From: Pontiella desulfatans
Lineage (GTDB): Bacteria > Verrucomicrobiota > Kiritimatiellia > Kiritimatiellales > Pontiellaceae
Direction: 5' to 3'
NCBI RefSeq assembly: GCF_900890425.1
Contig: NZ_CAAHFG010000003.1
Location: 124,001-188,000, forward strand
DNA length: 64,000 bases
A program made the translations under genes and the position numbers. The notes beneath the pieces are model-generated. The model made no database searches. It had not been told where the DNA came from and saw only the letters and a program-made list of their open reading frames with translations. Each line of letters opens with the position of its first letter. The first letter of the stretch is position 1. This document shows, in pieces, positions 1 to 64,000 of the stretch.

Positions 1-485
1 TCGAGTGCGCCGCGCTGCGCGGTGGCGGAGCAGTTGCCGAACATCCAGTCCATGCCGTTTTCATCGACGAGGCGGATGAGGCTTTGGGTCAGCTCTTCGA
101 CGGTTTCGTTGAAGGCTTCGGACGGGCTGTGTCCGTTTTTGCGGAGCACGTCGTACTGCGCTTCCATCACGCCGGCCAGGGCGCCCATGAGGATGCCGCG
201 TTCGCCGACGAGGTCGGAGGTGACTTCCTTCTCGAAGGTGGTCGGGAAGAGGTAGCCGGAGCCGATGCCGATGCCGAGCGCCATGCAGCGTTCTTCGGCG
301 TTGCCGGTGTAGTCCTGGTGCACGGCGAAGCTGGAGTTGATGCCGGCGCCGCTGAGGAAGTTGCGGCGGACGTTGAGGCCGGAACCCTTCGGGGCCACGA
401 GGATGACGTCCACATTTTCGGGAGCGATAATTTTGGTGAGGTCGCTGTAGACGATGGAGAAGCCGTGCGAGAAATAGAGCGCGGC
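1..485 (-). pseudogene. Partial second copy of ilvC (middle third only)
   Basis: This stretch matches positions 3421-3905 of the intact ilvC with only seven substitutions (at 6, 63, 132, 141, 252, 267 and 291). It encodes the equivalent of residues about 119-280. Every substitution falls on a third codon position, and there is no indel or stop. The similarity stops abruptly at 485, after a shared GCGGC, where the neighbouring NB-ARC/TPR gene begins in opposite orientation. The amino-terminal third of ilvC is therefore missing. The carboxy-terminal part may continue left of the window. The copy may be a recent duplication, a strain variant, or an assembly chimera; the sequence alone cannot decide. 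Confidence 0.85.
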
Positions 486-489
486 CTTT

Positions 490-2883
490 GTGTCGGTCGA
501 GCTGAGCCAGCATGCCGGCGCGGTGCTCGATGTGATTGGCCAGCAACTTTTGAACGGCTATTCGGTCGCCGAATTTAAAGATTTGAACCAAGCCCTTCAA
601 CCCATCGAGCGGGCTCTGAAGGAACAAGCGACGCTGCTGGTGGTCGACAACATGGAAAGCATCCTGCAACCGCTCTATATTCCGGAGGCGCTCACCGACG
701 AGGCCCGCGCAGCGTTGGAGTTGGTTTTAGCGCTGTGCGAACGGCTGAACGGGCAGGGTGAAACGCGCATTGTTTTTACCAGCCGCGAGGCGCTGCCCGC
801 ACCATTCGACGACATTCAACACCGGATCGAGCTGCGCCAGTTGGATCGCAGCGACGCCGTCAAGCTGGTGGAGCGGACGCTCAATGCCGAGGGGGACTCC
901 GGCGGAACGGAGGGAACGGCGCGCGAGGAGATCGAGGAGCTGGTCGATGCCGTGAACAGCCACGCCCGCACCCTGACTTTGCTGGCGCCGTCGCTCCGCG
1001 ATTTGGGCGTAGCGGCTACCACCAACAAGCTGGTGGAGCTGATGGCGTCGATGAAAGGCAGCCGCGAGCAGTCGGTCTTTGCCAGCGTCGAGCTTTCCCT
1101 GCAACGCCTGTCGGAAAAAAACCGGGCGCGGATCAAAGTGCTGGGCCTCTTTCAGGGCGGAGTCGATTTGGATGCTTTAAAAACCATGATGGAGTGGACA
1201 GACGAGGAGGTGGACTCCTTGGCCGTCGAGCTGATGGGGACGGGACTGGCCACACTCAATCCCTACAACCACCTTTCGCTCAATGCCGCGCTATGCCCCT
1301 ATCTGCACGGGCAACTGGACGAGGCGGAGCGCGATGCCCTGAACGTACGGTGGATCGAGGCCATGCGGGCCTATGCCGGTTTTCTTCAGCGTCAAAAATC
1401 TCAGGATGCCCAGCTGGCGGCGACGTTGACGCTGCTGGAGCTGCCCAATCTGTTTGCCTTGCTGGAGCAGGTGGCGCAGGCGGGCGATGCCGAGGCCACC
1501 ATCGATTGCTGCACCGATCTTTACAGCCTGCTGCAAATGCTCGGCAAGCCGCGCCTTCTGGCGCGCGTGGCGCAGGTGCGCGATGCCGCCGAGGAGGCAT
1601 TGGGCGAAACGTGGAACCATGCCCGTTTCGAGGCGCAACGCATTCGCATTGAACAACAGCTCGAAGGTGGGCAGCTGCGCGAAGCTTACGAGGGTGCGCA
1701 ACGGTTGCTGGAACGCGCCCGCTCAGCCGGAGAGACAGCCTATTCCGGTGCCGACTATGATTTGGCGATGGCTTGTGTTCTATTGGCAAGGGTGTTGCGA
1801 ACTGGTGGCGGTGCGGAGCAGGCCCTGCCGCTGTTGGCCGAGGCGCAGCGGCGGTTCGAGGCTATTGCGAGGAGCCGCGAAAGCAAGGCGGCGGAAGGCA
1901 TGGCTTCCGTCTGCTTGGCGGAGTGCGGGGATTGCCTTCGCGCTGCGGGGAGGCTCGACGAGGCGGCGGAAGCCTATGAAGGGGGCATCTTGCGATCTGA
2001 AAATCTGAAAGATGAGCGGCAGGTTGCGGCCGTCAAAGCCCAGCTCGGTAGCGTCCGCCTGATGCAAAAAAGTTATCAAGAGGCGCTGGAAGCCTATGCA
2101 GAGGCCCGCGAACGGTTTGAGCAACTAGGCGAACCCGGTTCCGTCGCTGTGGTCTGGCACCAGACGGGCATGGTCTATGAGGAAATGGAGCAGCCGGAAG
2201 CGGCGGAGCAGGCCTACCGCAAATCGCTCGCAATCAAGGTGCAGCAGGGCAACATCGCCGGGCAGGCTTCCACGTTGGGGCAGTTGTCAATTCTGTACGA
2301 CGACCAGCTTGGGCGCACGGAGGAGGCGGTCGCCTTGCTGCGCCAGGCGGCGGACAAGTATGCCGAGATTGGCGATGTGGCGGGGGAGGGGCGCCAGCAG
2401 AACAATCTGGCCATCCGGTTGCGCAAATTGAACCGCCTGGATGAGGCGCGGCAGGCCATCCGTCGGGCGATCGACTGCAAGGCCCGTTTTGGCCATGCGT
2501 CCGAACCGTGGAAGAGCTGGGCCATCCTGTGCATTATTGAAACGGACGAGGGGAATGCCTCCGCCGCTGCGGAAGCCCGGCAAAAGGCCTTTGCATGCTA
2601 TGTCGCCTACCGCCGCGACGGCGGCGAAAACCACGAGGGAACGGGGCGCTTGGCGCATGACCTTACCCAACTGCTGCTGGGAGGTGAGACCGCGCAGGCC
2701 ACCACGCTCCTGCAGGATGTTGCATCCCAGTTTCAGGAGGCCGGACTCGGCGTTTTCCACGATGCGCTGCAGGCCATTGTCGGCGGGAGCCGCGACCGCA
2801 CCCTCGCCGACCATCCGGAGCTGGAATACGCTCATGCCGCCGAAATCACGATCCTGCTCGAAACGCTGGAAAAGGGCGGGTAG
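490..2883 (+). CDS. 5'-truncated NB-ARC-type ATPase with TPR repeats
   Basis: The open frame begins at a GTG only a few bases after the ilvC junction, with an in-frame TAG at 475 inside ilvC-derived DNA, so the apparent start is probably not native. The first residues read AFVSVELSQHAG through TLLVVDNMES. This matches the stretch between Walker A and Walker B of NB-ARC/AAA-like ATPases that carry TPR repeats; the P-loop and anything before it (often a CHAT or other effector domain) is missing. Walker B (LLVVDN) is near residue 49. From about residue 330 the protein is a series of alpha-helical TPR units (for example AEEAYRKSLAIK-like repeats). Such proteins are signal-transducing or conflict-system ATPases. 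As it stands the gene is probably a non-functional 3' fragment. Confidence 0.65.
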   Translation: MSVELSQHAGAVLDVIGQQLLNGYSVAEFKDLNQALQPIERALKEQATLLVVDNMESILQPLYIPEALTDEARAALELVLALCERLNGQGETRIVFTSREALPAPFDDIQHRIELRQLDRSDAVKLVERTLNAEGDSGGTEGTAREEIEELVDAVNSHARTLTLLAPSLRDLGVAATTNKLVELMASMKGSREQSVFASVELSLQRLSEKNRARIKVLGLFQGGVDLDALKTMMEWTDEEVDSLAVELMGTGLATLNPYNHLSLNAALCPYLHGQLDEAERDALNVRWIEAMRAYAGFLQRQKSQDAQLAATLTLLELPNLFALLEQVAQAGDAEATIDCCTDLYSLLQMLGKPRLLARVAQVRDAAEEALGETWNHARFEAQRIRIEQQLEGGQLREAYEGAQRLLERARSAGETAYSGADYDLAMACVLLARVLRTGGGAEQALPLLAEAQRRFEAIARSRESKAAEGMASVCLAECGDCLRAAGRLDEAAEAYEGGILRSENLKDERQVAAVKAQLGSVRLMQKSYQEALEAYAEARERFEQLGEPGSVAVVWHQTGMVYEEMEQPEAAEQAYRKSLAIKVQQGNIAGQASTLGQLSILYDDQLGRTEEAVALLRQAADKYAEIGDVAGEGRQQNNLAIRLRKLNRLDEARQAIRRAIDCKARFGHASEPWKSWAILCIIETDEGNASAAAEARQKAFACYVAYRRDGGENHEGTGRLAHDLTQLLLGGETAQATTLLQDVASQFQEAGLGVFHDALQAIVGGSRDRTLADHPELEYAHAAEITILLETLEKGG

Positions 2884-2944
2884 TGCGGAGTGGGACGAAA
2901 GAGTTTCATGTCCCGTTTCCTGAGAATATTGCCGTAGCCATGTC

Positions 2945-3025
2945 GTAGCGCGGATATCCGATCCGCGTTTCCGTTTGATTGGCCTTCCCTGCCACCGGGA
3001 AACTCGCATCGGATATGCGAGCTAC
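2945..3025. repeat. REP-like inverted pair A
   Basis: Two GTAG-headed imperfect palindromes face each other. The left arm starts GTAGCGCGGATATCC on the plus strand; the right arm read on the minus strand starts GTAGCTCGCATATCC. The two arms match over about 29 bases. A GTAG/GGAG head followed by an imperfect palindrome in inverted pairs is the hallmark of REP elements mobilised by RAYT transposases. No RAYT gene is in the window. Confidence 0.75.
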
Positions 3026-3058
3026 ATTTCCGCTCGCCGGCAATCGGAACATGAACCA

Positions 3059-3090
3059 AAAAAGCCCTCCGCATTGCGGAGGGCTTTCTT
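3059..3090 (-). terminator. ilvC: Rho-independent terminator of ilvC
   Basis: A 12-bp perfect stem (AAAGCCCTCCGC, loop ATT, GCGGAGGGCTTT at 3061-3086) is followed on the minus strand by a run of T. It lies downstream of the ilvC stop at 3159 and should terminate ilvC transcription. It sits between the two REP-like pairs. Confidence 0.85.
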
Positions 3091-3096
3091 AAAACC

Positions 3097-3148
3097 GCCC
3101 GGTCGGGGACCGGGCCTACACCTTGTAGGCCGGATGCCCTCATCCGGC
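3097..3148. repeat. REP-like inverted pair B
   Basis: A minus-strand element (GTAG then GCCCGGTCCCCGACCGGGC, 3097-3119) and a plus-strand element (GTAG at 3125 followed by GCCGGATGCCCTCATCCGGC) are arranged head to head a few bases apart. The second resembles the well-known enterobacterial REP core. Both keep the GTAG head. Confidence 0.75.
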
Positions 3149-3158
3149 GTAGGTCTGC

Positions 3159-4259
3159 CTAGTTCCCGGCGCGGCCGCCGATGCCTTTGGTGCCTTTGGC
3201 GATTTCCTTGGCTTTGCCTTTCGGGCGGAGCGAGCGGGACGCGGCGCCGGCCTGCCACATTTCGGAGTCGTGGATGGCCTGGAGTTCCTTGTCGAGGCGC
3301 TCCTTGTAGTTCTTGGCGCCGCAGACCTTGAGTACGCGCTTGGCTTCATCCTTGTTCTTGACGGCTTTGTAGAGATCCTTGAACACGGGCATGGTGGCCT
3401 TCTTGAACTTGGGCGCCCAGTCGAGCGCGCCGCGCTGCGCGGTGGCGGAGCAGTTGCCGAACATCCAGTCCATGCCGTTTTCGTCGACGAGGCGGATGAG
3501 GCTTTGGGTCAGCTCTTCGACGGTTTCGTTGAAGGCTTCGGACGGGCTGTGGCCGTTTTTACGGAGCACGTCGTACTGCGCTTCCATCACGCCGGCCAGG
3601 GCGCCCATGAGGATGCCGCGTTCGCCGACGAGGTCGGAGGTGACTTCCTTCTCGAAGGTGGTCGGGAAGAGATAGCCGGAGCCGATACCGATGCCGAGCG
3701 CCATGCAGCGCTCTTCGGCGTTGCCGGTGTAGTCCTGGTGCACGGCGAAGCTGGAGTTGATGCCGGCGCCGCTGAGGAAGTTGCGGCGGACGTTGAGGCC
3801 GGAACCCTTCGGGGCCACGAGGATGACGTCCACATTTTCGGGAGCGATAATTTTGGTGAGGTCGCTGTAGACGATGGAGAAGCCGTGCGAGAAATAGAGC
3901 GCGGCGCCTTCCTGCAGGTTGCGCTTGATCTGCGGCCAGCAGATCTTCTGCGCGGCGTCGGAAAGCAGGTATTGCACGACGGTGGCCTTGGAAACGGCTT
4001 CCTCGATTTCGAAGAGGGTTTCGCCGGGCTTGAAGCCGTCCTTTTTGGCGCGGTTCCAGTCCTTCATGAATTTCTTGGACTGGCCAACGATCACGTTGAA
4101 GCCGTTGTCGCGCAGGTTGAGCGCCTGGGCCGGGCCTTGCACGCCATAGCCGATGATGGCGATGGTTTCGTTCTTCAGCACCTTGCGGGCTTTCGCCAGG
4201 CTGAATTCCTTGCGGGTGACGACGGTTTCCTTTGTTCCGCCAAAGTCGATGATTGCCAT
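3159..4259 (-). CDS. ilvC: Ketol-acid reductoisomerase
   Basis: Converts acetolactate and acetohydroxybutyrate to dihydroxy acids in valine, leucine and isoleucine synthesis, using NAD(P)H and Mg2+. The Rossmann motif GYGVQGPAQ is at residues 37-45. The metal and catalytic segment DLVGERGILMGA is at 209-220, followed by the helical KARI C domain with FNETVEEL. At 366 residues it is slightly longer than typical class I enzymes (about 330-340), mostly because of a basic C-terminal tail. An AGGAGAA ribosome site precedes the ATG. No other ilv genes adjoin it. A near-identical partial copy lies at the left end of the window. Confidence 0.95.
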   Translation of the reverse strand: MAIIDFGGTKETVVTRKEFSLAKARKVLKNETIAIIGYGVQGPAQALNLRDNGFNVIVGQSKKFMKDWNRAKKDGFKPGETLFEIEEAVSKATVVQYLLSDAAQKICWPQIKRNLQEGAALYFSHGFSIVYSDLTKIIAPENVDVILVAPKGSGLNVRRNFLSGAGINSSFAVHQDYTGNAEERCMALGIGIGSGYLFPTTFEKEVTSDLVGERGILMGALAGVMEAQYDVLRKNGHSPSEAFNETVEELTQSLIRLVDENGMDWMFGNCSATAQRGALDWAPKFKKATMPVFKDLYKAVKNKDEAKRVLKVCGAKNYKERLDKELQAIHDSEMWQAGAASRSLRPKGKAKEIAKGTKGIGGRAGN

Positions 4260-4558
4260 ATCTCTTCTCCTGTTCGTTTGTTTTGTTCACGCCCCTTGCA
4301 TGAAATGCAAGATTGTTAAACGCTTTGCCCATGGGGGTCAACCCATCCTGCCGGAAATTTCCGGGGCGGGAATGGTTTTTCATTGCTTTTCCAAGGGTTG
4401 GAAATATGTTTGGAGCGGTTGTTCGCGAATGCGCTTGCTTCCGCTCCGGCCGCTGGCGGTTATCCGTTATGGGTTTTATGGGGTGCCGCGACGCCCGGTC
4501 CGGCCATACTGCCAGGGCGACCGATAACGAATGATGACGAACCGATAAATGGAAATTT
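4260..4558. promoter_or_regulatory. Divergent control region between ilvC and tolQ
   Basis: This 299-bp gap separates the divergently transcribed ilvC and tol operons and must hold both promoters. In the ilvC leader a small perfect hairpin (CTTGCAT, loop GAA, ATGCAAG) lies at 4295-4311, between the probable promoter and the ribosome site. I see no leader peptide rich in branched-chain codons and no convincing consensus promoter. Confidence 0.35.
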
Positions 4559-5311
4559 ATGACTATGGAACTTCTGGACTCATTGCTGGTTTCGATGCCG
4601 CTCGCGGACATGGCGAGCAACTTTTCGGATAGTACGCTGCCGGGCAAGCTGATTGTGATCGTGCTCTTCCTGGGGTCGGCGGCGGCCTGGACGATCATGC
4701 TGACCAAGCGGATGCAGCTAAACTATGCCAGCCGCACCTCGAAGCGTTTCCTTGCGGCCTTCCGTGCGGGCAGCAACCCCTCGACGCTTTACACGCAGGA
4801 AGAGATGTTTCCGGGGTCGCCGCTGAATACGATCTATCAGGAAGGATGCCAGGCGCTGGAGACGGAGCTGCATGCGCACGGGATCTATCCCGAGGAGCTG
4901 GGCGACTCGGTTTCCGCCTCCTACCGCGTGCTGACGCTCAACCAGCTCGAGGCGCTCCGCACGGTGATCGACCGCAACGTCGCCGACGAGGCGCTCAACC
5001 TCGAAGACCAGATGGGCCTGCTCGCCACGGCGGTGAGTGCCGCGCCATTCCTCGGGTTGCTTGGGACGGTGTGGGGCGTGATGGATGCCTTCACCGGCAT
5101 GGCGCAGTCCGGCTCGGTTGCGCTCTCGGCGGTTGCGCCGGGCATTGCGGGCGCGCTGCTCACCACCATCGTCGGCCTGCTCGTCGCCCTGCCGTCGATG
5201 ATCGGCTACAACATGCTCTCGGCCCACATCCGCCGCCTCGGCGTGCAGATGGACAACTTTGCCCAGGAATTCATCTCCGAAATCCAGAACACCTACGTCA
5301 GGGAAGGATAG
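4559..5311 (+). CDS. tolQ: TolQ/ExbB-family proton channel subunit
   Basis: First gene of the Tol-Pal operon. The 250-residue protein has a membrane segment near residues 30-50, a cytoplasmic loop, and two further segments (AAPFLGLLGTVWGVMDAF and AGALLTTIVGLLVALPS), the MotA/TolQ/ExbB topology. With TolR it forms the inner-membrane motor that uses the proton gradient to energise TolA and constrict the outer membrane at division. TolB and Pal downstream favour TolQ over ExbB. A second in-frame ATG at 4565 is also possible as start. Confidence 0.9.
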   Translation: MTMELLDSLLVSMPLADMASNFSDSTLPGKLIVIVLFLGSAAAWTIMLTKRMQLNYASRTSKRFLAAFRAGSNPSTLYTQEEMFPGSPLNTIYQEGCQALETELHAHGIYPEELGDSVSASYRVLTLNQLEALRTVIDRNVADEALNLEDQMGLLATAVSAAPFLGLLGTVWGVMDAFTGMAQSGSVALSAVAPGIAGALLTTIVGLLVALPSMIGYNMLSAHIRRLGVQMDNFAQEFISEIQNTYVREG

Positions 5312-5314
5312 GCC

Positions 5315-5719
5315 GTGGCAAGAAGAACCAGCTTGGTATCTCTCAACACGATCAGCGACATCAACATGACGCCGCTGATGGACTTGACGTTCATTCTGCT
5401 CATCACGTTCATCATCACCTTCCCGCTGGTGGAGCAGGGGATTGCCATCAACCTGCCGAAGGGCAAGGCGGCGGACATCAAGGATGCCCAGACGCGATCC
5501 ATTAGCTTGAATCTCGCAAAGCAACTCTACCTCGACGACGTCCCTGTGTCGGCGGAGGAGCTGAAGGCGGAGATGGCGACGATTGGTGCGGCCGAGCCCG
5601 ACACGACGATCTATGTGCGGGCCGACCGCAAGCTCAACTATGGCGAGGTGGTTGATATCATGAAGATTTTGCACGATGCCAACATCACGAAAATGGCGCT
5701 GGTTACCGAAGGCGAGTAG
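5315..5719 (+). CDS. tolR: TolR/ExbD-family motor subunit
   Basis: 134 residues starting at a GTG three bases after the tolQ stop. It shows a short cytoplasmic N-terminus, one membrane helix (MDLTFILLITFIITFPLV, about 20-38) and a periplasmic ExbD/TolR domain. The Asp in the helix (PLMDLTF) is the conserved proton-carrying residue of the family. It partners TolQ in the Tol motor. Confidence 0.9.
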   Translation: MARRTSLVSLNTISDINMTPLMDLTFILLITFIITFPLVEQGIAINLPKGKAADIKDAQTRSISLNLAKQLYLDDVPVSAEELKAEMATIGAAEPDTTIYVRADRKLNYGEVVDIMKILHDANITKMALVTEGE

Positions 5720-5721
5720 GG

Positions 5722-6480
5722 ATGAACGTTTACCAGCGCAAAATTGCATTGCGGGTGCTGGGAGCCCATGCGGCGGTCATTCTGTTTTTCATGATGGTTG
5801 CCGGGTTGAAGGGGTGCTTCCGGCCGAAGCCGAAGCCGGAGATCGTGACCTTTATCGAGTTTGGCGCCCCGCCGCCGGCCGTGCAGGTGGAGGAGGTGCC
5901 CGACGAGCCGGATCCGCCTCCATCGGAGCCGGTGGTCGAGGAGGCCCCGCCTCCGCCGGAGCCCAGGCACATTCCGGAACCGCCCAAGGAAAAGAAAAAG
6001 CTGACGCCGAAAAAGGTTACGCCCAAAAAGGATCCGCCGAAACCCAAGTGGAAGCCGGTCGATCCAAAGGATATCGATATTTCCAAGAGCAAGAAAATCA
6101 CGCCCAAGGAGACGAAGCCGGCGGTTTCGGAGCAGGAGATCAAGAAGGCCCTGGAAGGCATCTCCAAGGCGTCGCCAACCCCGTCGCAACTGCCGGTGGG
6201 CAATCCGAATGCGAACGCGGCCTACATTTCGCAGGTGGGGAGCTATTTCGACCGTTACTGGAACCATCCGCCGTCCGCCACGCCGGCGGAATCGATGGTG
6301 GTGCGGATCCATTTCCTCAAAAGCGGCGCGATCACGAAGCGGACGCCCATCCAGCGATCGGGCGATTCCGCGTTCGACGATTCGGTGATGGCGGCGGTGA
6401 ATGCCGTAAACTCGGTTCCCGAGCCGCCTTCGGGCTTCCCTTATGAATATGTTGAGGTAGAGTTCCGGATTCGTAATTAG
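5722..6480 (+). CDS. tolA: TolA/TonB-like energy transducer
   Basis: 252 residues. One N-terminal membrane helix (AAVILFFMMVAGLKG) is followed by a long Pro/Glu/Lys-rich periplasmic linker (EEVPDEPDPPPSEP onward) and a compact C-terminal TonB/TolA domain from about residue 165 to the end. It spans the periplasm and links the TolQR motor to TolB and Pal. The linker is proline-rich, like TonB, while the gene position fits TolA. It starts two bases after the tolR stop. Confidence 0.85.
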   Translation: MNVYQRKIALRVLGAHAAVILFFMMVAGLKGCFRPKPKPEIVTFIEFGAPPPAVQVEEVPDEPDPPPSEPVVEEAPPPPEPRHIPEPPKEKKKLTPKKVTPKKDPPKPKWKPVDPKDIDISKSKKITPKETKPAVSEQEIKKALEGISKASPTPSQLPVGNPNANAAYISQVGSYFDRYWNHPPSATPAESMVVRIHFLKSGAITKRTPIQRSGDSAFDDSVMAAVNAVNSVPEPPSGFPYEYVEVEFRIRN

Positions 6481-6496
6481 TTTTGGAGTGCAGGGT

Positions 6497-7681
6497 ATGA
6501 ATAGACGTTTTTTTGTTGGGTCATCCATGCTGGCGGCCACTGCGGCCATGGCGCAGCGTGCGGTCGTTGAGCGGGAGGGCAGTGGAAAGATTGCCATCAA
6601 CCTGGGCGGATACCGGTCGGGCAGCGATGCGGCATCGCGCACGTTCCTTTCGGTTCTGAAGGCCGACCTCAACCGGTCGGGCTATTTTTCGGTGTCGTCG
6701 AGCGGCGGCGCGGTCAATGTGACCGGGCAGGTTTCGGCGGGCAGCCGGATCAAGGCGGATGTTGCCGTCTATAATGCCTCGACCCGCCAGCGGATGCTCG
6801 GAAAATCCTACCCGGCGGAACTCAGCCAGGTGAGGGCCATGGCCCATAAGGTGGCCGACGACATCGTCTATGCCGTCACCGGCAAGCGGGGCATGGCCTC
6901 CGGCAAGATTGCCGTGGTCGGCACCCGGACCGGCCGCAAGGAGCTGCATATCTTCGACATGGACGGCCAGGGCATGCGCCAGGTGACCAATGATCGCAGC
7001 ATCGTGGTGGATGCCCGCTGGACGCCGGACGGCAAGAACCTGGTCTATACCTCCTATAAACGCGGTTATCCCAATGTTTTCATGACCGGGGAAAGCAAGC
7101 CGCTCGCCGCCTACGGCGGCATGAACGCCAGCGGTGCGGTCTCGCCGGACGGCAAGAGCATGGCGGTGATCCTCTCCAAGGACGGCAATCCCGAGCTATA
7201 TGTCAAAAGCCTGCGGTTCGGCGGGGGGGTGACCAAGCTGACGAAAACCCGCCGCGGCAACGAGGCCAGCCCGTGCTGGTCGCCGGACGGCAACCACATT
7301 GCCTTTGTGTCCGACAGCTCGGGGCGGCCCCAGATCTACATTGTGTCGAAGGACGGCGGAACGCCGCAGCGCCTAACGAGCTCGGGCACGGAAAACGTGG
7401 CACCGGATTGGGGCAAGAACAACTACATCACCTTCTGCACCCGCTCGGGCGGGCGCTACCGCGTGGCGATCATCGATCCGAAAACGCGATCAACGCGCGT
7501 GCTGGAGACCGATTGGGCGGATTATGAGGATCCATGCTGGGCTCCGGACGGGCGCCATATTGTCTGCTCGCGCACTTCGGGCTACCGATCCTCCATCTAC
7601 CTCCTTGACACGTTAAAAGATTCTCCTGTAGCTTTGATTTCAGGCTCAGGCGACTGGTATTCGCCTGCCTGTTCTCCGTAA
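6497..7681 (+). CDS. tolB: Tol-Pal periplasmic beta-propeller protein TolB
   Basis: The chosen ATG at 6497 has a GGAG ribosome site eight bases upstream; an in-frame GTG at 6488 overlaps that site and is less likely. The protein (394 residues) has a signal peptide (RRFFVGSSMLAATAAMAQR), an N-terminal alpha/beta domain and a six-bladed WD-like propeller with repeated DARWTPDGKNLVY-type blades. TolB binds Pal at the outer membrane and is released through TolA. It lies inside the tol operon. Confidence 0.92.
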   Translation: MNRRFFVGSSMLAATAAMAQRAVVEREGSGKIAINLGGYRSGSDAASRTFLSVLKADLNRSGYFSVSSSGGAVNVTGQVSAGSRIKADVAVYNASTRQRMLGKSYPAELSQVRAMAHKVADDIVYAVTGKRGMASGKIAVVGTRTGRKELHIFDMDGQGMRQVTNDRSIVVDARWTPDGKNLVYTSYKRGYPNVFMTGESKPLAAYGGMNASGAVSPDGKSMAVILSKDGNPELYVKSLRFGGGVTKLTKTRRGNEASPCWSPDGNHIAFVSDSSGRPQIYIVSKDGGTPQRLTSSGTENVAPDWGKNNYITFCTRSGGRYRVAIIDPKTRSTRVLETDWADYEDPCWAPDGRHIVCSRTSGYRSSIYLLDTLKDSPVALISGSGDWYSPACSP

Positions 7682-7702
7682 TCCAGATGTAGGGTGGTTG
7701 TA

Positions 7703-8215
7703 ATGAAAAAAATGATTTTGAAAATGTTCGTGTTCGGCGTTGTCGCCGGTTCCGTGGCCGTGCTTTCGGGCTGCCAGAAAAACAAGGCGGGGGCCGATTT
7801 CTACGACTCCGAGTCCAACATGTATGGCGATCCGCTGCTGGGCGACACCCCGCTGGTGGATCCCACGGTGGCCGATGGCGACCGCAGTCTGTTCCCGCCG
7901 GTCTTCTTCGCCTACGACAGCTCCCAGGTTAATCCGGAGGAATCCGGCAAGTGCGAGCAAGTCGCCGACTACCTGAAGAAGGGCAAGGGCCAGGGCGTGA
8001 TTGTCGAAGGCCACGGCGACGAGCGCGGCAGCCGCGAATACAACCTCGCGCTCGGCGAACGCCGCGCGCTGGCCGTCCGCGACTATCTCATCAGCCTCGG
8101 TGTGAATTCCGCGACGATCCAGACCAAGACCTATGGCGAGGAAATGCCCGACGACATGGGGCACGATGAAAATGCCTGGCGCAAGAACCGCCGCGCTGTT
8201 TTCGCTATCTACTAA
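7703..8215 (+). CDS. pal: Peptidoglycan-associated lipoprotein Pal
   Basis: Last gene of the tol operon; ATG 7703 follows an AGGGTGG ribosome site. The lipoprotein signal ends at lipobox VLSGC with Cys24. The C-terminal OmpA-like domain carries FFAYDSSQVNPE, VEGHGDERGSREYNLALGE and the RRAVFAIY end, the peptidoglycan-binding fold. It tethers the outer membrane to the cell wall and recycles through TolB. Confidence 0.95.
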   Translation: MKKMILKMFVFGVVAGSVAVLSGCQKNKAGADFYDSESNMYGDPLLGDTPLVDPTVADGDRSLFPPVFFAYDSSQVNPEESGKCEQVADYLKKGKGQGVIVEGHGDERGSREYNLALGERRALAVRDYLISLGVNSATIQTKTYGEEMPDDMGHDENAWRKNRRAVFAIY

Positions 8216-8226
8216 TCTCTTGCCAG

Positions 8227-8256
8227 GTGCGGCCCCGGGCCGCACTTTCTTTTTTC
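8227..8256 (+). terminator. Rho-independent terminator of the tol-pal operon
   Basis: An 8-bp GC-rich perfect stem (GTGCGGCC, loop CCG, GGCCGCAC at 8227-8245) is followed by TTTCTTTTTT. It lies directly after the pal stop and immediately before the next start codon at 8259. Confidence 0.85.
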
Positions 8257-8258
8257 GT

Positions 8259-9524
8259 ATGCAGTTCCTCTTCCCCACGATCGCGGCACAGTTCGACTTC
8301 ATGGGCGGTGCCCTGGGTGTGGTTGCCGCCGTTGTCGTATCCTTTGCGGTCATCACACTGGTTGCCAGCTACTACCGCTTTCAGAACATCGTGCAGATGG
8401 CGGAGAACACCCAGCCCGAGGACATGGGCGCCCAGCCCGAGGACATCCTGCGCGTACAGCTTGCACGCTACCTCGCCGGGTGTGCGCGCCGCGGCACATC
8501 GTTTTCCCTCGCGCTCATCCGGACGTCCAATCCCGAGGTGCCCGTTCGCATGGATGCGCCGATCGTCGGTAGCATCCGCCATGCCGCCCGTCGCGGCGAC
8601 ATCACCTGTGTCTACGACGACCAAACCGCCGTGCTGCTCGCCGAATCCGAACCCGAGGATGCCATGGCCATCCTGACCCGCATCACCGCCTACGTGGCCG
8701 CGGATTGCCCCGAACTCGAACTCGCCGGCCTTCGCTCAGGCATCGCCTCCTATCCCGGCCATGGCCTGGCCGGCAAGGACTTGATTGATGCCGCCCTCGA
8801 AGGGTTGCGGATGTCCTCCGCCGAAGCCCCGATCGTCATGCCCGAAATCGAGGATGCCGATGAGGAGCTCGAAGAACCCGCTGTCGAAGAGGTTGAAGAG
8901 CCTGCCGAATCCGGGGGAGAGGGCGAAGAGGACGACAAAAAGGATTCCAAGGGGTGGAAGGAGCGGCGCAAGAACCTGATGCTCGACGAGTTGACCGGCG
9001 TACTGAAACCCTCCGCCATTTCGGCCTACATGCAGCGCATGATGAGCGAGCTGCGCCGCAAGAAGCAGCCTGCGGCCCTCTTCTGCATGGGTGTCAACAA
9101 CATGGACCATGTTGCACGTATCCATGGCGCGGAGGCTGCCGACGATGTCATGGCGGGGGTCAGTAGGTTGCTGCAGCAATACCTTCGTGCCGACGACCTG
9201 ATCGGACGGCACGAAAAATACGCCTTCCTTGTCCTTGCGCAGTGTTCCATGGCGGAGGCCGAGATCATCGGCAAGCGCATCAGCACGCTGGTGCAGCAGG
9301 GCGAATTCGTTTCCGGCAGGAAAAAGCTCAAAACCACCATCACGCTCGGCGTGGCAACCTATCCGGAGCATGGCCGCAACCTGCACCATCTGTACACGGC
9401 CGGGCAGAAGGTGCTCGACCATAGCCGAATCAACGATATCCGCGCTTATGCGGTTTACGATCCCGAAATACATGATAGGATGCCACCCAAACCGATGAAG
9501 AACATCAAATCGGTGCAGGCGTAG
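8259..9524 (+). CDS. Membrane-anchored protein with tandem degenerate GGDEF domains
   Basis: 421 residues. One N-terminal membrane helix (GVVAAVVVSFAVITLVASYY) is followed by a GGDEF-like domain with no signature, an acidic Glu-rich linker (about 190-230), and a second GGDEF-fold domain opening with LDELTGVLKPSAI. Where an active diguanylate cyclase has GG[DE]EF this one reads GRHEKY, so catalysis is unlikely. It could bind c-di-GMP or act as a scaffold. The ATG at 8259 is the first after the terminator; upstream in-frame codons overlap pal and are ignored. I know no named homologue. Confidence 0.7.
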   Translation: MQFLFPTIAAQFDFMGGALGVVAAVVVSFAVITLVASYYRFQNIVQMAENTQPEDMGAQPEDILRVQLARYLAGCARRGTSFSLALIRTSNPEVPVRMDAPIVGSIRHAARRGDITCVYDDQTAVLLAESEPEDAMAILTRITAYVAADCPELELAGLRSGIASYPGHGLAGKDLIDAALEGLRMSSAEAPIVMPEIEDADEELEEPAVEEVEEPAESGGEGEEDDKKDSKGWKERRKNLMLDELTGVLKPSAISAYMQRMMSELRRKKQPAALFCMGVNNMDHVARIHGAEAADDVMAGVSRLLQQYLRADDLIGRHEKYAFLVLAQCSMAEAEIIGKRISTLVQQGEFVSGRKKLKTTITLGVATYPEHGRNLHHLYTAGQKVLDHSRINDIRAYAVYDPEIHDRMPPKPMKNIKSVQA

Positions 9525-9663
9525 TGGAATTAGGAATGTAGATTTAAGAATGTAGAATTTTGGGTCTGCGACGCTTCCCGGTGAAGGGCGCGGAGAATTC
9601 GACGGGAAACCATTCTTCATTCTGAAATCTTAATTCTTAATTTCAATCCAGAGGAGAGAAGAT

Positions 9664-10383
9664 ATGAAACTAGGTGTGAACATCGACCATGTGGCCACAT
9701 TGCGCCAGGCGCGTGGCACCGTATATCCCGATCCGCTGGATGCGGCCATCCTGTGTGCCCGGGCCGGTGCCCACGGCATCACCGCCCATCTCCGGGAAGA
9801 CCGCCGCCATATCCAGGACGACGACATCTATCGCCTGAAAGAGCTTCAGCCCCTTCCGCTCAACCTCGAAATGGCCAATGTTGAATCCATTGTCGAAATT
9901 GCCCTAAGCGTCCGGCCGGCCGAAGTCTGCCTCGTCCCCGAAAAGCGCCAGGAGCTGACCACCGAGGGCGGTCTGGATGTCATCGGCCATTTCAACCATC
10001 TCAAGGAAACCGTGCAGTGCCTGACCGAAGCCGGGATCGAAGTCAGCATGTTTGTCGATGCCGATGAAATTACCCTGGCCGCCTGCAAGGATCTCGGCGC
10101 CCCCACGGTCGAGCTGCACACCGGCGCCTATTGCGATGCCGAGCCCAACGACCGCCCCGTTCTACTCGAGCAGTTGATCCGCGGCGCGGACTATGCCCAT
10201 GAACTCGGGCTGAAGGTGAATGCCGGACACGGAATCAACATCGAAAACCTGGGCGGCATCCTGTGTGTTCCGCACCTCGACACGCTCAATATCGGGCACA
10301 GCATCATTTGCCGCTCCGTTTTCCACGGCCTGGAGACCTCCATCAAGGAAATGCTCATCGGCATGCTCGAATACAATGGATGA
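9664..10383 (+). CDS. pdxJ: Pyridoxine 5'-phosphate synthase
   Basis: Condenses 1-deoxyxylulose 5-phosphate with 3-amino-2-oxopropyl phosphate to pyridoxine 5'-phosphate (DXP-dependent vitamin B6 route). The 239-residue TIM barrel opens MKLGVNIDHVATLRQAR and has GITAHLREDRRHI and VNAGHGINIENL, all PdxJ hallmarks. A GAGGAGAGA ribosome site precedes the ATG. The 139 bases upstream hold only AT-rich, loosely self-complementary sequence. Confidence 0.95.
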   Translation: MKLGVNIDHVATLRQARGTVYPDPLDAAILCARAGAHGITAHLREDRRHIQDDDIYRLKELQPLPLNLEMANVESIVEIALSVRPAEVCLVPEKRQELTTEGGLDVIGHFNHLKETVQCLTEAGIEVSMFVDADEITLAACKDLGAPTVELHTGAYCDAEPNDRPVLLEQLIRGADYAHELGLKVNAGHGINIENLGGILCVPHLDTLNIGHSIICRSVFHGLETSIKEMLIGMLEYNG

Positions 10384-10395
10384 CAAGTGACGATT

Positions 10396-10422
10396 GAGGC
10401 GTGATCCATTTAACCACGCCTC
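10396..10422. repeat. Intergenic hairpin after pdxJ
   Basis: A perfect 8-bp stem (GAGGCGTG and CACGCCTC) sits between pdxJ and nnr, preceded by GTGACGATT. The same GTGACGATTGAG lead-in and hairpin recur after nnr at 11941, so these are two copies of one short palindromic family, possibly acting as weak terminators. Confidence 0.5.
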
Positions 10423-10446
10423 ACGTTTCACTTTTCACGTTTTCTC

Positions 10447-11934
10447 ATGAAACTCATCACGCCAGAAGAAATGCGGGAGCTCGACCGCCGAACCATCGAA
10501 TCCGGTATTCCCGGCGAAGAGCTGATGTTCACGGCCGGTGAAGGATTGGCCGATGCCATCCGTACGCTGGCATCCAACCATCAGCTTACCGATTCGCCCG
10601 TCCTGTTTGTTGCCGGCGCCGGCAACAACGGCGGCGATGCCTTTGTTGCCGCCTGTTGCTTGCACGAGGACGGATGGCCGGTCGAATGCTGGCTGGCCGC
10701 GCCCGAAAGCAAAATCAAGGGCGATGCACTGATCCATTTCAAGAAGATGAAAAAGGCGGGCGTCCCGTTCGAGGTGCTCGATACGTCCGAGCATTGGACC
10801 TATGTGGCCGAAAGCGGCATCGACGCCGAAATCATCGTGGATGGACTGCTGGGAACCGGCGCCGCCGGGGATCCGCGCGGCGTCATTGCCGATGCCGTTC
10901 AATTCATCGATGCCCAGGCCGACCGCGCCTTGGTCGTTGCCATCGACATTCCGTCCGCCATGGCCATACGGGCCGACCTGACCGTCACGATGGGACTCCC
11001 CAAGATCGGGCTGGCCGAACCCGAAAACATCGACATGGTCGGCCAGGTTGAAGTGGTCGATATCGGCATTCCACCCGCCTTCATCGATGAGGCGGTTGGC
11101 GATGCCGATCTGGAATTCATCCATCCCTCCGACCTCTCCCCGCTGTTTCCGCGCCGCCCGCGCGATGCGCACAAGGGGGCATTCGGCCACGTGCTTTGCA
11201 TCGGGGGATCAAAAGGCTACAGCGGAGCCATTGCCATGGCCAGCCGGGCCGCCACCCGCTCCGGCGCCGGACTCGTCTCGGCCTTTGTGCCCGAAGCCAT
11301 CCATGCGCTGGTCGCTCCCGCCATTCCCGAGGTGATGGTGCATTCGAGCATGCCCGAAGGCAAATGGACGGCCATCATGGCCGGTTGCGGCATGGGGCGC
11401 TCCGCAACCACGCGGGAACAAGTGTTGCACCTGCTGGAGGATTCCGCGGTTCCGGTCGTACTCGATGCCGATGCCATCACCGTGCTCGCCGATCATGTCG
11501 ATTCCATCAAGAGTGCCAAGTGTCCCGTCGTCCTCACGCCGCACCCCGGCGAGTTCGCCGCGCTGTTTGGCCTGAAGGTGGACGATGTTCAGGAAGACCG
11601 TTTCGGCATGGCCCGGATGGCCGCCGACAAGCTCGGCGCAACCATTGTGCTCAAAGGGGCGGGGACGCTCGTTGCAACCCCCGGCCAGCCAATTGCAATC
11701 AACCTAACCGGCAATCCCGGCATGGCTGCCGGTGGTTCCGGCGATGTTCTCGCCGGAATCATTGCAGGACTCGTTGCCCAGGGGATCGCACCGTTCGAAG
11801 CCGCATGCGCCGGGGTGTGGCTCCATGGCCGTGCGGGCGACCTCGCCGCCGCCGAAAAGGCGCAGGCCTCCCTCATCGCCACCGACCTCATCGAAAAAAT
11901 CCCCGATGCTTTCCGGGATATTAGTTGCAGATAG
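10447..11934 (+). CDS. nnr: Bifunctional NAD(P)H-hydrate repair enzyme
   Basis: 495 residues in two domains. The YjeF N-terminal epimerase (about 1-210, with VAGAGNNGGDAFVAA) interconverts S- and R-NAD(P)HX. The C-terminal ribokinase-like ADP/ATP-dependent dehydratase (about 225-495, with NPGMAAGGSGDVLAGI) restores NAD(P)H. The domain order and length match the fused bacterial family. No strong ribosome site is seen before the ATG. Confidence 0.93.
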   Translation: MKLITPEEMRELDRRTIESGIPGEELMFTAGEGLADAIRTLASNHQLTDSPVLFVAGAGNNGGDAFVAACCLHEDGWPVECWLAAPESKIKGDALIHFKKMKKAGVPFEVLDTSEHWTYVAESGIDAEIIVDGLLGTGAAGDPRGVIADAVQFIDAQADRALVVAIDIPSAMAIRADLTVTMGLPKIGLAEPENIDMVGQVEVVDIGIPPAFIDEAVGDADLEFIHPSDLSPLFPRRPRDAHKGAFGHVLCIGGSKGYSGAIAMASRAATRSGAGLVSAFVPEAIHALVAPAIPEVMVHSSMPEGKWTAIMAGCGMGRSATTREQVLHLLEDSAVPVVLDADAITVLADHVDSIKSAKCPVVLTPHPGEFAALFGLKVDDVQEDRFGMARMAADKLGATIVLKGAGTLVATPGQPIAINLTGNPGMAAGGSGDVLAGIIAGLVAQGIAPFEAACAGVWLHGRAGDLAAAEKAQASLIATDLIEKIPDAFRDISCR

Positions 11935-11946
11935 TGATTCGTGACG

Positions 11947-11982
11947 ATTGAGCCGTGAGAGGAAGTTATCTCACGCCTCAAT
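11947..11982. repeat. Hairpin between convergent nnr and phosphofructokinase genes
   Basis: Inverted arms ATTGAGCCGTGAGA and TCTCACGCCTCAAT (one mismatch) form a hairpin that overlaps the phosphofructokinase stop codon. It lies between two convergent genes and may stop transcription from both sides. It shares its lead-in with the hairpin after pdxJ. Confidence 0.5.
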
Positions 11983-13276
11983 TCACCATGCTGTGCGGTT
12001 GGTGGGTGGCCTGGATGACGGTTTGCCAGAACCAGCTTTGCGGGTCGATGGTTTTTCGGGCGCCGATCATTTCGATGGGCAGGTGCACGAGGCGATCGTG
12101 GTGCAGGCCAACAATCATGTTGGTGCAGCCGGCCATGGCCGCGTGCACGGCGTTGTTGCCGAGGCGCAGGCAATACATGGAGTCGTTCGCGTTGGCGCGG
12201 CGGCTGCGGATGTTGTAGCTCGGATCGAAATATTTGACGTTGACCTCCAGGCCCTTCTTTTTGAAGTGGGCATGGATTTCCTCATTCATCAAATCGCCGA
12301 TGTCCTGAAGGCGTTTGTTGCCGGACTTGTCGGTGGCGTCCTTGGCTTTGTCGAACAGGTGTTGGCCGGCGCCTTCTGCCACGACGACCACGGCATGCTC
12401 CTTGCGCCGCAGGCGTTTTTCCAGGACTTCCAGGAAGCCCTTGGGGCCGTGGAGGTCGAACTCCACTTCCGGGACGAGGCAAAAGTTGACGGCGCTGTTG
12501 GCCAGTGCGGCCGATGCGGCGATCCAGCCCGATTCGCGGCCCATCAGTTTAACGAGACCGACGCCGTTGCGGTAGGCGCGCGCTTCGTTGTGGGCGTTGG
12601 TGATGATGTCCCAGGTGGCTTCAACGGCGGTTTCGAAGCCGAACGAGCGCTGGATCAGGCTGATGTCGTTGTCGATCGTTTTGGGAATGCCGACGACGGA
12701 AATTGGAATGTTGCGTTCCTTGAGCTTGTTGACGATGTCGCGCGAGCCGCGCTGGGTTCCGTCGCCGCCGATGGTGAAGAGGATGTCGACACCGTAATGG
12801 ATCAGCGTGTTGATGATTTCGTCGTCGTCCTGCCGGCCACGCGACGACTTGAGCATGGTGCCGCCCTTTTCGTGGATCTCGTCGGTGTTGTCGGTGGTTA
12901 GCTCGACGGGATAGTGGTAGTACTTCGCCACGAGACCTTCGTAGCCATACTTGAACCCCAGCACGCGTTTCACGCCATAGCTTTCCAGGCTGCAGAAGGT
13001 CAGGGCGCGGATCACGTCGTTGAGTCCCGGGCAGAGGCCGCCGCAGGTGACGATGCCGACGGTGACATCCTTCGGGTTGAAGAAAACCTTCTTGCGCGGA
13101 CCGGCCAATTCGAAATATTCGATGTCCTCGATTTTTTCGAGTTTGGAAAGCTCCTTGGTGCGGTCGTGGCATGCCACGGCCTCTCCGTCGTAGAAGCGAA
13201 CCAGCTTATCGATAAGGGGCGAATCGAACGTGGTTTCGCCCAGGGTTTCCGCGCGGTGGATCTTTAGGTTTTCCAT
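11978..13276 (-). CDS. ATP-dependent 6-phosphofructokinase, plant/trypanosome-like
   Basis: Phosphorylates fructose 6-phosphate in glycolysis. The chosen ATG at 13276 has an AGGAGAAG ribosome site; longer frames run into pheS. The 432-residue protein has GGDGT at 170-174, where Gly at the fourth position indicates ATP rather than pyrophosphate as donor. PKTIDND at 198-204 and MGRESG are the sugar-phosphate and catalytic motifs of the long group shared with plant PFKs. It starts 10 bases after pheS and is probably co-transcribed with it. Confidence 0.88.
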   Translation of the reverse strand: MENLKIHRAETLGETTFDSPLIDKLVRFYDGEAVACHDRTKELSKLEKIEDIEYFELAGPRKKVFFNPKDVTVGIVTCGGLCPGLNDVIRALTFCSLESYGVKRVLGFKYGYEGLVAKYYHYPVELTTDNTDEIHEKGGTMLKSSRGRQDDDEIINTLIHYGVDILFTIGGDGTQRGSRDIVNKLKERNIPISVVGIPKTIDNDISLIQRSFGFETAVEATWDIITNAHNEARAYRNGVGLVKLMGRESGWIAASAALANSAVNFCLVPEVEFDLHGPKGFLEVLEKRLRRKEHAVVVVAEGAGQHLFDKAKDATDKSGNKRLQDIGDLMNEEIHAHFKKKGLEVNVKYFDPSYNIRSRRANANDSMYCLRLGNNAVHAAMAGCTNMIVGLHHDRLVHLPIEMIGARKTIDPQSWFWQTVIQATHQPHSMVN

Positions 13277-13286
13277 CGATCTTCTC

Positions 13287-14300
13287 CTAGAATTGTGAAA
13301 GGAACCGGACATCGTTTTCGTACAGGTTCCGGATGTCGTGAATGCCATACAAAATCATGGTGATGCGTTCGATGCCCATGCCGAATGCGAAGCCGGTGAC
13401 TTTCGAGCTGTCGTAGCCCACCGACTGGAAGACGTTGGGGTCGACCATGCCCGCGCCGAGGATCTCGATCCATCCGCTGTTCTTGCAGACGCGGCAGCCC
13501 TTGCCGTTGCAGACGTGGCAGGTGAAGTCGACTTCGACGCTCGGTTCCGTGAACGGAAAGAAGTGCGGGCGGAAGCGGATCTTCACGTTCGGCCCCATGA
13601 GCTCGCGGGCGAAGTAGGAAAGCGTGCCCTTGAGATCGGCCAGCGAAACATTCTCGTCCACATAAAGGCCCTCCACCTGGTGGAAGTTTGCGCTGTGGGT
13701 GGCGTCCGGCGTATCGCGGCGGTAGCAGCGGCCGGGGGAAATGATCCGTACCGGCGGCTTGTGCTCCATCATATAGCGCACCTGCACCGGCGAGGTGTGG
13801 CAGCGCATCAGGTCGCCGTTGTTCAAATAGAAGGTGTCCTGCTCGTCGCGCGAGGGATGGTCGGCGGGGGTGTTGAGCGCATCGAAGTTGTTCCAGACGG
13901 TTTCAATGTCCGGGCCGTCGGCCACGGTGAAGCCGAGGGTCTGGAAAATCCGGGTGATGCGGTCGGTGATCTGCGTGATCGGGTGGCGGGTGCCGAGTCC
14001 CTGCCACTGGCCGGGCTGGGTCAGGTCGAAGCCCGCCCCTGCGGACGTGCCGCTGGCGGCGAATTCCGCCTGCTTGGTCTTGATCCGCTCCGCCAGCTCG
14101 TTCTTGAAATCATTGACGGTCTTGCCGAACATCGGTTTTTCTTCCGGCGAAACATTTTTGAGTTCCTGCATCACCTTTGGAAGCAGCCCCTTGCGGGCGA
14201 GGTATTCAATGCGAACGCCCTCGAGCGCCTCCGCGTTTTCGGCATTTCGCGCTTTTTCCAGCGCCGCTGCCTTCATATCGATCAAGTCTTGTAGCGTCAT
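13287..14300 (-). CDS. pheS: Phenylalanine-tRNA ligase alpha subunit
   Basis: 337 residues from ATG 14300. The N-terminal coiled coil binds tRNA. The class II catalytic domain carries motif 2 (SPGRCYRRDTPDATHS) and motif 3 (GFAFGMGIERITMILYG). An insert with four cysteines (CHVCNGKGCRVC) is typical of PheS. The beta-subunit gene pheT, needed for the heterotetramer, is not adjacent; the next gene is a phosphofructokinase. Confidence 0.95.
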   Translation of the reverse strand: MTLQDLIDMKAAALEKARNAENAEALEGVRIEYLARKGLLPKVMQELKNVSPEEKPMFGKTVNDFKNELAERIKTKQAEFAASGTSAGAGFDLTQPGQWQGLGTRHPITQITDRITRIFQTLGFTVADGPDIETVWNNFDALNTPADHPSRDEQDTFYLNNGDLMRCHTSPVQVRYMMEHKPPVRIISPGRCYRRDTPDATHSANFHQVEGLYVDENVSLADLKGTLSYFARELMGPNVKIRFRPHFFPFTEPSVEVDFTCHVCNGKGCRVCKNSGWIEILGAGMVDPNVFQSVGYDSSKVTGFAFGMGIERITMILYGIHDIRNLYENDVRFLSQF

Positions 14301-14490
14301 ATTTTTTCCCCGGTTCCATGAATTGGAAAAACAGCGTCCTATCATCCTTGCCGGGGGGATTTTGGCAATTGCTTTTTTGCGGTTTCTTTCGGTTGATTAA
14401 ACATATTTGGAGCAATTCGGGGCGGCTTGAGATTGTATTCTCCGCGCAAAAAAGCTTGGATGCATATAGGCCGATTGATCGGAGGGGCCT

Positions 14491-14904
14491 ATGATGGATG
14501 ACGACTTGGATATTCGTTGGAAGCAGCGGTTTCAAAACTTTGAAAAATCGCTGAAGCTACTTGAAGGGGCATTGGCTGTTCGGTCTCCCGACATCTACCA
14601 AAGAGCGGGGATGATTCAGTTTTTCGAAACCACCTTCGAGCTATCTTGGAAAATGATGAAGGACTATTTCGAGGCGGAGGGTTTTTCAGACGTCAAATCG
14701 CCCCGGGCAGCGATTAAGCAGGGTTTTGAGAGCGGCTTGCTTCAGGAAGGGCACGCATGGATGGAATTGCTCAAAGACCGTAACCTGACGGCACACACCT
14801 ATGATGAAGAAACGGCGGAGAAAGTCGAAAAACTGATCGAAGGGAAATACATCCCCATCATCCGCGACCTTCATGAAACCTTCAAGAAGCTTAACGATGC
14901 ATGA
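14491..14904 (+). CDS. Nucleotidyltransferase substrate-binding (HI0074-like, HEPN-fold) protein
   Basis: 137-residue all-helical protein with IRWKQRFQNFEKSLKLLEGAL, the MIQFFETTFELSWK core and a LKDRNLTAHTYDEE segment. These match the HI0074 family, which pairs with a minimal nucleotidyltransferase in HEPN/MNT two-gene modules. The R-N-x-x-x-H pattern (RNLTAH) is the HEPN signature. The next gene overlaps it by 8 bases, so the two are translationally coupled. Toxin-antitoxin activity is inferred from the family. Confidence 0.8.
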   Translation: MMDDDLDIRWKQRFQNFEKSLKLLEGALAVRSPDIYQRAGMIQFFETTFELSWKMMKDYFEAEGFSDVKSPRAAIKQGFESGLLQEGHAWMELLKDRNLTAHTYDEETAEKVEKLIEGKYIPIIRDLHETFKKLNDA

Positions 14905-15286
14905 CCTCGGACTCAGCGAAAACGATTTGAAAGCCATCCGGGAAATGCTGGGTCGGTGCCCGGAGGTCAAGCAAGCCGTTGTCTTCGGTAGTCGGGCAAA
15001 AGGGACGCACCAAAATGGGAGCGATGTCGATTTGGCGCTAAAGGGGACAGAGCTGACGTTTGAAGGGGTCACCCGTATTTCCTACCTTCTCAACGAAGAG
15101 ACTTTCATGCCTTACAAGTTCGATGTTCTCCAATACGAGACGATTAAAAGCACAGAGCTCATTGACCATATCGACCGTGTTGGAATAACGGTCTACAAAG
15201 CCGACAATCCCTTTATCGGTTCCCGCGCAGATATAGAGGATGTAGAAACGCATGTGCGTGACCTTCGTAAAGGGCGGGAACTATAA
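14897..15286 (+). CDS. Minimal nucleotidyltransferase (HI0073/MNT-like)
   Basis: 129 residues from the ATG at 14897 that overlaps the preceding gene. The polymerase-beta-type active site GSRAKGTHQNGSDVDLAL is at residues 31-48, with the two metal-binding Asp in SDVDL. Partner of the HEPN-fold protein before it. Related MNT proteins can neutralise HEPN toxins by adding nucleotides to them; that role is inferred here. Confidence 0.82.
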   Translation: MHDLGLSENDLKAIREMLGRCPEVKQAVVFGSRAKGTHQNGSDVDLALKGTELTFEGVTRISYLLNEETFMPYKFDVLQYETIKSTELIDHIDRVGITVYKADNPFIGSRADIEDVETHVRDLRKGREL

Positions 15287-15342
15287 TCCTGTATCGTCAT
15301 TTGAAGTGCTCCTTTAGCAGTTCCGTCCGGAATAGAGAAGCC

Positions 15343-15408
15343 GTGGCGGTGGATTCCGTTCCTCTGTTCCAGCGCGTACGGTTGCGGCGGATCGGAATCC
15401 GCCGCCAC
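15343..15408. repeat. REP-like inverted pair C
   Basis: A GTGG-headed sequence (GTGGCGGTGGATTCCG) and its near mirror read on the minus strand (GTGGCGGCGGATTCCG) face each other in the gap after the HEPN/MNT pair. The arms are imperfect. Confidence 0.6.
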
Positions 15409-15412
15409 GGTG

Positions 15413-15466
15413 TCATTCGCCAAGACAAAGCAGAAGCTTGTCGTAGGCGAAGACGTCGGTTTTAAT
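15413..15466 (-). pseudogene. Short remnant resembling the 3' end of the FG-GAP gene
   Basis: On the minus strand this codes DVFAYDKLLLCLGE followed by a stop. The end of the FG-GAP protein at 19246 reads LVVLAHDKLLIYLGE and stop. Over 42 aligned bases about 33 agree, with most differences at third codon positions. The fragment has the same orientation as the intact 3' end, so the AT-rich island between them is flanked by imperfect direct repeats. The remaining bases to 15565 hold nothing I recognise. Confidence 0.45.
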
Positions 15467-15565
15467 TCTCTGTTTGGCCGATGACCTTAGCATCGTCACG
15501 GCGACACCTTCGTCAACCGTTCGAGGCAGGAGCTCGGTGTGGTTCCTCACAATCAATACTCCTTA

Positions 15566-17410
15566 TTATTCCTTGAAAATCCTATAGCCGAAGTAGTCAC
15601 GGGCGACCTCCGAGTTCTCCGCAAGTTCGTCATCCGTTTTTACGGCCACAACTGAGGAAACGGAAACAGATACATTCTTCTCATCAAGCGCTTCCTTTAG
15701 TGTCGCCAAGGTCTCCTCATTTATTTCCCCAGCTAGAGTTTCTTTTACGGCAGAAAGAAGAGCTTCTGAAGAAAGGTCAAAGAGTTGCTCAAGGGCAAAT
15801 CGGATTTGTTGGGAGAGTTCACGACCAGCTTTTTTATATTTGCTGATCAATGATGTTTTAGGTGATTTCAAAAGGGATGACTCTTTTTTTACTGCATCAC
15901 CTTTGTTCTGAAAGGCAGACAATGCTGCTTCAAAACCCTCAAGAACAGAATCTAAATTATGAGCTAAATCCTGAAGCTTTTCTGCCAGAATTTTTACGTT
16001 CGGGAATATGGCACGATACTCAGGGTTTGCTGTTAAGTCGTTGAAAAATGCATTGAAGGACTCCTGCACTCTAAATGACCATTGGTTGAATTCTTCCGCA
16101 TTGACTACTTTTTCTTTCCATGAAAGTTTTTCATCAGGGAATGTTCGCTCCCAATCACCAAGCTCTCGCAGGAAATCGGCTCCCAGAGCCTGGGTAACAG
16201 AGGCTACACATTTTTTCAAAACGGGATCCGCCAGTTTCGCAACCTGGTCTTTTGAAAATGCTAATAGTTCCTTTTCTGAATCTTCGAGGGTTTTTGCCCA
16301 AGGCAGAATGTATTCAGGATTTACCCGGTCGGATAAGAGATCGTACTCAATGCGATCATCCAACTCTGTATAGAGACGACTCAGCAATTTTGCATTGAGA
16401 GGGATGTTGTATTGCTCATTGACCAAGTTGCGTAGAATCTTAACAGCAGGCTTCGGCTTGCATATCGCGATGTAATTCACTGCGCACATCTGAAGAACAT
16501 CCAACTCAGACTGTCCAGCTTTCTGTGCACGTTCCAAAAGAGTCACCATTTCATCAACATCGTTTTCCGGGTCAAGAAGCGAGAATTTATCAAGGGCGGC
16601 AGAAGCTGCAATTACATCCTCCCTCATTAATGGGAAATAGGCATTGTCATATTCATTGAGTGCATCCAGAGCCTTTTGTTTAAATGCACCACATAATTCT
16701 TCACGGTTTATGTTCTTATACTTTTCTGCGGATTCCAGAGCACAACGAGCCTTGTAATACCAGAAAGTTGGAAATGCCTTAAACGTATCGTTTAAGACAT
16801 CCAACCGTTCAAATTGGCGATGCGGATCGGGATCCATCAGGATTTTATTGTATTGAGAAATTTGTTTTTCCGTTAAACGCCACTCATCCGGAAAATCATA
16901 GGTGTCTGAAAGTCGCCAAGCAGTTTCGAAAAGGCTTCTGCGCAGACCATTGAGCTGTTCGATGGCGGAGCGCTGCAGCTGCCATTGCTGTTTTTCATAA
17001 TCCAAGTTGGTTTTGGCTTTGGAACGACGGTAGTTGATATAGCCGATTCCCGCCTGTGTCGCCAATCCGATTGCCATAGTTGCAGGGCTTCCTGCAACCA
17101 TCATCCCCATCCCGGACATCGAATCCCAAATGGCATTTTTCATCCGGTGCTGATACTCCTTCTCCGCCATGGCCTTATCGCCCTCCTGCATCAGGTAGAA
17201 GGTGATGACATCCATGATGGACGTAATGGCAGAAAGAAGGGCCTCATCCTTGACGATTTCCCGAAGATTCAAATTATTTAAGATTGCATCGTATTCCTGC
17301 TTGAGAATATTGATGTCTTGATAATCCACTATCTGTGAAACAGACACCGTACAGAGGTTCAGGGCAAATGCGGCTTTCTGTTTTTCTTCTTTTGCTATCT
17401 CGATACTCAT
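15566..17410 (-). CDS. Unrecognised helical protein, third gene of AT-rich island
   Basis: 614 residues; I do not recognise the family. It appears mainly alpha-helical, with TPR-like spacing in the middle (for example KALDALNEYDNAYFPLM). One Gly-rich hydrophobic stretch (MGMMVAGSPATMAIGLATQA, about 100-119) could insert in a membrane. There is no signal peptide. It lies 13 bases after the EEP enzyme gene and ends the operon. Base composition is visibly more AT-rich than the flanks, which suggests horizontal acquisition. A role as sensor, scaffold or membrane effector is only a guess. Confidence 0.6.
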   Translation of the reverse strand: MSIEIAKEEKQKAAFALNLCTVSVSQIVDYQDINILKQEYDAILNNLNLREIVKDEALLSAITSIMDVITFYLMQEGDKAMAEKEYQHRMKNAIWDSMSGMGMMVAGSPATMAIGLATQAGIGYINYRRSKAKTNLDYEKQQWQLQRSAIEQLNGLRRSLFETAWRLSDTYDFPDEWRLTEKQISQYNKILMDPDPHRQFERLDVLNDTFKAFPTFWYYKARCALESAEKYKNINREELCGAFKQKALDALNEYDNAYFPLMREDVIAASAALDKFSLLDPENDVDEMVTLLERAQKAGQSELDVLQMCAVNYIAICKPKPAVKILRNLVNEQYNIPLNAKLLSRLYTELDDRIEYDLLSDRVNPEYILPWAKTLEDSEKELLAFSKDQVAKLADPVLKKCVASVTQALGADFLRELGDWERTFPDEKLSWKEKVVNAEEFNQWSFRVQESFNAFFNDLTANPEYRAIFPNVKILAEKLQDLAHNLDSVLEGFEAALSAFQNKGDAVKKESSLLKSPKTSLISKYKKAGRELSQQIRFALEQLFDLSSEALLSAVKETLAGEINEETLATLKEALDEKNVSVSVSSVVAVKTDDELAENSEVARDYFGYRIFKE

Positions 17411-17423
17411 TTTCTATTTCCCT

Positions 17424-18524
17424 TTAGAGCGACAGCTCAGCAATGATTGGAACGTGGTCCGAGCACTCTTCATGATATTCCTTAAACTTTTCCAGTCCTG
17501 AAAAGCATTCGATGCGTCCAGGGTTTTTCAGTGATGAGGCCCAATTTTGGTTAAATGAAAAATGGTCGTAGTTTTCGCTGTAAAACTCATCATCAGAGGT
17601 AGGCCGAGGACGTTCATCAAAATACGTTATTTTTTTCAGCGTCGATTTCATGTTCTGAACCGTTTCAACCCGGTGGTTTTCACAGTTTTTCATGTATTCT
17701 CGATCAGAGTCAGGGGTAACTCCGGCAAGGTCTTCTTCGGTTAGGTTATAATCGCCAGCGATGAGTGTTCGGACAGAGCGATAGTCGCCAAAACGAAGGG
17801 TGTTGACAAGGGTATGAATGGAACCCGTTAAGAATTTGTATTCCTCAATGCGTAGTTTTATGGCGATTTTTTTTGGGACTCGCGTTTTCGTTTTTTCATT
17901 TCTACCCCCAAACCTGATGTGAGTATTGATAATGCGGAGTTCCCACCAGAGGTTTGCAGTAGGCCTGAATCCGCATATAAGAGGTGGTCGCTTTAGACTA
18001 ACCCATGTTTTCAGAGTCTTTATCAGCGCCTCGTTTGCTACGTCTTTTTTGGTTATCTTTCGGATGGCCTCGTCAATAAGTTCAGCGAGTTTTTGGAGGA
18101 ACCCTTCCCACGGAGAATTCAATTTTTGATAAATTTCCCGATAGTACTTTTGGGGCAATTCTTGCGTTTTTTTGTTTTGAACAACATCCATTTCTGTTTG
18201 GGGTGGAATCAGATAGATCCTTCTGGAATTCCAGATAAACGCATATTCTTCGTATTCTTTATCACCTCTCATGCACTTGGGTTTGAAATCCAAAAAATCC
18301 TTGGAATGAACTCCCGAATAGGTATTGCCCATCTTTTTGTTCAGCTCCTTAACCAAATACTCAACGCTGTCTTTTTTAAACACTTCCTGAAGGGCTAAAA
18401 TGTCGAATTTCTCCTCTTCCATGATCCGGATAAAATGCTTTGCTTTGCGCATATTCTTGCAGTTTTCATCCTGTTCATTGGGTGGCGAAAAATTCTGTAG
18501 GTTATAGGAGCCGATTTTGTACAT
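17424..18524 (-). CDS. Endonuclease/exonuclease/phosphatase (EEP) family enzyme
   Basis: 366 residues. Family motifs in order: YNLQNF near the N-terminus, LALQEV with the metal-binding Glu47, INTHIRFGG, IAGDYNL with the catalytic Asp-Asn, and SDHVPIIAEL with His357 at the C-terminus. These are the conserved DNase I/AP-endonuclease/inositol phosphatase residues, so it is probably a catalytically competent Mg2+-dependent phosphoesterase. The substrate (DNA, RNA, phosphoinositide or other) cannot be told. It is the middle gene of three in an AT-rich operon, 8 bases after the first. No signal peptide, so probably cytoplasmic. Confidence 0.8.
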   Translation of the reverse strand: MYKIGSYNLQNFSPPNEQDENCKNMRKAKHFIRIMEEEKFDILALQEVFKKDSVEYLVKELNKKMGNTYSGVHSKDFLDFKPKCMRGDKEYEEYAFIWNSRRIYLIPPQTEMDVVQNKKTQELPQKYYREIYQKLNSPWEGFLQKLAELIDEAIRKITKKDVANEALIKTLKTWVSLKRPPLICGFRPTANLWWELRIINTHIRFGGRNEKTKTRVPKKIAIKLRIEEYKFLTGSIHTLVNTLRFGDYRSVRTLIAGDYNLTEEDLAGVTPDSDREYMKNCENHRVETVQNMKSTLKKITYFDERPRPTSDDEFYSENYDHFSFNQNWASSLKNPGRIECFSGLEKFKEYHEECSDHVPIIAELSL

Positions 18525-18532
18525 AATTCAGG

Positions 18533-19150
18533 CTACTTCTGGAGCCAAGAAGGGGCAACGTCGGAAAGGAACGCATCCACACCTTTTCCAGTAAGTTCTT
18601 TCTTTATTTTTGCCTTCTCTGTCATAAGCACTGCGCCAGTGTTGACCTTAAGTGCATGCATGTAGAGTTTGCCGCCAGCTTTAAAAGTCGCCTTCGAAAC
18701 ATTTTTTGCCATATCAATTGCTTTATCAACACCTTCTCCGACCGTATTGATACCTTCACTTTCATTTTTCTTCAGGAGTTTGGATTTAGTTTCACCGAGA
18801 GCTTTTGCACAGTTGGCGAGGTTGTCTTTAAATTGTTCTGCCACTTTGCCCCAATCCGATTCCCCAAAAATGACGGCATACGGGTATTGGGAAAGTACAA
18901 AGACTCCATCTTCTGTTTCAGCGCACTCACCCTCCTGGATCTTCTCGCGAATATACGTATGCGAAAGTGGGTTTTCTTTTCCATCCCCAATGCAGATAAA
19001 GCACCGTCCTTCCGTTTCAGGAATAGGGTGCTTCTCAAATTCTTTGCACAGGATTGTTTTAGAAAAAGAATTCTCTCCGAGGTAATCAGAAATCCTTTCT
19101 GCCAAGCTTACATATCGCTTGGGGTGAATAATAAAGAACTCCTTTTTCAT
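18533..19150 (-). CDS. Unrecognised 205-residue protein, first gene of AT-rich island
   Basis: I do not recognise this family. The N-terminal half (MKKEFFIIHPKRYVSLAERI through YAVIFGESDWGK) looks like an alpha/beta fold with alternating hydrophobic strands. The C-terminal half is helical with a Gly/Ala-rich segment (KNVSKATFKAGGKLYMHALK). There is no signal peptide. It begins the island operon; the 95 bases upstream to the FG-GAP stop are AT-rich and must hold its promoter, though no clear consensus stands out. Confidence 0.6.
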   Translation of the reverse strand: MKKEFFIIHPKRYVSLAERISDYLGENSFSKTILCKEFEKHPIPETEGRCFICIGDGKENPLSHTYIREKIQEGECAETEDGVFVLSQYPYAVIFGESDWGKVAEQFKDNLANCAKALGETKSKLLKKNESEGINTVGEGVDKAIDMAKNVSKATFKAGGKLYMHALKVNTGAVLMTEKAKIKKELTGKGVDAFLSDVAPSWLQK

Positions 19151-19245
19151 AATAGCTTATCCTCTAATTAAAGAACGTATGCACATTTGCCCCATGTTAA
19201 CAAACCCCAGTATCTATAAAACGCAATTCTTTATTATATTTAGGG

Positions 19246-21405
19246 TTATTCCCCCAGATAGATCAGGAGCTTGTCGTGGGCGAGGACGACGAGGTCGCCG
19301 ATGTTGTCGCCGTTGAGATCGCCGGATTCGATGTCGTGGGGCTCGGTGCCCCGGGCGTTGCCCATGGTGGCGAAGTCGGAGGTGAGGAAGATTTCGAAGG
19401 CGAGTTCCTGTTTCAGTTCGTTGTCTTTCTGGCTCAGGATTTCGATGGCGCGGTTGGAGGGGTCGACGAGGGCGACCATCGGCCGGGGCGGACTGGCCAG
19501 CTTGACGAGCTTGGCATAGGCGAGCAAGGCATTCTCGGAGGGTGAAACATGCTCGCCGGTCGAGACCACGTCCAGTTGCATGCCGTTTCCGGTGACGGTG
19601 TTCAGTCCGGTTCGGTCGAGCAGCACAACCATGTCGCGTTCCCGGTTGGGGAGCTGGATGAGGTCGAAGATGGTTTGGTCGGCATCGGGGATGTGGATCT
19701 TGCCCCAGGCATCGCCATCGGCGGCGAACCGGACGAGGTCGCCGGAGTTGCGGTCGTAGAGCAGGGTGCCGGAGGAGCCGTCGCGCAAGTCGTAGTTGCA
19801 GGAGGCAATCAGTTCGCCGCGCGGGTTTTCGGGGTTGAACTGGCGCGTGGCTTCGTAGCGGTCGCCTTTCCATTCGAAGCGGCGGGCAATGGCGCCCTGC
19901 GAAACGACGAGGGACGAACCATCGCCGGGGGCGCCGAGCCGGATGTTGGAGAGTTCGAGCTTCTGGGTCAGGGCGCGGAACGATTCGCTGGTGATGTCCT
20001 CCAGCGTTTCCTTGGCGAAGAGCTTCATTTTGGGGGTGTCGTAGGCCATGAAGAAAATGAGCCCGGTTTTGCCTTCCGGCAGCTGGAAGGCCAGCAGGTC
20101 GGCGGGGTCGTTCTTCATGTCGAGCGGATAGATGGAGACGAGGTCGCCCTCCATTTTCACGAGCTGTAGTTCCCTGTCGTCGTTCTTGCAGACGAACCAG
20201 TTGTTGCATCCGGCCAGGACATGGCCGGGGGTCTTCAGGATGGAGGGGAAGCGCTCCAGATTGCTGCCGGAGTGGACGGCGGCGATCTTTTCCTTTTTGC
20301 TGACGACCACGATGTCGCCGTTTTCGAGGCGGGAAAGGCGTACCACTTCGGAAAGGGTGTCGATGCGCTTCGGCTCGGGATCGAGTCCGTCGTCGGTGCC
20401 GGCATAGAGGTGCAGGCGGCTGAGCTCGGGGGCGGCGACGAGCAGGTCGCCATAGCCGTCGTTGTTGAAGTCGTCGGCCAGCCAGGCGGGGGATGCTTTT
20501 TTACTGGTGCCCTCCAGGCCGATGCGCCCCGGGGAGTATTCCTGGGCGTCGAGCAGGGCGGGCTGCTCTTTCACGGTGAAGCCATAGGTGCGGACCGCGA
20601 GCCGGTTGCGCAGCACCATGCCGATTTGCGGGGCAACGCCCTCGGCCTGAAGGATATCCATGTAGTGCCGGGGCGGCAGGTCGAGCGGTTGCTCGATGCC
20701 GTAAAGGCCTCCGCCTTTTCCATAGCGGATTTTCAGCGGATTGCGCGTGCTGTTGAAATGGAAGGCGAGGTCGGGGATGCCGTCGTTGTTGATGTCGGCA
20801 ATGTCGCCGAAGAAGCTTTTATCGGCCGCGAAGGTAAGGGTCTTCTTTTCCACGAAGGGGGTGGCGTCGGTATTCCAATGGAGGTCGGCCTTGTCGCGGC
20901 GGCAGACCAGGATATCGCGTTTTCCGTCCCCGTTGAGGTCGCCAATCTGGATGGTGCTGACCTCGGCCAAGTCCTTGATGAAGATGCGTTCGGGCTCCGC
21001 GAACGAGCCGTCGGCCTGTTGGTAGCGAAGCTGGAGGCCGATGGCGGTGCCGAAGGTGATGATATCCTTCAGCCCGTCGCCGTTGAGGTCGTTCACGCGG
21101 ACGGCCTTGAGCCCTTGGTCGACAATCATCCCCTTGTCCTCGAAGCGGTCCTCCAGCTCCGGCAGGTCTTCGAGGGCTTCGCCGTTCGGCTTGCGCATCA
21201 GGATTTCGAGCCGGGAGACATGGTTGTTGGCGAACAGGATGTCGTCGAGGCCGTCGTTGTTGATGTCGGTCACGACCAGCCGCGAGGTGCCGTTCTTGAA
21301 CTTGTAGATCTCCAGCGGCTGGAAACCAAAGTCGCGTTGGGGGGCTTCGGCCAATGCTCCGGAGGCGATGGCTGCGAGGGATAGAAGGGTGGCGAACTTC
21401 AACAT
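19246..21405 (-). CDS. Exported FG-GAP/VCBS repeat protein
   Basis: 719 residues from ATG 21405, preceded by an AAGGAA ribosome site. The signal peptide reads LKFATLLSLAAIASGALAEA. Calcium-binding FG-GAP repeats of the DxNxDGxxDI type recur: DINNDGLDDI, DLNGDGLKDI, DLNGDGKRDI, DINNDGIPDL, DFNNDGYGDL and DLNGDNIGDL. Such repeats build beta-propellers used for ligand or polysaccharide binding outside the cytoplasm. It is the last gene of an operon with two exported paralogues and an HtrA-like protease. Its 3' end is partly copied at 15413. Confidence 0.8.
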   Translation of the reverse strand: MLKFATLLSLAAIASGALAEAPQRDFGFQPLEIYKFKNGTSRLVVTDINNDGLDDILFANNHVSRLEILMRKPNGEALEDLPELEDRFEDKGMIVDQGLKAVRVNDLNGDGLKDIITFGTAIGLQLRYQQADGSFAEPERIFIKDLAEVSTIQIGDLNGDGKRDILVCRRDKADLHWNTDATPFVEKKTLTFAADKSFFGDIADINNDGIPDLAFHFNSTRNPLKIRYGKGGGLYGIEQPLDLPPRHYMDILQAEGVAPQIGMVLRNRLAVRTYGFTVKEQPALLDAQEYSPGRIGLEGTSKKASPAWLADDFNNDGYGDLLVAAPELSRLHLYAGTDDGLDPEPKRIDTLSEVVRLSRLENGDIVVVSKKEKIAAVHSGSNLERFPSILKTPGHVLAGCNNWFVCKNDDRELQLVKMEGDLVSIYPLDMKNDPADLLAFQLPEGKTGLIFFMAYDTPKMKLFAKETLEDITSESFRALTQKLELSNIRLGAPGDGSSLVVSQGAIARRFEWKGDRYEATRQFNPENPRGELIASCNYDLRDGSSGTLLYDRNSGDLVRFAADGDAWGKIHIPDADQTIFDLIQLPNRERDMVVLLDRTGLNTVTGNGMQLDVVSTGEHVSPSENALLAYAKLVKLASPPRPMVALVDPSNRAIEILSQKDNELKQELAFEIFLTSDFATMGNARGTEPHDIESGDLNGDNIGDLVVLAHDKLLIYLGE

Positions 21406-21436
21406 TCCATATTCCTTGTTCGGGATTCGTGGTTCA

Positions 21437-23083
21437 CTAGTATTTGAGAATGATCTTTTGGTGCAGGCCATGGACGCTGGCCTCGACGTATTGGTAGGAG
21501 ACGTTGAAGTACGAGGCGATATGGTCGGCGGGCGGAAGCTTGTCGAAGTCCGGCGGGGGCAGGGCGGAGCCGCTCATGGCCCAGCGTTGCCGGATCATGG
21601 AGACGTATCCGGGTTGCGCGATTTCCTCGAGGATCACATCCATGCTCTTTTTCCAGTCGATGGCGCTGTAGGCGAAGGCCCGCGGGGGAACATGTTCGCG
21701 CAGGCCCTTAACCAGTTCGGTGCGCTCGAAGGCCTGGTTGGCGGCGGCATCGCTGGTGACGCTGCGGATCACCTGGCGCAGGCCGCCGGGGGTTCCGTAG
21801 AGCAGGTAGTCGCCGGCAATCGAGATGCCCATGGCCTCGGCGGGGTCGCTCTCCTTCAGCGTGTAGATGGTGTGGTCGAGGAAGTCGTCGATTTCAAGCC
21901 CAACGGAAACATAGGGTTGCATGGCCGGGGCGGCCAGTGCGGTTTCGAGCCCCTTCTTGAAGGCCGCGCCGTCCACCAGGTCGACGGCGACAACAGAGTC
22001 GCTTTTTTCGCCTTCCACCGTGGCGAAGGAGACAAATTTCTTGCCGAGGTGCGCGAGCAGATCCTGCTCGAGGTTGATGCCGGCCTGTTGCTGGATCATG
22101 GCCAGCAGCATATCGAACTGCGGTTTCATGGCGGGATCCGCCGAGGCCAGTACGTTGGGGATTTCCTGCCAGAGGCCCAGCAGATTGAAGCGGCCAACCT
22201 CGATGGACGCAATGTCTTCCGGAATGAAGGTGACGGTCGGCAGCTCGGAGGGTTGCACGTCGAGGATGGTGAACAATCCTTTGCCCATGGCGCCGATGCG
22301 CAGGATGTTGTCGGCCACGAGCCGGTCGTTCCGCAATTCGATCGTCGAGGAAAAATTTTCGATGTCCAAAAGCCCGAGCGCCTCGAACATGGCGCGTTCG
22401 CTAACGCCGGGCTGCCCTTCTGTAATGGAATCCTCGATCATCCTGGCCAGCGGCAGGTTGATGTTCAGGACGGGGTTTCCGGAGGGTTCCACCACCTCGT
22501 CCTTGCGGAGCCGGACGATGCATTGCTCGACCCACTCGCGGGTATGGCCCATCACAAACGTGCTGCCCACGTGCGCCTGCCAGGAGAACGATTCGTTCCC
22601 CGTCCCCGGCTTTTCGACGTGCTGGACGATCTCCACGTCCTGGAAGCTGCTTCTGACGATGTCGAACGGTTCCTTCATCACATCGCGCACCTGGTCGTCG
22701 AGCACCAGGCTTTTCTCGAACTCCTCCTTGCCCATCATGGCAATGATGTAGGGGTCTTCACTATTGAGGTCGAAGGCGAGGATGATTTCGCCGTTGAGCA
22801 TCTTGAGTTGTTCGAGGAACACTTCGTCCTCGGCATCCTTTTCGCCGTCGAAGATAAACTCCTGCCAGGTGTCGGCATCGGGGTTGCCCATGAAGTCTTG
22901 GAACTGCTGGTCCTGCCACAGTTTGCCGATCGACGATTTCTTGAGCATGGACCAGAAGTTGGTCGTGTTGGAAACGCGGACATAGGTCTGCGCCTCGGGC
23001 GGAAGCAACTCGGTGCGTTCCATCGGTAGCGCCGCCAACGGGAGGGCGGCCAGTAGGAAAATGGAGAGGGTTTTGGACGGCAT
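21437..23083 (-). CDS. Exported protein, paralogue B of a tandem pair
   Basis: 548 residues with a signal peptide (SIFLLAALPLAALPM) and a mature start MERTELLPPEAQTYVRV. It resembles DUF3352-like exported proteins of planctomycete/verrucomicrobial type, from memory. It shares REWVEQ-x-[IM]-VRL followed by an E-P-x-G segment and overall layout with the gene before it, so the two arose by duplication. Its ATG overlaps the preceding stop (TAATG). Function unknown. Confidence 0.7.
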   Translation of the reverse strand: MPSKTLSIFLLAALPLAALPMERTELLPPEAQTYVRVSNTTNFWSMLKKSSIGKLWQDQQFQDFMGNPDADTWQEFIFDGEKDAEDEVFLEQLKMLNGEIILAFDLNSEDPYIIAMMGKEEFEKSLVLDDQVRDVMKEPFDIVRSSFQDVEIVQHVEKPGTGNESFSWQAHVGSTFVMGHTREWVEQCIVRLRKDEVVEPSGNPVLNINLPLARMIEDSITEGQPGVSERAMFEALGLLDIENFSSTIELRNDRLVADNILRIGAMGKGLFTILDVQPSELPTVTFIPEDIASIEVGRFNLLGLWQEIPNVLASADPAMKPQFDMLLAMIQQQAGINLEQDLLAHLGKKFVSFATVEGEKSDSVVAVDLVDGAAFKKGLETALAAPAMQPYVSVGLEIDDFLDHTIYTLKESDPAEAMGISIAGDYLLYGTPGGLRQVIRSVTSDAAANQAFERTELVKGLREHVPPRAFAYSAIDWKKSMDVILEEIAQPGYVSMIRQRWAMSGSALPPPDFDKLPPADHIASYFNVSYQYVEASVHGLHQKIILKY

Positions 23084-24810
23084 TACGGTGCTCCTTGCTT
23101 TTCGGTATGTTCGATTACGAGGCGGTGATGGATGCCGCCGGGAACGGCCTCCGCATAGTGGTAGGTGTTTTGGAGGAAGGTTGCCAGATGCCGGAGCGAG
23201 ATTTCGTTTTCGCCGAGCTCCTCTTTCTTTCCTTCCGGATTCGATGTGAATCCAACGCCGGCGCTGAAGCTTGAATCGCTCATTTTGATATAGATCAGGG
23301 CGGGGGCCTTGCGGTGGTTCATTCCGCCATAGCCGAAGGAGTTTTCCGGGGCAAGGGCACGGGCGGTCTCACGCAAGGCCGATGGGGTGGCCGTTCTCCC
23401 ATGCCGCAAAATGGCGTTGCGGAGGATTTCCGAGGTGTTGCCGAAAAAGAGGTAGTCCTCGCAGACGCACAGGGCGAAGGCCTCGGTGGCGGGGTTCTTC
23501 TTGTTCTTTTTGAAATAGATCGTGCGGTCGCGGAAGTCCGTTGTTTCGATATGGTGCGCCCATGCCTTCGCGAAAGGCGAGGCCAGCAGCTTGTTCAGGG
23601 ACGCTTCCAGGACCTTTCCATCCTTCAGTTCGAGCGAAACCAGCATGGGCTGGTTGGTGCTGATTGATTCGGAATGGAGCGTGAAGCGTTCTCCGAGTTG
23701 CGCCATCAGGTCGTGCTCGATGCTCAGTCCGCTCTGCTGCTCGAAGAAAGCAAACAAGCCCGTCAATGCAACGCTATCCTTCCGTGGCATGCCGCCGAGG
23801 ATTTCAGGAATTTTTTCCCAGAGTGCCGGCAGGTCGATCTTCCCATACGAAAACGAAGTGGCGTGCTCCGGCACGATCCGGTCGTCCGAAAAATCCTCCG
23901 GAGTGGTGTCGAGCAGCGCGAACAGCCCCTTGCCTTGTTCCGAAAGGGCAAGGGTGCCATCGAGAACCAGATCGCCCTCCTTCATTTCGATGTCGAGCAG
24001 GTAGTGCTCGATGCCCATGATGCCAAGGGCATCCCAGATCGATTCGCTTTTGGCGCGTTCGTCGGGCGCTTTTTGCGCCAAATCGTTCCGCGTCCATTGA
24101 CCAAGGGGGAAGCGGCAACTGATCTTGCTGCCTTCCGGTTCGGTTATCGTTTCGTTCTTGAGCCGGACCATGCTTTGTTCGACCCACTCGCGTTCACTGC
24201 CGAGCAACAGGGTGCCATGGGTGCAGGCCAACCAGCAGTTCATCTCGTTTGTCGAGCCGCCCCGCATGATGTCGTGGATGATCTCCGTGCCTTGGAACAT
24301 TTCGCGTTTGCGGAAGGCTTCGTCGGTTTGACCCTGCAGCCAATCGGTACGTTCGACGATCCGCCCAAACTCCTCGTCCGTCGCGGTGGCCGCCAGGAAC
24401 ATGCGGTTGATCGTGAGCGCGGAACCTTGTTCGTCGTCGTAGACCAGCGCAATCTCGCCCTTGAGCAACTTCAGTATTTCGAACAGCTGCCGGATTTCCA
24501 GCTTGAGTTTCCCCTCGGCAATTTTTTTCTTCACCTTCCCTTCGAAGGCCTCCACGAAATCCTGCACCTTTTCATCGGCGCGCAGGCGGTCGCCATAAGC
24601 CGCCGAGAATTCTTTCCAGAGTGTTTCCGCCTGGGTGATCCGCACATGCTTTTTGGCCGGCGGAAGCAAATCAGTCCGCTCCAGCGCCTCCACCTTCAAT
24701 CCGAGCATAAGTGCAAAGACCGCAACCACTCGACCGATCGATTTTACAGGACTATTGATAACAGGACGATTTCCCGATCCACGAGAAATAGTCCTGTTAT
24801 CAATAGTCAT
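23083..24810 (-). CDS. Exported protein, paralogue A of a tandem pair
   Basis: 575 residues from ATG 24810. After an unusually long polar N-terminus comes a hydrophobic segment (VVAVFALMLGLKVEA) and the mature start LERTDLLPPAKKHVRI, matching paralogue B. The N-terminal 20 residues are encoded by an 18-bp perfect inverted repeat, so the true start or the signal may have been altered by an insertion. No good ribosome site precedes the ATG. It lies 25 bases after the HtrA-like protease. Function unknown. Confidence 0.65.
   Translation of the reverse strand: MTIDNRTISRGSGNRPVINSPVKSIGRVVAVFALMLGLKVEALERTDLLPPAKKHVRITQAETLWKEFSAAYGDRLRADEKVQDFVEAFEGKVKKKIAEGKLKLEIRQLFEILKLLKGEIALVYDDEQGSALTINRMFLAATATDEEFGRIVERTDWLQGQTDEAFRKREMFQGTEIIHDIMRGGSTNEMNCWLACTHGTLLLGSEREWVEQSMVRLKNETITEPEGSKISCRFPLGQWTRNDLAQKAPDERAKSESIWDALGIMGIEHYLLDIEMKEGDLVLDGTLALSEQGKGLFALLDTTPEDFSDDRIVPEHATSFSYGKIDLPALWEKIPEILGGMPRKDSVALTGLFAFFEQQSGLSIEHDLMAQLGERFTLHSESISTNQPMLVSLELKDGKVLEASLNKLLASPFAKAWAHHIETTDFRDRTIYFKKNKKNPATEAFALCVCEDYLFFGNTSEILRNAILRHGRTATPSALRETARALAPENSFGYGGMNHRKAPALIYIKMSDSSFSAGVGFTSNPEGKKEELGENEISLRHLATFLQNTYHYAEAVPGGIHHRLVIEHTEKQGAP
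24750..24808. repeat. 18-bp perfect inverted repeat directly after a start codon
   Basis: Arms GACTATTGATAACAGGAC (24750-24767) and GTCCTGTTATCAATAGTC (24791-24808) are perfect complements around a 23-base loop that itself has short complementary ends. On the mRNA the stem begins right after the AUG of paralogue A and could block initiation. It may be a small MITE-like insertion or a translational switch. Confidence 0.75.
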
Positions 24811-24835
24811 GTTGAATCTCTGCAGCACAGTGGCC

Positions 24836-25762
24836 CTAGTCGGTTTGTTCCGAGGAAAATTTTCCGGGTCGGCGCGGCGGGTCGGGATAGACAAAGCCGG
24901 ACTCGGGGTTGGTGGCGTCGTAGGCGAACGCGTCGATCTGGTCGAGGATATATTTCGGGTGCCGCGCCGGGATGGCGAAGTTGAGCCCCTCCATCGTGGG
25001 CACGCCCATGTTGATGACGCCGATCACCTGTCCGCGCGCATTGAAGAGCGGGCCGCCGGAGTTGCCGGGGTTGACGGGGGCATCGATCTGCAAATAGAGG
25101 ATGCCGCCAAAGTTGCGGTGGGTCTGGCTGAGCACGCCTTCGGTCACGGTGCGCTCAAGCCCGAGCGGGTTGCCGATGGCGAACACGGTCTCGCCCACGC
25201 TCAGGTTCTCTTCCGGCGAAAAAATGACCGGGGTGATTTCGGTGTCGAAATCGGTTAGCTTGAGGATGGCGAGGTCGTGGAAGGGGGCGGTGGCAACAAT
25301 CTCCACGTCCTTGTGCACCACGCGGCGCAGGATTTTGCTTTCCTGTAGGAACTGGGTCACGGAAATCTTTTTTTCCCCGGCGATCACGTGGAAGTTGGTG
25401 ATGAGATATCCCGCCTTGTTGATGAAAAAACCGGAGCCGAGGCCCCCGGCGGTCTTCACCAGCACCACGGCGGGCGCGTAGAGCTCCGCGGCCTCGGCGG
25501 TTGAAATCCGTTCGGGCACCTGCACCGAATAGAGCGAGTTGGTATCGGCAGGAACGGTGCCTTCGACCGCCGAATCTGCGTAGGTTGCCAGGATTTCGGA
25601 TTTCGGCACGCGCAGGACATCGAAGCCCAGATCCAGCACGGTGGAGTCGTCGGCCTCTTTCAGCACGGGGGCCTGGATCTTCGCGCCGCCGCGCAACACG
25701 ACATCGTCCGCAAAAGCTAAACCCACGGTAATGGCCACGGCCGTGAAAAGTATGGTTCTCAT
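24836..25762 (-). CDS. Exported trypsin-like (HtrA-type) serine protease
   Basis: 308 residues with a signal peptide (RTILFTAVAITVGLAFA). The catalytic triad of family S1C is visible: His125 in TNFHVIAGE, Asp163 in FHDLAILKL and Ser235 in NPGNSGGPLF. There is no C-terminal PDZ domain, unlike DegP/DegS, so it is a protease-domain-only form with an N-terminal extension of about 80 residues. It is the first gene of the operon with the two exported paralogues and the FG-GAP protein, which suggests it processes or monitors them. Confidence 0.85.
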   Translation of the reverse strand: MRTILFTAVAITVGLAFADDVVLRGGAKIQAPVLKEADDSTVLDLGFDVLRVPKSEILATYADSAVEGTVPADTNSLYSVQVPERISTAEAAELYAPAVVLVKTAGGLGSGFFINKAGYLITNFHVIAGEKKISVTQFLQESKILRRVVHKDVEIVATAPFHDLAILKLTDFDTEITPVIFSPEENLSVGETVFAIGNPLGLERTVTEGVLSQTHRNFGGILYLQIDAPVNPGNSGGPLFNARGQVIGVINMGVPTMEGLNFAIPARHPKYILDQIDAFAYDATNPESGFVYPDPPRRPGKFSSEQTD

Positions 25763-25771
25763 AAATAGTCC

Positions 25772-25866
25772 TTATTGCGTACTGCGTATTCCCTACTACG
25801 TACTTGGAGGGCATTTTTCTTTGAGGATAGTGTGCAATACGCAATACGCCGTACGCAATACGCATC
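25772..25866. repeat. Intergenic AT-rich palindromic repeat
   Basis: Short words TATTGCGTAC, TACTACGTAC, CAATACGC and GTACGCAATACGC repeat in direct and inverted form in the gap between avtA and the protease gene. The arms are complementary in part. No promoter is distinguishable from the repeat. Confidence 0.45.
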
Positions 25867-27115
25867 ACGAATAAAGCTTCCGCACTTCGTCGGCGATGAT
25901 TTTCACCCCCTCGTGGACAACGGCGTCGTCCTGGGCGTAGGTGACCCGGATGCACTCGTGCTTGTGCTGCCAATATTCGTGCTCCAGCCCCGGGAAGAAA
26001 TAGTTTCCGGGGACGATCAGCGTCTTGCGCCGTTTGAGCCGTTCGTAGAGTTCCTTGCTGGTGCAGGGCAGTTCCGGGAACCACAGCCATAGGAAGAGGG
26101 CGCCCTCCGGTTTGTGGATGCGGCACGGCAGATCCCCCAGCTCCTCGCGGAACCACTCCAGCGTCTGGAGCGCCTTACGCCTGTAGAACGGTTGAACGAT
26201 CTCTTTGCTGATCTGCATGATCTCGCCACTACGCACCATTTCGAAGGCCAGCTTGGAGCCGAGTCCTCCGGGGGCGAGGTGCATCACGCCGTTGATCTCG
26301 CCAATGGCTGTGGCAATCTCTTCGCGGGCAATCACGATGCCCGTGCGCAGGTTGGGCAGGCCGAGTTTCGAGAGGCTCATGGTTAAAACGGTATTGGGGC
26401 TCCAAATGGGTTTGGCTTCCGTGTAGATAATGTTGGGAAACGGCGTGCCGTAGGCGCCGTCGATGATCAGCGGAATACCTTTTTCCCCGGCAATCGCATC
26501 CAGTTCCAGAATCTCCGCATTCGTCAGCACGTTGCCCGTCGGGTTGGTGGGGCGCGACACGCAGATGGCACCCACATCGTCGCCAACGTCGAGCGAGTCG
26601 AAATCGATATGGTATTTGAACAGCCCATCATCCAGCAGCTCGATGCTCGGGTGGCGCGCAATGAAAAAACCATCGGTCAATCCCGCGTCGGCATAGCCGA
26701 TGTATTCCGGCGTCAGCGGGAACATGATTTTCTTTTTCGACCCGTCCGGCATCTCGCCGGCAAACATATTGAAAAGATAGAACAGGCCGCTCTGGGCCCC
26801 ATTGGTCAGGGCAATGTTTTTTGCCGTGATGTCCCAACCGAAGGTCTCGCGCAGCAGCGCGGCCAGCGCCTCGATGAACGCCTCGTTCCCGCGGGTGCCG
26901 TCGTAGTTGCCGATCATCGCTTCAAAGCCGCGCGGCTCGGCGAGGATTTGCTCCATGCGGTTGCGGAAGTGGAGCTGCACTTCCGGAATATGCGCCGGGT
27001 TCCCGCCGCCGAGCATCAGCATGTCGCCCTTTGCCATGGCCGAGCCAAGGTCGTCCATCAGCTCCGTAATGCCCGCCTTGCGCGTAAACTTTTCACCAAA
27101 CTTCGAGAGATTCAT
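25865..27115 (-). CDS. avtA: Valine-pyruvate aminotransferase
   Basis: Transfers the amino group between valine and pyruvate (alanine), PLP-dependent. The 416-residue sequence follows E. coli AvtA closely in length and motifs: FGEKFTR, MLGGGNPAHIPE, NYDGTRG, ICVSRPTNPTGNV, the PLP lysine in SLSKLGLPNLR, and HKPEGALFLWLWF. It belongs to fold type I. A link with the distant ilvC is thematic only. Confidence 0.93.
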   Translation of the reverse strand: MNLSKFGEKFTRKAGITELMDDLGSAMAKGDMLMLGGGNPAHIPEVQLHFRNRMEQILAEPRGFEAMIGNYDGTRGNEAFIEALAALLRETFGWDITAKNIALTNGAQSGLFYLFNMFAGEMPDGSKKKIMFPLTPEYIGYADAGLTDGFFIARHPSIELLDDGLFKYHIDFDSLDVGDDVGAICVSRPTNPTGNVLTNAEILELDAIAGEKGIPLIIDGAYGTPFPNIIYTEAKPIWSPNTVLTMSLSKLGLPNLRTGIVIAREEIATAIGEINGVMHLAPGGLGSKLAFEMVRSGEIMQISKEIVQPFYRRKALQTLEWFREELGDLPCRIHKPEGALFLWLWFPELPCTSKELYERLKRRKTLIVPGNYFFPGLEHEYWQHKHECIRVTYAQDDAVVHEGVKIIADEVRKLYS

Positions 27116-27118
27116 GGC

Positions 27119-27160
27119 TAATAAATAACCACGGAATACACGGAATACACGGAAAAAGAA
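27119..27160. repeat. Short GGAATACAC tandem repeat
   Basis: The words ACGGAATAC and ACACGGAATACACGG recur in tandem just upstream of avtA. It resembles the AACCAC-type dispersed repeats found elsewhere in the window but is shorter. Confidence 0.35.
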
Positions 27161-27210
27161 AATGTATGTACTCCCTCCTTTAAGAACCCTCCAGCTGCGC
27201 TGGTGGATTG

Positions 27211-28212
27211 CTAAACCTTTGCAACCACCACCGCGCGCTTGGGGGCGGGGTAGCCTTCAACGGTCTGGGCGGGATCGGATGGGTCGAGATAGTCGGGGAG
27301 CGATTCGAAGGTCATCCAGTCGGTGGCTCGTTGCTCTTCGAGCGAGGTGGTGTTGACATCGACCGTGCAAATGTCTTTGAGCCCGCAGCGCTTCATCCAG
27401 AGTTCGAGCGTTGGGACGGAAGGAATGAACCAGACGTTACGCATCTTGGCGTAGCGGCCATGCGGGATCAGCGAATAGCCCTCCGGGCCGTCCGCCACCA
27501 GCGTCTCGATCACGAGCTCGCCACCGGGCTTTAAAAAGGATTTCAGCTGCTCGATATGCTCAACCGGCGATTTGCGGTGATAGAGCACGCCCATCGAAAA
27601 GACGGTGTCGAACGCGCCGGGCGTTTCGGGCACATCCTCGATACCGAGCGGCAGCACCCAGGCCCGCGGATCGCCGAGGAAATGCTTCATCGCAAAAAAC
27701 TGGCAAATGAACAGGGGGGAGGGATCGACTCCAACGACGAGCTTGGCACCTTCGCCGGCCATGCGCCAGCAGTGGTAGCCGTTGCCGCAGCCGACATCCA
27801 GGATCGTCCGGCCTTCGAGAGGCTGAAGGTGCGGCCGGACGCGGTCCCACTTCCAGTCCGAGCGCCATTCGGTGTCGATATGGACACCGTGAACGTGGTA
27901 CGGCCCTTTGCGCCACGGGTGAAACTGCTTGAGCAGGTCTTCCAGGCCATCGATCGGTTTCCCGTCCACGCGCACTTCGTTGCGGAGTTCGATCGTAGGC
28001 GCAACGCCCTCGTCGCGTTGCGTGTGCGGGGAAAGCGACGAGGTCGTCGCTTCTACATCGGGAAGCTTGGCCAGGGCCTCCTCCCATTCGGGCAGCTTGC
28101 CGTGGCGCTCGTAGCGCAGGCCATGGGCAATACGCTCGGGCAGCAACCCGATCCACGGTTCGAGGTCGGTGCCTTTCAGCATTTTATAGAATGGGGTGTA
28201 GTCGATTTTCAT
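27211..28212 (-). CDS. cmoB: tRNA U34 carboxymethyltransferase
   Basis: Uses carboxy-S-adenosylmethionine to make 5-carboxymethoxyuridine at position 34 of tRNAs. The 333-residue protein from ATG 28212 has DTEWRSDWKWDR, the SAM-type motif ILDVGCGNGYHCWRM, GVDPS and GVLYHRKSP, all CmoB hallmarks. It sits next to cmoA, its substrate-making partner, on the same strand. Confidence 0.93.
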   Translation of the reverse strand: MKIDYTPFYKMLKGTDLEPWIGLLPERIAHGLRYERHGKLPEWEEALAKLPDVEATTSSLSPHTQRDEGVAPTIELRNEVRVDGKPIDGLEDLLKQFHPWRKGPYHVHGVHIDTEWRSDWKWDRVRPHLQPLEGRTILDVGCGNGYHCWRMAGEGAKLVVGVDPSPLFICQFFAMKHFLGDPRAWVLPLGIEDVPETPGAFDTVFSMGVLYHRKSPVEHIEQLKSFLKPGGELVIETLVADGPEGYSLIPHGRYAKMRNVWFIPSVPTLELWMKRCGLKDICTVDVNTTSLEEQRATDWMTFESLPDYLDPSDPAQTVEGYPAPKRAVVVAKV

Positions 28213-28227
28213 ATGGAGACGGATTTT

Positions 28228-28305
28228 AACCACAAAGACACGAAGGGCACAAAGGTTAGGCACAAACGGATGATGCTTCTTTGAGTTCTTCGTGTCTTGG
28301 TGGTT
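28228..28305. repeat. AACCAC-type dispersed palindrome between cmoA and cmoB
   Basis: AACCACAAAGACACGAAG is mirrored by CTTCGTGTCTTGGTGGTT at the other end of the gap. Similar elements lie at 50960 and 57221. It could fold into a large imperfect hairpin and affect cmoB expression from upstream cmoA. Confidence 0.6.
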
Positions 28306-28311
28306 CTATTC

Positions 28312-29037
28312 TTATTTGACGGCGAGCATGGACATGAAGTTGAAGCACTGGAACCAGACATCGACCGAGGTGAAGCCGGCGGAGAGCAGGCGGTCGCGGT
28401 GGCTCGGGATGGTTTCGGGAACGAGCACGTTTTCGAGCGCGGAGCGCTTTTGGCTGATCTCGAGGTCGGAATAGCCGTGCGCGCGCTTGAAATCGTGGTG
28501 GATATCGAACAGCAGGCCATTGAGATGATCATCCTCGAAAACCACCTTTTCAGAGAGGATCAATACGCCACCCGGCCGCATGCCGTCGCAGATCCGTTGC
28601 AGCAAAGGAGCCCGTTCCTTAGGGGGGATAAACTGGAGTGTAAAGTTGAGCACCACGACGGAGGCATTGCTGATTTCCGTTGTAAGTATATCCCCTTCAA
28701 CGACACGCACACTTGCGCAAGTGTGCTTGCGCCCCACCGCCGTCCGGCAACGCTCAACCATCGCCGCCGAGTTGTCGACCGCAATAATACGGCAGTTTTC
28801 GGCCTTCAACCCGCGTGCCATCGAGAGGGTCGCCGCGCCGAGCGAACAGCCGAGGTCGTAGAGGGTGCTGCCGGGCTGGGCATAGTGCTGCGTCAGCGTT
28901 TCGATCATGGTGATGATGGAGCGGTAGCCCGGCACCGAGCGCTCGATCATATCGGTGAAAACGTCCGCTACCTGCGCGTCGAAGCTGAAATCGGCAATCT
29001 TCGCCATCGATTCATTATAGATTTGGTCTTTGCTCAT
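28312..29037 (-). CDS. cmoA: Carboxy-S-adenosylmethionine synthase
   Basis: Makes carboxy-SAM from SAM and prephenate for CmoB. The 241-residue protein from ATG 29037 has the class I methyltransferase fold with YDLGCSLGAATLSM, IAVDNSAAMVERC, VVLNFTLQFIPP and SEKVVFED, as in CmoA. It begins the cmoA-cmoB pair. No strong ribosome site precedes the ATG. Confidence 0.93.
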   Translation of the reverse strand: MSKDQIYNESMAKIADFSFDAQVADVFTDMIERSVPGYRSIITMIETLTQHYAQPGSTLYDLGCSLGAATLSMARGLKAENCRIIAVDNSAAMVERCRTAVGRKHTCASVRVVEGDILTTEISNASVVVLNFTLQFIPPKERAPLLQRICDGMRPGGVLILSEKVVFEDDHLNGLLFDIHHDFKRAHGYSDLEISQKRSALENVLVPETIPSHRDRLLSAGFTSVDVWFQCFNFMSMLAVK

Positions 29038-29132
29038 AGCGGGGGAAACTAGCACACCTGCTCCGCAAACTTCCAGCACTTGGAAGGAATCATGCTAGTA
29101 AAATATACTATTTTATGGAAGGCTCCCGCTTT

Positions 29133-30260
29133 ATGGAAAAGAACAAGAAGGCTTGGGTTGTGGTTGTTGCTGCGTTGGCCTTGGCAAGGCTGGCTTCGGC
29201 CATCGCCGTGGCGAATTATACCGTTGCGGAAAGCGCCCCGACAAACGTTGGGTATTCCCTGGATTGGGATGGCGTCCACAACTACCGCTCCTCCTCGTCC
29301 GTTGCCATCGACCACTATTGGCTGCTCACGGCCGCCCACGTTGCGGCGCATCCGGGGAGTCCCGTCAACCTGACCATTGGCGGCGAACTCTACACGGAAC
29401 AGGAGCGGATATACCCCCCGGACCAGGCCGATCTGGCGTTGGTTCGCTACGACAAGCCTTTCCCCTTCTACTATCCCCTTCATGAGGGCGAAATCTACCA
29501 GGAAACGGGATCGGGGCGGAACAAGACGAAGGTCTACGATGAGCTGTTGATGGTGGGCTATGGAACGACAGGCATTGTTGAGCAAACCTCCTTCACAAAC
29601 TCAGGTGGAGGAAAGGGAACCAGGCGCTGGGGAACCAACCGGGGGGTGGATGAAGCCGGGGTTGTCGTCGCGATCGGTGTTCCCTATGCGTATGCGACGA
29701 CCACCTGTTTCCGGGCGACCTTCAATACCAATGACACCTTGTACGAAGCGGGTTGCAATACCGGCGATTCGGGAAGCCCTGTGTTTATAGAAGCCGATGG
29801 TGTCTGGAAGGTGACAGGGATCACGCTCTACCGCCCGTCCGATAGCGACAACCGGTTCGCCATGGTGCATGACTACGTGGATTGGATCAAATCGGTCATC
29901 ACCGACTACGATACCGACATGGACGGCCTGCCGGACCATTGGGAAACGACGCATGGCGAGATGGATGCGGAGGACGATCCGGACGGGGACGGCTTCTCGA
30001 ACTATGAGGAGTGGCTGGCCGATACCGACCCAAACCTCGGCACCTCGTTCCTCGGAATCATGGAATACACCAATGGGACGAGCCTGGTGTTTTCCAGTTC
30101 CACGAACCGTTCCTACCTGCTTGAGCATAGCTCCAGCCTAAGCCATGGAGCCTGGACGGCCAGCGGCGGTTGGTTCGGGGCAACGTCGACGCAAACCGTT
30201 CAGACGGTTTCGACTACGGAAAGCAACCGGTTTTTCCGCGTCCGCGCCACGCTGCGCTGA
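29133..30260 (+). CDS. Secreted trypsin-like protease with calcium repeats
   Basis: 375 residues from ATG 29133, which has a GGAAGG ribosome site; an ATG at 29115 is the alternative. After a signal peptide comes an S1 protease domain with His69 (TAAHV), Asp100 (ADLALV) and Ser213 (TGDSGSPVF). A thrombospondin type-3 calcium repeat follows (DTDMDGLPDHWE, DDPDGDGFSNYEE). The end is a beta-rich module finishing RFFRVRATLR. The same final module ends the giant protein at 37414, which suggests a common secretion or anchoring signal. Confidence 0.8.
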   Translation: MEKNKKAWVVVVAALALARLASAIAVANYTVAESAPTNVGYSLDWDGVHNYRSSSSVAIDHYWLLTAAHVAAHPGSPVNLTIGGELYTEQERIYPPDQADLALVRYDKPFPFYYPLHEGEIYQETGSGRNKTKVYDELLMVGYGTTGIVEQTSFTNSGGGKGTRRWGTNRGVDEAGVVVAIGVPYAYATTTCFRATFNTNDTLYEAGCNTGDSGSPVFIEADGVWKVTGITLYRPSDSDNRFAMVHDYVDWIKSVITDYDTDMDGLPDHWETTHGEMDAEDDPDGDGFSNYEEWLADTDPNLGTSFLGIMEYTNGTSLVFSSSTNRSYLLEHSSSLSHGAWTASGGWFGATSTQTVQTVSTTESNRFFRVRATLR

Positions 30261-30352
30261 TTTGATTTCCCGTAAATTAAAACAGACATTTTAAATATTT
30301 CTTTACAATATACTGGCCAGCTAGCGGTTTTGTTGTTTTCCACGGAGATTCA

Positions 30353-31621
30353 ATGAAGAAGAGATTGATTGCACTGATCCTTGTGTCGGCCGGCTTTGCA
30401 TCCGCGCAGACGAACGCGTTCCTCAGCTGGGAACAATGCCTCGAAAAAACCAAGGCCTACAACCCCGACCTGGTTTCGGCGCGCGCCGCCGTGCGCGAGT
30501 TGGAGTTTGGCGTGTCCTCGGCCAGCTCGGGCTTCCTTCCGCAAATCAGCGCCCGCGCCGGCATCGACTATGGCGAGGCCGAGACGGACTCCGGGGTGAA
30601 AGAAAACAAGAGCGCCAGCGGGCGCTTGACCCTGAGCCAGGATTTGTTCAGCGGCGGCGGGAACATCGCCGGCCGCCGGCGCGCGCTCGCCCAACTGGAG
30701 ATCGGCAACCAGCAATACCGCAAAACCCTTTCGGACGTGGAGTTGCGGACCCGGCTGGCCTACATCGATGTGCTCTATGCGCAGGACTTGGTCGAGCTGA
30801 CGAAAAAGATCGAGGAGCGCCGCCACAACAACGTTCGCCTGATCCAGCTGCGGTTCGACGGGGGCCGCGAAAACGCCGGCTCATTGGCGCGCAGCAAGGC
30901 GCAGCTTTCCCAGGCGGGCTACGAAGTGCGCGAGGCCGAGCGTTCGCTCACCTATGCCCTGCGCAACCTCGCCGCCGCCATGGGGATCATGGAACCTGCC
31001 CCCGGCGCCGAAGGCGACCTCCGGGCGGATGCCCCCGAGGCGCTGGCCGATCTGGAGCCGCTGATGAAGCAGACCCCGAACTACAGCATTGCCACAACCC
31101 AGATCGAAGCCGCCAAACAGGGGATGAAGGTGACCCGCAGCGGCCGGTTCCCATCGGTCAGCTTCGATGCCTCCGCCGGACTCAGCAGCGGAACCTACGA
31201 TGTCTACAAGGGCTCTTGGAACGTCGGGCTCAGCGCCTCCATGCCGCTCTATACCGGCAACCGCCTCAACAGCCAGGTGGCCGCCGCCAAGGAAAACATC
31301 ATCCAATCGGAAATGGATCTGATGGATACGGCCAACACGCTCATGGCCACCCTGCAACAGCGGTGGAACGGCTATGCCGACGCCATCGAAAGCGAGGCCG
31401 TCCAGCAGGAGCTGTTCGATGCCGAGCAGCTGCGCGCCGAAATCTCGACGGCCAAATACAAGCAGGGTTTGCTCTCCTACGAGGACTGGGATCTCATCGA
31501 AAGCAATTTGATTAGCCAGGGCAAAACGCACCTCCAGCGCCGCCGGTCATCCGAGATCCAGCAGGCGCAGTGGAAGAATGCACTGGGGTGGAGCGAGTGG
31601 TATACAGAACAAGGCGAATGA
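30353..31621 (+). CDS. TolC-family outer-membrane efflux protein
   Basis: 422 residues with a signal peptide (KKRLIALILVSAGFASAQ) and two outer-membrane-efflux-protein repeats of long helices (SLTYALRNLAAAMG and the second half from about 215). It forms the outer-membrane channel of a tripartite exporter. The macA- and macB-like genes follow directly. A CGGAG ribosome site precedes the ATG. The upstream gap of 92 bases has a possible minus-10 TATACT near 30309. Confidence 0.88.
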   Translation: MKKRLIALILVSAGFASAQTNAFLSWEQCLEKTKAYNPDLVSARAAVRELEFGVSSASSGFLPQISARAGIDYGEAETDSGVKENKSASGRLTLSQDLFSGGGNIAGRRRALAQLEIGNQQYRKTLSDVELRTRLAYIDVLYAQDLVELTKKIEERRHNNVRLIQLRFDGGRENAGSLARSKAQLSQAGYEVREAERSLTYALRNLAAAMGIMEPAPGAEGDLRADAPEALADLEPLMKQTPNYSIATTQIEAAKQGMKVTRSGRFPSVSFDASAGLSSGTYDVYKGSWNVGLSASMPLYTGNRLNSQVAAAKENIIQSEMDLMDTANTLMATLQQRWNGYADAIESEAVQQELFDAEQLRAEISTAKYKQGLLSYEDWDLIESNLISQGKTHLQRRRSSEIQQAQWKNALGWSEWYTEQGE

Positions 31622-31622
31622 T

Positions 31623-32858
31623 ATGAAAAAATCGATTAAATGGATAGTGGTGATTTTGGTGCTGGCCGCAGTCGGCTTCTATTGGTTCAAGTCCAAAACA
31701 AAAAAGGCGGAAGCGTCGAAACCCACCTACGACCGCGCCAAGGTGGAGCTGCGCGACCTGCGCACAACGGTGGAATCGACCGGCGAGGTGGAGCCGCGCA
31801 ACCGGTTGGACGTCAAGCCGCCCATCGCCGGGCGCCTGGAGGAATTGCTCGTCGATGAAGGCGACAAGGTGACCAAGGGCCAGATCCTCGGCTGGGTCAG
31901 CTCGACCGAGCGCGCCACCTTGCTCGACGCCGCACTCGCCACCAGCAAGGAGGAACTCGAATATTGGCAGGACCTCTATAAACCCTCGCCGCTCGTCTCC
32001 CCGCTGAAGGGAACCATCATTGCGCGCAACTTCGAGCCGGGGCAGTCCATCAGCGCCAACGATGCCGTCGTTGTGATCGCCGACGACCTGATCGTGGTGG
32101 CCAACCTCGATGAAACCGACATCGGGCAGGTGAAGAACGAGCAGGGCGTGGGCGTTACGCTCGAAGCCTATCCCGAGCGCGAGTTCGAAGGCGAAGTTGA
32201 AAAGATCGCCTACGACGCCAAGACCATCAGCAACGTCACCATGTACGAAGTGGATGTGCGGCCCTCCCGTGTGCCGCCCTACATGCGCAGCGGCATGACG
32301 GCCAACCTCGAATTCGTCATCGAGGAAAAGGAAGGCGCTCTCGTCGTTCCCGCCTCCGCCGTTCAGCAGCGCAGTGGCGGCAAGAAGACCGAAGATGGAG
32401 GAAGTGCTCCCGCAGCCGCATCCGGGGGCAACGGTGGAGGTGGCGGAGGCCGCCCCGACATGTCGAACATGTCCGAAGAACAAAAGAAGCAGTTTTTCAC
32501 CCAGCGCATGAAGGAGCGCGGCATGTCCGATGCCGAGATCAAGGAGCGTCTCGCCCAGATGGCTGCGGGCGGCGGGCGTCCCGGCGGCCGGGGAGGTAAA
32601 AGCAGCAAGGGCGGTAGCAACATGGTTTCGTATGTGCTGGTCGATTCCGGCAACCCCGACCAGCCGAATGAACTCGTTGTGAAGACCGGCATGACCGACG
32701 GCATCTACACCGAAATCCTCGAAGGCCTTGAAGAGGGCGATGAAGTGCTCATCCGCAAGATCAGCCTGGGGTCTGCCAAGTCCGGCGGATCCTCCAACCC
32801 CTTCCTGCCCTCCATGGGCGGGCGTAGCGGTGGTGGTGGTGGCGGAGGTCGCCGCTAA
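31623..32858 (+). CDS. macA: MacA-like periplasmic adaptor
   Basis: 411 residues from ATG 31623, which overlaps the end of the tolC-like gene. It has an N-terminal membrane anchor (IVVILVLAAVGFYWF), a lipoyl/barrel-sandwich hybrid domain (VESTGEVEPRNRLDVKPPIA), helical hairpin and beta-barrel domains. A Gly/Ser-rich low-complexity stretch of about 60 residues (GGGRPGGRGGKSSKGG) is inserted near the C-terminus, which is unusual for MacA. It connects MacB to the TolC channel. Confidence 0.85.
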   Translation: MKKSIKWIVVILVLAAVGFYWFKSKTKKAEASKPTYDRAKVELRDLRTTVESTGEVEPRNRLDVKPPIAGRLEELLVDEGDKVTKGQILGWVSSTERATLLDAALATSKEELEYWQDLYKPSPLVSPLKGTIIARNFEPGQSISANDAVVVIADDLIVVANLDETDIGQVKNEQGVGVTLEAYPEREFEGEVEKIAYDAKTISNVTMYEVDVRPSRVPPYMRSGMTANLEFVIEEKEGALVVPASAVQQRSGGKKTEDGGSAPAAASGGNGGGGGGRPDMSNMSEEQKKQFFTQRMKERGMSDAEIKERLAQMAAGGGRPGGRGGKSSKGGSNMVSYVLVDSGNPDQPNELVVKTGMTDGIYTEILEGLEEGDEVLIRKISLGSAKSGGSSNPFLPSMGGRSGGGGGGGRR

Positions 32859-34816
32859 TGATCAAGATCGAAAATCTGCGGAAGACCTACCAGATGGGCT
32901 CGGTCGAGGTGCGTGCGCTCGACGGGGTCTCACTCACGGTCGAGCAGGGCGAATATGTCGCCATCATCGGCGCGTCCGGTTCCGGAAAATCGACCCTGAT
33001 GCATATTCTCGGCCTGTTGGATGTGCCCGACGCCGGCACCTTTGAGATCGATGGAACCGATGTCACCAAATTTTCCGAGAACGAGCTGGCGGCCTTCCGC
33101 AACCGGATCATGGGCTTCGTCTTCCAGCAGTTCAACCTGCTCAAGCGCACCAGTGCCCTCGAAAACGTCGGCCTGCCCCTGATCTATGCCCGCAACGGCA
33201 AAAAATCCGATGCCGCCAACAAGATGCTCGATCTCGTCGGGCTCGGCGACCGCATCAGCCACCATCCCAACGAACTCTCCGGCGGCCAGCAGCAGCGCGT
33301 CGCCATTGCCCGTGCGCTGGTCAACAACCCCTCCATCATCTTCGCCGACGAACCCACCGGCAACCTCGACTCCAAGAGCGCCAAGGAAATCATGGAGGTC
33401 ATGAGCGAGCTGCACGCGCAGGGCCTCACCATCATCCTCGTCACGCACGATGCCAACGTGGCCAACCATGCCCAGCGCATCATCGAAATCAAGGATGGCA
33501 AGATCCTCGCCGACTTCCAGAACCCCGATTCGCCCGAAGTGCCGCGCGTTGGCAAGGTCGAGCAAACCAAGGAAGCGCACGCCGGTTTCGGGCATACGTT
33601 GCTTGAAGGCATCACCCTGGTGAAACAATCGATCCGCTCGCTCGCCGCCAACAAGGTGCGCACGGCGCTCTCCGCGCTTGGCATCATGATCGGCGTCGCC
33701 GCCGTCATCGCCACCGTGGCGGTCGGCAACGGCGCCAAGGCCGCCGTGGAGGAATCGATGAGCCGCCTCGGCTCCAACCTGCTGATGCTCTATCCGCAGC
33801 GCCGCTCGCGCGGCGGGGTGAGCCAGGGCCAGGGCGGGAGCGACTCGCGGCTCACCACGGCCGATGTCAGTGCCATCCGCAAAGAGGTCGAGCATGTCAT
33901 CCGGATTAGCCCCACGTGCGATGGCAACGCCCAGCTGAAGGCCGGCAACCAAAACTGGAGCTGCCGGGTGCAGGGCGTCGATCCCGACTACGAAGCCATG
34001 CGTTCCTACGAACCGCAGCTCGGCCGCTTCTTCACCGACGAGGAAGTCCACAGCCGCGCCCGCGTTGCCGTGCTCGGTGTGACCCCGGTGCGGGAACTCT
34101 TCGGAACGGACAACCCAATCGGCAAGCAGGTCAAGATCAACCGCCAAACCTTCACCGTGATCGGCGTCCTGCCGGAAAAAGGCAGCAGCGGGTTCCGCGA
34201 CTACGACGACACCGCCTTCGTGCCTCTATCCACAGCCATGCGCAGGCTGTTCGGCAAACAATATCTCGACCGGGTGGAAATCCAGATCGACGAAGCCCAA
34301 AACATGGAACGCGCCCAGACCGATATCCTGGCGTTGGTTGCCCAGCGGCACCGCACCGGCACGGCCGCGAACCCCTTCGAAATCCGCAACCTCGCCGAAA
34401 TCCAGGACACCATGACCGAAACCAGCACCATCTTGTCGATGCTGCTCTCCAGCATCGCCTCGATCGCGCTGATCGTCGGCGGCATCGGCATCATGAACAT
34501 CATGCTGGTGTCGGTGACGGAGCGCACGCGCGAGATCGGCCTGCGCAAGGCGCTCGGCGCACGCGGGAGCGATATCATGTCGCAATTCCTCATCGAGGCG
34601 CTGGTCATCAGCTTCTTCGGGGGCTGCCTGGGCATTGCGCTGGGTTGGTGCGCGGGCTACCTCACGCAGCGCTTCACCCCCATGACGGTGCTCTTCACGC
34701 ACGAATCCATCTACATGGCCTTCGGCTTCTCCGCGCTCATCGGCGTCCTCTTCGGCATCTGGCCCGCCCGCAAGGCCGCCGTCCTAAACCCCATCGACGC
34801 CTTGAGGTACGAGTAG
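32858..34816 (+). CDS. macB: MacB-like ABC transporter, ATPase-permease fusion
   Basis: 652 residues; its ATG overlaps the macA stop (TAATG). The ATPase domain has Walker A GASGSGKST (38-46), signature LSGGQQQR and Walker B IIFADEPTG. The permease part has one membrane helix near 275, a large periplasmic domain and three C-terminal helices with the FtsX-type motif TREIGLRKALGA. With MacA and TolC it probably exports a lipoprotein-like, peptide or drug substrate. Confidence 0.92.
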   Translation: MIKIENLRKTYQMGSVEVRALDGVSLTVEQGEYVAIIGASGSGKSTLMHILGLLDVPDAGTFEIDGTDVTKFSENELAAFRNRIMGFVFQQFNLLKRTSALENVGLPLIYARNGKKSDAANKMLDLVGLGDRISHHPNELSGGQQQRVAIARALVNNPSIIFADEPTGNLDSKSAKEIMEVMSELHAQGLTIILVTHDANVANHAQRIIEIKDGKILADFQNPDSPEVPRVGKVEQTKEAHAGFGHTLLEGITLVKQSIRSLAANKVRTALSALGIMIGVAAVIATVAVGNGAKAAVEESMSRLGSNLLMLYPQRRSRGGVSQGQGGSDSRLTTADVSAIRKEVEHVIRISPTCDGNAQLKAGNQNWSCRVQGVDPDYEAMRSYEPQLGRFFTDEEVHSRARVAVLGVTPVRELFGTDNPIGKQVKINRQTFTVIGVLPEKGSSGFRDYDDTAFVPLSTAMRRLFGKQYLDRVEIQIDEAQNMERAQTDILALVAQRHRTGTAANPFEIRNLAEIQDTMTETSTILSMLLSSIASIALIVGGIGIMNIMLVSVTERTREIGLRKALGARGSDIMSQFLIEALVISFFGGCLGIALGWCAGYLTQRFTPMTVLFTHESIYMAFGFSALIGVLFGIWPARKAAVLNPIDALRYE

Positions 34817-34836
34817 TAAAGAGTTCCGGGAGGTTG

Positions 34837-35262
34837 TTAATAGCCTCCTTTGCTAATCCGTGTGGCAACAAAGCTTCCTGATCCGTCGGGGCCGCTATAG
34901 TTTCCTTTAATCGTTCCTCCACCATCATGCACCGTTCCGCTAATGCGGATCTCCTCGGATGTTCCGGCAAAAATCGTGCTGCTAAAGGAACTTCCGCTGA
35001 GCGTATATGTGCCCGTGTAGTGGCTGTAGCCATTATCATAAAGATATCGGGTCGTCCCGTCTTCATTGATGTACATGGACCCAATATAATCCCCGTCGGC
35101 ATCGACCTGGAAATAGCCGGCCAATTCCTGCATGGAAACTTCAGACCCTCCGCCGTCGCCGTCGTCTTCCGCCGTATCGTCTTTCCGATGCTTTTGCGAA
35201 CCGAGTAAGCGCGTGATGTGCTCGACGGTCTTTGGATCCGGGCTCTCCAGTGTCGAATTCAA
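34837..35262 (-). CDS. Small unrecognised acidic beta-rich protein
   Basis: 141 residues; family unknown. A TTG start with a GGGAG ribosome site is chosen. An acidic Gly/Asp stretch (EDDGDGGGSEV) precedes a beta-rich half with repeated Gly and Ser (YTGTYTLSGSSFSST) that may form a small beta-barrel. No signal peptide is visible. It converges with macB; a weak hairpin followed by TTT lies between them near 34829-34852. Confidence 0.5.
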   Translation of the reverse strand: MNSTLESPDPKTVEHITRLLGSQKHRKDDTAEDDGDGGGSEVSMQELAGYFQVDADGDYIGSMYINEDGTTRYLYDNGYSHYTGTYTLSGSSFSSTIFAGTSEEIRISGTVHDGGGTIKGNYSGPDGSGSFVATRISKGGY

Positions 35263-35346
35263 GGCTGCTCCCTTCCTTAAAAGACCATAGCGGGGATATA
35301 CGCCTTTCCTTCAGGTTTTCAAGAGCAAACAGGGTGTTCCGGCGGG

Positions 35347-35940
35347 CTATTTCACGAAGCCGGAGCGGTGGATTTCGAGGCAGAGGTTTTGGAGCATGCG
35401 ATCGGTGCATTCCTCGAGGGCGTCCTTGGACGGTTTGAAGGGGGCGAGGGGGGCGAGCAGCAACGCCTGCCGGTGGTTGACGCCATCCTTGAGCGAGATC
35501 TTGGTTTCCTTGCCGGTGAAGGTGTCCTTGACCACCGCCATCATGCGGAACTGGTCGGTCTCGGTGTAGGGGATGAGGAAGAGCGTCAGGGCGGACAGGG
35601 TTTGTTTTGCCGTGCTGGTCGTTTTATCGTCGATGATGGCGACGTAGAGTTGGAGATCGGTTGTTTTCAGGTCGTCGGAGACGAGCGAAAACATGCCGCT
35701 GTCTTCCAGATGGTCGATGCAGCGGTCCCGGAGGTAGGCCTGGTTTTCCTGGTCGAGCTTAGTCCACGGCTCGCCATTGACCTTGCCGCTGAAGGCCAGG
35801 TTGATATACACCGTTTTTTTGTTCCGGACGCTGGGATAGCCCGAAACGGGTTCGAGCCGGTTGGCTTGGAACGAGGTTGCGCATCCCGACACAAGGGCCA
35901 GGGCGAATATTGCCGAAAGTTTAATCATCCACTGTTTCAT
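35347..35940 (-). CDS. Lipoprotein of unknown function
   Basis: 197 residues with a lipoprotein signal and lipobox LVSGC (Cys20). The mature part is alpha/beta and ends without other recognisable motifs. It precedes a lipase gene on the same strand only after a 27-base gap downstream of that gene's stop, so the two may be co-transcribed. Confidence 0.65.
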   Translation of the reverse strand: MKQWMIKLSAIFALALVSGCATSFQANRLEPVSGYPSVRNKKTVYINLAFSGKVNGEPWTKLDQENQAYLRDRCIDHLEDSGMFSLVSDDLKTTDLQLYVAIIDDKTTSTAKQTLSALTLFLIPYTETDQFRMMAVVKDTFTGKETKISLKDGVNHRQALLLAPLAPFKPSKDALEECTDRMLQNLCLEIHRSGFVK

Positions 35941-35967
35941 TGGGTTCTCCGTTCAAATCAAAACAAC

Positions 35968-36795
35968 CTATAAGCAATGATCGAGCCAGTTGGTCAATTC
36001 GCCTAAAACCTCGGCGTTCCCTGGTTCGTTATGGATCTCGTGGTAGAAGCCGTCCCAGATTTTCAGGGTGCAGCGGTCGCCCGCTATATTGGCGAATTCG
36101 CGCGAGGCCTCGGCGGAGGTGATGCGGTCGGCGTCGCCGTGCATCAGCAGCAGGGGGCAGGGGAAGTCGGAAGCATGTTCGATGTTCCATTGGCCGAACC
36201 GAACCATGGCGGTGGCGAGGCTCGGCGAGATACGGTCGTGGGTGAGCGGATCGTTGCGGTAGCTGCGGACAACGTTGATGTCGCGCGAAAGGGCGGTGTC
36301 GTCGAGCCCGCTGGGGATGGGGCATTGGATGTGCAATGCATTCAGGATATGCAGCAGTCCGGTTTTCCATGCGGGCGGTTCGTGGGTCAGCCGGAGCAGC
36401 GAGGCGGTGGCAATAACTCCAGCCAGCCTGGGTTGCTGGCTGAGGACATGGTGGAGGACGAGGTTTCCGCCGAGGCTGTGGCCATAGAGGAAAACGGGAA
36501 GGCCGGGATGAAGCTCCCCGGCCTTTTCCAGTAGCTTGGAGATGTCGGCCATGAGCTCGTCATAGTTCCGGGCATGCCCGCGCCGGCCTCCGGAGCGCCC
36601 GTGTCCGCGCAGGTCGATGGCCACAACGGCATAGCCTGCCTGGTTTAGCGCATCGGCCACATGGCCGTAGCGTCCGCAATGTTCGCCGAGTCCGTGAACC
36701 AGGCAAACCACGGCTTTGACACCATCATTCGGCAACCAGTGCCGGCCGCACAGCTTCGGATGATCGGGCGTGTCTATGGAGAAGTCGGAATTCAC
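35968..36795 (-). CDS. Alpha/beta hydrolase, monoacylglycerol lipase-like
   Basis: 275 residues from a GTG that overlaps the stop of the preceding gene (GTGA). Nucleophile Ser107 in YGHSLGG, acid Asp223 in HGDADRIT and His252 in FYHEIHNE form the triad. LVHGLGEHCGRY and DLRGHGRSGG match the monoacylglycerol lipase/lysophospholipase family. It has no signal peptide, so it is probably cytoplasmic. Substrate is inferred from family. Confidence 0.85.
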   Translation of the reverse strand: MNSDFSIDTPDHPKLCGRHWLPNDGVKAVVCLVHGLGEHCGRYGHVADALNQAGYAVVAIDLRGHGRSGGRRGHARNYDELMADISKLLEKAGELHPGLPVFLYGHSLGGNLVLHHVLSQQPRLAGVIATASLLRLTHEPPAWKTGLLHILNALHIQCPIPSGLDDTALSRDINVVRSYRNDPLTHDRISPSLATAMVRFGQWNIEHASDFPCPLLLMHGDADRITSAEASREFANIAGDRCTLKIWDGFYHEIHNEPGNAEVLGELTNWLDHCL

Positions 36796-37151
36796 AGGTG
36801 CTTCTGTGCCTCCTTGAAGGTTTCGCAGGTGATCACGTGGACATCGTTTCCATAATGGAAGTGCGACATAACCGTGAGGCCAAAGTCGTGGAGGGGTTTC
36901 GAAGTGATCCGGATGATTTTCCGCACCCCGTTTCCGTTGAAATAATCCATCAGTTCCCGAAAGTGGGTTCTGGCTTCGCTTTCGAATTCATCCAGCGTGG
37001 TTAGATCGCACAGGACATGGAAGTCCGGCTTCAGTTCCCCGATACGCTGTTGGAATTCGTCTAACAGGGACTTGGCTTCGGACTCGTCGAAATGATCCGA
37101 TAGGGTCAGATGCGTGCGGTTGTGCGTTTGGTCGATTTCAAGTAGATACAT
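36792..37151 (-). CDS. SpoIIAA/STAS-like small protein
   Basis: 119 residues from ATG 37151, start chosen because longer frames lack a ribosome site. The pattern YLLEIDQTHNRTHLTLSDHF followed by an amphipathic helix and FHVLCDLTTL resembles the SpoIIAA-like/STAS family. It overlaps the lipase start by 3 bases and is probably translated with it. Function unknown. Confidence 0.6.
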   Translation of the reverse strand: MYLLEIDQTHNRTHLTLSDHFDESEAKSLLDEFQQRIGELKPDFHVLCDLTTLDEFESEARTHFRELMDYFNGNGVRKIIRITSKPLHDFGLTVMSHFHYGNDVHVITCETFKEAQKHL

Positions 37152-37339
37152 GGTTCCGTCCTCGCTTGTCGGCAACGTCTGGAAAAGCTTAGCGCGAATC
37201 GCTGTATCTGCAAGAGCTATTGTGGGTTTTGCCGCGATGATCAACCATCTCGCGGAACACATTTCGAAGGAATTAACCCCGTTTTATTAGGTTTCTAATA
37301 ATGCCTATATAATACCCTGTATATTCGGTGTAGAGGGGG

Positions 37340-37366
37340 TTGACAAGCTGTGGGAAAAAGCATAAT
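37340..37366 (+). promoter_or_regulatory. Possible sigma-70-type promoter for the giant protein
   Basis: A perfect TTGACA (37340-37345) is followed by CATAAT (37361-37366) after a short 15-base spacer. A second AT-rich patch with TATAAT lies near 37310. An AGGAGG ribosome site precedes the ATG at 37414. The spacing is not ideal, so this is tentative. Confidence 0.3.
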
Positions 37367-37413
37367 CCGACGGACGCGAGGTAGAAATACTAACTAAATT
37401 CCAGGAGGATCAA

Positions 37414-40400
37414 ATGAATGCCCGAACGGCTCTGTATTTCGCGTTTCTCGTGCTCTGCGCACCGCTGGACGCCATGGCCGGCCCCGATCTTTACGTCTCC
37501 GCCACCGGCAACGACGGCAACGACGGCCTAACGTGGGAAACCGCCAAGCAGACGCTTAATGCGGCCAGGAACATTGCCGTTTCGCCCGCAACCATCAACG
37601 TCGGCCCCGGTGCTTTTTCCGGGAGCGGGAACGAAAACCTCGACTGGAAATATTCCGATGGCATCGGTGTGGTTGGTGCTGGCCCGACGGCGACCGTTTT
37701 CCAGACGAGCAACACCGGCTTCATCCGTAACCTGAACAGTTGCTCGAACCGTACCCGGTTTGCGGACTTCAAGGTTGTCATTACCGGCGATGGAACCGAC
37801 CACTGGCGGGCCCCGTTTACCTTCTGGACGACGGCATCGGAGCCGGAGCTTCAATACTGCAACGTCACGTTGTCGAACCTGTGGCTCAAGGGCGAATACG
37901 ACGGCGACCAATTCAGCGGGATTCCTGGGACGCGCAGCCGGATTAATGGGAACGCCGTATTCTTCGGTGGCTGGGGAACGGAAACCGATCTCGAAGGCGA
38001 GGCGATCGTTTCGCACTGCCTGATCGAGGGCTTCGGCCGTGCCGTGGCCTACGACGACTACCGTGGTGGAAGCCTGTCGCATACCGTGCAGGTTGAACGC
38101 TGCACCATTGTAAATTGCGCCAGTCCCGACCAGTCTTCCGGGCATCTGATCCGGCTCCGCGGATCGGGAGGCAACCGCAATGTAAACATCGTGGAGTGCG
38201 TCATCGCCTACGGCAACTCGGATTCCAACAGCGCGAACACCTATGCCATCTATAACAACGATTCGACCAGTAATCATGTGAGCTGCACCAGCAACTTGAT
38301 CTGGCACATCGGTCCCGATTCACCGCACGAAAACTATTACCAGCCAACGGACCGCATCGAAGGCGAGGAGGCCGACGCCCATTACGCGCCGGTGTTCAAG
38401 ACGGTTAGTGGCGAACCCTATGTTCTGGCCGACCCCGACGAACGCGGTTGGCGCTGGACAGAACCGGATCCGCCGCTTCTGATTACCTTGCCGGCCGATC
38501 TTTCCGAGGCTTGGTTCGCTGCCTCGAATGTAACGATCCATGGTTCTGCATCGCCTGATATAGCGGGTGCCATTGCCTGGACCAACGACCTCGGCGGCAC
38601 GGGATCGATTCCGGTTGCAACCCATTGGACGATTGCCGATATTCCGCTGGCTGTGGGCACCAACACGATCACGGTGACGGCGAACGAAGCGGGCGGTGGC
38701 ACGGTCACGGGTTCTGTTCGGGTGGTTCGCTTGCATTGGCACTATTTCGTTAGCACGAATGGCAGCGACGCCAACGATGGCCTAACGTGGGGCACGGCAA
38801 AGCTGACGTTGCAGTCGGCCCTGGGCGTCTCGCAGGCCCCGGCAACCATCTTTGTCGGCCCCGGGCTCTTCGAGGGAACCGGCAATCACAACGTATCGTG
38901 GAAACTCTATGGCGGCGTTTCTGTGGTTGGCGCCGGACCTGCGGCGACAGTCTTCCGGGCAACCGACAACCAAAGCTTTATTCGCCGATTGAACGGCTGC
39001 GACATCCAAACATATTTCACCGGTTTCAAAGTCGAAATCGCTGGCAACGGATCCGACTTGAACCGCTCCGCATTCGATTTGCTGACGCATGATGCCGACC
39101 CGAGCCTGCATGTCAGCAATGTGGTGCTTTCGAACCTTTGGCTCAAGGGGGAATACGACGGCGACCAGATCAACGGCATCGCAGGGACGGATGACCATGC
39201 CAACGGTACGGGACTGCTCTTCTACGGCTGGGGAACAAATGCGGTCATCGAAGGCGAAATCGATCTGTCGCATTGCCTGATCGAAGGCTTTGGCCGCGCC
39301 GTCGCCTACGGCGACTATAAAGGCAGCAGCCTATCGCATACCGTGAACGTCGACCGATGCACGATCGTCAACTGCGCCGGTCCGGGCGCGATCGACGCCG
39401 ATCTGCTGCGGCTCCGGGGCTCCGGCAGCAACCGTTGGATGAACGTCAGCGACTGCGTCATCGCCTATGGCATCTCCGACCCGAACAGCCTGAACTACTA
39501 TGCGCTCTACGACAATGATTCGTACGGGAACCACATGGTTTCCGACAACAACCTCATCTGGCACATCGGCCCCAACGCGCCGCACGAAAACTATTACCGC
39601 CCAGCCGACCGCATTGAAGGCGAAGAAAACGATGTTCATTTCGAGCCGCTGTTCAAGACGAACAACGGCCTGCCCTATGCGCTGTCGCTGGCCGTGGGCG
39701 ACGGCGTCGAGCGCGGCTGGCTTATAAGTGCGCTCTCGTCGAATGTGGTCATCGAGGTGGGGGGCGAAGAGGTGGAGGTCAATGTGCTGGAAGTGCTTCC
39801 TGCCTCGGCCTATCTGCCGGTGGGCGACCGCATGCAGCTGGAGGCCTGGGCATGGAACGCGGCAACACCTGCCTCCAACTACAACGTGACCGGTCTGGTG
39901 GATTGGTTTTCGGATGCACCTGCCGCCGCAACCGTTTCCAACGGCTGGATACAGGCGACGCACGGCGGACTGGTTCGCATCGGAGCCGTACTGGAGGGGC
40001 TTTCAGCCGCTGCGGACGTGCAAGTCACCGGTGTTGACCTTATTCCGGTCAACGACTGGGTCGATGACGGATTCGCGGTGTTGGAGGCCACGGTCGGGTA
40101 CGAGGACTGGCATAATATTTTCGATGACAACACCGAGAACTACTACAAGACCATCCTGATCAATCCGGCCGTTGTGACCGTGACGTTCGACGCGCCTCAG
40201 GTGGTGGTCGGGGCCGAGGGGCGCTTCTCACATGCGGCCTACCACGATTGGACGTTGGAGGTGGCGGGATCGAGCGCCGACCTCGACGATCAGACCAATA
40301 CCTATCGCAAGGTGTTCGGACCGGAGCGTCTGAATGATGATTTGCTGCACGACCGCTGGTGGACGGATGCCCCGGCAACCGGAAGGGTCTACCGGTTCAC

Positions 40401-42996
40401 CGTGCTGCGCGCCGGGAACCCGGCGGACATCGTTCATATTCGTCGGCTGGCGTTGCTGCCGCTGCTGCCGGAAACCGATATCGTGATGGGGGTTGAAACG
40501 GTGCGGGTGAACCGCATTGTGATCGAGCCCGATCCGGCCGAGTCGATTCCGGGGCGGCAGGAGGGGTTCCGCGCCTACGGCTCGCTGAGCTACAGCAATG
40601 GGGCGAACTGGGATGTGACGGACTATGTGGATTGGTCGGTTGCCGACACCCATGTTGCACGTTCGCTCGGCGGCGGCACGATCGAAAGCCTGTCGCTCGG
40701 ATCAACCACGGTGCGGGCCTCCTCCGATGATGTTGCCGGGGTTGCCGCGCTGACCGTACGCGAAGCGCGCGCGGCGGATCTGGATGTGGGCTATGTCCAG
40801 CGGACCCCCGCCTACAACCGCTTCCATGTCTCCTACGCCGGCGACCCGCAGGTGGATCCGGCCTACGCCGGCGAACAAAAGTGGCCGGCGCCGGGCGAGA
40901 CCGTCACCTACACCGCGCACTGCTGGAACCGCGGCGACTTTGCGGTCAGCAACGTGGTTTGGCGTTGGATCTTTGATGGCTCGGTGCAAACCCAGGGTAT
41001 CCTCGCGGTTTGCGAATCGGGTGCGGCATGGTCCAACAGCTGGAGCGCACCATGGCCGGCCGATGCCGTCGAAACGATCCCCGAGCCCGGAGGCGCCTAC
41101 AGCGACGGCGCGCAAAAACTAGAGCGCGGCGTGCCGGGGTACCGTGTTCGTTTCGAACTCGATCCGTTCGATGCCATTGCCGAGCAGTGCGAGCTGAACA
41201 ACGTGGTTGACGACGACATTGCCGCCATCGTCTTCTGGCTGTATTTCGAAGAAACGCCCTACCGGCTGTTTTCCAGCATGCCCAATTTGCTGGAAAGCTA
41301 TTCGCCCGATGACTGGGGGCGTATGATGGTCCGGGCTTTCGAACGGCGCCTCAACGCCTGCGGCTGCCCGCAGCCGGTGCGGCTCGACCGCGTATCGATT
41401 CACCCGGATAGCTCGCTGAGTGGCGGAACCCATTCTCCCGGCGACCTCGACACGTGGCCGTGCGACGGGAACTGGGGCATGGATATTGGCGGGTGGTACG
41501 AAGAGCGGGTGGAACGATATGCCAAATCCGTGGAGGGCGGCCTGATGCACGAATGGGGCCATCAGATCGGCATCGTCGATCTCTATCGGGATGATACGGT
41601 CAACAGCAAGTTCCTCATCACCACCGGCGGCGTGGCAGTTGCGGGAACGCCCGCCTGCCCTAACCTTTGGGGCGAAACCCTGTTCCATGGAAACATGGAG
41701 ATCATGCACGACAGCGGCTCCGCGTATTATGTCGAGCCCGGGCGGGGCATGATGGCCAATCACAGCAAACGCTACTTCTGTTCCAGCACCGTGGCAGGCA
41801 TGAGCCGCAACCTCGGTATGCGCCGCGGGTTCTATGGCGACTACATGGCCGCGATCCAGTCGAACATCACCTTGCGCGTGCGGCACCTCGACGGATCGCC
41901 GGTCCCCGGCGCGGCCGTCCGCGTATTCCAGCGAGGGTGGGACGAGATTGTGCCGGACAACCCGAAGTTCAGTGGCACCACCGACGCGTTCGGCGAGTGG
42001 GCTTTCCCGCACCAGACGCTGCCGGGCTGGGAGGGCGGCATGGCCGTGCATAATCCGTGGTCGTCGATGAACAACGGCTGGACATTCCAGGGGCCGGCAC
42101 CCGTTGGGCAAAACCGCCTGCTGGTGGTCGAGCTGCAGTTTGACGGGCGGGTGGAGTATCACTTCGTCGAAGTGGATGCCGCCAACCTTGCGTTTGCCGC
42201 CGGTGAGACGGAGCACTGGACGATGGAGCTGACCACCTATGCCTCGCGCGAAGGCAACAACCTTCCAGCAATCGACTTCAACGGTGCACCGGACACGGTC
42301 GAGCTGGTGGAGGGTGAATTCTTCAGCGCCGTTATTTCGGCAACGGATGCGGATGGCGATCCGGTTGTCCTGTCGTGCACGCCGATGGAAAACACGACGT
42401 TTGATCCGGCCCGGGGCCTCTTTACCTTCCGTCCCGATGCGTTGCAGATTACGGAAGGGGGCGGCCACTACGAATCCATGTATGTGGACTTTGTGGCGGA
42501 CGACGGTCTCTTCAAGTCCACGCGCCGAATGAATTTCCTGGTCGATGACGTGCCGGGCTGGGCAACGCTCGATGAATCGGACAACGATGGCGATGGCGCG
42601 GGTGATCTTGCCGATCCGGACGACGATAACGACGGGATGACGGACGAGTTCGAGACGCAATATGGTCTCGATCCGTTTGCGGACGATGCCGATGACCACG
42701 GCGATGGTGACGGGCAGACCAACTGGGAGGAATACATTGCCGGAACCGATCCAACCAACGGTGCCTCCTGCTTCTGCATCCTCTCGCTCAGCGAAGACGG
42801 AACCATCATCAGTTGGTCGAGCGTATCCGGTCGCCGCTACTCCGTGCAAACGACGACCAACCTGTTGTCGGCCGGTTATGCCGATGTGGCCGGAGGGATT
42901 GACCTTCCGGCAACGCCCGAAGAGAATGCGTTCACCAATGCGCCGCCGGCGAGCGATGAGCCGCTCTTTTACAGGGTTAAGGTTCGCTTGCCGTGA
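37414..42996 (+). CDS. Giant secreted beta-helix protein with metzincin-like protease motif
   Basis: 1860 residues. Approximate order: signal peptide 1-22; right-handed beta-helix (DUF1565-like) 25-345; Ig-like domain 350-440; second beta-helix 443-750; Big2-like domain 790-880; discoidin-like domain 895-1010; second Big2-like domain 1030-1110; CARDB-like domain 1125-1240; peptidase region 1275-1480; cadherin-like domain 1600-1690; type-3 calcium repeats (DESDNDGDGAGD, DPDDDNDGMTDE); C-terminal module ending LFYRVKVRLP. HEWGHQIGIVD at residues 1379-1389 fits the HExxHxxGxxD zinc motif. The two beta-helices are tandem duplicates. It may act on polysaccharide or protein outside the cell; the target is unknown. 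Confidence 0.75.
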   Translation: MNARTALYFAFLVLCAPLDAMAGPDLYVSATGNDGNDGLTWETAKQTLNAARNIAVSPATINVGPGAFSGSGNENLDWKYSDGIGVVGAGPTATVFQTSNTGFIRNLNSCSNRTRFADFKVVITGDGTDHWRAPFTFWTTASEPELQYCNVTLSNLWLKGEYDGDQFSGIPGTRSRINGNAVFFGGWGTETDLEGEAIVSHCLIEGFGRAVAYDDYRGGSLSHTVQVERCTIVNCASPDQSSGHLIRLRGSGGNRNVNIVECVIAYGNSDSNSANTYAIYNNDSTSNHVSCTSNLIWHIGPDSPHENYYQPTDRIEGEEADAHYAPVFKTVSGEPYVLADPDERGWRWTEPDPPLLITLPADLSEAWFAASNVTIHGSASPDIAGAIAWTNDLGGTGSIPVATHWTIADIPLAVGTNTITVTANEAGGGTVTGSVRVVRLHWHYFVSTNGSDANDGLTWGTAKLTLQSALGVSQAPATIFVGPGLFEGTGNHNVSWKLYGGVSVVGAGPAATVFRATDNQSFIRRLNGCDIQTYFTGFKVEIAGNGSDLNRSAFDLLTHDADPSLHVSNVVLSNLWLKGEYDGDQINGIAGTDDHANGTGLLFYGWGTNAVIEGEIDLSHCLIEGFGRAVAYGDYKGSSLSHTVNVDRCTIVNCAGPGAIDADLLRLRGSGSNRWMNVSDCVIAYGISDPNSLNYYALYDNDSYGNHMVSDNNLIWHIGPNAPHENYYRPADRIEGEENDVHFEPLFKTNNGLPYALSLAVGDGVERGWLISALSSNVVIEVGGEEVEVNVLEVLPASAYLPVGDRMQLEAWAWNAATPASNYNVTGLVDWFSDAPAAATVSNGWIQATHGGLVRIGAVLEGLSAAADVQVTGVDLIPVNDWVDDGFAVLEATVGYEDWHNIFDDNTENYYKTILINPAVVTVTFDAPQVVVGAEGRFSHAAYHDWTLEVAGSSADLDDQTNTYRKVFGPERLNDDLLHDRWWTDAPATGRVYRFTVLRAGNPADIVHIRRLALLPLLPETDIVMGVETVRVNRIVIEPDPAESIPGRQEGFRAYGSLSYSNGANWDVTDYVDWSVADTHVARSLGGGTIESLSLGSTTVRASSDDVAGVAALTVREARAADLDVGYVQRTPAYNRFHVSYAGDPQVDPAYAGEQKWPAPGETVTYTAHCWNRGDFAVSNVVWRWIFDGSVQTQGILAVCESGAAWSNSWSAPWPADAVETIPEPGGAYSDGAQKLERGVPGYRVRFELDPFDAIAEQCELNNVVDDDIAAIVFWLYFEETPYRLFSSMPNLLESYSPDDWGRMMVRAFERRLNACGCPQPVRLDRVSIHPDSSLSGGTHSPGDLDTWPCDGNWGMDIGGWYEERVERYAKSVEGGLMHEWGHQIGIVDLYRDDTVNSKFLITTGGVAVAGTPACPNLWGETLFHGNMEIMHDSGSAYYVEPGRGMMANHSKRYFCSSTVAGMSRNLGMRRGFYGDYMAAIQSNITLRVRHLDGSPVPGAAVRVFQRGWDEIVPDNPKFSGTTDAFGEWAFPHQTLPGWEGGMAVHNPWSSMNNGWTFQGPAPVGQNRLLVVELQFDGRVEYHFVEVDAANLAFAAGETEHWTMELTTYASREGNNLPAIDFNGAPDTVELVEGEFFSAVISATDADGDPVVLSCTPMENTTFDPARGLFTFRPDALQITEGGGHYESMYVDFVADDGLFKSTRRMNFLVDDVPGWATLDESDNDGDGAGDLADPDDDNDGMTDEFETQYGLDPFADDADDHGDGDGQTNWEEYIAGTDPTNGASCFCILSLSEDGTIISWSSVSGRRYSVQTTTNLLSAGYADVAGGIDLPATPEENAFTNAPPASDEPLFYRVKVRLP
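37480..39660 (+). repeat. Tandem duplication of beta-helix domain coding sequence
   Basis: DNA from about 37480 to 38405 and from about 38742 to 39660 encodes two copies of the same beta-helix domain. Shared segments include SHCLIEGFGRAVAY and NLWLKGEYDGDQ. The copies are diverged but still alignable over their length, so the duplication is not recent. Confidence 0.7.
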
Positions 42997-43002
42997 TTGG
43001 AA

Positions 43003-43896
43003 CTATGCGGAGCAGATGATCTCCACGGCCCGGGGGCAGACGGCAAAGGTGGCGGGCGTGGTGCCGAACAACTCGCCGTCGAGATCCAGCGGTGCCGGCG
43101 GCTCACTGTGCACCTCGATTTTCCTGCCGGTGAAATAGCTAACTTCGGGTTCATCGATATGCGTGCCATCCGCGATGCTGGAAAACAATTTGGTGATGAC
43201 TTTGAAGATCGATAAGGATTCTATGATGGAGATATTCAATAACCCGTCGTCGGTGCGTGCCCCCGGGGCGATCCGCATGCTGCCGCCGCCGGCGAATTCG
43301 GCGTTTCCGGCAATCAACATATAGGTTGGGCCGGTCTGTTCGCGGCCGTCGATCCGCAGGGTCATGTGTGGTGGGCGGTAGACGAGAACCTGGAGCAACG
43401 TTGCAAGATAGTAGGCTCCCGTTGCCCCAAGCACCCGCTTCATCCAGGGTTTCATTTTTGGGATGGAAGTAAATCCGGCGTTGGCAAACAGGAAGGAGTG
43501 TCGATGTTCGCCTTGTCGGTCGATCCGTATTAGGTCGAATGCGCGGGACTGGGCTGTGCGCAATGCGGTCGCCGCATCGGCCACGGAAAAGATGCCTGCG
43601 TTCTGGGCAACATCGTTTCCGGTGCCGCACGGGATAACCGCCAGCCTGGGCTTTTCCCCGGGCCTATCCATGATGCCGCAGATGACTTCGCCCACTGTGC
43701 CGTCGCCGCCCACGGCCGCGATAATGTCGTAGCCATTGCACTCCGCTGCAATCTCCCGGGCATGGCGGGGGCGTTCGGTGAACACCACCTGCGCCGGATC
43801 GATGGGATCTGTCCAATGTGATTTGAAGGTTTCCCACACCTTCAGTCCTGCACAGCCGTTGCTTGCCGGGTTAATGATATAAAGTGTTTTTTTCAT
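43003..43896 (-). CDS. Diacylglycerol/lipid kinase (YegS-like)
   Basis: 297 residues, no signal peptide. The kinase motif VGGDGTVGEV holds GGDGT at 63-67, and PCGTGNDVAQNAGI is the second nucleotide-binding loop of the DAGK catalytic fold. It likely phosphorylates a lipid such as diacylglycerol. The gene starts the lipid-metabolism block on the minus strand and ends six bases from the giant protein's stop. Confidence 0.85.
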   Translation of the reverse strand: MKKTLYIINPASNGCAGLKVWETFKSHWTDPIDPAQVVFTERPRHAREIAAECNGYDIIAAVGGDGTVGEVICGIMDRPGEKPRLAVIPCGTGNDVAQNAGIFSVADAATALRTAQSRAFDLIRIDRQGEHRHSFLFANAGFTSIPKMKPWMKRVLGATGAYYLATLLQVLVYRPPHMTLRIDGREQTGPTYMLIAGNAEFAGGGSMRIAPGARTDDGLLNISIIESLSIFKVITKLFSSIADGTHIDEPEVSYFTGRKIEVHSEPPAPLDLDGELFGTTPATFAVCPRAVEIICSA

Positions 43897-43915
43897 GCAG
43901 ATTATCCCTATGGAT

Positions 43916-44359
43916 TCAGCGGGACGGTTCGGCCGCGATGCTCCTATGCCGCTTCGCTTCTTTCTTATCCAACAACGACCGGAGACTTCGGAAAATATTC
44001 ACAACCGCTGCCAGCATGATGGCGATGCCGGGCACACCCAATGTGAAGTTGAGCAGGTGGATCAGGAAGCCGGGCATATCCTCGCCCTGGTAGCTGACGA
44101 TTAGGGGAACGTACGCTTCGGCGAAACAGGCCGCCGCGAAGGTTGTTCCGCCGATCGCCAACGCAACCTGCCACGGTAGTTTCCGCGCCCAGACGAAGCC
44201 GCCTATGAGCAGGAACACCATCCCGGCCAAAAGAGCGCTCCCGGTCAAGGGGGAATCAAAACCCCAGAGCAACATGGCGAAGAAAAGGAGCATGAGTCCC
44301 AGGAAGGAACAGCAGCCCACCAGCATGAAGGAAAACAGACTGATCGAGATTTTTTTCAC
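43916..44359 (-). CDS. Small membrane protein
   Basis: 147 residues with about four membrane helices (SFMLVGCCSFLGLMLLFFAM, LLAGMVFLLIGGFVWA, VALAIGGTTFAAACFA, GIAIMLAAVVNIF) and a basic C-terminus. No family recognised. It lies 19 bases before the lipid kinase gene on the same strand. Confidence 0.6.
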   Translation of the reverse strand: MKKISISLFSFMLVGCCSFLGLMLLFFAMLLWGFDSPLTGSALLAGMVFLLIGGFVWARKLPWQVALAIGGTTFAAACFAEAYVPLIVSYQGEDMPGFLIHLLNFTLGVPGIAIMLAAVVNIFRSLRSLLDKKEAKRHRSIAAEPSR

Positions 44360-44528
44360 ATCGCACCTCCCTTTCGCGTTGCTTGTGTTTAGTGCATCGG
44401 GCGTCCCATGTCAATTTCACCGAATAAGACCGGGCATATGGACGTGGCTATCTCCTGGAGTTCGGAGGTTTCTTCATTGGCGGATCATCGGTTGTGCATG
44501 GGTTGACGGTGAGACGAAAACTCCGTGT

Positions 44529-46124
44529 TTATGCCTTGGCCTCCACCAACTCGGTGGCCATGACCTTGAGCTGTTTCAGATCCAGTTTGCCGGAGCCGAG
44601 GGCGGGCATTTCCTCGATCTGGAAAAAGTTGTCCTTGCGCGGATGCCATAGGTTGGGGAGCGAGCTCTCCTTGACAATCGCATGGAGTTTTTCGGGATCG
44701 CCAACCTCGGGCGTGAAGAGGACAACGAGCTGTTCGCCCTTGCGCTCATCCGGCGCGGCCGTAACGAACAGGATCTGGTTGACCGCCCCGAGTCCCTGGA
44801 GCAACTCTTCTTCGAGGGCAAGATGGGGAACCATTTCGCCGCCGATCTTGCTGTAGCGCATCAGCCGGTCAAGAAGGAAGATGAAGCCGTCTGGATCGAC
44901 CCGTGCAATGTCGCCGGTGGTATACCATCCGTCCTGGATGACTTTCGCGGTTTTTTCCGGTTGCCCAAGATACCCGCGCATCACATTGGGCCCTTTGACC
45001 AGCAGCAGGCCCTCTTCATTTTCTCCGAGTTGTTCCCGTGTTTCGGGATGCACCACCTTCACGGCAACGCCCGGAACCGGACGGCCAACGCTGCCATCCT
45101 TGCAACCCACCTTCACGACGCCGCCGACCACGGAGTCGGCCACGTTGGTGGCAATCACGGGGGAGCATTCGGTTGCGCCGTAGCCTTCCATGGGCCGGAT
45201 GCCGAAGCGCGCCTCGAATTTGTCGGCCAGTTTTTTCTTAAGCTTTTCGGCGCCGGTAACAATCAGGCGCAGCGATCTGAAGTCGTCCTCCTTTGCCTTG
45301 GCCATGTAGGTGAGCAGGAAGGTGGGGGTGGCAAACAGCATGGTCAGTTTCCGTTCGCGCACCAGCTGCGCAACGGCCGCCCCTTCGATCGGGTTGGGGT
45401 GGTAGCAGGCCTGGAAGCCCGTAACCAGCGGCGCCCATAGGGTTGCGGTGAAACCAAAGGAGTGGAAGAAAGGCAAGACGGCGCAGAGCCGGTCGTTGCC
45501 GTCAAAGTTGAGCACCTTCTGGAAGCTCTCGATGTTCGAGAGAATGTTCTGGTGCGACAGCATGATCCCTTTGGGGTCTCCGGTGCTGCCGGATGAAAAG
45601 ATGATCGTGGCCAGATCGTCCGGCGTGGTGCCCTTGGCCGAATAGAGCATGGAGGCCGGCAAGAGCAGCGCCTTGAGCAACGCCTTGATTTTTGCGCCGG
45701 ACGAGATGCCTTCCAGGATGTCCTCAATGAATACCGCGTTCTCCGGAACGGGGCATTTGGCGGCAATCTTTTCGGCGAACGGACGCGCCGTGATGACGGT
45801 CTTGAGGTTGCATTGTTCAATGGAGGAGTTGAAGGCATCGGCGGATGCGGTGAAGTTGAGGTTCACGGCAACTTTTCCAATCAGTGGAATGGCGATGTTG
45901 GTGAGTGCCCCGCCCACCGTGGAGGGCAGGAGGACTCCGATCATCTCCTCTCCTTCGGTCATGCGCTTGAGTTCGTTGCCCAGCAGGATCGACGCAATCA
46001 GGGCTTTCCCGAACGTCAGGTCTTTTCCGGTGGTGTCGGCAATGGCGGGTTTCTTGAAGTTGTTCCGCGCGGTTTTGATGAATTGCAGGGGGAGGTAGCG
46101 GTCGGTCTGTTCGTTGGTGTTCAT
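44529..46124 (-). CDS. Acyl-CoA/acyl-ACP synthetase (AMP-binding)
   Basis: 531 residues. The AMP-binding P-loop IIFSSGSTGDPKGIMLSH, the MEGYGATECSPV motif and DRLMRYSKIGGEMV match the acyl-ACP synthetase domain of Aas. It is a tandem duplicate of the C-terminal part of the next-upstream fusion, with near-identical segments such as DAFNSSI-x-QC. Its ATG overlaps the fusion's stop (ATGA), so the two are translated together. It lacks the transporter and acyltransferase parts. It probably activates fatty acids. Confidence 0.85.
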   Translation of the reverse strand: MNTNEQTDRYLPLQFIKTARNNFKKPAIADTTGKDLTFGKALIASILLGNELKRMTEGEEMIGVLLPSTVGGALTNIAIPLIGKVAVNLNFTASADAFNSSIEQCNLKTVITARPFAEKIAAKCPVPENAVFIEDILEGISSGAKIKALLKALLLPASMLYSAKGTTPDDLATIIFSSGSTGDPKGIMLSHQNILSNIESFQKVLNFDGNDRLCAVLPFFHSFGFTATLWAPLVTGFQACYHPNPIEGAAVAQLVRERKLTMLFATPTFLLTYMAKAKEDDFRSLRLIVTGAEKLKKKLADKFEARFGIRPMEGYGATECSPVIATNVADSVVGGVVKVGCKDGSVGRPVPGVAVKVVHPETREQLGENEEGLLLVKGPNVMRGYLGQPEKTAKVIQDGWYTTGDIARVDPDGFIFLLDRLMRYSKIGGEMVPHLALEEELLQGLGAVNQILFVTAAPDERKGEQLVVLFTPEVGDPEKLHAIVKESSLPNLWHPRKDNFFQIEEMPALGSGKLDLKQLKVMATELVEAKA

Positions 46125-49100
46125 TTGGCACTTCCTTTCGTTGCGACCAATTCGGCGGCCATGGTTTTGAGCTGTTTCATGTCGAGCTTGCCGGAACCGA
46201 GGGCGGGCATTTCCTCGATCTGGAAATAGTTGTCCTTGCGCGGGTGCCAGAGGTTGGGCAGCGTACTATGTTTCATGAAGGCCTGGAGCATGGCGGCGTC
46301 GCCGGCCTCGGCGGTGTAGAGCACCACGAGCTGCTCGCCCTTGCGCTCGTCGGGGGCGGCGGTCACAAAGACAATCTGGTTGACGGCCTCCAGCCCTTGC
46401 ATCAGCACCTCCTCCGAAGCAAGGTGCGGCACCATCTCGCCGCCGATCTTGCTGTAGCGCATGAGCCGATCGACGAGATGGATGAACCCATCCGAATCGA
46501 TGCGGGCGATGTCGCCGGTGGCATACCATCCATCGTTGAGCACTTCGGCTGTTTTTTCGGGAAGGCCGAGATAGCCTTGCATGACGTTCGGCCCCTTGAT
46601 GAGCAGCAGGCCTGCCTCGTTTTCGCCCAGTTCTTCGCCCGAATCGGGATGCACCAGCTTCGCGGTAACGCCGGGGATCGGGTGCCCGACGCTGCCTTCC
46701 CTGAGTCCGGTTTGCCTGAACCCGGCAACGTCGGCATCGGGCAGGTTGAGGGAGGTGACCGGCGAGAGCTCGGTTGCGCCGTACCCTTCCATTGGCCGGA
46801 TGCCAAAGCGCTCCTCGAAGCGGTCGGCCAGTTTTTTCTTGAGCTTTTCCGCCCCGGTCATGATGAGGCGCAGCGAGATGAAATCATCCTGCTTGGCTTT
46901 CGCCAGATAGGTCAGCAGGAAGGTGGGGGTGGCGAAAAGCAGCGTGAGCCGGTTCTTGCGCACCATCTCGGCAATCGCCGCGCCTTCGACCGGGTTGGGG
47001 TGGAAGCAGGAAAAGAAGCCGACGGTCAATGGCCCCCACAGGGTGGCGGTGAACCCGAACGAGTGGAAGAGCGGCAGGATGGAGCAGAGCCGGTCGGTTT
47101 TCTCGAAGCGGATGATCATGCCGAGGGCTTCGGTATTGGAAAGAATGTTGTGGTGCGAGAGCATGACGCCCTTGGGGTCGCCAGTGCTGCCGGAGGAAAA
47201 GATGATCGTGGCGGGGGCATCGGGCGAAAAATTGCGGGAAGGGTAGAGCATGGTGGCGGGAAGGAACAAGGCCTTGAGCAGCGCCCGTATCTTGGTGCCG
47301 TGCGCGATGCCCTTGGCCATATCCTCAAGGAAGACGGCATCGTCGGGGACGGGGCATTTGCCGCCAATCTTTTCCACGAAGGGGCGGGCGGTGATGACGG
47401 TCTTGATTCCGCACTGCTGGATCGAGGAATTGAAGGCATCGGGCGAGGCGGTGAAGTTGAGGTTGACCGGCACTTTCCCGATCAGGGTGATGGCGACGTT
47501 TGCGAGTGCTCCGCCGACGGTGGCGGGTAGGAGTACGCCGACCATTTCCTGCCCCTCGGTGATGCGCTTGATTTCGTGGCTGAGCGCGATCGCGGCGACG
47601 AGGGTTTTCCCGAAGGTCAGGTTCTTGCCGGTCGTATCGGCAAGGGCGGGCTTGGTGAAGCGCCGCCGCGCGGTCTTGATGAACTGGTAGGGCAGGGCGC
47701 GGGTACGGTCTTTCTTGGCGTCGAAATAGTCCATGGCCAATTCCGAGACCGCTTGCCGGGCGGCATGGCTCGATGTTGCGGCGGGCAAAGGCGCCCCGTA
47801 TGCGACATGCACATGGCAGCGGCGCGAGGGGAGCCGGGCCAGGATGCGGCCGTAGTAGTGGCTCAGTACGCTGCCCCAGGCCCCGCCGATATAGATGGGG
47901 ATGATGGGGTAGTCGGAGTCTTTCATGATGTGTTCGATGCCCGGCTTGAAGGGCTGCAGGTTCCCGTTTCGCGTTAGCCATTGTTCGGGGAAGGTGCAGA
48001 CGAGGTAGCCGTCGTCCAGCGCCTGCCTGGCGGTTTGCAGCGCCTCTTCGAGCACATGCGGTGGATCGTTGGCCGAGATGGGAATGGCCTGCATCAGGCG
48101 GAAGAGCGGGTTGAGCCAGCGGTTACGGTACATGCTTCGTTCCATGACGAACCGGATGCGCCGTTGCTGCGTGGCCGAAAGCAGCAGGGCATCCGACCAG
48201 GTGACGTGGTTGCTCGCCAGCAGCGCGCCGCCGGTGACCGGTATGTTTTCAAGGCCGGACGAGCGGACGCGGTAGATGATCCGGGTGAAGACCAGAACCG
48301 TGAAGCGCACGATGAAGTCCGGCAATATTATGAAAGTTCCCAAGGCCAGCAGGGCGGTCATCACTCCGTTGATGGTGAAGCAGCCTTTGGCGGTGAAGCC
48401 GAGGTTCTTGGTCAGCACCAGGAACATGACCGCCGCCAGCGCCACGCCGAGAAAATTCAGGAAATTCATGCAGGCGAGGATTTCGCCGAGCCGTTCGCGC
48501 GGGCTTCTTTGCTGGACGAACGACTGGAGCGGGACAATGAAGATGCCGGCGCTGAGCCCGATCAGGAAGACGGCGCCGATAACCGACGGCAACGAGGTCT
48601 GTTGCAGTCCGAGCAGCAGGCAGGCGGTGGTGAGGCCAACGGCGCCGATGGGAACCAGGCCAAATTCAATGCAGCGCCCCGACAGCTTTCCGCAGGCCAG
48701 TGCGCCAAGGGCAATGCCGACGGCGGCCATGGGGAAGAGGTAGCCGCTGGTGGTGGTGTCCCACCCGAATTCCTCGGTGCCGATCAACAGCAGGTTTTGC
48801 TGGATGAAGGCTCCGAGGAACAGGAAGTAGGCCACGCTCAGCAATGTGGCGAACAGGTAGCGGTCCTTACGCAGGCTGAACAGGGTCTTGAACATATCAA
48901 CCACGAAGAAGGGGGTGAATTTTTGCTTGGTTGAGCCGACAGCCGCCGTGCGTTCAATGCGTGTGCTCGAAGCGAGGCCCAGCGCGGAAATAACGATGCA
49001 GACGCCGGCCAGACCAAGGTATGAACCGCGGAAAACCAGCGCCAGGAAGAGCGAGGGCACGAACGTTCCGGCGATGATGGCCAGGTAGGTCAGCCCAACG

Positions 49101-49528
49101 AGGAAGCTGTTGGCCTTCGATAATTCCTCCAGCTTCACCAGCTCCGGGATGATGCCGAACTTGGAGGGGCCGAAGAAGGCGCTTTGGGTGCACATGAGGA
49201 AGAGCAGGGCATAGAGCATGACGGGGCTCGCCAGCAGGATGGCCACCAGCCCAAGCACCATCAGTCCGGTCTCCGCGCACTTGGAGTAGAAGACGATGCG
49301 CTGCTTGCTGTAGCGGTCGGCCAGAATGCCGGCGGCATGCGAAAACAGCAGGAATGGAACCACGAACACCATGGCCGCCAATCCAATCGTGGATTTTTGG
49401 TCGAGACCAAGGTGGTCGACCAGATAGAAGATCACCAGCAGTTTGAAGACGTTGTCGTTGAGGGCACCGAAAAACTGCGTGGCGTTCAGCCATGCGAATG
49501 AATGTTGGGAATCTCGCGCTTTCATCAT
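46121..49528 (-). CDS. aas: LplT-PlsC-Aas fusion: lysophospholipid transport and reacylation
   Basis: 1135 residues in three domains. Residues about 1-410 are a 12-helix major-facilitator (LplT-like) transporter opening WLNATQFFGALNDNVFK. Residues about 415-600 are a PlsC acyltransferase with NHVTWSDA (HxxxxD). Residues about 625-1130 are an acyl-ACP synthetase with IIFSSGSTGDPKGVMLSH. E. coli has LplT and Aas as separate proteins; here they are one chain. It should flip and reacylate lysophospholipids, chiefly lysophosphatidylethanolamine. An acyltransferase gene lies 6 bases upstream. Confidence 0.88.
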   Translation of the reverse strand: MMKARDSQHSFAWLNATQFFGALNDNVFKLLVIFYLVDHLGLDQKSTIGLAAMVFVVPFLLFSHAAGILADRYSKQRIVFYSKCAETGLMVLGLVAILLASPVMLYALLFLMCTQSAFFGPSKFGIIPELVKLEELSKANSFLVGLTYLAIIAGTFVPSLFLALVFRGSYLGLAGVCIVISALGLASSTRIERTAAVGSTKQKFTPFFVVDMFKTLFSLRKDRYLFATLLSVAYFLFLGAFIQQNLLLIGTEEFGWDTTTSGYLFPMAAVGIALGALACGKLSGRCIEFGLVPIGAVGLTTACLLLGLQQTSLPSVIGAVFLIGLSAGIFIVPLQSFVQQRSPRERLGEILACMNFLNFLGVALAAVMFLVLTKNLGFTAKGCFTINGVMTALLALGTFIILPDFIVRFTVLVFTRIIYRVRSSGLENIPVTGGALLASNHVTWSDALLLSATQQRRIRFVMERSMYRNRWLNPLFRLMQAIPISANDPPHVLEEALQTARQALDDGYLVCTFPEQWLTRNGNLQPFKPGIEHIMKDSDYPIIPIYIGGAWGSVLSHYYGRILARLPSRRCHVHVAYGAPLPAATSSHAARQAVSELAMDYFDAKKDRTRALPYQFIKTARRRFTKPALADTTGKNLTFGKTLVAAIALSHEIKRITEGQEMVGVLLPATVGGALANVAITLIGKVPVNLNFTASPDAFNSSIQQCGIKTVITARPFVEKIGGKCPVPDDAVFLEDMAKGIAHGTKIRALLKALFLPATMLYPSRNFSPDAPATIIFSSGSTGDPKGVMLSHHNILSNTEALGMIIRFEKTDRLCSILPLFHSFGFTATLWGPLTVGFFSCFHPNPVEGAAIAEMVRKNRLTLLFATPTFLLTYLAKAKQDDFISLRLIMTGAEKLKKKLADRFEERFGIRPMEGYGATELSPVTSLNLPDADVAGFRQTGLREGSVGHPIPGVTAKLVHPDSGEELGENEAGLLLIKGPNVMQGYLGLPEKTAEVLNDGWYATGDIARIDSDGFIHLVDRLMRYSKIGGEMVPHLASEEVLMQGLEAVNQIVFVTAAPDERKGEQLVVLYTAEAGDAAMLQAFMKHSTLPNLWHPRKDNYFQIEEMPALGSGKLDMKQLKTMAAELVATKGSAK

Positions 49529-49534
49529 GGAGCC

Positions 49535-50722
49535 TCAATTCATTTCAATGTTGTCGAGCAGGGTTTGCACTTCATGTTCGAGTTTTTCGGTTAGTGCGTG
49601 AACCTGGTTTTTGCCTCCGTTGCCACGCTCGACCGGGATCGGTTCGCCAAAGGCGATGACCGCCCGCCGGGTGGCCCGGATGCCGGCCGTTGGTTTTTTC
49701 AAAACATCCTCTTCGAATTTATCGATCATCTCCGCCATGTCTTCGATGGTGGGCCGTTTCGAAACATAGGTTCCGGGATAGCTGAAGAGTTGGGTCACAA
49801 TGAACAGGTCGTCGAGATCCACCTCCGCCGCGAGGTGAGCGGCGCCGGACAGGGTGTCGTCTTCCGTGCACTGGATGGCTTGGCGTCGGCAGGCCTTCAC
49901 GCGTTCGGGCAGGGTGGCCGCGGGGTTCGTGATGCCCTGTTTTTTTTCGAGTCCCTGGAGAATGTATTCGGCCAGCGCCTGGATGCGCTCCGGCAGGGTG
50001 CCCGTCTGGGTTTCGCCGAGATATTCCTTTTCCTTGAGCCCCAGGATGGCTTCGGCGAATTGGTAGATGCGCTTGCGCAGGATCAGGTTCCGTTTGGGGC
50101 GCCACAACAGCTGTTCCTCCAGCCGATCCATCAGCGCCAGCAGCTCTTCCATGGGATTCTCGATATACTCGTAGCGAATGCCGCAGGGCACAAAGCAGAT
50201 TGGGCGGTCGGCTTGTTTGCAGGCATTGAGCGCGATTGCCGACGGGCCGTCCAGGAACGGGGTAACGCGTTTGTTGATATGGTAGATTTCACCTTCGGGA
50301 AAAATCACCAGCGGATAGGGTTTGTTGCGGAGGATGTTGACCGCTTCTTTGAACGCCCGGATATCGTTGCCCTCGCGGTTGACGCTGAAGCAGCCGTGGT
50401 GCCGCAGGACGAGGGTGCTGATCCAACTCGCCCGCATGAAAATCTGGGAGGCGGCCATGAAGTAGAACGGTACCTTCAATTGGTCGGCCACCCAGTAGAG
50501 TACGGAGGGATCGGCATGGCAGGAATGGTTCGGGGTAATCATGATCCCATGCCCTTTATCCATGCATTTCTGAAGGTGCTCCAAGCCCCGGGTTTCGATC
50601 TCCATCAGGTGGTGGTATTTCACGCGGAGGCGGCGGCGCATAAACCGCCAGAACCGGAAGCGCCCCCGGGTCAGTTGCGGCGACCACCAGCGTGGCGGTG
50701 TTTGATAGGGTTGGGCATCCAT
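49535..50722 (-). CDS. PlsC-family acyltransferase
   Basis: 395 residues. The glycerolipid acyltransferase motif NHSCHADP has His66 and Asp71, and FPEGE is the second conserved block. The C-terminal half, about 150 residues longer than typical PlsC, is helical and of unknown role. It lies directly upstream of the fusion gene and likely serves the same phospholipid remodelling pathway. Confidence 0.82.
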   Translation of the reverse strand: MDAQPYQTPPRWWSPQLTRGRFRFWRFMRRRLRVKYHHLMEIETRGLEHLQKCMDKGHGIMITPNHSCHADPSVLYWVADQLKVPFYFMAASQIFMRASWISTLVLRHHGCFSVNREGNDIRAFKEAVNILRNKPYPLVIFPEGEIYHINKRVTPFLDGPSAIALNACKQADRPICFVPCGIRYEYIENPMEELLALMDRLEEQLLWRPKRNLILRKRIYQFAEAILGLKEKEYLGETQTGTLPERIQALAEYILQGLEKKQGITNPAATLPERVKACRRQAIQCTEDDTLSGAAHLAAEVDLDDLFIVTQLFSYPGTYVSKRPTIEDMAEMIDKFEEDVLKKPTAGIRATRRAVIAFGEPIPVERGNGGKNQVHALTEKLEHEVQTLLDNIEMN

Positions 50723-50737
50723 TTCAATTCCTGTGTT

Positions 50738-50929
50738 TCATTCGATAACGATGATTGCGTTCTTGTTGCGCCTTTGCTGTTTGCGCCAACGCTCCCAATC
50801 CTCCTCCGTTTTCAGCTCGCGCTCCACCTCCTGCGTATATCCCAGATCCCGTGAGGCTTCATACGACTCCTCCGTCGTGACGCACCCCTGCACAACAATC
50901 AAGAGCAGCGCCATGAACAAAACCCGCAT
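50738..50929 (-). CDS. Small lipoprotein
   Basis: 63 residues from ATG 50929 with lipobox VVQGC (Cys16) and a charged C-terminus (WERWRKQQRRNKNAIIVIE). No family recognised. It lies 15 bases before the acyltransferase gene on the same strand. Confidence 0.5.
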   Translation of the reverse strand: MRVLFMALLLIVVQGCVTTEESYEASRDLGYTQEVERELKTEEDWERWRKQQRRNKNAIIVIE

Positions 50930-50959
50930 CTGGCTCCTCCTATCCTGGCTTGGAGTATC

Positions 50960-51012
50960 GACCGCGAAGACGCTAAGAAGCAAAGGGTTCTGTTCTTCGC
51001 GTCTTTGCGGTC
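50960..51012. repeat. AACCAC-type dispersed palindrome
   Basis: GACCGCGAAGACGC is mirrored by GCGTCTTTGCGGTC around a short middle. Same family as the elements at 28228 and 57221. It could act as a terminator downstream of the thioredoxin-like gene. Confidence 0.6.
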
Positions 51013-51024
51013 ATTAAAGATTCG

Positions 51025-51891
51025 TTAGTATTGGGAGATTTGCTGTTCGATCTCTTGGATCTCGGCCTGCATGGCCTCGTATAACTTCATGTTTTCGTCG
51101 TTCCGTTCCGGCTTGGAACGCATCCAGTCGGAGAGCTTTTTCCCGGTTTCTTCGAGTTTGGTTTCGAGTTCCTCGAACTTCTTTCGTTCTTCCTCGTCCA
51201 GTTGTGCAACGCGGAATTCGAGCATCTTTTCCTCCAGTTCGCCGACATCGCGTTTCAGCTGCCTTGCCTTGGCGCGTGCCTCGGCCTCTTCTTTTTCCGC
51301 CAGCTTCTGCTCGGCCTGTTTGGTTGCCAGCTCGTCGAGGAATCCGCGGTAGGTCTTGCGGTCTTCCCCGCTGAGCGCGGCGCAATATTTTTCGACCTCC
51401 GCCTGTCTGAAACGGAGGAGGTTCTTCAGTTCCGCCTGAAAGCTCTCCGGCGTTTTGTCCCGCCCGGACTTCAGGCGTCCGAGCTCCGTTTTTCCGTCCT
51501 GGTCGAGCACCACGAAGGTGGGGTAGCCGCGGATGCCATATTCGTCCTTCAATGCATTGTTGCGTTCGACATACTTTTCGGGCACCAGGCTTTTATCCTT
51601 CGGAAAATCAATCAGCACCATCATGAGGTTGTCTTTGGCATAGGTTGCCCATTCCGGCTTGGTGAAAACATTTTCCTCCATGACCTTGCACCAGCCGCAC
51701 CAGTCCGAGCCGGAAAAATCCAGCAGGATTGGCAACTGCTTTTCCTGCGCCACCTTTTTTGCGGCCTCGTAGTCCATCGTCCATTTGCCCGGCACCGCGC
51801 CATCGGCATCGAACTCGACGCCCGCCATGGTTCCGTTCACTGCACCCGACAGCAGCAAGGCTGCCCCGATCATCCATGTTGTGTTCTTCAT
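51025..51891 (-). CDS. Exported thioredoxin-fold protein with coiled-coil tail
   Basis: 288 residues from ATG 51891. A signal peptide (TTWMIGAALLLSGAVNGTMA) precedes a thioredoxin domain with the WCGWC active site at 64-68 and the cis-Pro loop GYPTFVVLDQDG. From about residue 170 the protein is an Arg/Glu/Lys-rich coiled coil. It is probably a periplasmic disulfide or thiol-redox protein. Its start overlaps the stop of the small lipoprotein gene before it (ATGA). Confidence 0.82.
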   Translation of the reverse strand: MKNTTWMIGAALLLSGAVNGTMAGVEFDADGAVPGKWTMDYEAAKKVAQEKQLPILLDFSGSDWCGWCKVMEENVFTKPEWATYAKDNLMMVLIDFPKDKSLVPEKYVERNNALKDEYGIRGYPTFVVLDQDGKTELGRLKSGRDKTPESFQAELKNLLRFRQAEVEKYCAALSGEDRKTYRGFLDELATKQAEQKLAEKEEAEARAKARQLKRDVGELEEKMLEFRVAQLDEEERKKFEELETKLEETGKKLSDWMRSKPERNDENMKLYEAMQAEIQEIEQQISQY

Positions 51892-52250
51892 GCAATATCT
51901 CCTGTTAGGTTTATGATTCCCGTAATGCACAGGGTGTGCCATCGGCATGTCGCTTCAAAAACCTTATGGATTCCAACAATTCTTGTCCCTTCTGTTTCCC
52001 TGTTGGACATGGAATGCCTATCCGGTAGCCATTCGCTGTCCAAGTCGGCATAGGGCACCGTCCGGCAGGACGACAGGAGGAGGGCGGCCAGCAAGCCAGC
52101 GATGTGGAGGGTCGCCGGCCTCGCCGGCCGGGCAACGTTTCGTTGCCTGCCGTGGAGTGGTGCGGGGAGGTCGGCGTTGGCGCCGACCGGGCTGAGAGGT
52201 CTCTGCCCCTCCAGCACATCCGATACAGCAACTGTGCGTTGTGTTTTCAT
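51888..52250 (-). CDS. Lipoprotein with REP-like palindromes inside its N-terminus
   Basis: 120 residues. A strong GGAGG ribosome site precedes ATG 52250, and the stop overlaps the next start (ATGA), so it is probably translated. The lipobox LLLSSC is at Cys62, very late: about 28 residues rich in Arg, Pro and Ala (from hairpin-forming DNA at 52106-52188) sit between the start and the hydrophobic segment. The signal may still work or may have been spoiled by the insertion. No family recognised for the mature part. Confidence 0.5.
   Translation of the reverse strand: MKTQRTVAVSDVLEGQRPLSPVGANADLPAPLHGRQRNVARPARPATLHIAGLLAALLLSSCRTVPYADLDSEWLPDRHSMSNRETEGTRIVGIHKVFEATCRWHTLCITGIINLTGDIA
52106..52188. 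repeat. REP-like cluster D: three hairpins inside a gene
   Basis: Two GGAG-headed palindromes (at 52106 and 52166) flank a third hairpin GGCAACG-TTT-CGTTGCC. The last one is GGTCGGCG-TTGG-CGCCGACC. All three lie within the reading frame of the lipoprotein at 51888-52250. Confidence 0.65.
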
Positions 52251-52282
52251 TCTCCACCTCCATCTCTGGATAAATGCGAAGC

Positions 52283-52795
52283 CTAGCGTTTTCGGAACAG
52301 GCCTGGATCATCATCGAACAGCTCGATGTTGCCACTGTTTTCAATAAACACTTTGCGCAGTTCCTCCGTGGTTTTGAGGTTGTTGGAAACCACGTCTTCA
52401 TTGAGCAACCGAACATCCAATACGCCGTTCGTGATGGCATAGCGGGCAACATGGAACAGATGGTTTTTATCGGCCTCCTCCACATCGCCTTCGCCGGTTC
52501 CGATGGCTTCGAGCTGCACGCAGGCCACGCCGCCCAATTTGATCGGGTAGCCGCGGTAATAGATGCTGTTTTGGCCCATGGGGTGGTGGATCAAATATTC
52601 GGTGCCCGAGTACCTCAGCACCATCATCCGGTCGTCCTCATCCTCGTGGACGCCTTTCCTCGGCACGGGCTCCCAAAGCCCGATGAGTGCCTGATCGATC
52701 GCGATCGTGTGCTCCTTCACCAGCGGCTCCTCGTATTCGCAGCCCGCGATTAAAACGACTGCCGCGGCCATTGTTGTCATGACTAGCGCTTTCAT
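52283..52795 (-). CDS. Lipoprotein of unknown function
   Basis: 170 residues with a lipoprotein signal and lipobox LIAGC (Cys19). The mature part is mixed alpha/beta with an acidic middle. It is one of several consecutive lipoprotein genes on the minus strand. No family recognised. Confidence 0.65.
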   Translation of the reverse strand: MKALVMTTMAAAVVLIAGCEYEEPLVKEHTIAIDQALIGLWEPVPRKGVHEDEDDRMMVLRYSGTEYLIHHPMGQNSIYYRGYPIKLGGVACVQLEAIGTGEGDVEEADKNHLFHVARYAITNGVLDVRLLNEDVVSNNLKTTEELRKVFIENSGNIELFDDDPGLFRKR

Positions 52796-52817
52796 CCTCT
52801 TCCTCCATTCTTGAACT

Positions 52818-53204
52818 TCATGGTGAATATATGACCGTGATGGTATCGCTGGCGGTTCCCTTTCCTTCGTCCGAGGCCACCGTTACGGTGATGGGGTTTT
52901 CGCCGGGCTCCAGGTTGACGTCCGCGAACCAGGTTCCATGACCGTCGTTATAGAGGACATAGCCTGGAACCGTGCGGTCGGTCAGGGCGTTGTAGGCGAA
53001 GACCTCCCACGTGGTGTTGTCGCATCTGCCTCCCAGCCGGACGGCGGTGAAGTCCGTCTGGTAGACCTCTTCCTCGGTCGGGTTCTTGATGGTTACCCAC
53101 GGGGCGTCGTCATCATTCCCTTCGCGATCTTCATTGCATCCGGTGCAAAGGAGCACCGCGGAAAGGAGGGCCGTCATGGCAATCCTTGAAAACGCAATTT
53201 TCAT
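52818..53204 (-). CDS. Lipoprotein with an Ig-like beta-sandwich
   Basis: 128 residues; lipobox LCTGC (Cys23) after a clear signal peptide, then an acidic linker (NEDREGNDDDAP) and an Ig-like domain ending GKGTASDTITVIYSP, as in many extracellular bacterial domains. It starts two bases after the stop of the gene at 53207. Confidence 0.65.
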   Translation of the reverse strand: MKIAFSRIAMTALLSAVLLCTGCNEDREGNDDDAPWVTIKNPTEEEVYQTDFTAVRLGGRCDNTTWEVFAYNALTDRTVPGYVLYNDGHGTWFADVNLEPGENPITVTVASDEGKGTASDTITVIYSP

Positions 53205-53206
53205 CG

Positions 53207-53893
53207 TCAGTCTCCGTTGCGCTGCGCCACCCGCTTCAGGATAACGGCATTATCCAGATCCCATAATCCATTGGGATTGCTGCGGAAATAGGTGTCCTGC
53301 TCTTGCTTGGTGCCTTCCAGGGCATAGTCGCAGGAGCCATAGCCGCAGTTGGTCTTTCGCGCATTTATCTTGTTGGCCTTTGCATCGGCCTTGAGCTTGT
53401 CGGAATCGACATTGAACAGGATCGCAGTGTCGGGACTCTCTTTGTCCGTTGCCGGAACAACCACGCGGAGGATGGTGTAAAGTTGGTCTTTTCCATCTTC
53501 GTTGCATTGGATGCTCAGGAAGAGTTGGTCGTCGAGTTCGGAGAGCACCACCTCGAACGATTCCGTCGCGTAGTCGCCTTTCTTATTGTCCCATTCCATG
53601 GCCGCAACAACGAGCGTGTTGGATTCGGTGCAGTGCACGTGGTAGACACCTTTGTCGCAAAGCATCCAATCGCTTTCAACGGCAAGAAAGCCATTGGTGA
53701 GAACCACCTTTTCGCCGGGGTAGTATGCGGACTTTAGCGAGCTGCATCCGGCCACCGCGATGACCAGGGCCAGTAGGCAGGTTGTTTGGAGGGGCGGGTT
53801 CTTCCCCGCCCGCATTTGCCCTAGCCACTGCCGGAGCCGGAGGAACCCGTCGCTCCATCGAAATGCCAGGATCGCCGTTGTTTTCATTGCCAT
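53207..53893 (-). CDS. Lipoprotein, REP-like hairpin within the leader region
   Basis: 228 residues if ATG 53893 is used, which overlaps the stop of the ferritin-like gene (TGATG) and so may be coupled to it. A second ATG at 53815 gives a typical 24-residue lipoprotein signal ending LVIAVAGC, so that may be the true start. Between the two ATGs lies a GGAG-headed palindrome (53788-53811). The mature part has no recognised family. Confidence 0.55.
   Translation of the reverse strand: MAMKTTAILAFRWSDGFLRLRQWLGQMRAGKNPPLQTTCLLALVIAVAGCSSLKSAYYPGEKVVLTNGFLAVESDWMLCDKGVYHVHCTESNTLVVAAMEWDNKKGDYATESFEVVLSELDDQLFLSIQCNEDGKDQLYTILRVVVPATDKESPDTAILFNVDSDKLKADAKANKINARKTNCGYGSCDYALEGTKQEQDTYFRSNPNGLWDLDNAVILKRVAQRNGD
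53788..53811. repeat. REP-like element E
   Basis: GGAG followed by GGGCGGG-TTCTT-CCCCGCCC on the plus strand, in the N-terminal coding region of a lipoprotein on the opposite strand. Confidence 0.6.
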
Positions 53894-54348
53894 CACCAAT
53901 CGTGCATATGTCCGAAATCCCGCGCGAGGTTGCGCATTTCCTTCTCGTTCGTTTCGAGCAGGTTGGTGAAAACCTCCTTGATGCGCTTGGAATGGGCGCG
54001 CTTGACGACCTCGCGGTAGAGCTCCGACAGGCGTTCGTCGAGCCGCAGCACCTCGCGCAGCACGGCCTCCGCGTCCATCTCGTGCGTCAGCTCGGCCGGG
54101 GCGAGATAATCCTCCACCCCGATGTTGGGCGGGAACTGCAGCCAGGTGTCGGTAACATCGTGCGACACCTGTTTCTCATAGACTTCCAGCGCCTCTTCGT
54201 GTCGCTGTTCGGCTTCGCCGAGATAGTCGAGCAGGATCTTCACCCGCACCTTGTCGGTTTCGGCGCTCAGCGTGCCGTAGTATTCAGCCAGCCGGGTGTG
54301 GAAATCCCGCGCTTGGTCGATCACATCCATGATTCTTTCCTGGCTCAT
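53893..54348 (-). CDS. Small helical, possibly ferritin-like protein
   Basis: 151 residues, nearly all helical, with DYLGEAEQRHEEALEVYEKQ resembling an E-x-x-H metal motif and a helical hairpin as in rubrerythrin/ferritin-like proteins, ending DFGHMHDW. Iron binding is inferred. No signal peptide. It heads the lipoprotein run downstream. Confidence 0.5.
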   Translation of the reverse strand: MSQERIMDVIDQARDFHTRLAEYYGTLSAETDKVRVKILLDYLGEAEQRHEEALEVYEKQVSHDVTDTWLQFPPNIGVEDYLAPAELTHEMDAEAVLREVLRLDERLSELYREVVKRAHSKRIKEVFTNLLETNEKEMRNLARDFGHMHDW

Positions 54349-54489
54349 TTCATACCTCCATTCCCTTCAACCCCTAAAGAGGGGTATACGCCGATCTTTG
54401 TTGTTTGCAAGAGAAAACATGAGTGCGCTAACAGGCATTTCCATGCCGAATTGCGGGCTGTTCTTGAGCCAGGGAAATCATGACGGTCG

Positions 54490-55200
54490 TTAAAAATGGC
54501 GCATTTCGCAGGGCTGTGTTTCCGACCGCTTCAGGTAAAGCATGTCGCCGGGGTTTTCCGCGGGGAATCCTTCCGGCCGTTGGACGTCGTCTTTCCCGTG
54601 GGCGATCCGCATCTTGAGCCTGCCGCCCTTCTGGAACTTAACGATGCACTTCATTATGGTTGCGGGGCCGGAGCCGCCAACGGCCACGATGTCCAGCGAG
54701 GCGGGGGTGGTGGAGGGGTCATACGTATACGTCATGCTCCCGCCGCGCTCCAGGGCCATTCTGCGGGTGGACTCCGTATAGCCGGTAATCATGTCGGCCT
54801 GTCCGTTCTCGTCGAAAACAAAGGTAATGAAGCCATAGTTTTCGGAATCGAAATGCCGCCACACGCCGATGATTTTCCTGGGATCGTCTAGCGCCAATTC
54901 CGGCGGTTTGGCATCGTCCGGTTCAATGACTCCGTTCCCGTCCACATCGAACGCGGCAAAGTTGCGTTCCGCCGTGGAAGGATTGAACCGCTTCCCTTGC
55001 TCCTGCATGTAGGCTTCGCCGAACGAAAAATATTCATCCTTCGTAACCTTTCCGTCGGAGTTGGTGTCCATGGCGCGAAACAGCTTTTCACCCATTGTCC
55101 GCACGGGTTCTGCCATGTCTTTCCCGGTTGCGTTCAGCAATATGCCAGGCAGGCAAAGCATCGTAATAATTCCAGCCGATCTCGTGATGTTTCTTTTCAT
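54490..55200 (-). CDS. Exported EF-hand protein
   Basis: 236 residues from ATG 55200; longer frames run through unlikely low-complexity sequence. A signal peptide (SAGIITMLCLPGILLNATG) precedes two EF-hand calcium loops, DTNSDGKVTKDE and DVDGNGVIEPDD, then a beta-rich C-terminal domain. Probably periplasmic or outer-surface, calcium-dependent. Confidence 0.7.
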   Translation of the reverse strand: MKRNITRSAGIITMLCLPGILLNATGKDMAEPVRTMGEKLFRAMDTNSDGKVTKDEYFSFGEAYMQEQGKRFNPSTAERNFAAFDVDGNGVIEPDDAKPPELALDDPRKIIGVWRHFDSENYGFITFVFDENGQADMITGYTESTRRMALERGGSMTYTYDPSTTPASLDIVAVGGSGPATIMKCIVKFQKGGRLKMRIAHGKDDVQRPEGFPAENPGDMLYLKRSETQPCEMRHF

Positions 55201-55608
55201 TGCGCACCTCCCGGTTGCATCTTGCCCAACCGCATCGGGTGTGCCATGTCGTTGCGGGGTGTGCGGAGGGCTTTGGCCGCAAAGGGTTATGGCATTGGAG
55301 GTGTGCGTGGTATTTCCGGTGGATGAACGTTTTGTGCATGCGAGACCTGCCTTCCGTGTATGGGGCATTGCCCAAGAATGCAGGGGGGGCGCTGGCTTCT
55401 GTGGCTGGTTCGATCAACCGCCATGTCACCCGAAATGCGGGCACATATTTACCTTCGAATCCCGGTTCCTTGCAATAAATCCACTATTCCTCCCAACCAA
55501 TCATCCAGAACCGTAAGATTACGTAGATTGTGGTCGAACTGGGATTGTGCTTGATTATAATCTTCGCCTGTCTAGGATTTCAAATATCACGGAAAAGGAG
55601 ATGTGTAG
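55201..55608. other. Gap before the beta-barrel gene
   Basis: 408 bases without a convincing gene. A perfect TATAAT at 55556-55561 could be the minus-10 of the beta-barrel promoter, but no minus-35 stands out at proper spacing. AAAAGGAGA is the ribosome site before ATG 55609. The rest, including the start-side of the EF-hand gene, shows nothing clear. Confidence 0.4.
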
Positions 55609-56208
55609 ATGAGAGTAAGATTGGTGGTTGGGTTGTTGATGGTTGGTTGTGCTGGTTTGGCTCACGCAGGGGTCACTCCCTATGCAAGCCTCGACGGTGG
55701 TGCGGTTTGGTTAAGCGATACATACGAAGTCAGGACGGATACCGGTTGGATTTTTGAAGGCGCGGTCGGAATGGGTATCGATGGAGCGTTTCCCCCCATT
55801 CGCGTCGAGTTGGCCTCTGGATACCAGAAAAGTAATTTAGCGCAAAACGGGAACGGGGTTTCCGGTGGAAAGATGGGGATCGGCAATGTTATGGCGAACC
55901 TCTATCTGGACATCATGGACTTCGATTCCGGCTATGTTCGCGAGGGCTCCCATTTTACGCCGTTTGTACCCTACGTTTTTGCCGGTATCGGCGCGGCCTA
56001 TTCCCATGCGGAATGGGACGGCGAAACCGCAGAGGACACGAAGGTTGCCGGCAACCTCGGCGCGGGATGCGGTTGGTACATCACCAGCCACTTGATGATG
56101 GATGTGAAATATAAATATTTCTTCAGCCGCGATATGGAGATCGAAAACCAGTACGAGGTCGACCTGACCTCCCACCAGATTCTGGCGGGTCTTCGCTACA
56201 TGTTCTAA
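55609..56208 (+). CDS. Outer-membrane beta-barrel protein
   Basis: 199 residues with signal peptide RVRLVVGLLMVGCAGLAHA and alternating beta strands; the end GLRYMF with terminal Phe is the typical outer-membrane beta-signal. It resembles the OmpA/OmpW-like eight-strand barrels. A strong AAGGAGA ribosome site precedes the ATG. A terminator lies just after the stop. Confidence 0.75.
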   Translation: MRVRLVVGLLMVGCAGLAHAGVTPYASLDGGAVWLSDTYEVRTDTGWIFEGAVGMGIDGAFPPIRVELASGYQKSNLAQNGNGVSGGKMGIGNVMANLYLDIMDFDSGYVREGSHFTPFVPYVFAGIGAAYSHAEWDGETAEDTKVAGNLGAGCGWYITSHLMMDVKYKYFFSRDMEIENQYEVDLTSHQILAGLRYMF

Positions 56209-56225
56209 GGCGAATCAGTGTTCGT

Positions 56226-57212
56226 TCATAATGCCGGCCATTGGCCGGCATTTTTTATGAGCTGCTCCAGGCACTGGAACGCGGCAGGGGTGTCGTTGAG
56301 GCAGGGGATCATGCGGAACGATTCGCCACCGGCTTCCAGGAAGGTTTCCTGGCCGCGCAGCTCGATCTCCTCAAGCGTTTCAAGGCAGTCGCAAAAGAAG
56401 GCCGGGCAAATGACGGCCAATTGCTTGATTCCGCGCGTCGGCAGCTCCTGCAGCACCGCGTCGGTGTAGGGTTCCATCCACTTGGCCCGGCCCAGCCGCG
56501 ACTGGAACGAGACGGAATAACGCTCCGGGGGAATGCCCGCCGCCTCGACGACGGCCCTGGTGGTCTCGAAACATTGGTGGCGGTAGCAGGTGGCATGGGC
56601 CGGCGACTCCGTTGTGCAGCAATTCGCCGAAGCCAGGCAATGGCCGCCGGTTGGGTCGGTCTTCTTCAGGTGCCGTTCCGGCAGGCCGTGGTAGCTGAAC
56701 AAAATATGCTCGTCCACCTCCTTCAGGGCGTCGGCCAGCGGTTGGATGTAGGTGGGTTCCCGATAGAACGGAGGGGCCACGCGCAGGGTCACCCGGTTTC
56801 CCAGCACCTTCTTAACCCCCGCCACGCAAGAGCCGACGGTGGCCATGGCATACTGCGGGAACAGCGGCAACAGGCAGATCTCATCCACCCCTTGCGCCAG
56901 CAGGTTCTCGGTCGCCTGCTTGAACGAGGGGGTGCCGTAGGCCATGCCCACTTCAGCGCCAAGCCCGTCGGCAAGGCGGGTGCAGTAGTGGACCAGCGGC
57001 GAACCGTTTTCGGTCCAGATGGCTTGGTAGGCCTCGGCCGACTGCGCCGGGCGCTTGGGCAGGATGGCCCAATGCACCAGGGCATAGCGAAGGGGGAGGG
57101 GCAGATCGATCACAAACGGATCCATCAGGAACTCCTCCAGGTAGATCCGCAGCGCCTCTTCCGTCGGCGCATCCGGCGACCCCGTGTTCATCAATAAAAT
57201 ACCGCGTTTCAT
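56226..57212 (-). CDS. hemH: Ferrochelatase
   Basis: Inserts Fe2+ into protoporphyrin IX, the last step of protoheme synthesis. The 328-residue protein has the SYHGLPERH motif (metal-binding His175), LLPLFPQYA and CPAFFCDCLETLEEI. Several extra cysteines (CLASANCCTTESPAHATC) are present; whether they bind a cluster is unknown. It lies upstream of the hemG gene's end, same strand. Confidence 0.95.
   Translation of the reverse strand: MKRGILLMNTGSPDAPTEEALRIYLEEFLMDPFVIDLPLPLRYALVHWAILPKRPAQSAEAYQAIWTENGSPLVHYCTRLADGLGAEVGMAYGTPSFKQATENLLAQGVDEICLLPLFPQYAMATVGSCVAGVKKVLGNRVTLRVAPPFYREPTYIQPLADALKEVDEHILFSYHGLPERHLKKTDPTGGHCLASANCCTTESPAHATCYRHQCFETTRAVVEAAGIPPERYSVSFQSRLGRAKWMEPYTDAVLQELPTRGIKQLAVICPAFFCDCLETLEEIELRGQETFLEAGGESFRMIPCLNDTPAAFQCLEQLIKNAGQWPAL
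56230..56256 (+). terminator. Terminator of the beta-barrel gene, inside the 3' end of hemH
   Basis: A perfect 10-bp stem (AATGCCGGCC, loop ATT, GGCCGGCATT) is followed by TTTT on the plus strand. The same bases on the minus strand encode the last residues of HemH (NAGQWPAL), so one sequence serves both purposes. Confidence 0.85.
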
Positions 57213-57220
57213 ATTTTTTA

Positions 57221-57283
57221 AACACTAAGGCACGAAGAGCACTAAGGTTCGTGTCGCTTTGTGTCCTTTGCGTCTTCGTGGTT
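57221..57283. repeat. AACCAC-type dispersed palindrome overlapping the hemG end
   Basis: AACACTAAGGCACGAAGA is mirrored near the other end by CGTCTTCGTGGTT. It lies between hemG and hemH and encodes the last residues of HemG (NHEDAKDTKRHEP), which look like a repeat-derived tail. Confidence 0.6.
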
Positions 57284-58606
57284 AATTATTTTGTCTGCAA
57301 CGTTGATGCCGGAGAGGATGGAGTTGGCAACGGAAATGCCGTCGCGGTAGTGGCCGGCGAAATGGATGCCCGGATATGCGCCTTCGATCTGCTTCATGTG
57401 GTTGAGATATTTTTCATAGCCAACAACATATTGCGGGATCGCCTTCGGCCAGACGCTCAGGTGCTTGTAGTCCGGTTCGCCGTCAAGGCCGAGCAGATCC
57501 TTCAGATCCTTCAGGGCGTTGGCGAGTAGCATCTCCTCATCCATCAACGCACGGTCGGGCGACTGCGATCCGCCGATGAAGACCGTCAGCAAGGCCATGC
57601 CGCCCGGTGCGCGCTCGGCGAAGATCGACGATGGGAACAGGGCGCCCAGCGAGAAGCGGTTTTCAATCTTCGGGATCAGCATGCCGAATCCGTTGAGCGC
57701 GTGCATGAACTGGTTGATGCCGAATCCGAGCGACAGGCTGGCGACCGGCGGATAATAAACCGCGGAAAGCGGTGCCAGGTCGAATGGAACGTTCAGTTCG
57801 GTTTGCGCATGGGTGGGGATGGCAAGCACCACATCCGTGAATTCCTCGCAGTTGACCAGCCACTTGCCCTCATCCAGCGGTTGAATCCCGGCCACGGGTG
57901 TGTTCAACCGGATGGCTTCGCCCAGCTTGGCGGCGAGCTGCCTGGGCAGCACCTCCATGCCGTCGTCGAAGGTGAACATGCGCGCATCCTTCGTGGCCAC
58001 CTCCTCCCGCTGCTTGCGCTCCTTTGCCCCATTGATCGCCCCCTTGATGAGCGACCCATACTTTTGTTCCAGCGCATAGAGCTTGGGAAAGGCGTGGCAG
58101 GTGGAAAGCTTGGCGGGATCGCCGGCATAGACGCCGCTAACGAACGGGTTGATGGCGTAGTCGAGAAACTCCTGCCCAAGGCGCCGCACCACAAAGTCGG
58201 CCAGGCTTTCCTGTTCGTTCGATTTCGATTTGATGAACGGCTCGCGCAGCAGCCGCAGTTTTGCCCGGGTGGAAAAGGCATCCGAGAGAATGAAGGCTTG
58301 CGGCGAGGTTGGGAGGGCAATGGGCTTGCCGTCGCGAACGATGAAACGGTTGTTGGCTTCCGGCTTGGATGGCAACTTGTTGCCTTCAAGCCCCAGCCGT
58401 GCAATCAGTTTGCCGAGATGGGGGTGCGTATCAAGAATGGAGTTGGGGCCGCATTCCACCAGGAAGCCGTCTTCCCGCACGGTCTGGATGCAGCCGCCCA
58501 CGCGGTCGGAAGCCTCGAACACCGTGCAGTCGATGCCCTTTTCCTTCAGTTCGAACGCGGCCGTCAGCCCCGTGATGCCCGCACCAATAATCGCTACCTT
58601 TTGCAT
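57242..58606 (-). CDS. hemG: Protoporphyrinogen oxidase, HemG/HemY type
   Basis: Oxidises proto- or coproporphyrinogen to the porphyrin in heme synthesis, FAD-dependent. The 454-residue protein opens with the dinucleotide-binding motif VAIIGAGITGLTAAFELKEKG and FEASDRVGGCI, and continues with FLVECGPNSIL. Its C-terminus ends in a short charged tail derived from an intergenic repeat. hemH follows directly downstream. Confidence 0.9.
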   Translation of the reverse strand: MQKVAIIGAGITGLTAAFELKEKGIDCTVFEASDRVGGCIQTVREDGFLVECGPNSILDTHPHLGKLIARLGLEGNKLPSKPEANNRFIVRDGKPIALPTSPQAFILSDAFSTRAKLRLLREPFIKSKSNEQESLADFVVRRLGQEFLDYAINPFVSGVYAGDPAKLSTCHAFPKLYALEQKYGSLIKGAINGAKERKQREEVATKDARMFTFDDGMEVLPRQLAAKLGEAIRLNTPVAGIQPLDEGKWLVNCEEFTDVVLAIPTHAQTELNVPFDLAPLSAVYYPPVASLSLGFGINQFMHALNGFGMLIPKIENRFSLGALFPSSIFAERAPGGMALLTVFIGGSQSPDRALMDEEMLLANALKDLKDLLGLDGEPDYKHLSVWPKAIPQYVVGYEKYLNHMKQIEGAYPGIHFAGHYRDGISVANSILSGINVADKIINHEDAKDTKRHEP

Positions 58607-58688
58607 GCCGCATTATTAACCGTGAATGCATCGGAAGGAAAGTTTGTAGTTCCACCTTTAGGCGGCCTTGCGTGGTCTGGCTGAAAAG

Positions 58689-59020
58689 TCAGCTGAGCTT
58701 TTCCGCATCCGAGATAAGGTTTTCGAGGTCGGCTTCAATGATGCCCCATACCACGCGCTCATCAATGCTATCATAGCCATGTGCTAGTATGTTGCGGAAG
58801 GAGATGATGCTCCTGTAGTCGCGAATCTTTTCCAGGACATTGCCATCGATGCGGCTGATCCGGTTTAGGGCTTCGCCTATGATCTCAAACTTGCGCTCGA
58901 CGGCGGATTGGGTTTTGCGGTCGATCTGATACTCTTCGAACGACATGCCTGCAACGAACTACGCACTTCGTGGGCGTTCAAGAGCACATCGTTAATGCAA
59001 TCAAGGAGCTTATTGTCCAT
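58689..59020 (-). pseudogene. HepT-like (DUF86) HEPN gene with a frameshift
   Basis: The ATG at 59020 overlaps the mntA-like stop, and its frame codes MDNKLLDCINDVLLNAHEVR, a normal HepT N-terminus. The rest (from about 58946, MSFEEYQIDRKTQSAV and the HEPN motif RNILAHGYD) lies in a different frame. A single missing base near 58946-58957 would explain it. The gene is therefore broken, or needs frameshifting, or the assembly has an error there. Confidence 0.75.
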
Positions 59021-59309
59021 AGACGCAAACCCCATTTTGCTTGATGTCTTGCCGGAGGGAGGGCTTCTTGATTGAAGATGCGGTTAGCAAGTCGATGGAA
59101 GTGTGCAGGGTGTCTTCGAGTTCGTGGAGCAGTCCGAAGAATTTCTTTGCGTATTCGGCGGGCGGAAGATCGCGGAACGAAACGCAAAAATCAATGTCGC
59201 TACCCATGTGTTGCTCGCCACGGGCGTACGAGCCAAACACATCGAGCCGCCGCACATCATAGCGCTTGCAGATGGGGGCCACTGATTTCTTTATTTCCGG
59301 CAAGTTCAT
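59010..59309 (-). CDS. MntA-like nucleotidyltransferase antitoxin
   Basis: 99 residues. The polymerase-beta-type active site GSYARGEQHMGSDID is at 26-40, with the two catalytic Asp. It is the usual partner of HepT in a toxin-antitoxin module in which MntA adds nucleotides to the HEPN toxin. The downstream HepT gene overlaps it and is frameshifted. Confidence 0.85.
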   Translation of the reverse strand: MNLPEIKKSVAPICKRYDVRRLDVFGSYARGEQHMGSDIDFCVSFRDLPPAEYAKKFFGLLHELEDTLHTSIDLLTASSIKKPSLRQDIKQNGVCVYGQ

Positions 59310-59372
59310 GGTGGCAGGCTAGTAGGATGAACCTCCCATGGCAATTTATTTTGATAGGATTACAGGGGGCGG

Positions 59373-60674
59373 CTACGGTTTGGATACCCGTGCCGGCGTT
59401 TCGTTGACGAGGGTGATGTTCTCCGCGATCGGCGCTCCGCTTTTGCGTTGATAGAACGCATAGCCTTTGTTCGTCGCCTGCTCGATGGAGAATCCTGCCG
59501 GAACATAGGCGCGGTTGCGTGTGGTCAGCTTAATGGTGTGGCCCGTTCCGTTGACGGTCGCGAGGACCGTGTTGGCCAGGCCATTGCGGCTGTCCAGAAT
59601 GTCGAGCTCGACCTTGGCATTCTTGGAGGAATAATAGGGGCAGCTCAGCGCTTCCGCGTAGCGGGCATTCGCCCGGCAGTTTTCCAGCAGATCGTTGTGG
59701 CCGATATTAAAGCCGGCGGCAATGCAGTCCGTCACTTCGCAGTTGATGGCCACGTCCCCGCCGGAGCTGAGGCCAATGCAGATGCCGCGGCGCATTTGGC
59801 GCACCGTGCAGTCGCGAATGGTCGTGTTTTGCGTGGGGATATTGTTTTCGCCGCCGTGGGGATACATGCGGATGCCGTCTTCGCTCAGGGAAAGCATCTC
59901 ATCGGGAAGGATGCTCCCGTCGTCGGCCACAACGACGCCTTCAACATAGCCCCCCGAGCGGGCTTTGAAATCCTGTTCAAAAGCAAAGCCCGACTCCTCC
60001 GCAAGAATTTCGTTCGTAGGGCGCAGCAGGCCATCCACATGGCAGTTTTCAATCAGGGTGTTTTCCGCCCCCTGCACAAAGATCGCGTGCCCCATTGCGC
60101 GCATATGCACCTTGCAGTTGATCAGCTTGGAATGTTTCGCCGGCCAGCCCACCCGGATACCGTTCATTTTGCGCACCACGCCGCCGCCCAGGCCGTACAG
60201 GCTGCCGTAGCCCCACGGCGATGATCCGGAGGTGGTGATGTCCACATCCTTTAGCGTCACGTTCGATCCCACCACATTGAAAATCTTGTTGCGGCTCTGT
60301 GCGCTGTGTTCCCCGCCAATGTTCCTGGTCGTCAGCCCCTCGAACACGATGCGGTCGCCAATCAGGTCGACCACGCAATAGAAGCCGTTCTTGCCCGGCA
60401 CGACGCCAAACTTTGAGAACAGCCGGTTGTCGATCTCGAACGTGACGCCGCTCATGTCGAAATGGGAATCGTTGCCCGTGAAGCGGAAAAAATGGTGATC
60501 CGGCGCATCCTCGACCTGGTAAACCCCCGGCTTCATCCGCACCTTGACGTTGTCCTTGGCAAGGTATTCGCGGAATTCCTTCAATGAACCGGTTTCAACA
60601 AACGCGCTGTCCGTTTTGGACAAGGCCGTGCCGCACACGGCAACTGCGATCAATAGGGATAGTATGGTTTTCAT
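59373..60674 (-). CDS. Exported right-handed beta-helix protein
   Basis: 433 residues from ATG 60674 (a longer frame is ignored because the signal peptide KTILSLLIAVAVCGTALS begins here). The middle has repeated beta-helix coils (KLINCKVHMRAMGHAIFVQG, NTLIENCHVDGL, NTTIRDCTVRQM). This fold is common in polysaccharide lyases and pectate-lyase-like proteins; catalytic residues are not obvious. Probably acts on or binds a polysaccharide. Confidence 0.75.
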   Translation of the reverse strand: MKTILSLLIAVAVCGTALSKTDSAFVETGSLKEFREYLAKDNVKVRMKPGVYQVEDAPDHHFFRFTGNDSHFDMSGVTFEIDNRLFSKFGVVPGKNGFYCVVDLIGDRIVFEGLTTRNIGGEHSAQSRNKIFNVVGSNVTLKDVDITTSGSSPWGYGSLYGLGGGVVRKMNGIRVGWPAKHSKLINCKVHMRAMGHAIFVQGAENTLIENCHVDGLLRPTNEILAEESGFAFEQDFKARSGGYVEGVVVADDGSILPDEMLSLSEDGIRMYPHGGENNIPTQNTTIRDCTVRQMRRGICIGLSSGGDVAINCEVTDCIAAGFNIGHNDLLENCRANARYAEALSCPYYSSKNAKVELDILDSRNGLANTVLATVNGTGHTIKLTTRNRAYVPAGFSIEQATNKGYAFYQRKSGAPIAENITLVNETPARVSKP

Positions 60675-60770
60675 GGAGCCATTAAACCATGGATGGGCAT
60701 TGGTTCGCACGAACAATGTACAATGGGCATCCCGCTCGTTTCCCGCATGGCGGGGATTGCTGGGGAATAA

Positions 60771-60790
60771 GCAAGCGGGACGCTTGCTCC
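60771..60790 (-). repeat. REP-like element F
   Basis: Read on the minus strand: GGAG followed by CAAGCG-TCC-CGCTTGC. Nearly identical to element G at 60973. Confidence 0.65.
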
Positions 60791-60843
60791 AGCTTGTTGA
60801 GAAACCCTGTGCTGTATAGCGACCTGCTTTGCGTGGGAGAGTG

Positions 60844-60897
60844 GACAGAATGATTTTCATTACACCTTCCTACTGAAGGATTTTAAATTATTCTGTC
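60844..60897. repeat. Imperfect inverted repeat in the gap before the methyltransferase remnant
   Basis: GACAGAATGATTT (60844-60856) and AAATTATTCTGTC (60885-60897) form a 13-bp stem with one mismatch. No gene lies here; the bases 60675-60990 hold only these repeats. Confidence 0.5.
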
Positions 60898-60972
60898 ACT
60901 AAATTATCCTGTCTCCCAAACTCGTGGGATCATCGCCTGTTCGTGACGGTGTTACTTTGTCAACAGTCTGAA

Positions 60973-60994
60973 GCAAGCGGGACGCTTGCTCTAC
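60973..60994 (-). repeat. REP-like element G
   Basis: Minus strand: GTAG, then AGCAAGCG-TCC-CGCTTGCT. Its GTAG overlaps the TAG stop of the degraded methyltransferase frame. Confidence 0.7.
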
Positions 60995-61338
60995 ACTGAA
61001 GCATACCGCCCGCCGTCCATGCGCAAGGCCTGCACCTGGTCGCGCAGGGCTTTCTGCCAGGGTTGTTTATGTGGGGCAGGCTTTCCTGCCTACCCTTGCG
61101 CGGATGGGCAGGCTGGAAAGCCTGCCCCACGTACGTCCAGCTCGCCCTTTGCGGGACGGCTTCCAGGCATTGGAATTCGGGGCGGAGCCAGCGGATGGTG
61201 CCTTGCGCCTCGGCGGCGGCGTGGGCGGCGTTGAGGGCGACGAGGCGCTCGAGGATATCGTCGTGGATTTGCATCAGGACGGAAACGAGACCCTGTTCGT
61301 GGATGGTCTTTCGCGCCCTGATGTGGGGGTCTGGTGCG
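60991..61338 (-). pseudogene. Remnant of the C-terminus of a MmeI-like DNA methyltransferase
   Basis: The minus strand codes [18 protein letters not shown], then directly [30 protein letters not shown], and, in another frame, [15 protein letters not shown] and a stop. This order fits the end of type IIL/MmeI-like class I DNA methyltransferases, where the same blocks are separated by a longer segment; an internal deletion is apparent. A palindromic element (61071-61130) lies within it and breaks the frame. The catalytic part is gone. Family assignment is from memory. Confidence 0.6.
61071..61130. repeat. REP-like inverted pair H inside the methyltransferase remnant
   Basis: GTGGGGCAGGCTTTCC on the plus strand and the same word read on the minus strand from 61130 form an inverted pair around a short spacer. 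It sits in the middle of the methyltransferase remnant. Confidence 0.7.
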
Positions 61339-61974
61339 CTACCCGTTGTCCATGGTGGCCGGGTCAATGCGCATGCATTCGCCCCAAAAGGCATTCTCCA
61401 TCACACGCGCATAGGTCAAGATGGTTGTGTCCGGCAGCAACTGACAGACTTCATGCGCCAGCGCCCGGCCTTCTTCGTTATAGGAGCGCAACTCCTCCGG
61501 TGAACAAGGGACAAACCATTTCCCGTGGTCATCCGTGTCGGCCACCGTACTGTAGCGATCTGCCCAGGCCTCCAGCCGGTTGTCCAGTTCCTGCTCCGTC
61601 CCGGTAATGGATTCGAGCCAGGTGCCGCAGCCGTTTCGATCCCAAAGACAACAGCCATGGTCGGCAAACATTCGGATCCTGGTATGCTCCAATGCCGCTG
61701 GCCATCTTGGAAAACAGCCGGGGTCGATGCCGACCGTCTCCTGGGCTTCATGGAAAACATCCTTGCCGAACCAGTCCCGCAGCAGTTCAAACATACGCGT
61801 CGTGTATTCGTCATAAGCCGGAGTGCTGGCCGCCAGCAGGCAGAAAGCAATGCCGTAGCGGTCGCGCAGATAATGGACGAACGGAAGAATCCCGGCAGAA
61901 GCTTTCCCTTCGCAGTAGAGGCAATACCTACCTTCAGAGAAATCCCGTTCTGCCTTTGACGCGCTCAGTTTCAT
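61339..61974 (-). CDS. Unrecognised Cys/Trp-rich protein
   Basis: 211 residues; family uncertain (DUF4125-like is a possibility I cannot confirm). Several Cys and Trp residues ([26 protein letters not shown]) suggest metal binding. No signal peptide. It adjoins the methyltransferase remnant and precedes no obvious partner. Confidence 0.5.
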
Positions 61975-61988
61975 AGCTGGTGAACTCT

Positions 61989-62852
61989 TTAAACCTCGAT
62001 CAGGTGCTCTTTTTTTGACCGAAGGTATTTATCAAAAACTTCATTGAGATCGGCGGCTTCCTTTTGCGACAGGCGCTGGTGTTGGGCGCATTGCGACGAA
62101 ACAAAGTTGAACAGCATCTTGTCGTTGCTCAGGTTGACGCCCGACCCGAAAGCGGATTGGTAGTCGGCATGCCATCCGGGAAACACAAGGCAGGTTTCCA
62201 GCGGCACTGGATTCTTGGCCGTGAATTTCCTCAGCGAGGCTTTGTTGCTGTCGTTGATGAGTTGCAGTAACAGCTTCTGGATATGCTTCCCATTCCGTTT
62301 GGCTTGGTTCAGTTCATTTGTTGATTTATACCCGTTCGGAAACAGAAGGTGCCCATCCTGGTATTTTATCGACACATCACCTTTAAGAGGCTTGGAGCGC
62401 GCTTTCGTTTCAAACACCATCACCCCGACCTCGCCGATTAGGACATGGTCGATGTTGAATTTTGGTTTGTCATCGATGATGTCGTGGTAGACCGAGCAGC
62501 CCCTAAGGCGGGTGCGTTCCAGCTCCTGGCCTACAAGGACTTCGCCCAGATAACCCAAACGTGTTGTTCGGATTTCCTCCAACAGCTTCCGTCCCTTGAA
62601 CAGGAGCCAGCCCAGCCATACGGCCAGAACAACTGTATAGAGAATGAAGAGGCTGGTTATGGATTTCAGTAAAGGAATCAATCCAGTAGCAGCCAACAAG
62701 GCGGCGGGTCCCGAAACAAGACCCATTGCGAACGAATCAACCTTCTCGTCCAGTTGCTCCCGTAGCGAAGCGCCCGGAGCATTCAACGGCGCCTTCAAAA
62801 ACGGCGGTCGTCGGCCTTTTCGTTCCAACAGAAGTTTTCGTAGTAGATTCAT
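61989..62852 (-). CDS. Membrane-anchored NERD-domain protein
   Basis: 287 residues with two hydrophobic segments (LVSGPAALLAATGLIPLL, LFILYTVVLAVWLGWLLF) near residues 43-92 and a NERD (nuclease-related) domain with NIDHVLIGEVGVMVFETKA at about 132-150, holding the Asp and the E-x-K pattern of PD-(D/E)XK nucleases. It lies 31 bases after the YhcG-like gene stop. Role in DNA processing is inferred. Confidence 0.7.
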   Translation of the reverse strand: MNLLRKLLLERKGRRPPFLKAPLNAPGASLREQLDEKVDSFAMGLVSGPAALLAATGLIPLLKSITSLFILYTVVLAVWLGWLLFKGRKLLEEIRTTRLGYLGEVLVGQELERTRLRGCSVYHDIIDDKPKFNIDHVLIGEVGVMVFETKARSKPLKGDVSIKYQDGHLLFPNGYKSTNELNQAKRNGKHIQKLLLQLINDSNKASLRKFTAKNPVPLETCLVFPGWHADYQSAFGSGVNLSNDKMLFNFVSSQCAQHQRLSQKEAADLNEVFDKYLRSKKEHLIEV

Positions 62853-62883
62853 GCCGGTTTTGTCTCAGGTTGTTCGGACGTAT

Positions 62884-64000
62884 TCATCGTTTGGTATCCC
62901 GCTCCAACTCTTCGGTAATAAGTTGCATCTGTTTTTTGAGTTCTTCTTTGGAGGGCAGGTATAGCTGATACTTGGAGGCGAAAATATTGGCATCTTTCGG
63001 CAGGGTCAGCTCGACCAACGCATCGTTCTTTCGGTGGCAAAGGACGATGCCAATGGTGGGTTGCTCGTCCTCGGTTTTCACATGGCGGTCGAAATGGTTG
63101 ACATACATTTGCATCTGGCCGAGATCCTTGTGGGTGAGTTTGTCCCGTTTGAGATCCAGCAGGACATAGCAGCGCAGCAGGCGGTTGTAGAAAACCAGGT
63201 CAACATAGAAATGGTCGTTGTCGAAGGTGAAGCGCTTCTGACGCGCCTCGAAGAGGAAGCCCTTGCCCAGCTCCAGAAGGAACTGCTCCAGCTTGTCGAT
63301 GATGGCTTCTTCCAACTCATCCTCGGAATAGGATGCCCGTTGCTCCAGTTCCAGGAATTCCAGCACCAGCGGATCCTTGATCAGGTCGGCGGCTTTTTCC
63401 AACACCAAGCCCTCCTTGGAAAGCGTGCGGATCTCCTCCTTATTGCGGCTTAGCGCCAACCGTTCAAAAAGGGAACTCCCGATCTGCCGCTCCAGTTCAC
63501 GCACGCTCCAGCCGTTGGCCGCCGCCTCGATCTCATAGAATCGGCGCTCCTCCGGACGCTCGATCGTCAGGAGGCTGACATAGTGCGACCAGCTCAGTTG
63601 AAACTGGTTGGCCAACAGCTCCAAGATTCCACCAGCAGATTCCGCAGACAGTGTCTGCCGAATATCTGATTTCCGAGACACCGCCTCGGAATTTGGCAAA
63701 AGAGAAATCCGAGACAGTGTCTCGGAAATTCGTTCGTCGGCGACAAACCCCTGATATACCGTGAAAAAACGGCGCATTAGCTCCAAGGAATCCACCGAAA
63801 AACCACGCCCCAAGCCAGTCGTTAGTTCCCTCGACAGCTTTTTCAGCACAGCCTCGCCATACTCCGCCCGATCCGCACCGTTCTGCTGATACTCCACAAT
63901 ATACCAGCCAAACAGCCAGTTGCGCACCACCAGCTCGATGTTGACCGAGCGAGCCGCGCGTTGCTGCATCGTCGTATGGGTTTCGCGGCACAGCGCAACC
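62884..64000 (-). CDS. YhcG-family (DUF1016) nuclease, 5' end outside the window
   Basis: The frame is open to the window edge. An ATG at 63969 gives 361 residues, but the residues before it (ALCRETHTT) also fit the family's N-terminus, so the true start is probably left out. Domains: DUF1016 N-terminal (WLFGWYIVEYQQNGADRAEYG) and a C-terminal PD-(D/E)XK nuclease with FYVDLVFYNRLLRCYVLLDL. Between them a linker is encoded by DNA palindromes at 63644-63726. Such nucleases are linked with restriction or mobile-element contexts. Confidence 0.8.
   Translation of the reverse strand, partial: VALCRETHTTMQQRAARSVNIELVVRNWLFGWYIVEYQQNGADRAEYGEAVLKKLSRELTTGLGRGFSVDSLELMRRFFTVYQGFVADERISETLSRISLLPNSEAVSRKSDIRQTLSAESAGGILELLANQFQLSWSHYVSLLTIERPEERRFYEIEAAANGWSVRELERQIGSSLFERLALSRNKEEIRTLSKEGLVLEKAADLIKDPLVLEFLELEQRASYSEDELEEAIIDKLEQFLLELGKGFLFEARQKRFTFDNDHFYVDLVFYNRLLRCYVLLDLKRDKLTHKDLGQMQMYVNHFDRHVKTEDEQPTIGIVLCHRKNDALVELTLPKDANIFASKYQLYLPSKEELKKQMQLITEELERDTKR
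63644..63726. repeat. Three palindromes within the YhcG-like coding region
   Basis: GCAGACAGTGTCTGC (63644-63658), TTCCGAG-ACACCGC-CTCGGAA (63671-63691) and TCCGAGACAGTGTCTCGGA (63708-63726) are each inverted repeats. They encode the linker ISETLSRISLLPNSEAVSRK and beyond between the N- and C-terminal domains. Confidence 0.75.

Follow-up and report, generated by a model that had tools for sequence, protein, structure and literature searches.

In the window analysed here, a 64,000-nucleotide stretch (C3:124001-188000) of the 8.66-Mb genome of Pontiella desulfatans, two open reading frames in a minus-strand run of small lipoprotein genes hold palindromic DNA that follows the start codon and precedes the hydrophobic core of the signal peptide, and the question is whether this DNA is translated, where it comes from, and whether it does anything for the proteins. 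Genes were called with a simple custom script. The run comprises gene B (53207..53887, 226 aa from ATG 53887; other possible starts, ATG 53893 and ATG 53815), a 128-aa lipoprotein gene (52818..53204; MKIAFSRIAMTALLSAVLLCTGC) and a 170-aa one (52283..52795; MKALVMTTMAAAVVLIAGC), neither of which carries an element, then the lipoprotein-like ORF A (51888..52250, 120 aa) and, downstream of it, a thioredoxin-like gene (51025..51891; Pfam Thioredoxin_7), which also occurs in relatives and is a synteny marker. A sequence-only reading of this stretch had reported both reading frames, the lipobox cysteine Cys62 of ORF A and palindromic DNA ahead of the hydrophobic core, and all of these were confirmed. 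When window positions 49535-58606 were compared with L145/L146, the heme-synthesis, thioredoxin-like and acyltransferase genes were syntenic with P. sulfatireligans and the small lipoprotein genes between them differed.

REP-like DNA is probably inserted in frame in gene B

The element of gene B (53787..53857, minus strand, 71 nt; TGGAGCGACGGGTTCCTCC...GGGCGGGGAAGAACCCGCCCCTCCA) consists of feet and hairpin and translates as WSDGFLRLRQWLGQMRAGKNPPLQ. Read from ATG 53887, the protein would start with MKTTAILAFR, run through 24 element-encoded residues and continue with TTCLLALVIAVAGC (MKTTAILAFR[REP]TTCLLALVIAVAGCSS...). The perfect hairpin of the element, with 7-bp arms, occupies 53792..53811, downstream of ATG 53815, and REP DNA would therefore be translated from either start of gene B. 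A degenerate half lies at about 53833-53857, between ATG 53893 and ATG 53815, and this degenerate end also occurs in an independent copy at C1:147410. The sequence-only reading had placed a hairpin between the two ATGs and credited the second one with a normal signal peptide; the degenerate half does lie there, but the perfect hairpin does not, and a start at 53815 would itself give a REP-encoded n-region, MRAGKNPPLQ. The element is followed by no further ATG before the hydrophobic core begins, and the codon usage of gene B is host-like (0.212 per codon). Since one of its halves is degenerate, the element, as single-stranded DNA, folds only weakly better than shuffles (z = -1.5).

The comparison with orthologues that had been proposed gave the register. 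The P. sulfatireligans orthologue (45% identity) begins MKTKLHNIFILLALAAMLAGC and lacks the palindrome and the element; in the alignment, made at the protein level, the insertion is in frame and the MKT start of the orthologue lines up with ATG 53887, two codons inside ATG 53893, so that 53887 rather than 53893 is the start in register. The ATGAAAAC start common to both is carried by only 22 of 670 signal-peptide-like genes in this genome, and gene B, like its orthologue, encodes a lipoprotein signal peptide with n-region, h-region and a lipobox with its Cys (LALVIAVAGC in gene B, LALAAMLAGC in the orthologue). Weighing against insertion with translation from the upstream start, a wider scan found no further relatives of gene B, leaving one clear orthologue, and ATG 53887 is not preceded by a strong Shine-Dalgarno sequence; ribosomes probably reach this start through coupling with the gene before it.

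The alternative raised earlier is that the start has shifted, so that element B would lie mostly in the 5' untranslated region and translation would begin at ATG 53815, inside the element. This ATG has AGGG upstream and was preferred by our script, and published N-terminal REPs often reflect misannotated starts (PMC3733652), but the orthologue start aligned to ATG 53887 speaks against it, and the hairpin would still be translated, as RAGKNPPLQ, so that REP DNA stays in protein B either way. We regard a shifted start as possible but doubtful, and in-frame insertion of REP-like DNA into the N terminus of gene B as well supported by the sequence comparison.

The elements belong to a dispersed REP-like family

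The coding-strand ends of the elements of ORF A and gene B are alike, with TGGAG at the start and CTCCA at the end. Pairs of such feet were counted in a 2.46-Mb genome sample taken in tiles; a strict definition (two perfect hairpins) gave few elements, and a relaxed version was checked against control motifs. TGGAGG pairs hairpinned at both ends occurred 11 times, whereas 15 of the 16 other hexamers gave none and the remaining one, the near-identical CGGAGG, gave 1; pairs with at least one hairpin occurred 21 times, compared with 0-4 for permuted or altered hexamers. Genome-wide, the F half-site pattern had 47 matches versus 1 for a reversed control, and the half-site was present in 7 of 29 relatives tested. 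Three subtypes were distinguished: F (TGGAGGGnCnnGTTCCACC) is commonly 67 bp long, D is 48 bp and G is 50 bp. Element A consists of two G units in tandem, and element B is of the F type, matching the pattern with one mismatch. Thus, the genome contains, beyond chance, a family of dispersed REP-like elements whose feet are TGGAGG…CCTCCA. Hairpins can arise from codon constraint and GC content, and 88 of them were found in the window, but feet and loops are common to dozens of dispersed copies, which refutes chance at the family level and makes it extremely improbable that palindromes A and B are accidents of GC-rich coding sequence. Single hairpins within ordinary coding sequence at C1:4355, C3:300570 and C3:416654 were set aside as chance.

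REPs are defined by a 5' tetranucleotide GT[AG]G that sits at the foot of the hairpin or no more than 2 nt from it (PMC3686654, PMC6006769). The foot here is GGAG/TGGAGG instead, and the family is called REP-like for that reason. In other respects it resembles REPs: a short hairpin follows directly after the foot, often in head-to-head pairs, with many 67-bp and 48-bp double-foot elements; its many copies are dispersed and mostly extragenic (about 21 of about 33 sampled elements are intergenic by hand count); and a probably cognate RAYT (REP-associated tyrosine transposase) gene is flanked by the repeats. Like Rickettsia palindromic elements (RPEs), the elements also occur as in-frame insertions in unrelated protein genes.

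Other palindromes are found in the same window. Hairpins with canonical GTAG feet at 28000-28052 and 60972-60990 place GTAG-type REPs beside the GGAG family; the GGGCAGGCTGGAAAGCCTGCCC hairpin at 61106-61127 is one of several dispersed copies of another palindrome family; and at 63639-63726 three related hairpins (GAGACAGTGTCTC-like) in close succession possibly represent a further one.

A RAYT gene is the probable mover of the family

At C2:338201-340249, a cobyric acid synthase is fused in frame to a RAYT through a REP-like hairpin. The RAYT assignment was made with NF047646 (85.9 bits, cut-off 80). The transposase part has F elements at its start (the join) and at its 3' end, and a further two in frame within it; the relation is taken as cognate because of this position, and the family is probably moved by this RAYT. 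The arrangement is like that of tnpAREP genes of subclass 2.4, which hold REPs in frame (PMC6006769), in that two hairpins lie between the HuH motif and the presumed Y-motif region and double-foot elements occur; it differs in the GGAG foot and in the fusion to cobyric acid synthase.

ORF A may be a decayed lipoprotein gene

The element of ORF A (52105..52213, minus strand; TGGAGGGG...CCCTCCA) comprises 109 nt in two tandem G-type units and would encode about 36 residues, rather than the roughly 28 residues from three hairpins counted in the sequence-only reading. Its end unit matches C1:1083049 and C4:909213, and its single-stranded DNA fold (-32.8 kcal/mol) is better than that of shuffles (z = -3.9). 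The reading frame itself is questionable. The codon score past Cys62 is -0.083 per codon, below real genes, and over the 71 codons past the element it is -0.013 per codon, compared with 0.296 +/- 0.086 in real windows, only 0.2% of which score as low. Profile searches matched no protein family, and 39 relatives yielded no credible orthologue, only weak matches, many with stops. It is thus somewhat probable that ORF A is a pseudogene or a non-coding leader of the thioredoxin-like gene, in which case element A would be plainly intergenic. Against this stand the strong Shine-Dalgarno sequence, the MKT start, the lipobox, 120 open codons, a stop that overlaps the start of the next gene (ATGA) and a local coding-like stretch around the lipobox. 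ORF A may be a decayed lipoprotein gene, and because of this possibility it is weak evidence for in-frame insertion.

Elements recur in signal peptides of other genes

The second gene in which insertion could be aligned is a TPR gene at C4:250195, with the element between n- and h-region (MRVKGRKVESRRS[PRPFVRRPGRNRALQ]LFLLLVAATANA). In a DNA alignment, neither P. sulfatireligans L207 nor Pontiellaceae B1224 L208 has the REP DNA, whereas both share the end of the upstream gene and the ATGAGG start; the insertion is in frame with a net gain of 12 aa versus L207, and the element is without its left end. In-frame N-terminal insertion in this gene is well supported by the alignment. A signal-peptide gene at C3:301975-302805 has an element in the same place, which its tandem paralogue (MKTTIIAATLLLASIASAN) lacks, and an FGE-sulfatase-domain protein gene has four half-sites in its n-region (C4:655581-655692). 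The conserved TPR start and the lack of any ATG after the element at C3:302805 further argue against starts downstream of the elements, although some 5' elements do have a start after them, as in a LarE-like gene at C2:338151, which counts against the preferred explanation. The proposed in-frame insertion of REP-like DNA into N termini is well supported by the alignments of gene B and the TPR gene and recurs in two more signal-peptide genes; the evidence from ORF A is weak.

Internal in-frame copies were found at C1:147410, C2:156851 and C2:335577 and in the RAYT gene, whereas C2:856437, first read as in frame in an RHS-like ORF, was not counted since the frame was too short. In the nuclease-like gene C1:145413-148589, the REP-like element is accompanied by a second in-frame insertion near residues 377-414, which resembles another palindromic repeat (GGGGTCGGTC...GACTGACCCC); the alignments of relatives break at the insertion site, as judged from hit coordinates only. 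A D-type element at C1:458502-458549 lies directly upstream of a signal-peptide core, with an ambiguous start (several ATGs before, TTG after).

Besides the intergenic copies, the tiled sample, which does not cover C4:655581, contained 4 elements in the n-regions of signal peptides (A, B and two more) and 6 elsewhere in genes, the rest being ambiguous. By called starts, n-regions total 16.9 kb (generous bound, 40 kb) of 2.13 Mb coding DNA, or 0.8-1.9%, yet hold 4 of 10 intragenic elements (binomial P = 8e-7 to 2e-5) or, without A, 3 of 9 (P = 4e-5 to 5e-4); these P values are descriptive, since elements were sorted by hand after the cases had been seen. Elements are at least as dense in n-regions as in intergenic DNA and roughly 35-80 times as dense as in other coding DNA. 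The element peptides carry charges of +3 to +5 in signal peptides versus 0 to -5 in internal copies (five versus five, p = 0.008), as expected if only n-region-compatible frames survive. Over 670 genes, no general link of CCTCCA with signal peptides was found in excess of permuted hexamers, indicating that elements in signal peptides are rare events. Nor do the two neighbours in the window call for a special cause, as had been suggested, since about 33 sampled elements would be expected to give about 0.7 neighbours within 1.6 kb.

Discussion

We consider it likely that a REP-like hairpin family with TGGAGG/CCTCCA feet spread through this genome, moved by the RAYT, and that copies landing between n- and h-region with the frame kept have survived and are translated there. 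The element would then add 15-38 mostly positively charged residues to the signal peptide of genes such as B. The insertions would be selfish and near-neutral, surviving where an extra positive peptide is harmless, and such tolerated insertion explains the data for which exaptation had earlier been invoked. Exaptation would mean that selection had favoured the elements for a role in regulating translation or export, for instance through the resemblance of TGGAGG/CCTCCA to Shine-Dalgarno and anti-Shine-Dalgarno sequences. The feet do match GGAGG/CCTCC, and the remaining CCTCCA foot of the TPR gene could pair with its own TGGAGG, but in predicted folds the Shine-Dalgarno sequence was not consistently masked (its probability of being unpaired was 0.34 with the element and 0.18 in the orthologue that lacks it), and we hold this reading to be highly unlikely.

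Intragenic REPs and in-frame palindromes in general are already known. Intragenic REPs of the GTAG/CGTC super-families are documented and richest in Opitutus terrae, of the same PVC superphylum, and in that main survey many N-terminal cases were set aside as likely misannotated starts (PMC3733652). They share with the present family small size, palindromy, a mostly intergenic distribution and some in-frame copies, many of them N-terminal; here, in contrast, the foot is GGAG and orthologues support the upstream start. RPEs are likewise palindromic mobile DNA in frame in unrelated genes (summarised in PMC10969869), but they are about 150 bp long and belong to an obligate intracellular lineage, whereas the elements here are mostly 48-112 nt, GC-rich and RAYT-associated, in a host that is probably a free-living marine anaerobe. 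What appears new is, first, the GGAG foot and, second, that elements concentrate in the n-regions of signal peptides, with orthologues backing the upstream start; neither was found in the literature searched, whose silence does not prove absence.

It is unlikely, in our view, that the GGAG-footed class repeatedly supplies signal peptides with n-regions, with insertion favoured through Arg-rich peptides or through Shine-Dalgarno-like feet that tune translation; if it did, mobile hairpins would be remaking the secretion signals of this lineage. That real in-frame insertions into signal peptides occur is supported by orthologues in which the start is conserved and the element absent, and the GGAG foot together with its linked RAYT makes a testable new candidate REP/RAYT pair. 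The insertions into signal peptides suggest that mobile DNA is tolerated in the n-region of a secretion signal to about the same degree as in intergenic DNA.
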